Below are positions 1 to 35,716 of a stretch of DNA of 35,716 nucleotides, piece after piece. The position numbers and the translations under genes were made by a program. Location of the stretch: positions 1 through 35,716 of the forward strand of contig RPRB01000030.1 in NCBI GenBank assembly GCA_003818285.1, given 5' to 3'. Below the pieces are notes generated by a model that was not told the origin of the DNA, did no database searches, and saw only the letters and a list, made by a program, of their open reading frames with translations. This DNA is from Myxococcaceae bacterium. Lineage in GTDB: Bacteria; Myxococcota; Myxococcia; Myxococcales; Myxococcaceae. Positions within the stretch are counted from its first letter, which is position 1. Every line of letters starts with the position of its first letter.

Positions 1-183
1 GACGGTGAGGAGCACGCCCAGCGCGATCAGGTGGACCGCGATGGCCAGGGGCAGGAGCCGCAGGTTTCGCCGCCGGAACGCGCCGTCCTCCCCGCGGCGA
101 ACCGTGCCGAAGAGCAACGGATGCCGCCGCGTGCCCGCATCCACCCTCCCCGGGTGCCCGGGGAGCGAGAGCGTGGCGCTCAT
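1..183 (-). CDS. TonB-like energy transducer, N-terminus only (cut by window edge)
   Basis: The 61 visible residues start with a basic cytoplasmic stretch of about 40 residues, including an RRR cluster, followed by one hydrophobic segment ([17 protein letters not shown]) that would be the inner-membrane anchor. This is the layout of the TonB N-terminus. The ATG lies inside the TGA stop of the upstream piuC gene (an ATGA overlap), so the two are probably translated together. The neighbouring TonB-dependent receptor and PiuC-type dioxygenase make a dedicated TonB protein the best guess. The proline-rich linker and the C-terminal domain lie outside the window, so another single-span membrane protein cannot be excluded. 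Confidence 0.55.
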
Positions 184-860
184 GGCGTGGCCCAGGTGCG
201 GAGGAGGTTGTGGTACAGGCCGGTCAGCATCACCAGCGCCGGGTGCTGCTTCGCGTCCTTGTTCAGCTGGACCAGCGCCATGTCCAGGTCGAAGAGCATC
301 GCCCGCTGGCCCGGGTCGCGGACCAGGCTCTGCACCCAGAAGAAGGAGGCGAGCCGCTCGCCCCGGGTCACCGGGCGCACGTGGTGAAGGCTGCCGGCGG
401 GGTAGACGATCAGGTCTCCGGCGGCGAGCTTCACCGCGTGCTGGCCGTAGGTGTCCTCGATGACCAGCTCGCCCCCGTCGTAGGTGTCCGGCTCGGAGAG
501 GAAGAGGGTGGCGGAGACGTCGGTGCGCAGCGGGTTGGGCGAGCCGGGAATCGCGCGGATCGCGTTGTCCACGTGCGAACCGAAGCTCATCGTGGCGTCG
601 TAGCGATTGAACAGCGGCGGGTACACGCGCTGGGGCAGCACCGCGGAGATGAAGAGGGGGTTCTTCTCCAGCGCGCCGAGGACCACCGAGCCCAGCTCGC
701 GCGCCGGGAGGCTCGCCGGCGGCAGCTGGAGGTTGCGCTTCACCTTCGCCGACTGGACACCGGCGGTGGCACGGCCGTCCTCCCACTCCGCGCTGGCGAG
801 CATCGTGCGGCAGTGGCGGAGCTGTTCGGCATCGAGGACTCCGGGAACGTGGACGAGCAT
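180..860 (-). CDS. piuC: PKHD-type Fe(II)/2-oxoglutarate dioxygenase, PiuC/YbiX family
   Basis: A 226-residue cytoplasmic protein of the PiuC/YbiX family, non-heme iron oxygenases found beside siderophore receptors. The iron-binding triad is visible as H96 and D98 (SHVDN) and H159 (SLHHVRP). R169 (RGERL) is the expected 2-oxoglutarate-binding arginine, and all four sit where the family has them. The length matches the usual ~225 residues. No signal peptide is present. It begins 19 bp after the stop of the TonB-dependent receptor and overlaps the TonB-like gene downstream, so it belongs to one iron-uptake transcript, presumably controlled by the Fur box upstream of the receptor. The natural substrate of the family is not firmly established. 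Confidence 0.93.
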
Positions 861-879
861 CGACGAGAGCTCCTCGAGG

Positions 880-3210
880 TCAGAATCGGATGGTGGCGGT
901 GAGCGACGCGGAGCGGCCGGCGGCCGGCACCGCGTGACCGGAGTAGTACTGCTCGTAATAGAGCGCCTTGCCGATGTTGTAGACGTTGAGCTGCAGCTCG
1001 AGCGCCTTCCACACGTAGCTGGCGAACGCGTCGAACCGCCAGTAGGCGGGCACCTTGTAGAAGGAGAGGTTCGAGGCGGTCGTCCCGGCGAAGGTGGGGT
1101 TGTTCACCGAGGCCGAGTCCGCGTACACCGCGCCGCCTCCGAGAGTGAATCCGGGGAACGGCTGGAAGGTGGTCCACGCCGAGAGGGTCCGCTTCGGCGT
1201 GTTGGGGAGCGGCTGGCCGACCAGGACCGGGTTCGGGTTCTCGGTGATCTTCGCGTCGAGGAAGGTGTAGTTCGCCAGCAGCCGCCAGCTGCCGACGATG
1301 GTGCCCGCGACGCCGAGCGTGTAGCCGTCGACCCGCTGCTTGCCGGCGAGGACCATCTGCCCGTTGCCCTCGGGGCTCGGCACCCGCGCGTTCTTCTTGT
1401 CGATGCGGAACAGCGAGCCGGTGATGCCCAGCCGGTCGTCGAACAGGTCCGCCTTCGCGCCCACCTCGGCGATGGCGTTCTCCTCGGGATCGAGCGTCAC
1501 CGTGCCGTTGGGGAACGTTCCGAACTCGGCCGACGGGTTCGACGACGTCCCGTACATCCCGTAGACGCTGGTCTTCTCCAGCGGGTGGAACACCAGGCCC
1601 GCGCGCCAGTTGAAGAAATGGTCGGTCTTCTGCTGATCGGTGCTGGTCGGCGTGGTGAGGGCGTGGGCGGCGTAGTGCGTGTCGAAGACGTCGTAGCGGA
1701 TGGAGCCCAGCACCTCGACGTACCGCCCGATGGCGATCTGATCCGAGAGGTAGACGCCGCCGAGCTTCTGCGTGGTGTCGTTGTCGCTCGCGTACCCCCA
1801 GCTCACCTGGCTCAGGTCGGGCGTGGGGTCCGGGTCGAAGAGGTCCGCCGGCAGGTTCACCGGGCTGCTGAAGGTGCCGGGCGGGATGGTGGAGTTGCGC
1901 CGGTACTGGTTGCGCTTCTCGTGGGAGAGGTCCGCGCCCGAGGTGACCGTGTGCTCGAGGATCCCGGTCCGGAACTGGGTCCGGAGATCCAGCTGCAGCG
2001 CCAGGTAGTCGTTGTCGGTCTGGATCTCGTAGCGCTGCCGCCCGATGGTGGTCGGATCGACGGCGGGGGTGAGCCCGCGCGGCGCGGTGGGGCGCGCCAG
2101 GCGGTGCACCTGGCCGTAGCGCACGCTGGTGGTCAGCGAGGTCTGGTCCCCGAACCCCTGCCGGAGCCGGAGGGTGGCGATGTTGGCGTTGACGTTCTCC
2201 AGGTCCGGCAGGTTGTCGCCGCCGACGCCGTACCAGGCGCTCCGCGGAACCCCGATGTTGTACGAGACCGGGTAGCCGTCCTGACCGGCCGCGGGGGCGT
2301 AGTACGGGTGGCCGTAGTCCGGGGTGCTGTGCTCGTGCTGGTAGAAGTAGTCGAGCTCCAGCGTGGTGCGCTCGGCGATGCGCCAGTGGATGGACGGAGC
2401 CGCGCCGGCGCGGTTGGCGCTGGCCTCGTCACGCGAGGGGATGGAGGACAGCTGCCCCATCGCCTCGAGGCGGAACTGGAAGGTGTCCGAGAGCGCCACG
2501 TTGGCGTCGCCCTCCAGTCTCCCGAAGGGGGCGGTTCCGCCCTGGAGGGTCACCGAGCCCTCGGTCGTGCGCGTGGGCTTCTTGGTGACGAGGTTGACGG
2601 CGCCGCCGGTGGAGCCGCGGCCGAAGAGCACCGCCGAGGGTCCGAAGTAGACCTCGACGTTCTGGATGTTGAAGGTGTCGCGGGTGAACCAGCCGAGGTC
2701 CCGCATGCCGTCGCGAAAGACGTCGGTCTGGGCCGAGAAGCCGCGGAGGATGAAGGTGTCGCCCTGCCGGCCGCCCTCGCCCGCGGCGATGGTGATGCCG
2801 GACACGTTCCGCAGGGCGTCGCGCAGGGTGTTCGCGCGCTGCTGCTCGATGACCGCCTCGGGGACCACCACCACGGACTGCGGCGTGTCCACCAGGGGCT
2901 TGGGCGAGCGGACGAGCCCGCTGTCCTGGACGTTGTACGGCTCGGCCTCGCCCTCGACCTTCACCGTGGGGAGGACGAACTGTGGCTCGGAGGCGGGCGG
3001 CTCACTGGACGGCGTGGGCGGCGGGGCATCGCTCACCGCGGCCGGCGGGACCGGGGCGCGCTGGGCCTCCTGCGCCAGCGCCGGCCCCGAGGCCAGCGCC
3101 GAGACCAGGCCCACGGCCGAGCCGTACGGACCGAAGCTGGCCCTCAGCCCTCCCCCGCGGTTGGCGACCACTCCCCGGGCCCGACGCTTTCTCGACGCTC
3201 GCGATGCCAT
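880..3210 (-). CDS. TonB-dependent siderophore receptor (Fiu/catecholate type)
   Basis: A 776-residue outer-membrane receptor. The N-terminus has an export signal ending near residue 47 (GPALAQ), then a TonB-box-like stretch (LPTVKVEG), a plug domain at roughly residues 85-190 ([47 protein letters not shown]), and a long 22-strand-type barrel ending in a C-terminal Phe (TATIRF), as BAM substrates do. The plug wording is that of ferric-siderophore receptors of the Fiu/CirA/FecA superfamily; the PiuC neighbour favours catecholate siderophores. The chosen ATG has a poor ribosome site (GGGA immediately before it) and gives a long basic n-region, so a downstream GTG is possible. A Fur box lies just upstream. 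Confidence 0.92.
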
Positions 3211-3219
3211 TCCCTATTT

Positions 3220-3238
3220 GAGAATGATTCGCATAATC
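3220..3238 (-). promoter_or_regulatory. Fur box upstream of the TonB-dependent receptor
   Basis: GAGAATGATTCGCATAATC matches the 19-bp Fur consensus (GATAATGATAATCATTATC) at 14 of 19 positions, including both outer half-sites. It begins 9 bp upstream of the receptor's ATG, where a bound repressor would block transcription or transcript start. This predicts iron repression of the receptor, piuC and the TonB-like gene together. Confidence 0.75.
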
Positions 3239-3341
3239 TGTTTCTTCGGAGCAAGGAGAAAAAAATACTGCAGGAACCCAAGGGGTTGCGCAGGAGGCGG
3301 GCCGTCTTGCTCTTGGGTGATGCAACGCGATGGTATCGATC

Positions 3342-3360
3342 GAAGGTGTCTGGCACCTTC
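3342..3360. repeat. REP-like palindrome, copy 1
   Basis: The 19-bp sequence GAAGGTGTCTGGCACCTTC is a near-perfect inverted repeat (one mismatch in 9-bp arms around a single central base). It sits 20 bp beyond the stop of the DJ-1-like gene. Two more copies occur at 20995-21013 and 21035-21053. Short palindromes of this GGTGTC/GACACC type are known as REP elements moved by RAYT transposases in other bacteria; no such transposase is in this window. It could also act as a transcription terminator for the minus-strand gene. Confidence 0.6.
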
Positions 3361-3379
3361 GGTGGAACCTTCGGGGCGG

Positions 3380-4012
3380 CTAGCGCTGCCAGGCGGCCGC
3401 GGCCACCGTGGGCTCGTCGATGAAGCTCCCGACGGCGCGGAGCGCGCGGGAGATGTACTCGGACTCCTCGCCCACCGGAGCGACGTAGGCCAGGGCCTGC
3501 TCTGCCGCGTCGCGTCCGGCGAGCCGCCAGAGGACCCACGTGGCGAGGTACTGCGAGGACAGGCACCCGCCGGCCGTGGCGAGGTTCCCGCTGGCGAAGA
3601 AGGGCTGCTCCAGCACCCGAACTCCGGACGCCTCGAGGAACGGCCGCGTCTGACGGTCCGTGCAGGCGGGGAGGGCGTCCAGCAGCCCGAGCTTCGCCAG
3701 GAAGAGGGCGCCCGAGCACTGCGAGCCCACCAGCTGGCGCCGCGGGTCCAGCGGCAGACGCGAGAGGAGCGCGCCATCCTCCACCAGGCGCGGGGTCAAC
3801 CTGCCGCTTCCGACCAGCACCGCGTCGGCCTCGCGGACCAGCTCCAGAGGCTGCTGCGCGCTCACCCGCACCCCTCGCGCGGACTCGACCGCCGGCGTGG
3901 GGCAGGTGATCTCCGCCTTCCACCCGGGGAGCCCGACGCGGTTGATCATGTAGGCCGCGACGAAGGAGTCGATCTCGTTGAAGCCGTCGAAGGTGAGGAT
4001 CGCGATCCGCAT
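3380..4012 (-). CDS. DJ-1/PfpI (class I glutamine amidotransferase-like) family protein
   Basis: A 210-residue protein beginning MRIAILTFDGFNEID, the first strand of the DJ-1/PfpI fold with the conserved acidic residue at E13. The nucleophile elbow is VGSQCSGALF with C99 as the predicted reactive cysteine. The family includes glyoxalases, deglycase-like proteins, isonitrile hydratases and AraC-type sensor domains; the sequence resembles the isonitrile-hydratase/ThiJ group but no substrate can be assigned. An open frame reaches an earlier start at 4078, but the fold begins at the ATG at 4012, so I use that; neither start has a good ribosome site. The gene stands alone between the receptor operon and a divergent molybdoenzyme gene. 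Confidence 0.82.
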   Translation of the reverse strand: MRIAILTFDGFNEIDSFVAAYMINRVGLPGWKAEITCPTPAVESARGVRVSAQQPLELVREADAVLVGSGRLTPRLVEDGALLSRLPLDPRRQLVGSQCSGALFLAKLGLLDALPACTDRQTRPFLEASGVRVLEQPFFASGNLATAGGCLSSQYLATWVLWRLAGRDAAEQALAYVAPVGEESEYISRALRAVGSFIDEPTVAAAAWQR

Positions 4013-4215
4013 GGAGGGGACCGTAACGGCCACTCGGTTGCCGCGAGGGCCCCGGAGCGGATCACCTCCCCCGCACATCCGGGATCACAGTGCAAGACCG
4101 AAGCAACGGTCCCTCGCGGGGGGTTCCGTTTCTCGACGGGGGGTCGAATCCCCAACGGAACTGCTCGCCCCGCCCGCTCAAGCGGTAGCATCTGCGCCAC
4201 GAGGAGGGACCCCCG

Positions 4216-5409
4216 ATGGACGTTCGCCGCATCTCCCGCCGTGATGCCCTGATCCAGTCCGGAGGCGCGCTGGCCGCGATCGCCTTCTTCCAGAGCCCGC
4301 TCTTCGCCTGGGCCGGACCGGGCGAGACGAACGTCCCCTTCCTCGACCAGCCGCCGGCCCCACCTCCGCCGCTGGCGGGTCTCAACCAGCTCGACTGGGA
4401 AGCCCAGACGCCGGACTCGTGGATCACTCCGAACGAGAAGTTCTTCCGGGTCGGCCACTACGGCGTTCCCGAGGTCGACGCCGCGAAGTGGAAGCTGGAG
4501 ATCTTCGGGCTCGTCGCGAATCCGCGCTCGTACGATCTCGCGGCGATCAAGGCGCTTCCGAAGAAGGAGGTCGTCTTCACCCTGGAGTGCTCCGGCAATC
4601 ACGGCTTCCCGTTCCTCCCCGGGGCGATCGGGAACGCGCGCTGGGGCGGAACTCCGCTGGCCGCCGTGCTCCAGAAGGCGGGACGGAAGCCGGCGGGCGC
4701 GGAGGTCGTCTTCTACGGCGCCGACCAGGGCGAGGAGCCCATCCAGTACATCGGCGGCCTCGGCGACAAGATGGGCGAGTTCAAGGCCAAATCTCCCTTC
4801 GCCCGCAGCATGTCCTGGGCGGAGGCGACCGATCCCGCGAATCTCCTCTGCTACGAGATGAACGGGAAACCGCTCCCCGCGGCGAACGGCTCCCCGCTCC
4901 GCCTCATTGCCCCGCGCTGGTTCGGCATCTCCAACGTGAAGTGGCTCACCCGCATCGAGGTGATCGACTCGCGCTTCGAGGGCCCCTTCCAGGCGCAGCG
5001 GTACCTGACGGTGCGGGAGGTCGCGCGGCCCGACGGATCGACCGTCTGGACGCGCACCGCGGTGGGCAAGTCCCTGCTCAAGTCGGTCCCGGCCAAGGTG
5101 ACGGTCCAGGACGGCAAGTACCGCATCTATGGAGCGGCCTGGGGCGCGCCCATCGCCCGGGTCGAGGTGAAGGTCGACGACGGCCCGTGGAAGCCCGCGG
5201 TCATGGACAAGGGCGCCGAGCACGAGTTCGCCTGGAAGTTCTGGCACGTCGACTGGCCGAGCCCGGCGGCCGGCGAGCACAAGATCACCTCGCGCGCCAT
5301 CGACAAGGCCGGCAACGTCCAGCCCGCCCAGAGCGACCCGTCGATCGCCAGCAAGCGCACCTACTGGGAAGCGAACGGGCAGATCACCCGGACGATCAAG
5401 ATCGCCTAG
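4216..5409 (+). CDS. Tat-exported sulfite-oxidase-family molybdopterin enzyme
   Basis: A 397-residue periplasmic oxidoreductase. The N-terminus has a twin-arginine signal (SRRDAL, R8-R9) and a hydrophobic stretch ending near residue 33 (FAWA). Residues ~75-270 are the molybdopterin domain; C125 in LECSGNHG is the expected cysteine ligand of molybdenum, and the GGLGDKMGEF and RLIAPRWFGISNVKWL stretches are typical of the SoxC/SorA/sulfite oxidase family. Residues ~290-395 form the Mo-co dimerisation domain (Ig-like, YGAAWG, VEVKVDDGPW). A strong ribosome site (GAGGAGGGA, 4201-4209) fixes the start. No heme or cytochrome subunit is adjacent, so the electron acceptor is unknown; sulfite is the usual but unproven substrate. 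Confidence 0.9.
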   Translation: MDVRRISRRDALIQSGGALAAIAFFQSPLFAWAGPGETNVPFLDQPPAPPPPLAGLNQLDWEAQTPDSWITPNEKFFRVGHYGVPEVDAAKWKLEIFGLVANPRSYDLAAIKALPKKEVVFTLECSGNHGFPFLPGAIGNARWGGTPLAAVLQKAGRKPAGAEVVFYGADQGEEPIQYIGGLGDKMGEFKAKSPFARSMSWAEATDPANLLCYEMNGKPLPAANGSPLRLIAPRWFGISNVKWLTRIEVIDSRFEGPFQAQRYLTVREVARPDGSTVWTRTAVGKSLLKSVPAKVTVQDGKYRIYGAAWGAPIARVEVKVDDGPWKPAVMDKGAEHEFAWKFWHVDWPSPAAGEHKITSRAIDKAGNVQPAQSDPSIASKRTYWEANGQITRTIKIA

Positions 5410-5440
5410 CGCCCCACTGCCTTCGCGCTGACCACGAGGG

Positions 5441-7009
5441 TCACCCTCCCGTGCCTTCGGGCGGGGGCCGCACCCGCGTGTCAGCGGTCAACTCCTGGAG
5501 ATCGATCTCCTCCTCGACCACGTGGAAGGCGTCGTCGCCGATGACCTGGCGGGCTCTCAGGTCGGTGAGCGCGTCTCGCTGGGCGGCCACGGCCCGGCGC
5601 TGGAGGGCGGCGAGACTACCGTCCGCGCGGGTCGGGCGTTCGGGCGTGGTCGGCGACTCCGCGGCCTGGAGTCGGGCCTGGTACTCGGTGCGCAGGAGTC
5701 CCGCGGACGGTTGATCGTCGAGCGCCCGCAACGCGGCACGGGCGGTCTCGGCTCGGGCGATGTCGACCTCGCGCTCCACCGTCCGGTCCTCGTCGAGGGA
5801 GAGCCACTGGAGCAGCGGCCGGAGCGTCAAGCCCTGCAGGACCAGCGTGGTCAGCACCACGCAGAACGCCGAGAAGACGACGAGGTCGCGATACGGAAAG
5901 CTGGCCGGCAAGGCCAGCGCCGCGGCGAGCGTCACGATCCCTCGCATCCCGCACCAGGAGGCGAGGATCCCGCCACGGATGGTGGGCGCCGGCCTCTCTG
6001 GTGAGACCCTCCAGTGCTGTCTCTTCCAGCGCACCGCCGCGCCGTAGACCATGACCCACACGACCCGGACGACGATCACCGTCGCACACACGACCGCGGC
6101 ACAGAGCGCGTACGTCCGCCACTCCCCTCCGTGCGCGCGCGCGTAGATCGAGCGGAGCTGCAGCCCGATGAGGACGAAGGCCAGGACGTTCAGCACCAGC
6201 ACCGCGACGTCCCACACTGCATAGGACGCGATCCGCTGCCGTGCGTCCATCCGGCCGCCGACGCGCTGGGCGATGGTCATGGCGTAGGTAACGACGGTGA
6301 TGATGGCCGACAGGCCGAGGCGATCCGCGATGATCCACACCGTGAACGTGCTGATGAACTGCAGCAGCACGTTCACGGAGATGTCGGTGATCGCGCGGAA
6401 CCCCCTGATGAACAGACGTGCAAGGAGCCATCCGACGAGCGCGCCGCCACCGCAGGTGAGCAGAAGGGTCGGAACCAGGCTCCACCCCGAGAACGCACCG
6501 GTCAGCGCGGTCCCCACCGCCACCCGGTAGATGAGCAGCGCCGTCGCGTCGTTGAACAGGCTCTCGCCCCCGAGGATCACCAGCAGCCGGTGCGGAGGCC
6601 GCAGCTTCCGCAGGACGGCCGTCGCCGCGGATGCGTCCGGTGGCGCCACGATTGCCCCGAGCGCGATCGCCGCGGCCCAGCCCAGCCCGGGCACGATCAG
6701 ACGGGCAGCCCAGGCGACCGCGGCCACGGTCAGCAGGACCAGGATCACCGCCAGACCCACGACGGACCAGATGTTCCTGCGCAGGTCCCGGGGCGAGGCG
6801 TCGTAGGCCGCGTCCAGCAAGGTCGGCGCCACGAACAGGGCGAGCGCGAGCTCCGGGTCGAGTGAGACTCCGGGCGCGCCCGGGACCAGGGCGATCAGGG
6901 CTCCGACGAGCGCCAGGAGCGCCGGATACGGAATTCCGAGACGATCCGACCAGAGCGTGAACAGCGCCCCGGCGAACAGCAGCGCGAGGACCAGCTCGAA
7001 GAGCTCCAT
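5441..7009 (-). CDS. Na+/H+ antiporter, CPA1 (NhaP/NHE) family
   Basis: A 522-residue inner-membrane transporter with about 12 hydrophobic segments over residues 1-410 and a hydrophilic tail of about 110 residues. The conserved ion-binding landmarks are GAIVAPPDASA (D125) and GGESLFNDATALL (N153-D154), both typical of CPA1 antiporters that exchange Na+ or K+ for protons. GGILASWCGMRGIVTLAAALALP is the well-conserved late-helix motif carrying the functionally important arginine. The tail is charged and likely cytosolic, as in bacterial NHE-type proteins. The gene is transcribed alone, convergent with the molybdoenzyme gene with 31 bp between the stops. The ribosome site is weak (CAGG). Confidence 0.92.
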   Translation of the reverse strand: MELFELVLALLFAGALFTLWSDRLGIPYPALLALVGALIALVPGAPGVSLDPELALALFVAPTLLDAAYDASPRDLRRNIWSVVGLAVILVLLTVAAVAWAARLIVPGLGWAAAIALGAIVAPPDASAATAVLRKLRPPHRLLVILGGESLFNDATALLIYRVAVGTALTGAFSGWSLVPTLLLTCGGGALVGWLLARLFIRGFRAITDISVNVLLQFISTFTVWIIADRLGLSAIITVVTYAMTIAQRVGGRMDARQRIASYAVWDVAVLVLNVLAFVLIGLQLRSIYARAHGGEWRTYALCAAVVCATVIVVRVVWVMVYGAAVRWKRQHWRVSPERPAPTIRGGILASWCGMRGIVTLAAALALPASFPYRDLVVFSAFCVVLTTLVLQGLTLRPLLQWLSLDEDRTVEREVDIARAETARAALRALDDQPSAGLLRTEYQARLQAAESPTTPERPTRADGSLAALQRRAVAAQRDALTDLRARQVIGDDAFHVVEEEIDLQELTADTRVRPPPEGTGG

Positions 7010-7468
7010 GCGCGCCTGTCTAGTGCCTCACGCCAGAACTGCAGGGCCAGCGGGGAGAAAAATGACTCGTACCACTCAGAATGCATCTTGAATTCCTCAC
7101 CACGTCGTGGACACGGCACACGACGGCCCGGTCGCGGTGTGTCGCGCGGCCGGCGACGTCTTCCGTCTCGTCCTCACGCACGGCCGGCGGCCGGCGGGAG
7201 GTCACTCGCGGACAGGCAGAGGCAACCCGGGGAGTCGACCTGCCGGCACGGCAGGCGTCATCCCGCTGCTTTCCTTAAAGGAGGCGCCTCGCGCGGATCA
7301 AGCCGACGTCGACGCCGGTGTCGACCCGGCCGCGGGTCGTTCGGATGACCTGCGAGGCCCGCGGCATTCCGCCGGATTGCACTCACCGTGCAGCGAGCGG
7401 GCGGCGTGACGCAAGTTCCCAGAAGAACTGGTGCGCATGCCCGGGCGAGGGCGATTAGAAGGGCTGGC
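7010..7468. other. Intergenic region between divergent antiporter and translocase operons
   Basis: About 460 bp without a convincing gene; the open frames here have unnatural composition. It must hold promoters for both directions, but no clear -35/-10 pair stands out. Visible structures are a perfect 7-bp hairpin with a 3-nt loop (CCTGCCG/CGGCAGG, 7239-7255), a perfect Shine-Dalgarno-like AAAGGAGG (7277-7284) not followed by any nearby start codon, and the 10-bp palindrome GAGGCGCCTC (7281-7290) overlapping it. Confidence 0.5.
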
Positions 7469-8815
7469 ATGAGCGCCGAGCCGCGTGCTCCGGGCTGGCC
7501 GGAGCGCCTGCTGCGTCCCTTCGCCGAGGTCCGGGCCGGTGAGGCGTGGGCCGCACTCGTCCTGACGGCGACCATCTTCCTCATCCTGACCGCGTACTAC
7601 CTGCTCAAGGTCATCCGCGAGCCGCTCATCCTGCTGAGCGGCGGGGCGGAGGTGAAGGCCTACGCCGCCGCGGGCCAGGCGCTGCTCCTCATCCCGGTGC
7701 TCCGCGCGCACGGAGCCATCGCCCGGCGCGTCAGCCGGCTGAAGCTGATCGCCATCATCTTCCTCTTCGTCGCCTCCAACCTCCTCGTCTTCGCGGCGCT
7801 CTTCCGAGCCGGCGTCTCCATCGGGCTGTCGTTCTATCTCTGGGTCGGCACGTTCAATTACCTGCTGGTCGCGACCTTCTGGAGCTTCGCCAACGACGTC
7901 TACACGCCGGAGCAGGGCAAGCGGCTCTTCGCCATCATTGGCGTGGGCAGCTCCGTCGGCGCGCTGGCCGGGGCAGCCCTGGCCAGCTTCCTGCTCAGGA
8001 AGCTCGGCCCCCTCGAGCTGATGCTCGCCTCCGCGGCGCTGCTGGTGATCACCGTCATCCCCTTCGCCCTGGTCAACGCTCAGAAGCAGTGCTGTCCCAA
8101 GGATCGCGGCCGCGAGATGGCGAAGGATCAGCCCCTGACCGGCGAAGGCGGGTTCCATTCGCTGATCAACGACCGCTACCTGCTCCTCATCGGCTTCATC
8201 ACCGTGCTCGCCAACTGGGTGACCAACTCCGGTGAGTACGTGCTGGACAAGACGCTCATCGAGGTCGCCCGGTCCAGCGCCATGGTCGACCCAGGCAAGT
8301 TCGTTGGCCAGTTCAAGGCCGACTACTTCTGGTGGGTGAACCTGATCGCGGTGATCGGCCAGTTCTTCGTGGTCTCCCGCGTGCTGAAGTACCTCGGCGT
8401 GGGTTCGGCTCTTCTGATCCTGCCCGTGGTTTCCATGGGCGGTGCGGTGGCCATCGTCCTCTTCCCGGCGCTCGCTCTCATCCGGGTGGCGAAGATCGCG
8501 GAGAAGGGCGTGGAGTACTCGCTCGAGACCACCGCGATCAACGCGCTCTACCTGGTCGTCTCCCGCGACGAGAAGTACAAGGCCAAGGCGGTGATCGACA
8601 CCTTCCTCGTCCGCGCGGGGGACGTATGCGCGGCGGTGTCGATCTGGATCGGCACGCACCTCGGCGTCCGGACCACCGGCTTCGCCGCGCTGAACGTCGT
8701 GCTCACCGCGACCTGGCTCTTCACCGCCTGGCGCGTCCGTTCCCTCCACCTCGTCCGGAGCGGCGCGATCGAGCCTCGTCCTCTCACCGCCGCCACCGCG
8801 GCTCCCTCCGTATGA
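7469..8815 (+). CDS. Nucleotide translocase (NTT/TLC, Npt1/Npt2-like) membrane protein
   Basis: A 448-residue polytopic membrane protein with about 10-12 hydrophobic segments. The opening (TAYYLLKVIREPLILLSGG), FYLWVGTFNYLLVATFWSFANDVY and GKRLFAIIGVGSSVGALAG are characteristic of bacterial relatives of the ATP/ADP translocases, a branch of the major facilitator superfamily. The classic members exchange ATP for ADP in obligate intracellular bacteria and plastids; relatives in free-living bacteria have no settled function. I chose the ATG at 7469 because AGAAGGG precedes it; an in-frame start further upstream has no support. Its stop overlaps the start of the next gene (ATGA), and the three genes 7469-12454 look like one operon. 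Confidence 0.85.
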   Translation: MSAEPRAPGWPERLLRPFAEVRAGEAWAALVLTATIFLILTAYYLLKVIREPLILLSGGAEVKAYAAAGQALLLIPVLRAHGAIARRVSRLKLIAIIFLFVASNLLVFAALFRAGVSIGLSFYLWVGTFNYLLVATFWSFANDVYTPEQGKRLFAIIGVGSSVGALAGAALASFLLRKLGPLELMLASAALLVITVIPFALVNAQKQCCPKDRGREMAKDQPLTGEGGFHSLINDRYLLLIGFITVLANWVTNSGEYVLDKTLIEVARSSAMVDPGKFVGQFKADYFWWVNLIAVIGQFFVVSRVLKYLGVGSALLILPVVSMGGAVAIVLFPALALIRVAKIAEKGVEYSLETTAINALYLVVSRDEKYKAKAVIDTFLVRAGDVCAAVSIWIGTHLGVRTTGFAALNVVLTATWLFTAWRVRSLHLVRSGAIEPRPLTAATAAPSV

Positions 8816-11523
8816 GCGCCTCCCCTCGATCGCCGGGGAGCCCCATCCACCGTGCGCTCCCTTTTGCCGCGCTCCTCTTCCTCCTGGTCGGCGCGCACGC
8901 GCTGCTGGAGACCGCCCGCGACGGGCTGTTCCTCACCGAGCAACCCGTCAGCCGGCTCCCCTGGCTGTACCTGGGCGTGACCGCCGGGGTGCTGGTGCTG
9001 ACTCCGCTGCAGCGCAGGCTCTGGGGAGGACGGAGCAGCGTCGCTCTCCTCCTGACCCTCCTCGGCGCGTGCGCCGTGACCCTGGCCTTCTGGGCGTTCG
9101 CGGCCGCGCGCGGGGCGGTGCTCGGCTTCTACGTGTGGACGGCGCTGTTCTCCTCGCTGATCTTCGTTCAGTTCTGGCTCGTGGCCGACGAGGCGTTCTC
9201 CGTCGACGAGGCCAAGCGCACGTTCGGCTTCATCGCCGCCGGTGGGCTCCTGGGCGCGGTGTCCGGGAACGCCGTGGCACGAGTGGCCCTGGGCTTCACC
9301 GACCCGAGAAACCTTCTCCTCGTCTCCGCCGGCGTCACCCTGGCCTCGGCCGCCCTTTCCCAGCTGGCGACCCGGGCGAGCTGCGCGGGTCACGTCGCCC
9401 AGCTGGAGGTGATGGCTCCGCGGGCCATGCCCGGGTACGTGAAGCGGGACCCCTACCTGCGGCTCCTGGCGGTGCTGGCGCTCCTCACGGCTGCCAGCGC
9501 CACGCTCATCGACTACCTGTTCAAGGCCGCGGTCGCCGCCGACACGGCGCCCGAGCGCATTCCTCGCATGGTCGCGAACGTCTACCTGGGACAGAGCGTG
9601 CTCGCCCTGGTGGTGGAGCTGGTGCTGGTGGGCTTCCTGCTCCGGAACACCGGGGTGACCCGGAGCCTCGCCCTGCTTCCGGTGGTGGTCCTGGCCGGAG
9701 CCTCCGGGTACGCGGTGGGCGCGGGCCTGCTGGCGATAGTGGTCCTGAAGACCCTCGACGGAGGGCTCCGCCCGTCGGTGTACCGGGTGGGAACCGAGCT
9801 GCTCTACCTCCCCATCGGTCCGGCCGAGCGGCGCGTGGTGAAACCCTCCATCGACACGCTCGGGCAGCGCGGGGGACAGGCCCTGGCCTCCCTCTTTCTC
9901 CTGGCGTTGCCTCTCTTGCCCCAGCAGCAGCAGATGGGGGCAACGACCGTGGGTCTCGCCGTGGTCGGCCTGGGCTGGGTTCAGGCCACCTGGATCCTCC
10001 GCCGCCGCTATCTCCAGCGCTTCCAGCGGGAGCTCGGTGCGGGACGGGTCTCCACTCCCGACATCGGAGGGCTGGACCTCGCCTCGGCGGAGGTGCTGGT
10101 CGCCGCGCTGGGCGCGTCCAGCGTGCGTGAGGTTCTCACCGCGCTCGACGTCCTCGCCGCGTCGGGGCGCCTGCGCCTGGTGCCCTCGCTGATTCTCTAC
10201 CACCCCGATCCGCTGGTGGTGCGCTCCGCGCTGCGCTACCTCGTCCCGGCCCGGCGACCCGACGTGGACGCCATGGTGCCCTTCCTCCTCCGGCACCCGG
10301 ATGATCAGGTCCGGGCGATCGCCGTGGAGCTCTGGGCGAGGGCCGGTCACGCGCCCGACGCGCTGCGAGCCGCCCTCGCGGACAGGAGTCCCCGGGTCCG
10401 GGCCTCGGCGCTCATTGCCCTCTCCGCCTCCGAGAAGGACGGGGAGGCCCGGAAGACTCTCGAGGCCATCGCCGCCGGTCCGGATCTGGAGGCGCGCCGC
10501 GCGCTCGCCTGGGGCCTGGGAAATGCTCCCCGCGAGGACCTGGTCCCGATCATCAAGACGCTGTTCCTCTCCGGAGACGTCGAAACACGCCGCGAGCTCC
10601 TCCGGGCAACCCCGGCCCTCCCTGCCCCTCCCCCCGAGCTGGTCTTTCACCTGGTGGAGCTGCTGGTCGAGCCCCGGCTCCGCTCCGGGGCGAGCGATGC
10701 GCTGGTTGCGATGGGAAGGCCGGCGCTGGTCGAGCTGGAGCGGCTCCTGCTCTCTCCGGACACCCCGTACGCGCTTGCCCGGGAGCTCCCTCCCTCCATC
10801 GCCCGGTTTCCCGCCGAGTCCGCGGCGGAGGTGCTGCTGAAGCGCCTGGTCCAGCCCCGCGGAGGTCTCGATCGCTTCCGCTCCCTCCGTGCGCTGAGCC
10901 AGCTGCGGCGAACCCACCCCCGTCTGTCCCTCGATCGAGCAGCGCTCGAGACGGCCCTCGATCTGGAGCTGCGGTCGGTGTTCCGGAACCGGGCGCTCCG
11001 GAAGGCGGGCACCGGACTCGGCCTCGCGCAGGGTGACGGGGCGGAGCCGGCGGGCACGCTGCTCCTCGACCTCCTGGGGGATCGGGCCCGGCGGGGAACC
11101 GAGCGGGCGTTCCGCGTCCTGAATCTCTTGTTCCCCGACGAAGGGCTGGAGCAGGTGTACCTGGGCGTCCGCTCCGAGGACCGGCGGCGTCGCGATGCCG
11201 CGCAGGAGGTGCTGCTGGAGCTCGTCCCGGCGCGGTGGCGGGAGCCGGTGCTCGCCCTCCTCGAGCCGGCCGCCCTGGTTCCCTCCTACGTCCCCAGCGT
11301 GCTGGGGGCCTCTCCCACGCCCGAGAGCTTCGTGGCCGCGCTGCTCGACCATCGCAGCGAGGTGGTGCGGCTGCTCACCCCCTGCCTCGCGCGGGAGCAG
11401 GGCTGGACCGGGGTGGTGACGCGGCTGCGCGCGGGGCCGCGATGCGCCGACGCCGAGTCCGCCGCCACCGTCGATCGTGCGATCGAGCAGCTCGAGCGCG
11501 GGCCCGAGGTGGTCCATGCCTGA
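8812..11523 (+). CDS. Nucleotide-translocase-like membrane protein fused to HEAT-type repeats
   Basis: A 903-residue two-part protein. Residues 1 to about 400 are a second translocase-like membrane domain with about 10-12 helices (ARDGLFLTE, FYVWTALFSSLIFVQFWLVA, GFIAAGGLLGAVSGNAVARV), clearly related to the upstream protein but divergent. After RRRYLQRFQREL the chain is soluble: residues ~430-720 are alpha-helical hairpins of HEAT/PBS-lyase type (DPLVVRSALRYLV, HPDDQVRAIAVELWARAG, DRSPRVRASALIALSAS, DLEARRALAWGLGNA), with a degenerate helical tail to residue ~890. The repeats would lie in the cytoplasm and probably bind a protein partner, for which the adjacent cNMP-domain protein is the obvious candidate. 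It starts at an ATG overlapping the previous stop. Transport substrate unknown. Confidence 0.83.
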   Translation: MSASPRSPGSPIHRALPFAALLFLLVGAHALLETARDGLFLTEQPVSRLPWLYLGVTAGVLVLTPLQRRLWGGRSSVALLLTLLGACAVTLAFWAFAAARGAVLGFYVWTALFSSLIFVQFWLVADEAFSVDEAKRTFGFIAAGGLLGAVSGNAVARVALGFTDPRNLLLVSAGVTLASAALSQLATRASCAGHVAQLEVMAPRAMPGYVKRDPYLRLLAVLALLTAASATLIDYLFKAAVAADTAPERIPRMVANVYLGQSVLALVVELVLVGFLLRNTGVTRSLALLPVVVLAGASGYAVGAGLLAIVVLKTLDGGLRPSVYRVGTELLYLPIGPAERRVVKPSIDTLGQRGGQALASLFLLALPLLPQQQQMGATTVGLAVVGLGWVQATWILRRRYLQRFQRELGAGRVSTPDIGGLDLASAEVLVAALGASSVREVLTALDVLAASGRLRLVPSLILYHPDPLVVRSALRYLVPARRPDVDAMVPFLLRHPDDQVRAIAVELWARAGHAPDALRAALADRSPRVRASALIALSASEKDGEARKTLEAIAAGPDLEARRALAWGLGNAPREDLVPIIKTLFLSGDVETRRELLRATPALPAPPPELVFHLVELLVEPRLRSGASDALVAMGRPALVELERLLLSPDTPYALARELPPSIARFPAESAAEVLLKRLVQPRGGLDRFRSLRALSQLRRTHPRLSLDRAALETALDLELRSVFRNRALRKAGTGLGLAQGDGAEPAGTLLLDLLGDRARRGTERAFRVLNLLFPDEGLEQVYLGVRSEDRRRRDAAQEVLLELVPARWREPVLALLEPAALVPSYVPSVLGASPTPESFVAALLDHRSEVVRLLTPCLAREQGWTGVVTRLRAGPRCADAESAATVDRAIEQLERGPEVVHA

Positions 11524-12454
11524 GCTGGATTCCGCCACCCTCGCCGAGCGGGTGCTGCGGTTGAGCCGGTCTCCTCCGTTCGACCGGATGTCGGTCGAGG
11601 ACCTCACGCTGCTGGCCGCCGCGGGCCGCGAGGAGGTCATTCCTACCCGGACGGTCCTGGCGCGCGCCGGAGAGCGCGCCTCGGCGCACTACGTCCAGCT
11701 CGCCGGCCGACTCCACGTGATGCTCGACCTGCCCGATCTGGTTTCAGCGGCGGGTCAACCGGGCGTGGGCGCGCTCTCGGTTCTCGGCGGCGCCGTGCTG
11801 CCTGCCGATCTGGTGGCCGAGGCAGGATCGGTGCTCCTGGTCCTGGACCGAGACGCGCTGATGGGCGTCCTCGAGGAGCACGGCCATGTGGCCCGGTCCG
11901 TCCTCCGGCTCTTCGCGCTGAAGCTCTTGGAGGCCCGGCGCCTCGCGCCGGTGGCACCGCCGCCCCCCCGGCCACCTCCCACCGTCCGCCTGGACCTGGT
12001 GTCGAGGATGCTGACCCTGCGCGATGCGCTCGGGCTCGGCATGGACGGCATGGCAACCATCGCCCGCCTGGCCCGGGTGGCGCGGGCGCGGCAGTACGAG
12101 GCGGGCTCGATCGTCGCGAGCGAGGACCAGCCGGCGGACGTGCTCGTTCTCCTCGAGGGTTCGCTGGAGCTCATATCCCCCGAAGGCACCACGCGGACCG
12201 TTCGCCCTGGCGAGGTGCTGGGCTTCGCGCAGTCTGTCGCCGGCGTGGCCGCGGATGGCCAGCTCCTCGCGACCTCCGAGTCCACGGCCCTGGTGCTCCC
12301 TCACCGCGAGCTGACCGAGGACATCGAGGACGACGACGCGCTCTGCCTGGAGCTCATCCGGAGCTTCGCGGCGCAGCTGTGGACCGCGCTGAGCGCGGCG
12401 CGGTTCGACCGGAGGCTGTGGGAGCCTCAGCCTCAGTCTCAGCCCGGCGGTTGA
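11516..12454 (+). CDS. Protein with two degenerate cyclic-nucleotide-binding-like domains
   Basis: A 312-residue soluble protein. Two CRP-type beta-roll domains can be traced: residues ~20-150 (FDRMSVEDLTLLAAAGREEV, ALSVLGGAVLPADLVAEA) and ~180-300 (YEAGSIVASEDQPADVLVLL, EGSLELISPEGTTRTVRPGE), joined by a Pro-rich linker (PPPPRPPPT). The second keeps a PGEVLGF element of the phosphate-binding cassette, but neither has the arginine that normally clamps the cyclic phosphate, so ligand binding is doubtful. There is no DNA-binding helix-turn-helix, which argues against a transcription factor. Its ATG overlaps the end of the HEAT-fusion gene by 8 bp, so it is co-translated and probably regulates or stabilises the translocase pair. 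Its 3' end overlaps the opposite-strand gene by 16 bp. Confidence 0.78.
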   Translation: MPELDSATLAERVLRLSRSPPFDRMSVEDLTLLAAAGREEVIPTRTVLARAGERASAHYVQLAGRLHVMLDLPDLVSAAGQPGVGALSVLGGAVLPADLVAEAGSVLLVLDRDALMGVLEEHGHVARSVLRLFALKLLEARRLAPVAPPPPRPPPTVRLDLVSRMLTLRDALGLGMDGMATIARLARVARARQYEAGSIVASEDQPADVLVLLEGSLELISPEGTTRTVRPGEVLGFAQSVAGVAADGQLLATSESTALVLPHRELTEDIEDDDALCLELIRSFAAQLWTALSAARFDRRLWEPQPQSQPGG

Positions 12455-14091
12455 TCGTTCTCCGGCCGATCGAGGCCGACGACCCGGAGCGGCTCACCTT
12501 CGAGCAGATGCACCCGGAGGGGGAACTGCCCGGCGCGCCCGGTGGAGAGGTCGAGCACGCGCTGGCCCTCGCCGAGGTCCGGAACCGTCACGCACAGCTC
12601 GGCGGGCCCCTGCGGTGAGACAGGCAGCGCCGCCGCCGAGTCAGCCGACAGGTAGAGCTTCGCCACGGGTGCGGGCGCGGCACCCAGGCCGACGGCGTCG
12701 GCCCGGTCCTCCACGCAGAGGCGTCTCCCGTCCTTCACCTCCGGCCGGGTGAGGGAGGACAGCCGGAGCAGGTACCGGCGGAGGATCCGGTCGCGCCGGC
12801 CGCGGAGGATGCGTTCCAGCTCGTCGCGGATCAGCGGGTCATAGAGGTGCGCCTCGTCGATGACGGCCGACAGGGAGGCGTCATCGAGATGAGAGATGAT
12901 CCGTGCCATCCACGCTCCGTCGGCCTCCTCCATCGCCGAGAATGCCGTGTTGGGATAGCCGACGTGCCAGTCCTCCGGCACGAACTCGCGATCGTCGAAG
13001 TAGCCCCAGATCGGCCCCGCCGGACCGAAGCTCGCGCGCTCCCAGGGGCGCTCGATGGCGCCGAAGGTGATGAAGTCCGCGCCCATGGCACCCCAGTCGA
13101 TGTAGTAGGTGTAGCCCACCCGCCGGGAGACGCTGTCCCAGTCCAGCAGGCCCCCGAGGGTGTCTCCCCAGTCGATGAGGTAGTGCTCGACGTGGCCACG
13201 CCCGTCGGGCTGTTCGATCCAGACCGCGAGCGTGTTTTGCGAGCGCGCGTCGTGGTGGTTGGTCCAGGCGCCGAGGAGGCGGGAGCCGCGGAGCTCGCGC
13301 CGGTCCTGGTGGTCCACGACGTCGTTGGGATCATCGCCCCGCGTGCCGTCGTAGAGCCACGGGCCGAGGGGCTTCCCGGGCAGGAACTCGCTGGCCAGGG
13401 CGCGGACGGTGCCGTCCTTCTCGCGGGGGAGGTGCGCCATCAGCTCGAGGATCCGCTCCCGGGTCAGGGTCTTCCCGCCCGGGTCCTTGATCTCCTCGGT
13501 GGGCAGCTCCAGCTCCTCGGTGCGCACGTGCACGATGCGGTTGCAGGGCCCCTGGAAGCCCGCGGCGAAGTACAGCCGGCTCCCCACCACGTCGCCGGTC
13601 GAGGCGCGGCCCCACTGCTGGACGGCGTCGAACTTGAGGACGTGGACCTTCCCCGACGAGGTCTTGATCCGGAAGCCGGGGTTGGCGCCGTCGATCTTCA
13701 CTCCCACCACCTTCCAGGGGTGGTCCTCGCTCGGCGAGAGTCCGGTGCACGGCCCGCGGGCGATCTCCTGGGGGGTCATCGGTTGCCGGCCTAGGCGATT
13801 GACGAACCAGCTCGAGTCGGGGACCTCGTCGAGCGCGTTGACGTTTCGCGCCGGCCGCCCGGTCTCGAGGAGCCACACGTGGCTGAGCGGGCGGAAGAGG
13901 ATGTGATCCGCGCCATCCCAGTACAGCGGAACGAAGGACTGCTCCGGCTTCGGCCGGAACGGACGCCGGTCGTCGTCCTCCCAGAGCACCGGCTTCGTGG
14001 AGAAGGGTCGGGCGCCGCCGCAGGCCAGGAGACCGGCGAGGGCGAGCGCCGCGACCGGGGCGAGCGCCGCACCGCGTCCCTGGGGTATCAA
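12439..14091 (-). CDS. Lipoprotein with a HipA/Fam20-like (pseudo)kinase pattern
   Basis: A 550-residue protein that I do not recognise as a named family. The N-terminus is a lipoprotein signal (ALALAGLLACGG, lipidated Cys at 24). The body has the landmarks of a HipA/PI3K/Fam20-type kinase in the right order: KVHVLKFD (K153, candidate ATP-binding lysine), SEFLPGKPLGPW (hinge-like, 234-245), WTNHHDARSQNTL (H279-x-D281-x4-N286, catalytic-loop pattern) and HYLIDWGDTLGG (D307-W-G, a DFG-like metal site). The C-terminal ~110 residues look like a separate beta domain. The start is a TTG at 14091 six bases from the divergent PAP2 start; a GTG at 14130 is the alternative and would overlap it. Function is inference; it could be a pseudokinase. 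Confidence 0.72.
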   Translation of the reverse strand: MIPQGRGAALAPVAALALAGLLACGGARPFSTKPVLWEDDDRRPFRPKPEQSFVPLYWDGADHILFRPLSHVWLLETGRPARNVNALDEVPDSSWFVNRLGRQPMTPQEIARGPCTGLSPSEDHPWKVVGVKIDGANPGFRIKTSSGKVHVLKFDAVQQWGRASTGDVVGSRLYFAAGFQGPCNRIVHVRTEELELPTEEIKDPGGKTLTRERILELMAHLPREKDGTVRALASEFLPGKPLGPWLYDGTRGDDPNDVVDHQDRRELRGSRLLGAWTNHHDARSQNTLAVWIEQPDGRGHVEHYLIDWGDTLGGLLDWDSVSRRVGYTYYIDWGAMGADFITFGAIERPWERASFGPAGPIWGYFDDREFVPEDWHVGYPNTAFSAMEEADGAWMARIISHLDDASLSAVIDEAHLYDPLIRDELERILRGRRDRILRRYLLRLSSLTRPEVKDGRRLCVEDRADAVGLGAAPAPVAKLYLSADSAAALPVSPQGPAELCVTVPDLGEGQRVLDLSTGRAGQFPLRVHLLEGEPLRVVGLDRPENDQPPG

Positions 14092-14097
14092 CGGCCG

Positions 14098-14808
14098 GTG
14101 GACGATTCGCGGACCCTGAACGACGAGCACCGGAGGCGATGGCTGGCCAGAGCGGTGCGGGACCGCCTTCGCCGGCACCGTCGCGGACTCGTGGAGCTGT
14201 TCCTTGGGGTGCTGGTTCCGCTCTGCGGCCTGGCGCTGCTGGCGCGCTGGGTGGTGCATCCCCAGCCGCCGCCATGGGACCTGGCCGTGCTCGGGTGGAT
14301 TCACTCCTACGCCACTCCCGGGCGGGACCGGGTGGCGGTCGGGATCACCGACCTCGGGACCTGGGGCGGCGTGACGCCGATCAGCATCGCGCTGCTCTCC
14401 TACCTCCTCTTTCGCCGGCGGATCGCCCTGAGCCTGTTCGTCCTGCTGGCGATGGTGGGTTCGTGGATCCTGAACGATGCCGCGAAGGCCTTCTATGGCC
14501 GGGAGCGGCCCGCGCTCTGGAACTCGGCCACGCGAGCGATGTGGTTCGGGTTCCCCAGCGGACACGCGATGGCGTCCATGGCACTGGGCACGGTGGTCAC
14601 GATCCTCGCCTGGCGAACCCGCTTCCGGTGGGCGGTGCTCGCGCTCTCGGCGGTCTTCGTCCTCGCGGTGAGCGCCTCGCGCCTGTACCTCGGAGTCCAC
14701 TATCCCTCGGACGTCATCGCGGCCTGGCTCGCCTCTCTGTCCTGGGTGATTGGCCTGCGCCTGCTCGTGTTTCCTAGAGCGCATAGGTCACCCCGAACGC
14801 GAGGCTGA
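14098..14808 (+). CDS. PAP2-family membrane phosphatase
   Basis: A 236-residue integral membrane protein with about six helices and the complete PAP2 signature: KAFYGRERP (KX6RP), FPSGHAMAS (PSGH) and SRLYLGVHYPSDV (SRX5HX3D), so it should be catalytically active. Family members remove phosphate from lipid phosphates such as phosphatidic acid, phosphatidylglycerol phosphate or undecaprenyl pyrophosphate; which one is used here cannot be told. The basic N-terminus (RRHRR) precedes the first helix. No ATG fits; GTG at 14098 is the best start. The gene starts six bases from the divergent lipoprotein gene and its 3' end overlaps the opposite BamA-like gene by 35 bp. Confidence 0.87.
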   Translation: MDDSRTLNDEHRRRWLARAVRDRLRRHRRGLVELFLGVLVPLCGLALLARWVVHPQPPPWDLAVLGWIHSYATPGRDRVAVGITDLGTWGGVTPISIALLSYLLFRRRIALSLFVLLAMVGSWILNDAAKAFYGRERPALWNSATRAMWFGFPSGHAMASMALGTVVTILAWRTRFRWAVLALSAVFVLAVSASRLYLGVHYPSDVIAAWLASLSWVIGLRLLVFPRAHRSPRTRG

Positions 14809-16384
14809 AGGAGGTCAGGCGCAGTCCTTGACTGAAGGGCTCGGTGCCGATGCCGACGACGAACTGGAAGTTGCTCGCGCCGAGGATGGACGCGGTGCGG
14901 ACGCCCAGCTCGGCCGAGAGCCGGAGCGCGTCCCAGCGGAAGTTGCGCAGGTGCGCATCGAAGACGTTCCCGAAGCTCACCCCGGCGACGCCGTCGAGGT
15001 AGGCGAAGACCGGCCAGCGCCAGGAGAGCTGTGCGCCGAGGGCGCTGCGGTCCCGGAGCCGTCCGCGGAGGAAGCCGACGAACGGCTCGGCGCCGCCCAC
15101 CGTGACCAGCTGCCAGAAGGGGACGGGCTCGCTGCCCAGCGGGTCGGCGAACTCCGCCAGGACTCCCAGGCTGAGCACCCGGCCTTTCCCGGTGACGTCC
15201 CACGACCCCTCGACACCGGCGCCGTAGCGGATCCACGAGCGGTCGAAGCCGCGGGTCGTGTCCACCGAGGGGGCGGCGGCCACGCCCACCCGGACCCCGC
15301 TCCGGTTGATGTCCGGCGAGCGGGTGTCCAGCGACGCGCGGATGAAGAGCTCGGCGGCGGTGGTGTTCTCCTGGTATCCCGGCGGGGGCGGAAGCTCACC
15401 GCGTTCGACGCGCTGGGTGAGTGTCGGGTCGCTGCAGCAGGAGTACTCGCGGAACACCGTCCGGGTGAGGCGGGCCCCGGTCTCGACCCGTGCCTGTTTC
15501 GCGGCGTAGAGATAGCTCAGGGAGCCGCCGACGACGTCTGTGCCGTAACGCGACTTGAAGGTGTCCGGCGTGAGCGATCCGATCCCGAAGTAGAGGTTGT
15601 CCGGCCGCCGGTTCCAGTGGCCCTCCAGGGCGATCGAGCTCTCGTTGGTGAAGCGGTACCGGTCTCCGAGGCCGATGGTGATCCAGTTGGAGCCACCCCA
15701 GGCGAGATCCGCGGTCACCTTGTTTCTGGCGACGAAGGTGTCGTCCCAGAAGAAGTGGAGGCCGATGCTGGGGCGGAAGCCAAAGTTGAGGAAGAAGGTG
15801 GGGAAGATGCCGCCCTTGTGGTCCGGGCCGAAGGCGAAGAAGTTGAAGACGGCGGGGCCCCAGTCGCCTTTCTCCGCGGCGGTGGAGAGTGCCCCGACGG
15901 GGACGCGGATGACGTACTCGGTGACCAGGTAGACCGGGATGAGGATCACCCGGGGGACCCAGATCAGCACCTCACCCGCGGTGGGAGGCGGTGGCTCCTG
16001 GCCGCGGTAGTCCGGCACGGGGCGCTTCGGGGGCGGCTCGGTCTCGGACTCGGGCGGAGGCGAGGTGGCGGCGGCGGGCTGCGCGGCAGATGCGGCCGGT
16101 GCCGAAGCGTCCGGCGGGGTCTGTCCTTCCGGGGAGGAGGCCGTCGAGGAGGGTGCCGGGGCGGACGCCGGCGGTGAGGAAGGTGACGAGGAGGAGGGCG
16201 CTGCGCCAGAACCGGCCGGCGAAGTTCCCGGCGTCCCGGGCGGCTGCTGCTGGTCCGCCCGTGCGATGGACGGGCGAACCGCGGAACCGACCAGGATGGC
16301 CCACAGCCCGATCGCGAGCGCGCGGCGCGAGAGCGCTCGTTCCTTCCTGGCTCGGAACCGCGCGACCGCCGTCGCTGGGCCCAT
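14774..16384 (-). CDS. BamA/TamA-like outer-membrane barrel protein with Ala/Pro/Ser linker
   Basis: A 536-residue protein. Residues 1-45 form an export signal (ALAIGLWAILVGSAVRPSIARA). Residues ~46-130 are a low-complexity linker rich in Pro, Ser and Ala. Residues ~145-170 (EVLIWVPRVILIPVYLVTEYVI) are a hydrophobic segment, and the rest is amphipathic beta strand resembling the surface-antigen (Bac_surface_Ag/Omp85-like) barrel. No POTRA domains are present, so it is not BamA itself. A strong ribosome site (GGGAGG, 8-9 bp ahead) fixes the ATG at 16384, although the frame is open further upstream. It probably acts in the outer membrane; role unknown. A perfect palindrome lies in its promoter region. 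Confidence 0.8.
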   Translation of the reverse strand: MGPATAVARFRARKERALSRRALAIGLWAILVGSAVRPSIARADQQQPPGTPGTSPAGSGAAPSSSSPSSPPASAPAPSSTASSPEGQTPPDASAPAASAAQPAAATSPPPESETEPPPKRPVPDYRGQEPPPPTAGEVLIWVPRVILIPVYLVTEYVIRVPVGALSTAAEKGDWGPAVFNFFAFGPDHKGGIFPTFFLNFGFRPSIGLHFFWDDTFVARNKVTADLAWGGSNWITIGLGDRYRFTNESSIALEGHWNRRPDNLYFGIGSLTPDTFKSRYGTDVVGGSLSYLYAAKQARVETGARLTRTVFREYSCCSDPTLTQRVERGELPPPPGYQENTTAAELFIRASLDTRSPDINRSGVRVGVAAAPSVDTTRGFDRSWIRYGAGVEGSWDVTGKGRVLSLGVLAEFADPLGSEPVPFWQLVTVGGAEPFVGFLRGRLRDRSALGAQLSWRWPVFAYLDGVAGVSFGNVFDAHLRNFRWDALRLSAELGVRTASILGASNFQFVVGIGTEPFSQGLRLTSFSLAFGVTYAL

Positions 16385-16790
16385 CGGCCGACCCTCCCGT
16401 CCGGAAACCGCCTTGGCTAGCCAAGCACACGTGAGGGGGTTGCGGCCCGGGCAATGCCGGCGGACAGTCCAATTAAGGGGGGCGCCCGCCCGACCCCGGC
16501 CACGGTCATACTCGCCGGTCCGTGGACGGGGTGACAGTTGCTCCAGCGCTGGACGTACGCCGCCCGAGGAGCCTCGCCTCTGCCGGAGGGGGGTCGTGAC
16601 TTCTGGTTGCACCTCGTCACGCCCGGGCGAGGTCACGGGCCCGCTCCGGGCTGCGCGCGGACTCGCGCCCCATCGCCGCGCCGGCGGCCCGGGCGTGAGT
16701 GATCGCGTCCGCCGGTCGATCGGTCTCGAGGAGCGCCAGGGCAAGCGGGCGGCCGTGCAGCGAGCTCCTTGGCGCGACATAGATTCGCCC
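16385..16790. other. Divergent intergenic region between barrel gene and ferredoxin-MBL gene
   Basis: About 405 bp with no gene I can support; the open frames across it are extensions of the flanking frames or antisense shadows. It contains the 14-bp palindrome at 16412-16425 and an inverted repeat built on CCTCG/CGAGG with GTCAC repeats (about 16613-16635). Promoters for both flanking genes must lie here, but no clear -35/-10 pair is visible. Confidence 0.45.
16412..16425. promoter_or_regulatory. Perfect 14-bp palindrome, possible operator
   Basis: CTTGGCTAGCCAAG is a perfect inverted repeat about 28 bp upstream of the barrel gene's start codon, where a dimeric repressor or activator could bind. 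No regulator gene is adjacent, so the binding protein is unknown. Confidence 0.35.
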
Positions 16791-17660
16791 ATGGCCCGCC
16801 TCAGTGCCCGGCTCGCGGAGAACGCTCCCGGCGGCTTCTTCGTCGACGACAGCTGCATCGACTGCGGCGCGTGTCGGGAGATCGCGCCGGAGACGTTCGG
16901 TCGGTCGCACCGGCGCGGGCAGTCTTACGTCACCGCTCAGCCCGAGGCCGGTGATCGCGAGCTGCGCGCGCTGATGGCCCTGGTCGCCTGCCCCACGGCG
17001 AGCATCGGCACCTCGCCCAAGCGGCCGCTCGGCGCCGCGCTCAGGGCCTTCCCCGAGCTTCTGGAGGACGACGTCTTCTCCTGCGGGTGGCACTCGGAGG
17101 CGTCGTACGGCGCGTCCTCGTATCTGATCGTGCGACCGGCGGGGAACGTGCTGGTCGACTCCCCCCGTGCCTCGCGGCCGCTGCTCGAGCGGATCGAGGG
17201 GCTGGGTGGGGTCCGGACGATGGTCCTCTCCCACCGGGACGACGTCGCCGACCACGCCGCCTTCGCGCGCCGCTTCCGGTGCGAGCGGGTCATGCATGCC
17301 GCCGACGTGGGCGCGTTGCCCATCGAGCGGCGGATCACCGGAACGGAGCCCGTGGCCCTCGACGACGATCTCACCGTCATCCCCGTGCCCGGTCACACCC
17401 GGGGCTCGATCGCGCTCCTGTACCGGGAGAAGTTCCTCTTCACCGGCGACCACCTGTGGTGGGACGAGGACGACCACCGGCTCGACATGGGCCAGGGGGT
17501 CTGCTGGTACTCGTGGCCCGAGCAGCTCCGCTCTCTGGAACGGCTCCGCGAGCTCCGGTTCCAGTGGGTGCTCCCCGGCCACGGGCAGCGGTTCCGCGCG
17601 GAGTCGCCGGCGGCGATGCGTGCCGCGGTCGACGAGGTCGTGCGTCGCCTGGTGCGGTAA
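16791..17660 (+). CDS. Ferredoxin domain fused to a metallo-beta-lactamase-fold hydrolase
   Basis: A 289-residue cytoplasmic protein. Residues ~15-75 are a single-cluster ferredoxin domain: C22, C25, C28 (SCIDCGACREIAPE) and C67 (VACPTASIG) can hold one [4Fe-4S]. Residues ~95-285 are a metallo-beta-lactamase fold with SHRDDVADH (H148, D150/D151, D154, H155), PGHTRGSI (H202), FTGDHLWWDEDD (D220) and LPGHGQ (H264). The first metal motif reads HRDDVADH instead of the usual HxHxDH, so one histidine is replaced by aspartate. Ferredoxin-MBL proteins of this kind occur in cyanobacteria, plants and various bacteria, with unclear reactions; redox control of a hydrolase is the natural hypothesis. The gene is convergent with the EamA gene, 6 bp away. 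Confidence 0.88.
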   Translation: MARLSARLAENAPGGFFVDDSCIDCGACREIAPETFGRSHRRGQSYVTAQPEAGDRELRALMALVACPTASIGTSPKRPLGAALRAFPELLEDDVFSCGWHSEASYGASSYLIVRPAGNVLVDSPRASRPLLERIEGLGGVRTMVLSHRDDVADHAAFARRFRCERVMHAADVGALPIERRITGTEPVALDDDLTVIPVPGHTRGSIALLYREKFLFTGDHLWWDEDDHRLDMGQGVCWYSWPEQLRSLERLRELRFQWVLPGHGQRFRAESPAAMRAAVDEVVRRLVR

Positions 17661-17666
17661 GGCCGA

Positions 17667-18575
17667 TCAGCGGCCGCGGCCGAGGATCACCACCGCGATC
17701 CCACCGAGGACCAGCACGCCGGCCCCCAGGAGCCGGAGGGTGATCCGCTCGCCGAGGAACGCCACCCCACCCAGCGCGGCGATCACCGGGACGGTCAGCT
17801 GCACCGTCGCCGCCTGGAGTGAGCTCAGCTTCGACAGGGCGCGGTACCAGATCACGTACCCGATGCCCGAGGTCACGGCCCCCGAGGTGACGCCCGCCAC
17901 GACGCCGGTCGTCGAGAGGTGAGGGCGCTCGACGAGGAAGCTGACCGTGACCATCACCAGCACCAGGGGAACGGTGCGGGCAAAGTTCGAGGCCGTGGTC
18001 TGCAGCGGGTCGGCAGCCCGGCGCCCGCGGAGGGAATAGATTCCCCATCCCAGGCCGGCGAGGAGCATCAGCGCCATGCCGCCCGGCGGCGAGCCGGAGA
18101 CCGAGGGATTGGTGAGGAGGAGGAGACCCACCAGGGCCAGCGCGAGGCCGGACCACTCGGCGGTGCCCGGGCGCTCACCCCTCACCAGCCCCCAGCCGAT
18201 CATCGTCAGCTGCACCGCGCCGAAGAGGAGGAGCGCGCCGAGCCCGGCGCCGATCTGGACGTAGGCGAGAGAGAAGGCGATGGCGTAGCCGAAGAGCACC
18301 GCGGCGGAGATCCAGCTTCCGCCGTGCGCTCGCCCCTGCCCGCCGAGCCGTGCCAGGACCACCATCACCAGGGCCGCGGACCCGAGGCGGACCGCGGTGA
18401 AGCTCGAGGCGTCGATCGCGCCGCCTCGCAGCGCCAGGCGGCAGAGGAGCGAGTTTCCGGCGAAGCAGACCATCGCCAGCGTGGTGAGGAGCGCGATCTG
18501 CCGCCCGGTGGGCTCGCGGTGACCGGCACCGAGTCCGGTGCCTCGGTCCTCCAGCGCGGATGGACTGACGGACAT
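17667..18575 (-). CDS. EamA-family (DMT superfamily) transporter
   Basis: A 302-residue inner-membrane protein with ten predicted helices in two repeated EamA halves; the first opens with LTTLAMVCFAGNSLLCRLAL and the second with GGMALMLLAGLGWGIYSLRG. YVIWYRALSKLSSLQAATVQLTVP and LGERITLRLLGAGVLVLGG are the conserved end of the second half. The superfamily exports amino acids, metabolites or drugs; no substrate is indicated. It is the last gene of a three-gene minus-strand cluster with gaps of 10 and 15 bp, preceded by a small membrane protein and an NTF2-like protein, so these may be co-transcribed. Confidence 0.9.
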   Translation of the reverse strand: MSVSPSALEDRGTGLGAGHREPTGRQIALLTTLAMVCFAGNSLLCRLALRGGAIDASSFTAVRLGSAALVMVVLARLGGQGRAHGGSWISAAVLFGYAIAFSLAYVQIGAGLGALLLFGAVQLTMIGWGLVRGERPGTAEWSGLALALVGLLLLTNPSVSGSPPGGMALMLLAGLGWGIYSLRGRRAADPLQTTASNFARTVPLVLVMVTVSFLVERPHLSTTGVVAGVTSGAVTSGIGYVIWYRALSKLSSLQAATVQLTVPVIAALGGVAFLGERITLRLLGAGVLVLGGIAVVILGRGR

Positions 18576-18590
18576 GCGCGCTCGGTTCCT

Positions 18591-18851
18591 TCAGTGCAGG
18601 CGCCAGCGCAGGAGGAGAGCGACCAGGGCCGGAATGGCGAAGACCAGCAGGAACACCGGCGCCTCCTCCGCGACGGTGTAGCCGGCCTTCCGGACGCCGA
18701 TGGCCATGTTCACCCCGGCGCCGATGAACCACAGCGGGAGGAAGACCAGCGCCGCCGTCGGGAGCGCCGCGGGTCCGCCGAGAAGCCTGCCGGCGAGGAG
18801 ACAGCCTCCCAGCAGGACCAGCCCGACCCCGATGACCATCGCGGTGTGCAC
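18591..18851 (-). CDS. Small three-helix membrane protein of unknown function
   Basis: An 86-residue hydrophobic protein with about three membrane segments (VIGVGLVLLGGCLLAG, TAALVFLPLWFIGAGVNMAIG, PVFLLVFAIPALVALLL). GTG at 18851 or the ATG four codons later could be the start. I do not recognise a functional family, though it resembles small uncharacterised membrane proteins of proteobacteria. It sits between an NTF2-like gene (10 bp gap) and an EamA transporter (15 bp gap) on the same strand. Confidence 0.75.
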   Translation of the reverse strand: MHTAMVIGVGLVLLGGCLLAGRLLGGPAALPTAALVFLPLWFIGAGVNMAIGVRKAGYTVAEEAPVFLLVFAIPALVALLLRWRLH

Positions 18852-18861
18852 CGGGCGATGC

Positions 18862-19182
18862 TCAGTCCACCTGCCCGATGTCCAGCCGGTGGATCTTCCC
18901 GTCCGGACCGACCTGGAACCGGAAGTAGGTCTTGAAGTCGCCCCACTGCTCCGAGTGGAACTTCCCCACGACCTCCAGACCGTCGGGGCTCACCCGGTCG
19001 AAGGAGGTGAAGCGCTCGTGCCCGAGCGCGTCGCGGGTGAACTTCTCCAGGCTGCGCGGGCTGCCGTCGTCGAACAGCTCGGCGTCGTGCTCGAACAGGG
19101 CGGACCAGGCCTTGTGGTCGCCGTTCTGGAAGGCCTCGATGGCGGCCTTCACCGTCGGGTTCTCGAGCGGGTGTGGAAGCAT
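18862..19182 (-). CDS. NTF2-like (SnoaL-like) small cytoplasmic protein
   Basis: A 106-residue protein with the alpha-plus-beta cone pattern of the NTF2/SnoaL superfamily: an N-terminal helix (NPTVKAAIEAFQNGDHKAWSALF), then DAELFDDGSPRSL and the curved sheet (FHSEQWGDFKTYFRFQVG, IHRLDIGQVD). Members bind small hydrophobic ligands or act as isomerases and hydrolases; no catalytic residue can be named here. The ribosome site AAGGA lies about 6 bp ahead of the ATG. It is the first gene of the cluster with the small membrane protein and the EamA transporter. Confidence 0.78.
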   Translation of the reverse strand: MLPHPLENPTVKAAIEAFQNGDHKAWSALFEHDAELFDDGSPRSLEKFTRDALGHERFTSFDRVSPDGLEVVGKFHSEQWGDFKTYFRFQVGPDGKIHRLDIGQVD

Positions 19183-19353
19183 CGGGTTCCTTTACCGCAT
19201 CGGCCGTCGGAAGACCCCGCACACCCGTCAGGCGTGTGCACCCTCACATTGCGCCTTGGGGCTAGGAATCCCTCTTCGGGGTGGTGTCGACCTCGCTTCA
19301 CCCCAGCGCGCAGCGAAGTTGCACGAGCTCCCGGCCGATCATCTGGTGACCGC

Positions 19354-19662
19354 ATGGGCTCTCGCGGGCTGCACGCGGTGTTCCTCGCAGCGGCATGTCT
19401 TGCCGCGGCAGTCTCGACTGCCTGCTCCGACCCGTGTGCGAACGTCGCCCCGAGCCTGCCGTCGCCCGACCCCACGCCCTGTGACGCGGGCGTCGGCCTC
19501 GCGGCCTGTCCCGCCGAGCTCTACTGCGTGACCGATGCCGGGCCGAGCGCGTGCGTGCCTCGCAAATTCGGCGGCGCGCGCTGCACGACGAGATTCGAGT
19601 GCTACTCCAACCTTTGCGAGCCGGAGGGAAAGTGCGCCGAGCCGAGAGGGTGCAGCATCTAG
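19354..19662 (+). CDS. Small cysteine-rich secreted lipoprotein
   Basis: A 102-residue protein with a lipoprotein-type signal (VFLAAACLAAAVSTACSD; C24 is the likelier lipidation site, C15 an alternative). The mature part is rich in cysteine in spaced pairs (CPAELYC, SACVPRKFGGARC, FECYSNLC, EGKCAEPRGC), suggesting a disulfide-knotted domain. Short lipoproteins of this type are abundant in myxobacteria and uncharacterised. The ribosome site is weak. Its stop codon shares the CTAG tetranucleotide with the stop of the opposite-strand cupin gene. Confidence 0.7.
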   Translation: MGSRGLHAVFLAAACLAAAVSTACSDPCANVAPSLPSPDPTPCDAGVGLAACPAELYCVTDAGPSACVPRKFGGARCTTRFECYSNLCEPEGKCAEPRGCSI

Positions 19663-20270
19663 GCCCTTGCCGCGGTAGCCGGGCGCGTGGCGGCGGATGA
19701 TGAGATCGAGGGCGCGACGAGCTCCTCGGCGCCGTACCGTCGCAGCAGCTCCGCGGCGCGTCCCCGGGCCTCGGCGCGGCGGGCGAGCCACCCGAAGACC
19801 GGGGCGAGCAGCCGCAACGGCCCCGAGGGGAGGCCCCGGTTCCATTTCACGAGCAAGGCGAGATCGTCGAGCCGCTTGGGGAACCCGTTCGACCTCGTCT
19901 GACCGTCCCGAGCGAGGCCGAAGAGAACCTGGATCGCCGCCTCGAATCCCGGATGGCCAGGGACGAACGTGCCGCGGAACCGCATCGGATCCGTCGTCGA
20001 GCCGTTCCGCCAGGTGTGCGCCTGCCCGGGCTCGATGACGGCGCGTTCGCCGGCCCGGACCTGCCGGGTGACGCCATCGATGGTCACCTCGATCACCCCG
20101 GCGAGCACCTCGATCTGCTCCTGGTGCAGGTCGTGAAAGTGGCCCATCACGCCGCCGCCGACGCCGACCTCGATGTCGAGGACCGACCGCTTCCCGCCGT
20201 TCTGGAGGGCCGACTCCACCAGCGTGGCCCGCTCCCGCGTCTGAGGGTTCTCGAAGGTCCGCTCATTCAT
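19659..20270 (-). CDS. Cupin-domain protein, divergent from a TetR regulator
   Basis: A 203-residue protein with a cupin-2 barrel at residues ~40-115: GHFHDLHQEQIEVLAG carries the first-motif histidines and glutamate, and GERAVIEPGQAHTWRNG the second-motif histidine, enough to bind a metal. The C-terminal ~85 residues are helical and basic, with an Ala/Arg-rich end. The enzyme activity cannot be told from sequence. GGAG before the ATG is a good ribosome site. The gene is divergent from a TetR-family regulator with a palindromic operator between them, so it is probably the regulator's main target. Confidence 0.82.
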   Translation of the reverse strand: MNERTFENPQTRERATLVESALQNGGKRSVLDIEVGVGGGVMGHFHDLHQEQIEVLAGVIEVTIDGVTRQVRAGERAVIEPGQAHTWRNGSTTDPMRFRGTFVPGHPGFEAAIQVLFGLARDGQTRSNGFPKRLDDLALLVKWNRGLPSGPLRLLAPVFGWLARRAEARGRAAELLRRYGAEELVAPSISSSAATRPATAARA

Positions 20271-20284
20271 GGTGATCTCCCGGT

Positions 20285-20299
20285 TAGTACGATGTACTA
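20285..20299. promoter_or_regulatory. Palindromic operator for the TetR-family regulator
   Basis: TAGTACGATGTACTA is a perfect inverted repeat (6-3-6) between the divergent cupin and TetR genes. A further half-site, GTACTAA, occurs at 20326-20332 facing the TTAGTAC at 20284-20290. The palindrome covers the first possible ATG of the regulator, which suggests autorepression and favours either a leaderless transcript or the in-frame GTG at 20307 as the real start. Confidence 0.7.
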
Positions 20300-20963
20300 T
20301 GCACGGGTGATAAACCTAGGTCAACGTACTAATTCTGGACAGCCGGGGGGCACGGCGGGGCGCATCCTGGAGCACGCCCGGAAGGCCTTCAACGAGCGGG
20401 GGGTGGCGGCGGTCGGAGTCCGCGAGATTGCTCGGGATCTCGGCCTCAGCCCGGGGAACGTCTCGTACCACTACCCGACGAAGGAGGCGCTGGTCACGGC
20501 GCTGATGGCCGACACCCACGCCCGGAACAACGCGCTCGCGGAGGCGCTGCCAGCGGGGGAGGGGTTCGAGGACGTGGTCGCGCTCGTCCGGGGGGTCATG
20601 CGGCGGGACCTGGAGAACCGGTGGTTCTTCCGGGAGGTGGTGGGGCTGCTGGTAGCCTTCCCCGAGCTCCGCCCGGTCCACGTGGAGATGCAGCGCGCGC
20701 GGGATCTGCGGACCGAGCGGATCCTCGGGAAGCTGGTCTCCGGCGGGCTGCTCGACGGCGAGCGGGTGAAGCGGCGGCTGCCGGAGCTCCGCATGCAGCT
20801 CTTCACCCAGATCTTCTTCTGGCTCCCGTCGGCCATTCTCGCCGCGCCCGACGCGGACCCGGCCGATCGCCTCGAGCTTCACCTGCGCGCGGCGATGGCG
20901 CTGCTGCTCCCGTACTGCACGCCGGGCGGACGCCGTCGACTCGAGACCGTGCTCGACCGATGA
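20292..20963 (+). CDS. TetR/AcrR-family transcriptional regulator
   Basis: A 223-residue regulator. The N-terminal TetR DNA-binding domain is clear: AGRILEHARKAFNERGVAAVGVREIARDLGLSPGNVSYHYPTKEALV with the helix-turn-helix at about residues 42-62. The C-terminal ~150 residues are helical and form the ligand and dimer domain; they do not match a specific subfamily by eye. The ATG at 20292 lies inside the operator palindrome; GTG at 20307 is in frame and may be the true start (218 residues). It likely represses the divergent cupin gene and itself. The 3' end is followed by a complex inverted repeat. Confidence 0.9.
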   Translation: MYYARVINLGQRTNSGQPGGTAGRILEHARKAFNERGVAAVGVREIARDLGLSPGNVSYHYPTKEALVTALMADTHARNNALAEALPAGEGFEDVVALVRGVMRRDLENRWFFREVVGLLVAFPELRPVHVEMQRARDLRTERILGKLVSGGLLDGERVKRRLPELRMQLFTQIFFWLPSAILAAPDADPADRLELHLRAAMALLLPYCTPGGRRRLETVLDR

Positions 20964-20977
20964 AGCTCCCGTTCGCG

Positions 20978-21053
20978 TCAAGTCCACACGACATGAAAGT
21001 GCCAGACACCTTCGATGTCGTGTCCACTTGACACGAAGGTGTCAAACACCTTC
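20978..21053. repeat. Complex inverted repeat with REP-like palindromes, copies 2 and 3
   Basis: The 17-nt arms TCAAGTCCACACGACAT (20978-20994) and ATGTCGTGTCCACTTGA (21015-21031) pair at 15 of 17 positions and enclose the palindrome GAAAGTGCCAGACACCTTC (20995-21013). A third copy, GAAGGTGTCAAACACCTTC, follows at 21035-21053. The block fills the gap between two convergent genes, so it may end transcription from both sides as well as being a REP-type repeat. Confidence 0.65.
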
Positions 21054-21060
21054 GGTGCGG

Positions 21061-22011
21061 TCACGGGGCGTTGTGGGTGAACATCTCGATGGCGAAGAGC
21101 ACGCGCCACGACGGGGTCCCGAACTGTGAGCCGAGACCCAGGCCAGCTCCGAGCTTGATGCGGAGCTGGGCTCCGGTGCTCCGGGTTCCCTCGTACCGCG
21201 CCGAGAGCAGCGCCTCGGCGCTCGTCGTCTCGGACTTGAAGAAACCGTCGAACGCGGTGGCACCGTACACCTCCGGGCCCACCACGACGCGCGACGTCTC
21301 GGTGACGAGGAGCTTCGCGCCAGCCGCGGCGCCGAACAGCAGCTCGCTCCCGCGAGGCGCTCCCGGCACCCCACCGTCGTCGCGGGGGCGGATGTGCACG
21401 CCCACCTGCCCGGCGTAGGCGAACCAGCGCACGTCCCCCGCGAACAGCACGCGTACCATTCCCCGGTACGTCCCGTCGGTGACGTACTCCTCCGTCTTCC
21501 CGCTGGGGATCCACAGCTGCGCGCCGAGCCCGAGCCGGAACGCTCCGGCGTGGTCACCGAGCAGTCGTGTCTCCACCCCCAGCTGGACGTCGGAGACCGT
21601 GTCGGGATGGGAGCCGAGGTCCACGTCGGGCCCGGTGAACCGGTACCCGTCGAGGGTCGCCGTCCTTCCCTTCACCGCGAGCGGCATGTCGAAGGCGACG
21701 CTGAAGCGCCACGATCGCCAGGTCACGGCTCCGGCGATCTGCCCGTAGGCCGAGTCGGTCACGATGGCCGTCGTCCGTCCGTCCGCAGCCCGGACACGCA
21801 GCGGGTCCCGCGCGTACCGCGCCGCGAACGACAGCGCGCCGCCGAGGTCGCCGTGCATGTCCAGGCTGTCCATCACGAACCAGCCAGCGCCCGGCGCCGA
21901 GGGAGCGAAGCGCTCGGCGTTGAAGCCCTCCACCGGGACCTGTGCCATCGCTCCCGCGGCGCAGAGCACTCCGGTGAGGAGCCAGGCCCCGGATGTCCTA
22001 GAACTCCGCAT
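21061..22011 (-). CDS. Outer-membrane beta-barrel protein, OmpA-type barrel without OmpA domain
   Basis: A 316-residue protein with a signal peptide (LLTGVLCAAGAMAQ) and alternating amphipathic strands throughout. The opening of the mature part (FNAERFAPSAPGAGWFVMDS, then HGDLGGALSFAARYARDPLR) is the N-terminal barrel that in many myxobacterial proteins is followed by thrombospondin-type calcium repeats and a peptidoglycan-binding OmpA domain; here the protein ends after the barrel. It may be a pore or structural protein. Its start overlaps the end of the upstream porin gene by 14 bp, so the two are translationally coupled. The stop is followed by the REP-like block. Confidence 0.78.
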   Translation of the reverse strand: MRSSRTSGAWLLTGVLCAAGAMAQVPVEGFNAERFAPSAPGAGWFVMDSLDMHGDLGGALSFAARYARDPLRVRAADGRTTAIVTDSAYGQIAGAVTWRSWRFSVAFDMPLAVKGRTATLDGYRFTGPDVDLGSHPDTVSDVQLGVETRLLGDHAGAFRLGLGAQLWIPSGKTEEYVTDGTYRGMVRVLFAGDVRWFAYAGQVGVHIRPRDDGGVPGAPRGSELLFGAAAGAKLLVTETSRVVVGPEVYGATAFDGFFKSETTSAEALLSARYEGTRSTGAQLRIKLGAGLGLGSQFGTPSWRVLFAIEMFTHNAP

Positions 22012-23497
22012 GGACCTTCGCTCCGAGAACCAGCACCGGACCGCCGCGGTCGGCGTTGTTCGCAGGGTTCCAGATCAGCTGCACGTCGCCGGCGAGCCAG
22101 ATCGCCTTGAACAGATTGAAGCTGTAGAAGACCTCGAACACGCCCTCGGTGGCCTGACGGAGTGCACCATCGCCGATGAACCCGTCGACGCCTCCCAGCG
22201 CGAGGTACCGGGCATGGCTCGCGGAGATCCAGCTCAGCCCGAGCCCGATCCCCGTCACGTCGAAGGGCCGGTCCCAGAGCCCGCCTCTGGCCACCGCGCC
22301 GAGCGAGAGTGACCGGTCCGGCGCGTTGAAGGCCACCACCTCCGATTGCCCGTCCGCGTACATCACCCTCAGGAAGAGGCCGATGTCCCTGGCGACGAAC
22401 TGCTCGAGGGCGATCCCGATGCCCAGCTTCACGTTGTCCTTGCGGACCCAGCACAGATCCGGCGCGGTCGCATTGGTCGACCCGTAATTGAAGTCGGTGC
22501 ACGCGGCGGCGTTCCTGGCCGGGTCCGCCTCGAACGCAGCGACCGCATCGTCGAACGAGCCGCTGAATACCCGGTTCCGGTACCCCAGCAGCCGCACCGC
22601 TCCCGGCAGTCCGAAGAGCGTGTGGCGGTGCTCGATCTCCAGCTGGTCGCCGAAGTACTTCCAGAAGCGGAAATCGATCTCCAGCTGGTTGGGATTCTGC
22701 GGCGGCGCCGCGTGTACGAAGCGCACGGCCCAGTCGTCCCAGTACAGCTCCACCGCCGCGCCGTAGGTGTACCCCCGGGCGTCGGCCATGAAGTCGAACG
22801 CGCCGTGGGTCATGAAGGCCATGTTGAAGAACGTCTGGCGCGGATCGCCGGTCACTCCGTTCTTGTCGATGACGTCCAGGACGCTGAAGTTCCCCGCCCA
22901 GATGACCAGACGGCGGCTGTCCACCGTGGCCCCGAGCTGCATGGGCTGCGAGTCGAGCTTCAGCGGTGCCCCCCCGAACCCGATGGTCTGCCGGAGGTAG
23001 AGCCGTGCCCGGTAGAGCTGAGGCGTCTCGGAGCCGCCCTTCTGCAGCTCGAAGTTCTGGATCGTCCCGGAGAGTCCGTGGAGATTGGACAGGGGCCGTA
23101 AGGCGATGACCTCGGGGACGAAGTACGCCTCCCCGCCCGCCCAGAGCTTCGCGCCGAGGAACAGCGTGGCGCTCCAGGTGAAGCTCCGCTCCCGCTCCGG
23201 GATGAGCGAGTTCGGGCTCCCGTTGAGGTTCGTGTACGGCGCGGTGAAGGGAAGCTTCCAGCTCGAGATGTAGGTCGTCTGCCCGTACGCGTTCCACCAT
23301 TCGTCCTCGAGGTCGTGCAGCCCGTGGTGGGCGAGCACGTTCATCACGTCGAACGCGATGTCCTCGTGGGGCCCCGGCGGAGCCGCCTGTCCGAGCACCG
23401 GTGAGCCGGTGAGCCCGGCCGCGAGGAGGCATGGCAGCAAGACGAGGCGCCCGGCCCCGCTCCACCGACCCGGTCCTCGGGGACCACCAGTGGTCAC
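21998..23497 (-). CDS. Putative outer-membrane porin (carbohydrate-porin-like barrel)
   Basis: About 499 residues with an N-terminal signal (RLVLLPCLLAAGLTGSPVLG) and a barrel of about 16 strands ending in Phe (VHAEF). HGLHDLEDEWWNAYGQTTYI and SFTWSATLFLGAKLWAGGEAYFVPEV resemble the start of OprB-type carbohydrate-selective porins, and LVIWAGNFSVLDVIDKNGVTGDPRQ matches the conserved middle. An open frame allows a TTG start at 23554, but the GTG at 23497 has a strong ribosome site (GGAGG, 5 bp ahead) and gives a better signal peptide. It is the first gene of a two-gene barrel operon. Substrate unknown. Confidence 0.8.
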   Translation of the reverse strand: MTTGGPRGPGRWSGAGRLVLLPCLLAAGLTGSPVLGQAAPPGPHEDIAFDVMNVLAHHGLHDLEDEWWNAYGQTTYISSWKLPFTAPYTNLNGSPNSLIPERERSFTWSATLFLGAKLWAGGEAYFVPEVIALRPLSNLHGLSGTIQNFELQKGGSETPQLYRARLYLRQTIGFGGAPLKLDSQPMQLGATVDSRRLVIWAGNFSVLDVIDKNGVTGDPRQTFFNMAFMTHGAFDFMADARGYTYGAAVELYWDDWAVRFVHAAPPQNPNQLEIDFRFWKYFGDQLEIEHRHTLFGLPGAVRLLGYRNRVFSGSFDDAVAAFEADPARNAAACTDFNYGSTNATAPDLCWVRKDNVKLGIGIALEQFVARDIGLFLRVMYADGQSEVVAFNAPDRSLSLGAVARGGLWDRPFDVTGIGLGLSWISASHARYLALGGVDGFIGDGALRQATEGVFEVFYSFNLFKAIWLAGDVQLIWNPANNADRGGPVLVLGAKVHAEF

Positions 23498-23617
23498 GCG
23501 CCCCTCCGCATCCGCGGAACCGGCGTCCGTAGAAGAGCGCACCCGAGATGTCAAACGAACTGAAGACGACGTCCGGAGCCCTGTGGCAGGGTCCGGGTGA
23601 CGGCGAGGTGGCCCCAG

Positions 23618-23965
23618 ATGAGCCTGGCGAAGAAGCTGAACCTCAAGGCAGGGACGAAGCTCCGGGTGCTGGGCAAGCCGAAGGACGTGGATCTGGACGA
23701 TGTCGACGTCACCTCGCTCGCCAACGTGAAGGACGTCCTGGTCTTCGTGACGAAGACGGCCGACCTGGACCGGCTGGCCACACCGATGATCGATGCGGCG
23801 CGCGCCGATCGCATCGCCTGGGCCGCCTACCCCAAGGCGGGACAGCTGGGGACGGACCTGAACCGCGACATCCTGGCGAAGGAGCTACAGAAGCGCGGCG
23901 CCCAGCCGGTGCGGCAGATCGCCATCGACGAGGTGTGGAGCGCGCTGCGCTTCAGACCTCGATGA
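23618..23965 (+). CDS. DUF3052-like small cytoplasmic protein
   Basis: A 115-residue protein whose pattern fits DUF3052: an N-terminal SLAKKLNLKAGTKLRVLG, a central VLVFVTKTADLDRL, then IAWAAYPKAGQLGTDLNRD and the end AIDEVWSALRF. The family is small, widespread and of unknown function. The ATG at 23618 follows a GAGG element; an in-frame start 21 bp earlier lacks support. Its 3' end overlaps the opposite-strand metallophosphoesterase gene by 14 bp. Confidence 0.8.
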   Translation: MSLAKKLNLKAGTKLRVLGKPKDVDLDDVDVTSLANVKDVLVFVTKTADLDRLATPMIDAARADRIAWAAYPKAGQLGTDLNRDILAKELQKRGAQPVRQIAIDEVWSALRFRPR

Positions 23966-24683
23966 CCAGCTCGGGGTTCATCGACGTGCCCGGCTCGCCC
24001 GGGTACCCGCGTGGATTGCAGACCACCCGCGTGTCGCCCACGCGGTAGTCGAAGCTGGTGTGGGTGTGGCCGTGGATCCAGAGCCGGGCACCGCGGCGCT
24101 CTACCAGCGGGGTCGCGTCCTCGGCGACGAAAAAGCGGTTGAGGGGCGAGCCTTGGTACTGCGGCGCGATGCTCCTCGGGTGGGGGACGAAGTGGGTGAC
24201 CACCACGTCACCGGGGCGCACGGTCTGCTCCAGGAAGGCCAGGTGCCTGGCGTGCGTCTCGTGCACCCATGGAACGAACTCCGAGATCAGCGTGAAGTCG
24301 AGAAGGAAGCGGCGGTAGCCCTCCTCGTCCGGCGTGGGGGGAAACCAGAGCGTCGTGCCGACGAACCGCGTCCCGTCGATCTCCGTCACCGCGCCATCGA
24401 GCAGCTCCAGATTGGGGAACTCCCGGGCGCAGGAGGCGAGCAGGGCCGACCCTGCCGCGGGGGAGGTCTTGTAGTACTCGTGGTTGCCCGGCACGTAGAC
24501 CACGCGAGGAAACCGGAAGCAGAACCAGCCCAGCATCTCGAGGACGTGGGGCTCGCGGCGGATCGGGAGGATGTCGCCGGCGAGCACCAGGACATCCCCG
24601 AGCACCGGGAGCTCCTGGGCGAAGCGCTTGCCGTGGTCCTCGTCGAACTCGAGGTGGAGGTCGCTGACGGGCTGAATTCGCAT
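23952..24683 (-). CDS. Calcineurin-like metallophosphoesterase
   Basis: A 243-residue cytoplasmic phosphoesterase with all five metal-binding blocks in order: SDLHLEF (D8, H10), LAGDILP, VPGNHEYYKT, VVTHFVPHP and IHGHTHTSFDY. The spacing suits the single-domain YfcE/Icc-type class acting on phosphodiesters or phosphomonoesters; the substrate cannot be specified. It follows the extradiol-dioxygenase gene by 7 bp and is probably co-transcribed. An open frame continues upstream past the ATG at 24683, but this start begins the fold exactly (MRIQPVSDLH). Confidence 0.9.
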   Translation of the reverse strand: MRIQPVSDLHLEFDEDHGKRFAQELPVLGDVLVLAGDILPIRREPHVLEMLGWFCFRFPRVVYVPGNHEYYKTSPAAGSALLASCAREFPNLELLDGAVTEIDGTRFVGTTLWFPPTPDEEGYRRFLLDFTLISEFVPWVHETHARHLAFLEQTVRPGDVVVTHFVPHPRSIAPQYQGSPLNRFFVAEDATPLVERRGARLWIHGHTHTSFDYRVGDTRVVCNPRGYPGEPGTSMNPELVIEV

Positions 24684-24690
24684 CGGATGG

Positions 24691-25557
24691 TCAGAGATTC
24701 GTGTCCTCGGGCGGCATCTCCGATGGGTCCGGGATGCTGCCGGGGAACGGGCTCCCGCTCCGGCTCGGCGGAATGCTGGCGTCGAGCGTGTACGCCGCCA
24801 TGGACAGCGAGCCGTACGCGTAGCCCTCCACCAGGACCTGCAGCGGCCGGCGAGCCGCGCTGGCCAGACCGGCGACGTAGAGCAGCGGGAGGAAGTGCTC
24901 GGGCGTGGGGACGCTGCGCGGGTAATCCGGATGGCTCCGGAGCCGCGGCATGTCCGCCGGGCTGGTGGTGAGAACCTGGCGCGCGGCCTCGTCGAAGCGG
25001 CGCGTCCAGTCGAAGGCGGCATCCGGAGTGGACCAGTCGAGCAACCGCAGGTTGTGTACCACGTTGCCGCTCCCCAGCACGAGCACGCCGCGCTCCCGCA
25101 GCGGGGCCAGTCGCGCGCCGAGCTCGAGGTGGAAATCCAGGTCGCGCCGCGCGTCGATCGAGAGCTGCACCACGGGAACGTCCGCGCGAGGGAAGGCATG
25201 AACCAGGACCGACCAGGTGCCGTGGTCGATGCCCCAGCTGTCACGGTCGAGGCCGACGTGGGCGGGCTTCACCACGTCCGCCACCTCCTCCGCCAGGTCC
25301 GGGCTTCCCGGGGCGGGGTACTGCACCTCGAACAGCTCGCGCGGGAACCCGTAAAAGTCGTGGATGGTCCGAGGCCGCGGCATGGCGGTGACCGCGGTGA
25401 CGTTCACGTACCAGTGCGCGGAGACGGCGAGGATGGCGCGCGGTCGGGGCACACTTGCGCCAAAGTCGGCCCAGGCGGTCGAGAAGCGGTTCCGCTCCAG
25501 CGCGTTCATCGGGCTGCCGTGTCCCAGGAACACGGCGGGCATGAGTCGTCCGGCCAC
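24691..25557 (-). CDS. ygiD: Extradiol ring-cleavage dioxygenase, YgiD/LigB-type
   Basis: A 288-residue enzyme of the 4,5-DOPA-extradiol-dioxygenase (LigB/MEMO) family. Characteristic stretches are FLGHGSPMNAL (metal histidine), AVSAHWYVN (metal histidine), TIHDFYGFP, SWGIDHGTWSVLVHAFP, LGSGNVVHNLRLL and TPEHFLPLLYVAGLA. These enzymes use a divalent metal to open catechol rings; the E. coli YgiD homologue acts on DOPA in vitro. A GTG start at 25557 with an AGAGGG ribosome site is chosen; the ATG five codons later is the alternative. The C-terminus has a Pro/Ser-rich tail beyond the usual end. It is upstream of the metallophosphoesterase gene. Confidence 0.92.
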   Translation of the reverse strand: MAGRLMPAVFLGHGSPMNALERNRFSTAWADFGASVPRPRAILAVSAHWYVNVTAVTAMPRPRTIHDFYGFPRELFEVQYPAPGSPDLAEEVADVVKPAHVGLDRDSWGIDHGTWSVLVHAFPRADVPVVQLSIDARRDLDFHLELGARLAPLRERGVLVLGSGNVVHNLRLLDWSTPDAAFDWTRRFDEAARQVLTTSPADMPRLRSHPDYPRSVPTPEHFLPLLYVAGLASAARRPLQVLVEGYAYGSLSMAAYTLDASIPPSRSGSPFPGSIPDPSEMPPEDTNL

Positions 25558-25678
25558 CGAGACCCTCTTCCGGCGAGTGACTTATCGCACTCACGCCCGC
25601 ACCACACCTCACCCAGGCAGGCAGGCGCGTGGACCCGCCGCCGCTCGACGTCGCGGCCGCGTGGTACGCTCTCGTTCA

Positions 25679-26572
25679 ATGGTGCGCTCTCCGCGTCTGC
25701 GACCGGGGGACCGCGTTGCAGTGGTTGCCCCGTCCTCTCCCTTCGATCGCGAGCGCTTCGATCGCGGCATGGCCCGGCTCGCCGAGCGATACGAGCTCGC
25801 TCCGTCGCCCAGCCTGTTCGAGAAGCGCTGGTACCTCGCCGGCAGCGACGACGTGCGCACCGCGGCGCTGGTCGACGCGTTCTCCGACCCCGGCAACCGC
25901 GCGGTGGTCTGCGCGCGGGGTGGCTCGGGGGCCGCGCGGCTCCTCCCCCGCATCGACTTCGGCCGACTCCCGCCCAAGCCCCTGGTGGGCTTCTCGGACA
26001 ACGTGGCCCTCCACTGCGCGCTCCAGGCCACCGGACGGATCTCCATCCACGGGCCGGTCGTCACCCAGCTGGCGGACCAGCCGCCCTGGGTCTCCGACCG
26101 GTTGTTCGCCCTGCTCGAGGGCCGCGTCCCCGACCCGCTCCAGGGCAAGCCGCGGGTGCCGGGCGTGGTCGAGGGACCGCTGCTCGGCGGGGACCTGACC
26201 GTCGTCGCCACGCTGCTCGGGACGCGGTGGCTCCCGGAGATGAACGGGGCCATCCTCCTCCTCGAGGAGGTGGGCGAGCAGCCATACCGCATCGACCGCG
26301 TCTGGACCCACCTCCGCAACGCGGGGGTCTTCTCGCGCATCGCCGGCATCGCCTTCGGACAGTTCCTGGAGTGCGAGCCCATCGACCGGCGCTACGAGCC
26401 ACACACTTGCCGCGAGGTGGTGGCCGCCCTGGCGGACGAGGTGGGCCTGCCGTGCATCACCGACCTGCCCATCGGGCACGGGGACGTGAACGCGCCGGTG
26501 GCGCTCGGCGCGCGGCACCTGCTCGACGCGCACCAGGGAACGCTCCAGCCGCTCGAGGCCGCCACGGCGTGA
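25679..26572 (+). CDS. LD-carboxypeptidase (peptidase family S66)
   Basis: A 297-residue cytoplasmic serine peptidase. RLRPGDRVAVVAPSSPFD opens the fold, VCARGGSGAARLLPRID is the oxyanion-side motif (usually GGYG, here GGSG), and VGFSDNVALHCAL holds the predicted nucleophile S106. ILLLEEVGEQPYRIDR carries the catalytic glutamate and LPIGHGDVNAPV the histidine. Family members (LdcA, MccF) remove the terminal D-Ala of murein tetrapeptides or inactivate microcin C. Mpl, which uses the tripeptide product, is encoded nearby, favouring murein recycling. GTGA couples it to the small lipoprotein gene that follows. Confidence 0.9.
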   Translation: MVRSPRLRPGDRVAVVAPSSPFDRERFDRGMARLAERYELAPSPSLFEKRWYLAGSDDVRTAALVDAFSDPGNRAVVCARGGSGAARLLPRIDFGRLPPKPLVGFSDNVALHCALQATGRISIHGPVVTQLADQPPWVSDRLFALLEGRVPDPLQGKPRVPGVVEGPLLGGDLTVVATLLGTRWLPEMNGAILLLEEVGEQPYRIDRVWTHLRNAGVFSRIAGIAFGQFLECEPIDRRYEPHTCREVVAALADEVGLPCITDLPIGHGDVNAPVALGARHLLDAHQGTLQPLEAATA

Positions 26573-26850
26573 GGCGCTCGCCAACCGCCCAGCTCCTCCT
26601 GCTCGGGCTCTTGGCCGTCGCGACCGCCGGCTGTCGGGGCTTCGAGCCCACCGTCCGCCGCAGCATGTCCGCCGACGCGAAGTGCGCCGAGGAGAAGGTC
26701 CAGGTGAAGGCGCTCACCGGCGGCGGGTACCAGGCGGACGGCTGCGGCAAGAACGCGGTGTACGACTGCTCCTGGCCGGAGGGACAGGCGCGTTCGTGCA
26801 CTCGCCGCGGAGCGCCTCCATCACCCAGCTTGCCCGGGACCGGCTGGTGA
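26569..26850 (+). CDS. Small lipoprotein with GCGK motif, paralogue A
   Basis: A 93-residue lipoprotein: signal LLLLGLLAVATAGC with the lipid-bearing cysteine at 22, then a short domain with pattern CAEEKVQVKALTGGGYQADG, CGKNAVYDC and a further cysteine (ARSC). The same pattern occurs in the gene at 28033-28341. Function unknown; the domain recurs in myxobacterial lipoproteins in my recollection. It starts at a GTG overlapping the stop of the LD-carboxypeptidase gene, and its own stop overlaps a GTG start of the serine hydrolase gene, so all three are probably coupled. The last ~17 residues look non-conserved. Confidence 0.68.
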   Translation: MRRSPTAQLLLLGLLAVATAGCRGFEPTVRRSMSADAKCAEEKVQVKALTGGGYQADGCGKNAVYDCSWPEGQARSCTRRGAPPSPSLPGTGW

Positions 26851-27998
26851 ACGCTCCGCTCCGCGGGTTGCTCGAGGCGGGAGTCCGTGAGGGCGTGTTT
26901 CCCGCGGCCCAGGCCTCGGTGTTCCACGAGGGCCGCGAGGTCGGCCGGGCCGCGGTGGGCGCCACGGAGGAGACGCCGTTCGATCTCGCCTCGCTCACGA
27001 AGATCCTCTGCACCGCCACGGCCTTCGTCGGGCTGTGGGCCGAGGGAAAGGTGGGCCCGTCCACGCCCGTGTCGCGATGGATCGACGGAAGCCCGCTGGC
27101 GAAGAACGGGGCGACGCTGGGTGATCTCCTGGCGCACCGCTCCGGGCTTCCGGCCTGGCAGCCCTTCTTCGCGGTGGTGCTGCACACCGTGCCCGAGCTG
27201 CGCCGCGCCGACTGCCTCCCGGCGACCCGGCTGAGCGTGCGCAGCGAGGTCAGGGACGCGGCCGCCCGCTCACCGCTGGACGCTCCGCCGGGCACGCGCA
27301 CGCTCTACAGCGACATCGGCTTCCTGCTGGCGGGCGAGATGCTGGCCGAGGCCGCCGGCGCGCCGCTCGACGCCGTGCATGCGCGGATGTCCGGGAAGCT
27401 CGGCGTTGCGACCCACTTCCACCGGCTCTCCACCCGTGGACACGACGACCGGGACCCCTGCGGTGGACGATGGGACGGACTGCCGCTCACCGGCTCGCTG
27501 CGGCCCCGTCCGCCGGCGCCGGGCCAGGAGAACCGCTGGGAGTCGCTCGCCAGCGAGCCGTCTCCCCCCGGGGAGGTGGACGACGACAACGCCTGGGTGA
27601 TGGACGGAGTCTCCGGGCACGCTGGACTCTTCGGCACCGCCACCGAGGTCGCCCGCTTCGGACAGCGAATCCTCGAGGAGCTGGGCGGGGCGGGGCGCCT
27701 GGCCCCGGCCGCGCTGTGGGAACGGGCGGTGACTCCCACGCCGGGCGGCAGCCGCGGGCTCGGGTTCGACACGCCGTCGGGCGAGTCCAGCGCGGCGGGG
27801 CGTCTCCTCGGCCGGAGGCCGCCGGGCGGGTTCGGCCACCTGGGCTACACCGGCACCAGCCTCTGGGTGGACCGTCCCCGCGGGCTGAGCATCGCGCTGC
27901 TCACCAACCGCACGGCGCTGGGGCGAGACAACATGCGCGTCCAGGAGTTTCGCCCCGCCTTCCACGATGCGGTGTTGCAGGCGCTCGGGCTGCGCTAA
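26847..27998 (+). CDS. Serine hydrolase of the beta-lactamase/penicillin-binding (class C) family
   Basis: A 383-residue enzyme with the SxxK motif at S49-LT-K52 (FDLASLTKIL), the tyrosine motif as YSDIG (RTLYSDIGFLLAGE), and the third motif as HLGYTGTS, as in class C beta-lactamases, esterase EstB and DD-peptidase-like proteins. It could be a peptidase, an esterase or a D-aminopeptidase-type enzyme. I place the start at GTG 26847, which overlaps the previous stop; GTG 26796 would add 17 residues. No signal peptide is visible, so it may be cytoplasmic. It lies between two paralogous lipoprotein genes and near LD-carboxypeptidase and Mpl. Confidence 0.87.
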   Translation: MNAPLRGLLEAGVREGVFPAAQASVFHEGREVGRAAVGATEETPFDLASLTKILCTATAFVGLWAEGKVGPSTPVSRWIDGSPLAKNGATLGDLLAHRSGLPAWQPFFAVVLHTVPELRRADCLPATRLSVRSEVRDAAARSPLDAPPGTRTLYSDIGFLLAGEMLAEAAGAPLDAVHARMSGKLGVATHFHRLSTRGHDDRDPCGGRWDGLPLTGSLRPRPPAPGQENRWESLASEPSPPGEVDDDNAWVMDGVSGHAGLFGTATEVARFGQRILEELGGAGRLAPAALWERAVTPTPGGSRGLGFDTPSGESSAAGRLLGRRPPGGFGHLGYTGTSLWVDRPRGLSIALLTNRTALGRDNMRVQEFRPAFHDAVLQALGLR

Positions 27999-28032
27999 AC
28001 CGGAGGCCTCTCGCCTTGCCCAGGAGCCTCCG

Positions 28033-28341
28033 ATGCCCGGAGCCGCGAAGCGTGCCGTGTCTCCCCTTCTCCTCTCCGCCGTCCTCGCCGGCGCGCTCGG
28101 TCTCACGGCCTGCGCGGCGGGCGTGCTCAACACTGCGGCGCGCGACACCCTGGCGAAGAGCGCGAGCTGCCCGGCGGACCAGGTGAAGGTGGAGGAGCTC
28201 GGCAGCTCCCGCTACCGGGCGACGGGGTGCGGCAAGAGCGAGACCTACGTCTGCAAGGCCGCCGAGTACGCAGTGACCTCCTGCGTGCCCGAGTCGTCGG
28301 TTCCCCCGCTGCCGGACCAGCCCCCAGCTCAGGGCAAGTGA
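28033..28341 (+). CDS. Small lipoprotein with GCGK motif, paralogue B
   Basis: A 102-residue lipoprotein with signal AGALGLTACAAG (lipidation predicted at the cysteine of LTAC) and a domain reading CPADQVKVEELGSSRYRATG, CGKSETYVC and a last cysteine (TSC), the same spacing as paralogue A at 26569-26850. It ends in a Pro-rich tail (PLPDQPPAQGK). The ATG has a clear AGGAG ribosome site at 28022-28026. The gene follows the serine hydrolase by 34 bp and ends 4 bp before the stop of the convergent GT87 gene. Confidence 0.75.
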   Translation: MPGAAKRAVSPLLLSAVLAGALGLTACAAGVLNTAARDTLAKSASCPADQVKVEELGSSRYRATGCGKSETYVCKAAEYAVTSCVPESSVPPLPDQPPAQGK

Positions 28342-28345
28342 CTGT

Positions 28346-29854
28346 TCAGCCGGCGGACACCACCGCCGGCGCCTGCATCGCCTTCGCTCTCGGGCGCGGA
28401 CCGGTCACTGCCCAGAGGCACACCGCGATCCCGACCGCCTGCCCGAGAAAGCCGACGACGAACTCGGGAGGCCCCTCGAGGGGTGGCGGACCCATGATCG
28501 CCACCCAGGCCGCGACGAAGGCCACCACCCGGGCCGGCCGTCCGCGCACCTCGCCGGCGAGCAGGGTGAGGAGCCAGAGCATGGAGATCGTCACGTACGC
28601 CGAAGGCGCGAGTGGGCTCCGCAGCGCGGCGAGCGACAGCAGGCCCAGCCAGATGCGCGCATCGCCGAGCCGGCTGGCTGGCCGGAGACCGCCCACCCAC
28701 GCGACGGCCAGCAACCCGAGCGTGTAGATCCACCCGAGCACGCTCCCGAGTCCGCGCGTCATTCCAGGAACGCCGAGGAGGTGGAGCTTGGTGGTCAGTC
28801 CGGGGATGCCGAAGTTCCGCGAGATGATGAACTCCGGCGCCTTCTCGTAGAAGGCGAACGCCTCGCCGGTGCTGATGCGAGGCAGCTGGTAGGTGAGGAA
28901 GGCCTCGAACGGGCTCCACCCGAGGACCCCGAGACCCACCAGCGCGAACAGCCCGCACGCCCCGAGGGTCCACGCCACCTCGCGCCATCGCCGCCGGGCG
29001 AGGAGGAACACCAGAAGGAAGGCGGGAAAGAGCTTGGACACGGTGGCCACCGCCAGGAGCGCGGCGCCGGTTCCGGTCCTCCTCTCCTCGAAGCAGATCA
29101 GGGCCGCGACCGAGAGCACGAGCGTCGCCACGTGGAACTGCCCGAACTGCAGGCCCAGCAGCGTGGGCAGCGAGGCGAGCAGCCCCGGGATTAGCAGGAG
29201 CGCCAGCTGACCGTCCCGTCCGCCCACCCACCGGGCGAGCCACGCCGCGACCAGGACCAGGGCCAGCGCCTGCAGGACGAACCACCCAGCGCGAAGGGCA
29301 GGGAAGTCGTTGCTCACCAGCAGCGCCGCGCGCGGAAACAGGAGGAAGGGGGGCGGGTACTCGAATGGGTCGTCGATCCAGCTGGCCAGCCCCTGGACGG
29401 ACGCCGGGGCGAGCAGCCGCGCCGCATCCCCCGCGAAGGCCGGGTAGTAGCGCTCGTCGTAGAGGTTGACCACGTTGCGGCGAGAGAGCTCCGCGGCCAC
29501 GAAGTACGCGGAGAGGCAGGCGTGGTTCGCCGCCGCCGGATCGGGCACCGCCGAGCCCCAGCGCCGGTCCGGGTCGGCGGTGAAGGCCGCCAGCCGCCCG
29601 ACCTGGACCAGGGAGAGGAGGGCGGCGATTGCCCAGAGAACGGCAAGCACCGGACGGCGCCGGAAGCCTCCGGACACCGACTCCGGCACCCAGCGCCAGA
29701 TCCGCCACGCGGTGGCCGCGCCGAGCAGAACGGCGAGCGCGCCACCGAGCGGTCCGAGCCGCGGCAAGGTGGGGAGCACGATCGCCGCGCACACCAGCAC
29801 ACCGAAGACCCTGACCACGGCCTGCTCGAGATCTCCGAGCGTCGCACTCCGCAC
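28346..29854 (-). CDS. Glycosyltransferase family 87 (DUF2029) membrane protein
   Basis: A 502-residue polytopic protein with about 10-12 hydrophobic helices. After a first helix region (FGVLVCAAIVLPTLP), YPPPFLLFPRAALL, GLQFGQFHVATLVLSVAALI and TVSKLFPAFLLVFLLARRRW (basic loop) fit the GT87 C-type mannosyl/arabinosyl-transferase-like fold that uses polyprenyl-phosphate sugars. WIDDPFEYPPP supplies the acidic residue expected in the first periplasmic loop. Acceptor and sugar unknown. The GTG start has a GGGAGG ribosome site. The gene is convergent with lipoprotein paralogue B and divergent from mpl. Confidence 0.85.
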   Translation of the reverse strand: MRSATLGDLEQAVVRVFGVLVCAAIVLPTLPRLGPLGGALAVLLGAATAWRIWRWVPESVSGGFRRRPVLAVLWAIAALLSLVQVGRLAAFTADPDRRWGSAVPDPAAANHACLSAYFVAAELSRRNVVNLYDERYYPAFAGDAARLLAPASVQGLASWIDDPFEYPPPFLLFPRAALLVSNDFPALRAGWFVLQALALVLVAAWLARWVGGRDGQLALLLIPGLLASLPTLLGLQFGQFHVATLVLSVAALICFEERRTGTGAALLAVATVSKLFPAFLLVFLLARRRWREVAWTLGACGLFALVGLGVLGWSPFEAFLTYQLPRISTGEAFAFYEKAPEFIISRNFGIPGLTTKLHLLGVPGMTRGLGSVLGWIYTLGLLAVAWVGGLRPASRLGDARIWLGLLSLAALRSPLAPSAYVTISMLWLLTLLAGEVRGRPARVVAFVAAWVAIMGPPPLEGPPEFVVGFLGQAVGIAVCLWAVTGPRPRAKAMQAPAVVSAG

Positions 29855-29952
29855 CAGGCGATGCCTCCCGGGAGCGAGTGACTGTAGCGCGGCGGAGCGT
29901 CGAGCACGCGCCGTACGGCCCCTGACCCTCGCGTGCTAGAAGCACACGCAAC

Positions 29953-29957
29953 AGGAG
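29953..29957 (+). promoter_or_regulatory. Ribosome site that points to an ATC start for mpl
   Basis: AGGAG lies 6 bp ahead of the codon ATC at 29964, in frame with mpl. There is no ATG, GTG or TTG between the in-frame stop at 29937 and the ATG at 30066, yet the frame carries the conserved N-terminal VHLLGVAGTGMGS of the protein well before 30066. This makes ATC the best candidate start. Confidence 0.55.
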
Positions 29958-29963
29958 CGCGAC

Positions 29964-31439
29964 ATCACCCGGCCAGCCTCGACCTCCGACCACGGCAACA
30001 TCCTCCAGGACGTCCGCCCCGAGCAGGCCCGGCGCGTCCACCTCCTCGGCGTCGCCGGGACCGGCATGGGGAGCTTCGCCGGGATGCTCAAGGCGGTGGG
30101 CCACGTCGTCACCGGGAGCGACCAGAACGTCTACCCGCCGATGAGCGACATGCTCGCCGCCTGGGGCATCGAGGTGATGACCCCCTACGCGCCCGGGAAC
30201 CTGGACCGGGCGAAGCCCGACCTGGTGGTGGTGGGCAACGTCATCCGCCGGGTCAACCCCGAGGCAACCGCCGTGCGCGAGCGAGGGCTCGCGGCGATGA
30301 GCTTCCCGGCGGCGTTCGGCGCGCTCTTCCTTCGCGGCCGGCACCCGGTGGTGGTGGTGGGGACGCACGGGAAGACCACGACCTCGGCGCTGACCGCCCA
30401 CCTGCTCGTCACCGCGGGGGTCGACCCGTCGTTCCTCGTCGGCGGCGTGACCGGCAACGCGGGCAGCAACTTTCGCGTCGGAAAGGGTCCTCACGTCGTG
30501 GTGGAAGGTGACGAGTACGACACCGCCTACTTCGACAAGGGCCCCAAGTTCCTGCACTACCAGCCGCGCACCGCCATCTTCACCAGCATGGAGCTGGATC
30601 ACGCGGACATCTACCGGGACGAGGCGCACTACGCCTCCGCCTTCCAGCGCTTCGTGGCCCTGGTCCCGCCCGACGGACGCATCGCGGTGAGCGCGGCCTG
30701 GCCAGCGGCGGTGGCACTGGCCCGGGCCAGCCGGGCACGGGTGGTGACCTACGCGGTGAATCCCGAGCACCCGGCGGACGTCCAGGCCCGGGACGTGACC
30801 CACCATTCCGACGGCGTGCGCTTCACCCTGGTGGACCGCGCGCGGCGCGTCGGATCGGTGCACCTCGCGGTTCCGGGGCTCCACAACGTGGAGAATGCGC
30901 TGGGGGCCTGGGCGGCCCTCTCCCCGCTGGGAGTGAGCTTCGATGCCTTCGCCGCGGGCTGTGCCTCGTTCCTCGGGGTGAAGCGGAGGCAGGAGGTGCG
31001 GGGCGAGGTGAACGGCGTCCTGGTGGTGGACGACTTCGCCCATCATCCGACGGCGGTCCGGGAAACCATCCACGCGCTCCGGGCCCGCTGGCCGGACCGG
31101 CGGCTGTGGGCGGTGTTCGAGCCGCGGAGCAACACCAGCCGCCGGAAGCTCCATCAGACGGCGTACGCCGATGCCTTCGCCGGCGCGGCGCGGGTGAGCC
31201 TCAAGACGCCCGAGAAGCACGACCAGGTGCCCGAGGGCGAGGAGCTCGACATCCCTCGCCTGGTGGCGGACCTGCGAGCGCACGGGCTCGAGGCGGACGC
31301 CGCCGGCGACGTGCCGACCCTGGTGGCGCGCGTCGCGGCCGAGGCCCGCAGCGGCGACGTCATCCTCGGCATGAGCAACGGGAGCTTCGGAGGCTTCCAC
31401 GCCACTCTGCTCGCCGAGCTCCGGAAAGGGCACCGGTGA
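29964..31439 (+). CDS. mpl: Murein peptide ligase Mpl (UDP-MurNAc:tripeptide ligase)
   Basis: A ~491-residue Mur ligase-family enzyme that attaches recycled L-Ala-gamma-D-Glu-meso-DAP to UDP-MurNAc. VHLLGVAGTGMGSFAGML is the N-terminal nucleotide-fold motif, SDQNVYPPMSDML is distinctive of Mpl, VVGTHGKTTTSALTAHLL is the ATP P-loop, EGDEYDTAYFDKGPKFLHY the central motif, TSMELDHADIY the metal-binding region, and VVDDFAHHPTAVRET the C-terminal domain. The first ATG (30066) would cut off the start of the first domain, and the frame upstream is open to 29940, so I begin at ATC 29964. The stop overlaps the next start (GTGA). With the S66 carboxypeptidase it would complete tripeptide salvage. Confidence 0.9.
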   Translation: MTRPASTSDHGNILQDVRPEQARRVHLLGVAGTGMGSFAGMLKAVGHVVTGSDQNVYPPMSDMLAAWGIEVMTPYAPGNLDRAKPDLVVVGNVIRRVNPEATAVRERGLAAMSFPAAFGALFLRGRHPVVVVGTHGKTTTSALTAHLLVTAGVDPSFLVGGVTGNAGSNFRVGKGPHVVVEGDEYDTAYFDKGPKFLHYQPRTAIFTSMELDHADIYRDEAHYASAFQRFVALVPPDGRIAVSAAWPAAVALARASRARVVTYAVNPEHPADVQARDVTHHSDGVRFTLVDRARRVGSVHLAVPGLHNVENALGAWAALSPLGVSFDAFAAGCASFLGVKRRQEVRGEVNGVLVVDDFAHHPTAVRETIHALRARWPDRRLWAVFEPRSNTSRRKLHQTAYADAFAGAARVSLKTPEKHDQVPEGEELDIPRLVADLRAHGLEADAAGDVPTLVARVAAEARSGDVILGMSNGSFGGFHATLLAELRKGHR

Positions 31440-31972
31440 GACGGCCGGCGGTCATGCTGCTGGTGCTGGTGGGCTGCGCGGGGACGCCGCCTGCGCCCTC
31501 GGGTGCGAAGACCCAGGGGCTCGCGGCGCAGCCCTCGCCGGCGGGGGCCTCGGTCAGCGACATCACGCTCGGCAACTACCCCGGGCCGGGCAAGCACTCC
31601 TTCTCCTCCGACCGTGGTCAGGTGGTGGTCATCGACGCGTGGGCGACCTGGTGCGCGCCTTGCGTGCGCTCGCTTCCCCAGCTCCAGGCGCTGCGGCGGG
31701 ATTACGCCAAGCGTGGGGTGCGGGTGTACGCGGTCAGCGTGGACGAGGACCGGGCGCAGATCCCCTCCTTCCTCGCCGCGGCCCGGGTCGACCTTCCGGT
31801 GCTGCTCGACCCGGGAGGCTTCGTGCTCGAGGACAAGCTGAAGCTCAAGCAGATGCCGACCACCTGGGTGGTGGACCGCAACGGGCACGTCCGCTACACG
31901 CAGGAGAGCTTCGACGGGAACCTCGAGGACATCCGGGCGCAGGTGGACGCGCTGCTCAAGGACGGCCAGTGA
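31436..31972 (+). CDS. TlpA/ResA-like thioredoxin-fold lipoprotein
   Basis: A 178-residue protein with a lipoprotein signal (VMLLVLVGCAGT, lipid cysteine C14) and a thioredoxin-fold domain with active site WATWCAPCVRS (C73, C76), then YAKRGVRVYAVSVDED and LKQMPTTWVVDRNGHV with the cis-proline. TlpA-type proteins are membrane-anchored disulfide reductases that act on exported proteins, for example in cytochrome c maturation. The target is unknown. It starts at a GTG overlapping the mpl stop, and its own stop overlaps the GTG of the following phosphatase gene. Confidence 0.88.
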   Translation: MRRPAVMLLVLVGCAGTPPAPSGAKTQGLAAQPSPAGASVSDITLGNYPGPGKHSFSSDRGQVVVIDAWATWCAPCVRSLPQLQALRRDYAKRGVRVYAVSVDEDRAQIPSFLAAARVDLPVLLDPGGFVLEDKLKLKQMPTTWVVDRNGHVRYTQESFDGNLEDIRAQVDALLKDGQ

Positions 31973-32787
31973 CCGTCTCGCTGGACATGCTGCTCGAGAC
32001 CGCGGTGGAGGGCGCCCGGCGCGCCGGCCGGGTGCTTGCCGATGGCTTCCACCAGCCGCGCACCATCGACTTCAAGGGCGGCATCGACCTGGTCACCGAT
32101 GCCGACCGGGCGAGCGAGAAGGTGCTGCTGGAGTGGCTCCGCGCGCGCCACCCGGACCACGCGATCCTCTCCGAGGAGAGCGGAGCCAGCGCCGGCTCGA
32201 CCTACCGGTGGATCATCGACCCGCTCGACGGGACCACCAACTACGCGCACACGCTTCCGCACTTCTCGGTGACGGTCGCCGTGGAGGGGCAGGGCGGGAT
32301 CGAGGTCGGCGTGGTGTACGACCCGATGCGCGACGAGCTGTTCAGCGCCGTCCGGGGCCGCGGCGCCACGCTCAATGGCCGCCCAATCCGTCCGAGCGGC
32401 ATCGAGCGGCTCGACCGGGCGCTGCTGTGCACCGGCTTCCCCTACGACGTGCGCGAGCACCCCGAGGGTCCGGCGGGGCTCATCGCCCGGTTCCTGGGCG
32501 TGGCGCAGGGCATCCGGCGGCTGGGGAGCGCGGCGCTGGACATGGCCTACATCGCGTCGGGCCGGTACGACGGGTACTTCGAGTTCAACCTGAAGCCATG
32601 GGACGTGGCGGCGGGGGCGCTCCTGTGCTGGGAGGCCGGGGCGGTGGCGAGCCGCATCGACGGCGCGCCGTACGACACGTCGGTGGTGGACATCCTCGCG
32701 GCCGCTCCCGGCGTCGCCCCCGCGCTCACCGACGAGTGTCGGCGCTTCCTCGCCGAGATCCACTGGAAGCCGAAGCCGTTCCGCTGA
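31969..32787 (+). CDS. Inositol-monophosphatase-family enzyme (SuhB/CysQ-like)
   Basis: A 272-residue cytoplasmic phosphatase with the family's metal-binding pattern: IDLVTDADRASE, ILSEESGAS (Glu), YRWIIDPLDGTTNYAH (DPxDGT) and KPWDVAAGALLCWEAGA (WDxxAG). The family dephosphorylates inositol phosphates, 3'-phosphoadenosine phosphate or fructose-1,6-bisphosphate; residues do not decide between them. GTG at 31969 overlaps the TlpA-like gene's stop, so mpl, tlpA-like and this gene form one coupled unit. Length is normal for SuhB (~267). Confidence 0.92.
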   Translation: MTVSLDMLLETAVEGARRAGRVLADGFHQPRTIDFKGGIDLVTDADRASEKVLLEWLRARHPDHAILSEESGASAGSTYRWIIDPLDGTTNYAHTLPHFSVTVAVEGQGGIEVGVVYDPMRDELFSAVRGRGATLNGRPIRPSGIERLDRALLCTGFPYDVREHPEGPAGLIARFLGVAQGIRRLGSAALDMAYIASGRYDGYFEFNLKPWDVAAGALLCWEAGAVASRIDGAPYDTSVVDILAAAPGVAPALTDECRRFLAEIHWKPKPFR

Positions 32788-32809
32788 GAACAGGCACGCG
32801 CACGCGGGC

Positions 32810-32974
32810 GTGCTGGTCATCCTGTCCCTGGTCATCCAGCTGATGCTGGACCACGCGAAGCTCCCGGCCGAGTGGGTCTGGGGACTTTTCCCTGAGTTCA
32901 GGACGCTGCTCTACACGGGAGCGGCGCTGCTCTCGCTGGTCACGCTGGCCACCGGAATCGGCCTCGTCCGCTGA
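32810..32974 (+). CDS. Small two-helix membrane protein (54 residues)
   Basis: A 54-residue open frame opening with GTG at 32810: MLVILSLVIQLMLDHAKLPA, then EWVWGLFPEFRTLLYTGAAL and a second hydrophobic helix LLSLVTLATGIGLVR. The sequence has the look of a real small membrane protein (two spans with a Trp/aromatic loop), and its composition is not that of a shadow frame. No clear ribosome site is present. It follows the phosphatase gene by 22 bp and could belong to its transcript. Function unknown. Confidence 0.55.
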   Translation: MLVILSLVIQLMLDHAKLPAEWVWGLFPEFRTLLYTGAALLSLVTLATGIGLVR

Positions 32975-32990
32975 GAGGCTTCGGTGAAGC

Positions 32991-33263
32991 TCAGGCGGGT
33001 TCCCAGTTCGCCGCGGCGTGCTCCATCGCCGACCCGCGTGTCCTGTCGGCACGGTCGGCCCGGCTCCTGTTCCTGCTCCTGCCTTCCACCACCACCGCCA
33101 CCGGGCCCGCCACCACCACGAAGGCAAGCGTGAGCCATCCGATCTGCGCGTTCGACGCGACCAGCACCCCCGCCAGAACGGAAACCATCAGCAGGAGGAT
33201 CAGCACCACGCGGAGAAGCGGTGACGTGGTGGCGACCGGGACCGGATGAGACCAGTGATGCAC
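32991..33263 (-). CDS. Small two-helix membrane protein with charged tail
   Basis: A 90-residue protein with two hydrophobic helices (LRVVLILLLMVSVLAGVLVA and IGWLTLAFVVVAGPVAVVVE) followed by a basic tail (RSRNRSRADRADRTRG). A good AAGGGAG ribosome site lies about 6 bp ahead of the GTG at 33263. The frame upstream is open into the next gene but unsupported. No family recognised. It is convergent with the 54-residue membrane gene. Confidence 0.6.
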   Translation of the reverse strand: MHHWSHPVPVATTSPLLRVVLILLLMVSVLAGVLVASNAQIGWLTLAFVVVAGPVAVVVEGRSRNRSRADRADRTRGSAMEHAAANWEPA

Positions 33264-33426
33264 GGAGGCTCCCTTCGAGGCGGCCGGCCCGCGACCGGCG
33301 CTCGGGGGGCTCTTTGCACGGGTCGGGCCGGGATTGCCGCCCGGAAAATCAGCGCTTACCACGCGACGGCTCCTGCCGAGGGCGGCCGGCGCGACAGCGT
33401 GTAGCGCCCGATGCAACGACCGGCGC

Positions 33427-33810
33427 TCAGTGTCGGGAAGGCGCGGCGTAGTGCTCCGCGCCGAGGAAGTGGAGCGACACGTAGGGAACGTCGCCCACCA
33501 CCCAGGAGTCGTGCGGCACGGGTGGGACGTAGAACAGGTCGCCGGCGCGGAGCTCGACGATGCGTCCATCGTCGAACGCGACGGTGGCGGCGCCCGAGAG
33601 CACGATTCCCACGTGCTCCACCGGGCAGCGGGTCTGCCCCACGGTGGGACCCACGTGCTCGGACCACTTCCAGCCGGGCTCGTAGGTGGCCCGCCCGATG
33701 GTCATCCCGCCGATCCGTACCAGCTCGAAGCGGCCCCTCAGCATCTTCCGGACCTCGTCCGGCTGGGCGAACCGCTTGAGGATGAGATCCACTTCCGTGT
33801 GCGCTTGCAT
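33427..33810 (-). CDS. Cupin-domain protein
   Basis: A 127-residue single-domain cupin. The first motif is WSEHVGPTVGQTRCPVEHVG (His and Glu/His residues in the metal-binding positions) and the second LRAGDLFYVPPVPHDSWVVG (His). The ATG at 33810 begins at a natural start (MQAHTEVDLI); an upstream GTG frame is open to 33852. The family includes dioxygenases, isomerases and sugar or ligand binders; function unknown. It stands between the small membrane gene and the polysaccharide-export gene. Confidence 0.8.
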   Translation of the reverse strand: MQAHTEVDLILKRFAQPDEVRKMLRGRFELVRIGGMTIGRATYEPGWKWSEHVGPTVGQTRCPVEHVGIVLSGAATVAFDDGRIVELRAGDLFYVPPVPHDSWVVGDVPYVSLHFLGAEHYAAPSRH

Positions 33811-33922
33811 GGCGACACTCGTAGCACCGGGGCAAACGGCGCGCCGTGGCACGGGATGGCGAGCGTCGACCTGCGGTCGCTTCGATCCGGCGGTGGCCCG
33901 TCGAGGCCGGGCCGGGGCCTGC

Positions 33923-34675
33923 CTAGAAGATGCTCTCCGGCACGAAGACGATGTCCCCCGGCTGCAGCCGGAAGTTCCTCTCCCGGCCCGTGCCGATGTC
34001 CGCCACCGGGACGCGGATCTTCGTCTCCTTGCCCTCCACCTGGCGGGTCACCGCGATGTCGTTCTTGCTCGCCACCTTGGTGAAGCCCCCGGCCATGGTG
34101 ATGGCCTGGATGATCGACATGTCCTCCTCGTAGGGGAACGTGCCGGGCTTCTGGACCTCGCCGAAGACGAAGATCTTCTTGCTGTTGTACTCGCGCAGCA
34201 GGACCGTGACCTGGGGATGCTTGAGGTACTTCTCCCCGAGGCACCGGGTCAGCGCATCGGCGGTCGCCGAGGTGTTCATCCCTTCCACCCGGACCTTCCC
34301 GCACAGCGGGAAGTCGATGGTGCCGCCCGGCGCCACCCGGTACGGGCCGGAGAGGTCCGCCTCCTCGAAGACGCGGACCTCGATCAGATCCCCCGGCCCG
34401 AGCGTGGTGGAGGTCGAGGCCGGGGCCGGCGACTGGGGCACCTCGTCGGCGCGAAGAGTGGTCCCGCCGGTTCCGCGCGGGCCCTTGCAGCCGGCGGAGA
34501 CGACGAGCGAGCAGAGGAGAAGTGGGACGAGGCGGAGACCAACGCCGAAACCACCTGGATCGATCCGTCCCTCGCTTGCCCTCGCGCCCGATCCCGGCGT
34601 CGCGTCGCTCCTAGGCCTCGGCCGCGATTGCGGCGCGATCATCCGATCGGTCCAGGTGGTCTCGACGTTCGTCAC
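33923..34675 (-). CDS. Short polysaccharide-export (OPX/Wza-like) lipoprotein
   Basis: A 250-residue OPX-family lipoprotein. A long basic N-terminal region (about 50 residues) precedes the membrane signal [15 protein letters not shown], with lipid cysteine at about 63. The mature part has the polysaccharide-export domain ([39 protein letters not shown]) and one SLBB-type domain ([28 protein letters not shown]), then ends at the short tail ([11 protein letters not shown]). It lacks the later domains and the C-terminal helix that make Wza span the outer membrane. A beta-barrel gene 19 bp upstream likely provides the pore. GTG 34675 or ATG 34642 could be the start; neither has a good ribosome site. 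Confidence 0.88.
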
Positions 34676-34694
34676 GGGACGGCCGCGGGCGGCT

Positions 34695-35716
34695 CTAGTA
34701 CGTGAAGGTGAGGCGCAAGTATGCCTCGTTCCGCGTGTAGTTGAGCGGCAGCGACTGCGCGTAGTCCGACGACCGTTTGGAGAACACGTAGCCGGCCGAG
34801 AGGATGAACCAGCGGGCCACGGCGTAGTCCGGGCCGATGTCGATGCTGAACAGCTGGTCGTTCTGGCCGCGCCCCTGGGTGAAGGCGATGAGGTCGTAGG
34901 CGAAGTTGCCGTGCAGAGCGAGCCGGCCGCTGAGGAAGGTCTTGCTGTTCAGGTAGAACCGGAGATCCGTGGCGCTGGCCGCGCCCACCGCGTTGTTCAC
35001 GTCGCGCAGCACACCCACGCTGATCGCGCTGAGCTCGTTGGGGTTCCAGGTCAGCTCGCCCTGACCGATGAACGTGGACGCCGCCCCGTCGAAGCCGATG
35101 GCGTAGCCCGCCTTGAGGATGGCCTGGATCTTGGGCGTGACCAGACCCTGCGCGCCGGCGAGCAGCTTGAGGATCTTCCCCGGAGGCACCACCGTCCCGT
35201 CGGGATGGAAGTAGCTCCGGCCCTCGAAGTTGGACTCGAAGACCAGCGCGGTCTGGGGCAGGAACTTCCAGTGGATGTCCAGACCGCCGGCGTAGTTCTG
35301 GTAGTCGTTGACGCTGGGATCGGACGGGTTCCCGGGACAGGTGCCGGCCGGGCAGGGCCCGATGCCCGCGGGGATGCCGCTGTAGGCGCCGAAGAACTCC
35401 ACGGTGTACGCGCCATGGGGCCGGATCTCGAACGCGCGCCCTCCGGGACGGATGGGGGCGGTCAGGCTCAGCTGGTTGTAGAGCGAGATGACGGCGACGC
35501 CGAGGCCGATGTCGCGCGGCCGGTCACTCCGGGCGAAAGCGTCTGCGACGTCGAACTCGACGACGCCCTCGCGGTTCATCTCCGCGTGCATGTCGGCGCC
35601 GGCCTGGCTGTGGGACGGGGCGCTCGTGTCGCTGATCAGGCCCGTGTACCAGACATAGTCGTAGAAGGCGTTGAGGCCGAACGTGACATCCGTTCCGGGA
35701 ACGTCCAGCCGGAAGC
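34695..35716 (-). CDS. Outer-membrane beta-barrel, partner of OPX exporter (5' end outside window)
   Basis: At least 339 residues, open to the window edge (the frame continues upstream of the ATG at 35591 as [14 protein letters not shown], so the start lies beyond 35716). It is made of alternating amphipathic strands with a C-terminal aromatic ending (YLRLTFTY). It lacks plug or OPX domains. In Myxococcus-type Wzx/Wzy systems a separate beta-barrel (Wzp) is encoded beside a short OPX lipoprotein and is proposed to form the outer-membrane channel; this neighbourhood fits that pattern exactly. By sequence alone it could be another type of outer-membrane porin. Confidence 0.8.

Follow-up and report, generated by a model that had tools for sequence, protein, structure and literature searches.

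An operon with a translocase-like pair in a Myxococcaceae bacterium and its association with a putative extracytoplasmic kinase

In the window, i.e. the whole analysed stretch of 35,716 nucleotides from a Myxococcaceae bacterium, three consecutive genes encode two ATP/ADP-translocase-like membrane proteins and a soluble protein with domains of the cyclic-nucleotide-binding type (cNBD). What would such a set do in a free-living bacterium? Fusions of a translocase domain with HEAT repeats (NTT-HEAT) have been described in many free-living bacteria, with a function that is not known, and so have cNBD genes immediately downstream of them and triple NTT-HEAT-cNBD fusions (Major, Embley and Williams 2017, PMC5381601). 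Since this arrangement was described in 2017 and NTT-HEAT matches are found in 148 of the 195 genomes of the phylum, the operon alone is a variant of a described arrangement, and it is the surroundings that are new. A literature search, with subscription papers and preprints outside its range, found no description of the cluster.

The three-gene operon

The first gene (7469..8815, plus strand) encodes P0001, a standalone translocase-like (TLC/MFS) inner-membrane protein of 448 aa, here called NTT. It matches the Pfam family TLC (PF03219) with 35.2 bits against a cut-off of 21, and it falls in one clade with the NTTs of the K1 loci described below. The second gene (8812..11523, plus strand) encodes P0002, an NTT-HEAT protein of 903 aa, in which a translocase-like domain of 12 helices (about residues 10-410; TLC, 23.7 bits against 21) is followed by a C-terminal HEAT solenoid (HEAT_2, 34.1 bits against 27.7). 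The third (11516..12454, plus strand) encodes P0003, a soluble protein of 312 aa with two cNBD-like domains, 2xcNBD, matching cNMP_binding in two stretches (54.1 bits, cut-off 27.5). An NTT domain, then HEAT repeats, then a cNBD gene downstream is the pattern of the NTT-HEAT family, and the window has all three. A sequence-only reading had placed the three open frames at these coordinates and proposed that they are translationally coupled. The positions agree with our check, and the coupling is read directly in the sequence, as an ATGA shared by NTT and NTT-HEAT (8812-8815) and an 8-bp overlap of NTT-HEAT and 2xcNBD (11516-11523).

The model of P0002 (pLDDT 86, pTM 0.73, built from 17 sequences) combines a membrane part of 12 helices with a helical solenoid. 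The five top PDB matches of this model are solved ATP/ADP translocators, AtNTT1 of Arabidopsis and NTT1 of Chlamydia (CpNTT1), and by this comparison the fold of the membrane domain is of the MFS/NTT type. For P0001, sequence comparison only was used, giving E 1e-7 with 9j3n. The Pfam scores and the P0002 fold uphold the earlier description of a nucleotide-transporter-like pair, one member with HEAT repeats.

The same reading suggested a nucleotide-related channel or sensor under control of a cytoplasmic regulator; here this is weighed as a cyclic-nucleotide-gated unit with no functional connection to its neighbours. The operon does encode two cNBD folds, and a comparable order of genes has been known since 2017 (PMC5381601). 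However, the fold is that of a transporter and not of a channel, and a motif alignment shows that P0003 has lost both the Glu and the Arg of the phosphate-binding cassette in both domains. The aligned sequences of the two-domain family lack the cassette Glu (FGE) in both domains; the single cNBDs beside conventional NTT-HEATs (L095-L098) keep FGE...PRSA. Because this signature is lost, binding of cAMP in the usual mode, and hence a role as cAMP sensor, appears unlikely for P0003, and a structural role or another ligand is more likely. Taken with the strong linkage to the neighbouring genes shown below, this leaves the gated channel or sensor with very little credibility. NTTs are paired in another way at two of the loci with single cNBDs (L095, L096), where two full NTT-HEAT genes stand in tandem and are succeeded by a ROK-family gene and one cNBD whose cNMP signature is intact.

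In AtNTT1, the importance of four charged residues has been established (PMC10654386). In a fragment alignment with Chlamydia NTT1, the standalone NTTs have E or D at the position of the intramembrane Glu, and they retain the Lys of KGKAAID. The Lys of RDTKD is changed to Arg, the Glu of AELWG to Gly and the Lys of FGKSGG to Asp or Gln. Against the NCBIfam NTP/NDP exchanger model TIGR00769, P0001 and P0002 score 27.8 and 14.2 bits, far below the cut-off of 387. From these sequences, a nucleotide or another phosphorylated compound is a plausible substrate.

The operon is not a chance arrangement, because homologous sets of NTT, NTT-HEAT and 2xcNBD occur in other genomes. In one (G057) all three genes lie on one strand, and in another (G077) the NTT is divergent. 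The gene order is conserved in relatives, and the missing synteny that the sequence-only reading had named as a refutation is not observed; the relatives are free-living, as it had assumed. About six NTT-type stretches are found in the 5.8 Mb of the genome itself. It has a second NTT-HEAT and 2xcNBD pair that lacks an NTT (contig C40, 56% identical), a conventional NTT-HEAT (C279) and a decayed set (C290; L014, 533-2504), in which the NTT frame is broken and NTT-HEAT and cNBD survive only as remnants. The decayed set adjoins a polyphosphate kinase 2 gene (L014 2616-3524, minus strand). The gene of a 474-aa protein with no Pfam match (L012:8917-10341) shares 4 bp with the second 2xcNBD gene. 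P0002 as sole query had no match in the first scan of genome contigs. Neither P0002 nor K1 was found in the plasmid records searched, nor P0001 in the phage records searched.

The genes K1, PAP2 and K2

The unit was earlier taken to end at 12454. The three genes stand, but the conserved cluster continues to about 16393, over a kinase-fold lipoprotein, a phosphatase and an outer-membrane barrel that had been overlooked and that give the best functional clue. The lipoprotein gene, K1 (12439..14130, minus strand), is followed by a gene for a PAP2-superfamily phosphatase (14155..14808, plus strand; Pfam PAP2 70.2 bits, cut-off 27.2) and by K2 (14774..16393, minus strand, open frame to 16858); all three starts are approximate. 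K2 is assigned as an Omp85-type outer-membrane barrel through its homologues, as PF01103 matches 17 of 19 aligned homologues and not the window K2 itself. K1 and K2 are convergent with the NTT operon and lie outside it. G077 has homologues of both minus-strand genes, as the two genes beyond its NTT.

K1 has the lipobox LLAC, with the Cys codon at about 14022, and a lipobox-like motif, by a loose pattern, is present in 55 of 73 K1 proteins; the protein is predicted to be located outside the cytoplasm. No Pfam family matches K1, and sequence profiles gave only chance-like armadillo matches and faint hints of HipA; the assignment comes from the fold. The model (pLDDT 93.8, 53 homologues) shows a kinase fold with a C-terminal beta-sandwich. 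Foldseek ranked the Golgi casein kinase Fam20 first (E 1.9e-4), and structural alignment of the predicted model gave Z-scores of 14.9 for CtkA, 14.1 for Fam20C, 13.1 for PI4K-II alpha and 10.9 for HipA. The catalytic Lys, Asp and Asn and the metal-binding Asp are present, with the D-x4-N spacing and a DWG/DFG-like motif as in the kinase core. In the alignment K130, D258 and N263 are found in 53 of 53 sequences and D284 in 52. By its model, K1 is a putative kinase with a Fam20/HipA/PI4KII-like fold and conserved kinase-core residues; it could also be a pseudokinase or use another donor.

The fold of K1 bears on a different reading of the transporters, in which their substrate is not a nucleotide but, for example, a lipid or sugar bearing a phosphate. 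The NTT-like proteins would carry or flip it, and K1, PAP2 and K2 would then modify it and insert it into the outer membrane. Lipid chemistry would suit PAP2 and the PI4KII-like fold, the charges of the binding site are altered, and an S1P exporter also turns up as a structural match of P0002, though a much weaker one than the NTTs. Against this, the five top matches are all ATP/ADP translocators, and K1 would still need a phosphate donor. We regard this reading as unlikely.

Some further copies of these genes were seen. A second intact K1-K2 pair (L125, 8500-11704; K1 64% identical) lies on C40, about 28 kb from the second NTT-HEAT and 2xcNBD pair, and a broken K1 stands beside a PAP2 gene on C82 (L126, 4539-6164). 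At L163:7659-9920, PAP2 and an Omp85-type K2 share one uninterrupted frame, either a fusion or a frame accident, which is topologically odd for an inner-membrane phosphatase. Beside the NTT operon of G057, an Omp85 barrel carries an N-terminal domain with a DxDRHxxQ motif (L044:10686-13346). It was considered as a K1-K2 fusion, but comparing profiles gave no support for a common origin of its N-terminus and K1, and it is not counted.

Co-location of K1 with the translocase-like genes

We selected K1 loci by K1 similarity alone. From 501 relatives, 80 loci were taken, and the relatives belong to Myxococcota, Acidobacteriota, KSB1, Eisenbacteria and Calditrichota. The main counts use all open frames, as greedy gene calling missed some genes. 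K2 is found in 63 of the 80 loci and an NTT or NTT-HEAT, often with a cNBD, in 38, with nearly all NTT scores between 180 and 370 bits. These NTT-linked loci come from Myxococcota, Acidobacteriota and KSB1. Sorangium cellulosum (L190) is a carrier that can be cultivated. About half of the 80 loci lack an NTT, partly owing to short contigs; where both flanks exceed 5 kb, 16 of 33 loci have an NTT within 5 kb of K1. From the roughly six NTT-type stretches per 5.8 Mb of the window's own genome, an NTT is expected by chance at about 2% of such loci. At a deliberately high background of 5%, the probability for 37 of 80 loci is about 7e-27, for loci that are not fully independent because some come from the same or related genomes.

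The gene orders vary, with K2-K1-NTT-HEAT-cNBD-NTT at L163, NTT-HEAT-cNBD-NTT-K2-K1 at L193, NTT-HEAT-cNBD-K2-K1 in an acidobacterium (L217) and K2-K1-NTT in KSB1 (L213). At six loci (L145, L147, L155, L161, L163, L195) K1 and NTT are on the same strand with gaps of 2-48 bp. A PAP2 gene is present at 19 of the 80 loci, a raw count given without an exact background rate for this family. Protein serine/threonine kinases, response regulators and SDR enzymes also recur near K1, but they were rejected as partners, their distances being scattered and their families large.

In a tree of 106 NTT domains, the standalone NTTs of the K1 loci and of the window form one clade of 30 rows (SH-aLRT 99). Another 17 standalone NTTs, from relatives with no K1 in the fetched loci, lie outside this clade. 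Most K1-linked NTT-HEATs group with that of the window in a clade of 18 (SH-aLRT 99), and others fall in a second clade of short NTT-HEATs. Standalone NTTs of another clade (L103, L104, L105) have a conserved aminotransferase upstream and an NAD-dependent epimerase-like protein downstream. Among the 195 genomes of the phylum, an NTT of the window type (identity at least 40%) is found in seven, K1 in seven and both in six (Fisher p 7e-10, a guide only because the genomes are related). That the NTT set is associated with K1 at the gene level we consider practically certain.

A possible nucleotide supply across the envelope

What could join these genes is a trans-envelope system, whose half in the inner membrane and the cytoplasm would be the three-gene operon. 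NTT and NTT-HEAT probably function as a pair, and they would transport a nucleotide through the inner membrane, probably outward. The likeliest cargo would be ATP or another NTP, exchanged for its spent form. The HEAT solenoid and the 2xcNBD protein may act as docking and gating parts on the cytoplasmic side. The nucleotide would serve K1 as a lipoprotein kinase outside the cytoplasm, where no ATP is expected, and K1 and the K2 barrel, often together with PAP2, may phosphorylate a substrate of the envelope or cell surface. We give an even chance to the view that the pair moves nucleotide for K1. The narrower proposal, dedicated bacterial export of ATP or another NTP through paired NTTs to run a periplasmic or cell-surface kinase, is a more tentative one. 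By what route ATP enters the periplasm of Gram-negative bacteria has been stated to be unknown (PMC7432876), which we count in favour of the supply model. Counting against it are the altered charges of the NTT substrate site, the TIGR00769 scores below the cut-off, the K1 loci that lack an NTT and the convergent orientation of K1 and K2 in the window.

The direction of transport might also be the opposite. Import is the activity of those NTTs that have been characterised in intracellular parasites (PMC5381601), and the cluster includes an outer-membrane barrel and a phosphatase. Nucleotides from lysed prey or biomass might thus cross the outer membrane, be processed by periplasmic PAP2 and K1, and be imported by the NTT pair under cytoplasmic control. 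However, a kinase with a conserved ATP-type core would be odd in a salvage pathway, and no further gene family recurring near K1 points to salvage, which makes scavenging improbable in our judgement.

Through this gene association, the uncharacterised NTT-HEAT/cNBD arrangement gains its first consistent functional partners, and the entry of ATP into the Gram-negative periplasm becomes testable. A dedicated supply of nucleotide to a kinase outside the cytoplasm, if true, would be a parallel to Fam20C in the eukaryotic secretory pathway.

The window set shares an NTT domain, C-terminal HEAT repeats and a directly downstream cNBD with the NTT-HEAT and NTT-HEAT-cNBD fusions described before (PMC5381601), but it has a preceding standalone NTT and two degenerate cNBD domains and is tied to a kinase-fold lipoprotein, an Omp85 barrel and PAP2. 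The fold of the membrane domain and some charged positions are those of the plastid and chlamydial ATP/ADP translocators AtNTT1 and CpNTT1, whereas identity is low, several substrate-site charges are replaced, and the window proteins form their own clade in free-living hosts. K1 has the fold and kinase-core residues of Fam20C, HipA/CtkA and PI4K-II, and Fam20C acts outside the cytosol, as is predicted for K1. Unlike these, K1 is a bacterial lipoprotein with an extra C-terminal beta-sandwich and about 10% identity, and is a putative kinase. Finally, the K2 homologues match PF01103 like other barrels of the Omp85 superfamily, but K2 is paired with a kinase-fold lipoprotein.

Follow-up and report, generated by a model that had tools for sequence, protein, structure and literature searches.

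The locus and its genes

The window analysed here is the whole 35,716-nucleotide stretch of contig RPRB01000030.1 from a Myxococcaceae bacterium (assembly GCA_003818285.1; 5.8 Mb, 502 contigs), which is contig 55 of that assembly in our genome search. It contains a gene for an exported lipoprotein with a likely kinase domain, hereafter referred to as KIN, together with genes for an outer-membrane barrel (OMP), a phosphatase, two transporters of the ATP/ADP translocase type (NTT) and a cyclic-nucleotide-binding protein:

7388..8815, plus strand: NTT1, ATP/ADP-translocase-like transporter (PF03219, E 1.2e-8)
8818..11523, plus strand: NTT2, NTT-HEAT fusion transporter (PF03219 and PF13646; NTT profile match 8818-11520)
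11477..12454, plus strand: protein with a cyclic-nucleotide-binding domain (cNBD) after NTT-HEAT (PF00027, E 1.8e-14), its 3' end overlapping the 3' end of KIN
12439..14091, minus strand: KIN, exported lipoprotein with a likely HipA-like kinase domain and a C-terminal beta-sandwich-like domain
13165..13173, minus strand: D307-W-G of KIN, the DFG equivalent
13234..13257, minus strand: H279-x-D281-x4-N286 of KIN, the catalytic loop
13288..13341, minus strand: R251-x-DD-x-ND-x3-H-x2-RR-x2-R268, the KIN family signature, just ahead of the predicted helix alpha-E
13627..13635, minus strand: K153-F-D155 of KIN, the strand beta3 lysine motif (VHVLKFD)
14020..14091, minus strand: signal peptide and lipobox of KIN (..LAGLLAC24)
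14139..14777, plus strand: PAP2-superfamily phosphatase (PF01569, E 2.4e-19)
14774..16858, minus strand: OMP, Omp85-superfamily-type outer-membrane barrel without a recognised POTRA domain (by profile homology)

The KIN gene is read from 14091 to 12439, starts with a TTG codon and encodes 550 aa; the product begins with LIPQGRGAALAPVAALALAGLLAC followed by GG, a lipoprotein signal with Cys24. The kinase domain would extend over approximately aa 100-440 and the beta-sandwich-like domain over approximately aa 447-541, the fold being only weakly modelled. A first-pass annotation, made from the sequence alone, had placed a gene of 550 residues at 12439-14091 without giving its strand. These coordinates proved exact and the strand is minus, the plus-strand reading being ruled out by two stops. 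The minus-strand frame, on a point about which that annotation was silent, remains open up to 14784 (781 aa). This longer version was rejected because homology begins near its aa 256, close to the lipobox, and because the extension is antisense to the plus-strand PAP2 gene.

Conservation of the KIN family

The KIN gene was clearly identified in seven of the 195 genomes of the phylum, in which paralogues are frequent, and in one named MAG, with an eighth genome giving a marginal match (E 9e-4); two public relatives come from MAGs named Myxococcota and Polyangiaceae. No KIN homologues were found in the plasmid and viral collections searched. The alignment comprised 16 sequences from eight Myxococcota genomes: the window protein and 15 relatives with 30-63% identity to it. 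Cys24, K132, G135, G139, K153, D155, R251, D253, D254, N256, D257, H261, R264, R265, R268, D281, N286, H303 and D307 were invariant in all 16, G309 was present in 15, and position 279 was occupied by H, N or G. The spacing of the motifs was nearly constant (K-D 122-131, D-N always 5, D-D 25-30).

The first-pass annotation had proposed a lipobox followed by three kinase landmarks, K153, H279-x-D281-x4-N286 and D307-W-G. The lipobox held, since the cysteine and a lipobox-type context are found in 16/16 sequences, so that the criterion for a bacterial lipoprotein is met. The landmarks held too, with the exception that H279 is not invariant. They represent more than chance, because C24, K153, D281, N286 and D307 are invariant in 16 sequences at near-constant spacing. 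The joint conservation of K153, D281 and D307 across homologues had been named beforehand as the test that could refute the claim, and the claim survived it, as every sequence keeps all three. The alternative of a pseudokinase, also raised at that time, is disfavoured because no catalytic residue has ever been lost in the 16 sequences. One point against the reading of KIN as an active kinase is that the glutamate which kinases usually carry in alpha-C is not invariant in this alignment.

The KIN tree contained three clades, of 9, 4 and 3 members, and several of its inner forks were weakly resolved. All nine members of the first clade have Cys115 together with Cys183, whereas sequences of the other clades have neither. 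Cys459 and Cys500 also occur as a pair, with one shifted case. Such cysteines, coming and going together, suggest disulfides and therefore an oxidising compartment. The earlier proposal that the protein lies outside the inner membrane is thus supported by the lipobox and by two co-varying cysteine pairs.

A third KIN copy in the genome of the window (locus L022, G000:C82, 5627-7320) is broken. Only C-terminal pieces remain, in two places, without the catalytic half and without an OMP match, and a PAP2 gene adjoins them.

Relationship to HipA-like kinases

Searches of Pfam and NCBIfam with the window KIN protein gave no match. The curated cut-offs of PF20613 (HipA_2) and PF07804 (HipA_C) were not reached, and only one of the 16 members touched PF20613 (E 0.06). 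The statement that no characterised family could be recognised therefore held, as no curated family was found for KIN. HipA_2, HipA_C and CotH (PF08757) alignments were then built from proteins of the same phylum and compared profile against profile with HHalign. KIN matched HipA_C at 65.5% (E 5.8e-5, score 45.9) and HipA_2 at 44% (E 2.3e-4, score 38.0). Reversed KIN profiles reached no more than 0.35% (score at most 19.6), column shuffles, forty per target, no more than 0.75% (score at most 20.8), and unrelated profiles no more than 0.5%. The HipA_2 alignment pairs VLKFD with VVKFR, FLPGKP with YLPRSV, the NHHDARSQN loop with NVDRTPKN and YLIDWGD with WLIDHGA, so that K153, D281, N286 and D307 are all in register. 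The HipA-type likeness proposed at first is thus independently supported by the profile comparison.

The first-pass annotation had also suggested other likenesses. The comparison with CotH was negative: KIN gave only 0.8-1.2% against the CotH profile with HHalign and no Pfam match, whereas the positive control, CotH against HipA_C, gave 78-90%, and membership of CotH is ruled out on this basis. With regard to the Fam20-type likeness, Fam20C and Fam20A appeared only among non-significant Foldseek matches (E 0.27-0.48) of a low-confidence model. A PDB sequence search with the single KIN protein returned chance matches only. In the profile search, armadillo matches were rejected as chance arising from summed repeat scores, and a match to CtkA was weak (E 0.027) and limited to C-terminal helices.

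A two-lobe structure had been the other check proposed. The single-sequence AlphaFold model was uninformative (pLDDT 35), and a model from an alignment of only three sequences reached a pLDDT of 45. The latter shows an N-lobe-like order (beta-beta-beta3 with K153-helix-beta4-helix-beta5-long helix), followed by further helices and by a C-terminal beta-sandwich that is better modelled (pLDDT ~70-80). However, Foldseek with this low-confidence model retrieved nothing significant from the PDB, kinases included, the best matches being Ig-like domains. The kinase relationship thus rests on profiles and landmarks and is an inference from sequence, the fold not having been shown independently. With this reservation, the conserved K/D/N/D set and a profile similarity above all controls make it likely that KIN belongs to the HipA-like kinase superfamily.

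An Omp85-type barrel encoded with KIN

By profile match, each of the 16 full or near-full KIN loci carries an OMP gene immediately upstream of KIN and in the same orientation. In two of them no more than a fragment of OMP is left before the contig ends, and in L025 no more than a short stub (18.6 bits). OMP and KIN abut or overlap in most loci. The window copy of OMP gave no Pfam match on its own, and its assignment to Omp85 comes from profile homology, three relatives matching PF01103 (E 6e-13 to 1.6e-6). The window copy probably starts downstream of 16858, at about 16384, and several OMP members have a Pro-rich linker ahead of the barrel.

Only in the window is the pair split by an antisense PAP2 gene; in the other loci it is contiguous.

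Transporter and phosphatase neighbours

The NTT profile from the window matches solved ADP,ATP carriers (9j3n, E 1.4e-20; 9j3j, E 2.1e-14). NTT genes lie within 8 kb of KIN in four loci (the window, L023, L026 and L006). NTT, OMP and KIN form one operon-like row on a single strand in L006 and L023; the window NTT genes are convergent with KIN and not co-operonic. The four loci, out of about 17, all belong to one of the three KIN clades, in separate lineages within it. A dedicated ATP supply therefore cannot be general, and other ATP sources must be possible, since most KIN loci lack an NTT gene. PAP2 genes were found near KIN in five loci: the window (domain match at G000:C55:14434-14772), L006 (two genes), L026, L027 and the broken copy L022. 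In L034 (7743-8909) and L035 (11565-12743), OMP is directly preceded by a gene for a calcineurin-like phosphoesterase (metallophosphoesterase), and in L027 and L023 the genes flanking KIN/OMP include glycosyltransferases.

The genomes carry about 4-9 NTT and 1-7 PAP2 genes each, as tallied by hand for a Poisson test. For all KIN loci combined, 0.14 NTT-linked and 0.14 PAP2-linked loci were expected by chance within 8 kb, against three (Poisson 4e-4) and four (Poisson 1.6e-5) observed without L006. Both linkages are thus above chance, although the Poisson values are optimistic because the test was designed with the data already in view and assumes that the loci are independent.

In L023 (14280-15650), L029 (2576-4174) and L031 (433-4032), OMP/KIN or NTT have a gene for a Hanks-type Ser/Thr kinase as a neighbour. 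Such kinases are common in the phylum, so this neighbourhood has not been shown to be enriched.

A putative extracytoplasmic kinase system

We consider, with a modest preference over the alternatives taken together, that KIN is an active extracytoplasmic kinase representing a new family of the HipA-like branch within the protein-kinase-like fold, placed at the outer membrane with an Omp85-type barrel partner and, in some lineages, an ATP/ADP exchanger. Its activity, substrate and ATP source are inferred. KIN would be made with a lipoprotein signal, exported and lipidated, and would most likely be held at the outer membrane beside the co-encoded barrel. This location is an inference from the absence of Asp at position +2 in 16/16 sequences; the +2 sorting rule comes from E. 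coli, and its applicability to the KIN host is itself inferred. Beyond the inner membrane, KIN would then bind ATP and transfer phosphate to a substrate in the envelope or at the surface, neither ATP binding nor catalysis being more than inferred. The first-pass annotation, which had not seen the neighbourhood, had remarked that such a protein would have to work without cytosolic ATP, and the adjoining ATP/ADP-translocase genes provide a possible answer. In the subset of loci with an NTT-type exchanger, this transporter may export ATP and take back the ADP that KIN produces. This direction of transport is also inferred, and import rather than export of nucleotides by NTT-HEAT remains possible. 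Adjoining PAP2 or calcineurin-like phosphatases may reverse or complete the chemistry of KIN.

A bolder reading, which we regard as no more than possible, is that of a self-contained phosphorylation system outside the cytoplasm, in which an inner-membrane ATP/ADP exchanger would feed ATP to the periplasm, the outer-membrane lipoprotein kinase, partnered by the Omp85-type barrel, would use it on a surface or envelope substrate, and exported phosphatases would reverse the modification. If this is true, bacteria would have an equivalent of the kinase system of the eukaryotic secretory pathway. Kinases are rarely considered in the bacterial periplasm, because this compartment is generally assumed to contain no ATP. 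A conserved exported kinase family always paired with an Omp85-type barrel and partially linked to an ATP/ADP exchanger would make extracytoplasmic phosphorylation in Gram-negatives testable, and would also suggest a role for NTT-HEAT-cNBD transporters and for POTRA-less Omp85 barrels. In the open-access literature on extracytoplasmic, HipA-type or Omp85-related proteins, we found no title or abstract describing an association of kinase-lipoprotein, Omp85 and NTT.

Alternative explanations

The leading alternative, although an unlikely one, is that the kinase fold of KIN serves another chemistry, either AMPylation, as in SelO-type pseudokinases, or the phosphorylation of a glycan or lipid with PAP2 enzymes as metabolic partners, the substrate being perhaps lipid A, a lipid carrier or a surface glycan. 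In its favour, PAP2 enzymes, which are membrane phosphatases of lipid phosphates, are encoded beside KIN more often than expected, glycosyltransferase genes surround KIN/OMP in two loci, and in the alignment HipA_2 has nothing that corresponds to the invariant R251..R268 signature. However, our data identify no substrate, and glycosyltransferase genes are common and were not shown to be enriched.

It seems very unlikely that KIN is instead an accessory subunit, i.e., a structural partner of the barrel like the Bam lipoproteins, which has kept a nucleotide-binding fold in a regulatory or pseudokinase role, while the barrel would insert a cargo or export it to the surface, KIN itself being one candidate. 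The strict OMP-KIN pairing favours this view, and Omp85 complexes typically include lipoproteins as partners (PMC4104836). However, pseudokinases usually lose catalytic residues, and the K, D, N and D of KIN are invariant across deep divergence.

Less likely still is a scavenging role in a predatory or scavenging bacterium, in which NTT would import nucleotides from lysed cells, phosphatases would strip the phosphate and KIN would use external ATP or be only loosely connected: Myxococcota do include predators, and nucleotide import is the function of those NTTs that have been characterised in intracellular bacteria (PMC5381601), but most loci have OMP-KIN and no NTT, and the one-strand NTT-OMP-KIN rows suggest a functional tie of NTT to KIN.

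Comparison with known systems

The proposed active kinase resembles HipA_2 and HipA_C in a profile match running from the N-lobe to the catalytic loop. HipA proteins are, however, cytosolic, whereas KIN has a lipoprotein signal and disulfide-type cysteine pairs, an additional beta domain at its C terminus and a signature that is specific to the family and invariant in it (RxDDxNDx3Hx2RRx2R), and it remains below Pfam thresholds. With the Fam20 kinases of the secretory pathway it would share a kinase fold acting outside the cytosol, with the caveat that this fold is weakly modelled. Unlike them, KIN keeps the D-x4-N loop and is a lipoprotein of bacteria, paired with a barrel of the outer membrane, and no significant sequence or structure match connects the two. 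CotH belongs to the same broad atypical-kinase group, as judged from the positive control, but KIN does not match its profile and the genome of the window has no CotH match.

The order NTT-HEAT then cNBD seen in the window (7388-12454) has been described among NTT, NTT-HEAT and cNBD transporters (Major et al. 2017, PMC5381601), the function of NTT-HEAT proteins, and that of NTT-HEAT-cNBD transporters in free-living bacteria, being unknown. The sections of that paper bearing on these systems do not, however, tie them to an exported kinase or to an Omp85 barrel. The nearest description for OMP is the Omp85 'noNterm' subfamily, a barrel without recognised POTRA (Heinz and Lithgow 2014, PMC4104836), from which it differs in its strict pairing with a kinase-like lipoprotein and, for two of the barrels, in the L6 motif. 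The Omp85 L6 signature, RGF or RGY, is kept in most of the partner barrels, but the window copy has VGF and its paralogue at L021 has AGF.

Follow-up and report, generated by a model that had tools for sequence, protein, structure and literature searches.

The mpl-type Mur ligase gene of a Myxococcaceae bacterium has no standard start codon ahead of its conserved N terminus, and its translation probably begins at an AUC codon at positions 29964 to 29966. We put the probability at roughly 60% that this AUC is the real mpl start, serving as a makeshift after an insertion and not as a conserved regulatory device. All positions refer to the window, i.e., the whole stretch of 35,716 nucleotides that was analyzed, which is one contig (C55) of a 5.77-Mb draft assembly of 502 contigs.

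The start region of mpl

Read from the proposed AUC start, the gene occupies 29964 to 31439 on the forward strand. Its product contains three Mur ligase domains, all scoring above the Pfam cutoff (PF01225, PF08245, and PF02875), and its best sequence match in the PDB is 3hn7. The best NCBIfam family is TIGR01081 (mpl), matched over the whole model at 372.3 bits, with murC next at 295; as this score lies below the equivalog cutoff of 388.7 bits, the protein is described here as Mpl-type and not as a certified equivalog. No second mpl copy was found in the 5.77-Mb, 502-contig draft assembly. Three further matches to Mpl, with 28 to 33% identity, lie close together on another contig (C34) and probably represent different mur ligases.

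An earlier note on this DNA had claimed that the mpl frame lacks ATG, GTG, and TTG between an in-frame stop and its first ATG and that the conserved N terminus is encoded upstream of that ATG. Reading of the 42 codons at 29940 to 30065, between the forward-strand TAG at 29937 to 29939 and the ATG at 30066 to 30068, confirmed both points. The segment VHLLGVAGTGMGS, encoded at 30036 to 30074 (forward strand), forms the first strand and the glycine-rich loop, as judged from the sequence and the 3hn7 alignment, and its first ten residues precede ATG 30066. Homology to the same-genus relative extends further upstream, over the forward-strand codons at 29994 to 30065 (GNILQDVRPEQARRVHLLGVAGTG). Relatives share the N terminus MADDNGNVL; the window retains its later portion in the form DHGNILQDV and has TCG at the usual place of the relatives' ATG. 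The absence of standard starts alone is not surprising, as 31 open codons without one are expected in 62% of cases under a Markov null of local composition; the unusual point, as read from the sequence, is that the conserved N terminus lies past the startless stretch.

Four codons in 29940 to 30065 are one base from ATG: AAG 29940, ACG 29946, ATC 29964, and ATC 30000. Of these, reading of the sequence shows a normally spaced Shine-Dalgarno (SD) match for ATC 29964 alone; the AGGAG reported in the earlier note is present at 29953 to 29957 (forward strand), with a spacer of 6 nucleotides. Among 20,000 sequences from a Markov model of the local composition, kept open and free of standard starts, with an SD defined as one of four 5-base words at 4 to 9 nucleotides, an ATC in frame and preceded by such an SD arose by chance in 0.5%, such an ATC, ATT, ATA, or CTG in 1.5%, and any near-cognate codon in 4.5%. 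These frequencies of 0.5 to 4.5% carry only modest weight because the stretch was chosen after being noticed. Codon usage over the ten codons from the ATC to the homologous part scored +2.4 in frame versus -7.9 and +1.9 out of frame. The eight codons upstream of ATC 29964 also scored +1.9; codon usage therefore fails to place the start, since these codons fit about as well. Weak pairing of the AGGAG with a CUCC downstream of it is predicted, and the fold does not exceed those of shuffled sequences in strength (z = 0.67). In any forward frame, the only standard start in 29880 to 30065 is GTG 29933, without an SD on reading, and a frameshift in place of an odd start was judged less likely.

The extra segment and mpl starts in relatives

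The same-genus relative (Myxococcaceae bacterium, contig JADGQZ010000269.1, locus L034) encodes an Mpl that is 88% identical to that of the window. It aligns to the window at 25846 to 28316 and again from 29992, and between these blocks there are 1,675 bases in the window versus 22 bases in the relative. Two candidate GTG starts for mpl are found in those 22 bases, the first of which overlaps the TGA of a small lipoprotein-like open reading frame (ORF). Homology thus sets in at the border of the 1,675-base segment, no more than a few codons from the position of the native start.

The window carries a GT87 glycosyltransferase gene at 28346 to 29854 on the reverse strand (PF09594, 83.3 bits) that is extra relative to the same-genus genome, which has no GT87 match. 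It is followed by a divergent intergenic stretch of 109 nucleotides (29855 to 29963) that would have to hold both the promoter and the leader of mpl. On the other side lie, on the forward strand, the small lipoprotein-like ORF (27967 to 28341), with a lipobox recognized by eye and no Pfam or NCBIfam match, and a beta-lactamase-fold hydrolase (26682 to 27998; PF00144, 141.6 bits), which by synteny stands upstream of mpl in relatives. Of 39 loci, only L005 and L034, both from the one genome of the same-genus relative, have a counterpart of the small ORF, located between the hydrolase and mpl. In 36 of the relatives' 38 loci, the hydrolase is on the same strand as the mpl match and at most 400 nucleotides upstream of it, the exceptions being L017, where the distance is 587 nucleotides, and L041, where none was found. 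GT87 stands beside mpl in none of these 38 loci within the stored flanks and does so in the window only. These alignments are most simply read as an insertion at the 5' end of mpl that occurred in the window's lineage and split the otherwise conserved hydrolase-mpl pair. Since the other relatives share the arrangement lacking GT87, a deletion in the same-genus relative was considered less likely.

A GT87 match at an E value of 1e-15 was found in 1 of 59 other relatives, and matches of 36 to 40% identity were found in 6 of the 194 further genomes sampled from the phylum (G008 and five of genus g23); no donor was identified among those 194. The third-position GC content is 0.905 for GT87 and 0.932 for mpl, a composition so like that of its neighbors that it neither dates the gene nor indicates foreign origin. 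A 12-nucleotide direct repeat, identical at 11 of 12 positions, flanks GT87 (GCAAGTGACTGT at 28334 to 28345 and GCGAGTGACTGT at 29874 to 29885). It is suggestive of a target site duplication, but it is one of many short repeats there and may have arisen by chance. If it is such a duplication, the leader at 29886 to 29991 would be older than the insert.

Matches to mpl at an E value of 1e-60 or better are present in 56 of 59 other relatives (57 of 60 counting the window's genome). From 110 loci taken in, some genomes being counted twice, 93 were readable by the motif pattern and 17 were not. The window is the only one of the 93 without ATG, GTG, or TTG upstream of the motif in the open frame, in a lenient count that accepted any start, however far upstream. 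In all 38 nearest loci (L005 to L042, with 29 loci from same-genus or same-family genomes and nine from named contigs, including L041, whose title reads Gemmatimonadetes), ATG (35 loci) or GTG (3 loci) stands 17 to 26 codons before VHLLG, and the window has neither; 35 of the loci are distinct (33 with ATG and 2 with GTG). The earlier note had suggested that the ATC could be a regulatory device and had proposed comparing the site in related genomes. This comparison shows that the nearest loci do not share the ATC start, which rules out a conserved regulatory start for mpl. The suggestion of a regulatory device is unsupported, given this lack of conservation and the fact that the extra segment has taken the place of the native start at this very site. 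When SDs are scored strictly, by exact match, 18 of the relatives' 38 loci lack an SD of at least 4 bases before the mpl start; a good SD is therefore not the rule for this gene.

Constraint on mpl and alternative explanations

Loss of the native start could also mean that mpl was recently silenced by the GT87 insertion and that no working enzyme is translated. The extra segment replaces the native start, the SD, and the gene neighborhood, and a scan of 29855 to 29963 recognized no promoter, although only the sigma-70 type was scanned and no match was expected by chance either. Moreover, Mpl recycling is dispensable in E. coli. Against such silencing, the reading frame is intact for 457 codons from ATG 30066, with a dN of 0.072 and a dS of 0.555 relative to the same-genus relative, and the 24 codons before this ATG comprise 16 identical, 8 synonymous, and no nonsynonymous codons. 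Across 176 columns invariant in 28 relatives, none is changed in the window only, one is changed in the same-genus relative only, and two are changed in both. Relative rates are similar, with 10 to 13 changes in the window versus 8 to 16 in six outgroup comparisons. Under neutrality, the window's half of dS would have changed approximately 81 of the 176 columns, assuming equal branches, which limits silence to approximately 3% of the branch, and any loss must be younger than this. These data speak against an old pseudogene and are still compatible with a very recent loss, and the absence of decay has force only if the insertion is not very recent. A young pseudogene nevertheless seems unlikely.

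Initiation at another non-standard codon, e.g., ATC 30000, ACG 29946, or GTC 30012, is improbable. ATC 30000 and GTC 30012 lie inside the conserved N terminus, and a GTC start is known in sigR (PMC5472188, in excerpt), but reading of the sequence shows no normally spaced SD ahead of any of these codons.

The earlier note had also raised an error in the sequence, in which case the true sequence would have ATG at 29964 or an indel that restores a start. The assembly is a draft of 502 contigs, and a single base change would turn the ATC, which follows the SD at a suitable distance, into ATG. However, the hydrolase and mpl, the two genes compared, each align unbroken to the same-genus relative, there is no run of one base longer than four in 29940 to 30032, and an indel would have only GTG 29933 to draw upon. 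Nor does the missing start call for an error, since the extra segment suffices to explain it, and we regard an error as decidedly improbable.

Translation from ATG 30066, the first standard start in frame, with RPEQARRVHLLG left untranslated, is very improbable, because the truncated protein would lose the first strand and retain only the final residue of the glycine-rich loop (GVAGTGM in the 3hn7 alignment, its M being ATG 30066), which in Mpl corresponds to the UDP-interacting loop of MurC (PMC3060825, in excerpt), and this ATG has no SD on reading and is preceded by 24 codons that differ from those of the same-genus relative only synonymously.

Proposed initiation at AUC compared with known systems

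From the earlier note's proposal, the ATC start itself stands as the best-supported reading, given the SD spacing, the infC precedent, and the intact, constrained N-terminal codons; the regulatory role does not. Under the makeshift start, Mpl would be translated from AUC 29964, placed by AGGAG 29953 to 29957, and would begin with (f)Met-TRPASTSDHGNILQDVRPEQARRVHLLG; the N-terminal peptide expected is TRPASTSDHGNILQDVR, with or without Met. The insertion would have severed mpl from its original SD and start codon and from the partner gene upstream, and a putative promoter within the 109-nucleotide divergent gap would drive the gene. A fortuitous SD-AUC combination in the new leader could then support low-level translation. 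Initiation factor IF3 would be expected to keep initiation at this AUC low, as established for infC. Such regulation would follow from the AUC codon; there is no sign of selection for it, and the codon is not conserved. It is possible, though we advance it tentatively, that the case represents natural start codon capture, in which an insertion removed the start of a conserved metabolic gene and AUC rescued it, bringing a cell wall recycling enzyme under IF3 control.

AUC is reportedly a poor start codon in E. coli. The literature matches listed contained no account of AUC initiation for mpl, which is weak evidence of absence; a study of all 64 codons as starts is cited in PMC11497404 (in excerpt). 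Start prediction assumes ATG, GTG, and TTG as the sole starts (PMC5472188, in excerpt), and a gene like mpl here would therefore be called truncated. The mpl AUC start is a further example of an already known phenomenon, that of non-standard starts. If the AUC is used, the case illustrates how a gene deprived of its start can persist, and it provides, besides infC, a second AUC-start gene in the group for testing start fidelity. If it is not used, the gene has been caught soon after silencing.

The infC gene of the window's genome (L145) breaks off at MAKPPVCK, where its contig ends; its start is therefore unreadable, and the infC genes of relatives were used for this reason. The sample comprised one locus from each of 30 genomes, with four second copies left out, and the count was mechanical. 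Of the 29 readable loci, 26, including that of the same-genus relative, have ATC as the nearest start-like codon, 2 have ATT, and 1 has CTG. No ATG, GTG, or TTG occurs within 25 codons upstream in 22 of the 29, and one is present in the other 7. AUC initiation thus looks established for infC in the window's lineage, and infC (dsg) of Myxococcus xanthus reportedly begins with AUC. Two loci depart from the common pattern. L136 has an ATG two codons before the ATC with GGAGG upstream, and this ATG is the more likely start, a possible return to ATG; L142 has an apparent CTG start after AAGGAG.

IF3 represses translation from non-standard starts, and the AUU start of E. coli infC serves autoregulation; in Streptomyces, infC starts with ATC, and the GTC start of sigR, also repressed by IF3, is backed by the mature N terminus and by mutation (all PMC5472188, in excerpt). 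PMC2268962, in its excerpted text, only names an IF3 mutant of M. xanthus. An IF3-regulated start like those of infC and sigR would be expected to be conserved among relatives, and the mpl ATC is not.

The window's gene resembles characterized Mpl proteins (the PaMpl of PMC3060825, in excerpt, and 3hn7) in its three Mur domains, its glycine-rich loop, and an EPRSNT region in the alignment, and it differs in a TIGR01081 score below the cutoff. With sigR (PMC5472188, in excerpt) it shares a non-standard start of the kind that gene finders miss, for which IF3 control would be expected; the start of sigR is backed by experiment, whereas the AUC of mpl is a candidate read from the sequence. With infC, which starts with AUU or AUC, it shares an AUC after a GGAG-type SD, as in the window's relatives, but the AUC of infC is widespread in the relatives read, whereas that of mpl is found in one genome, beside an extra gene.
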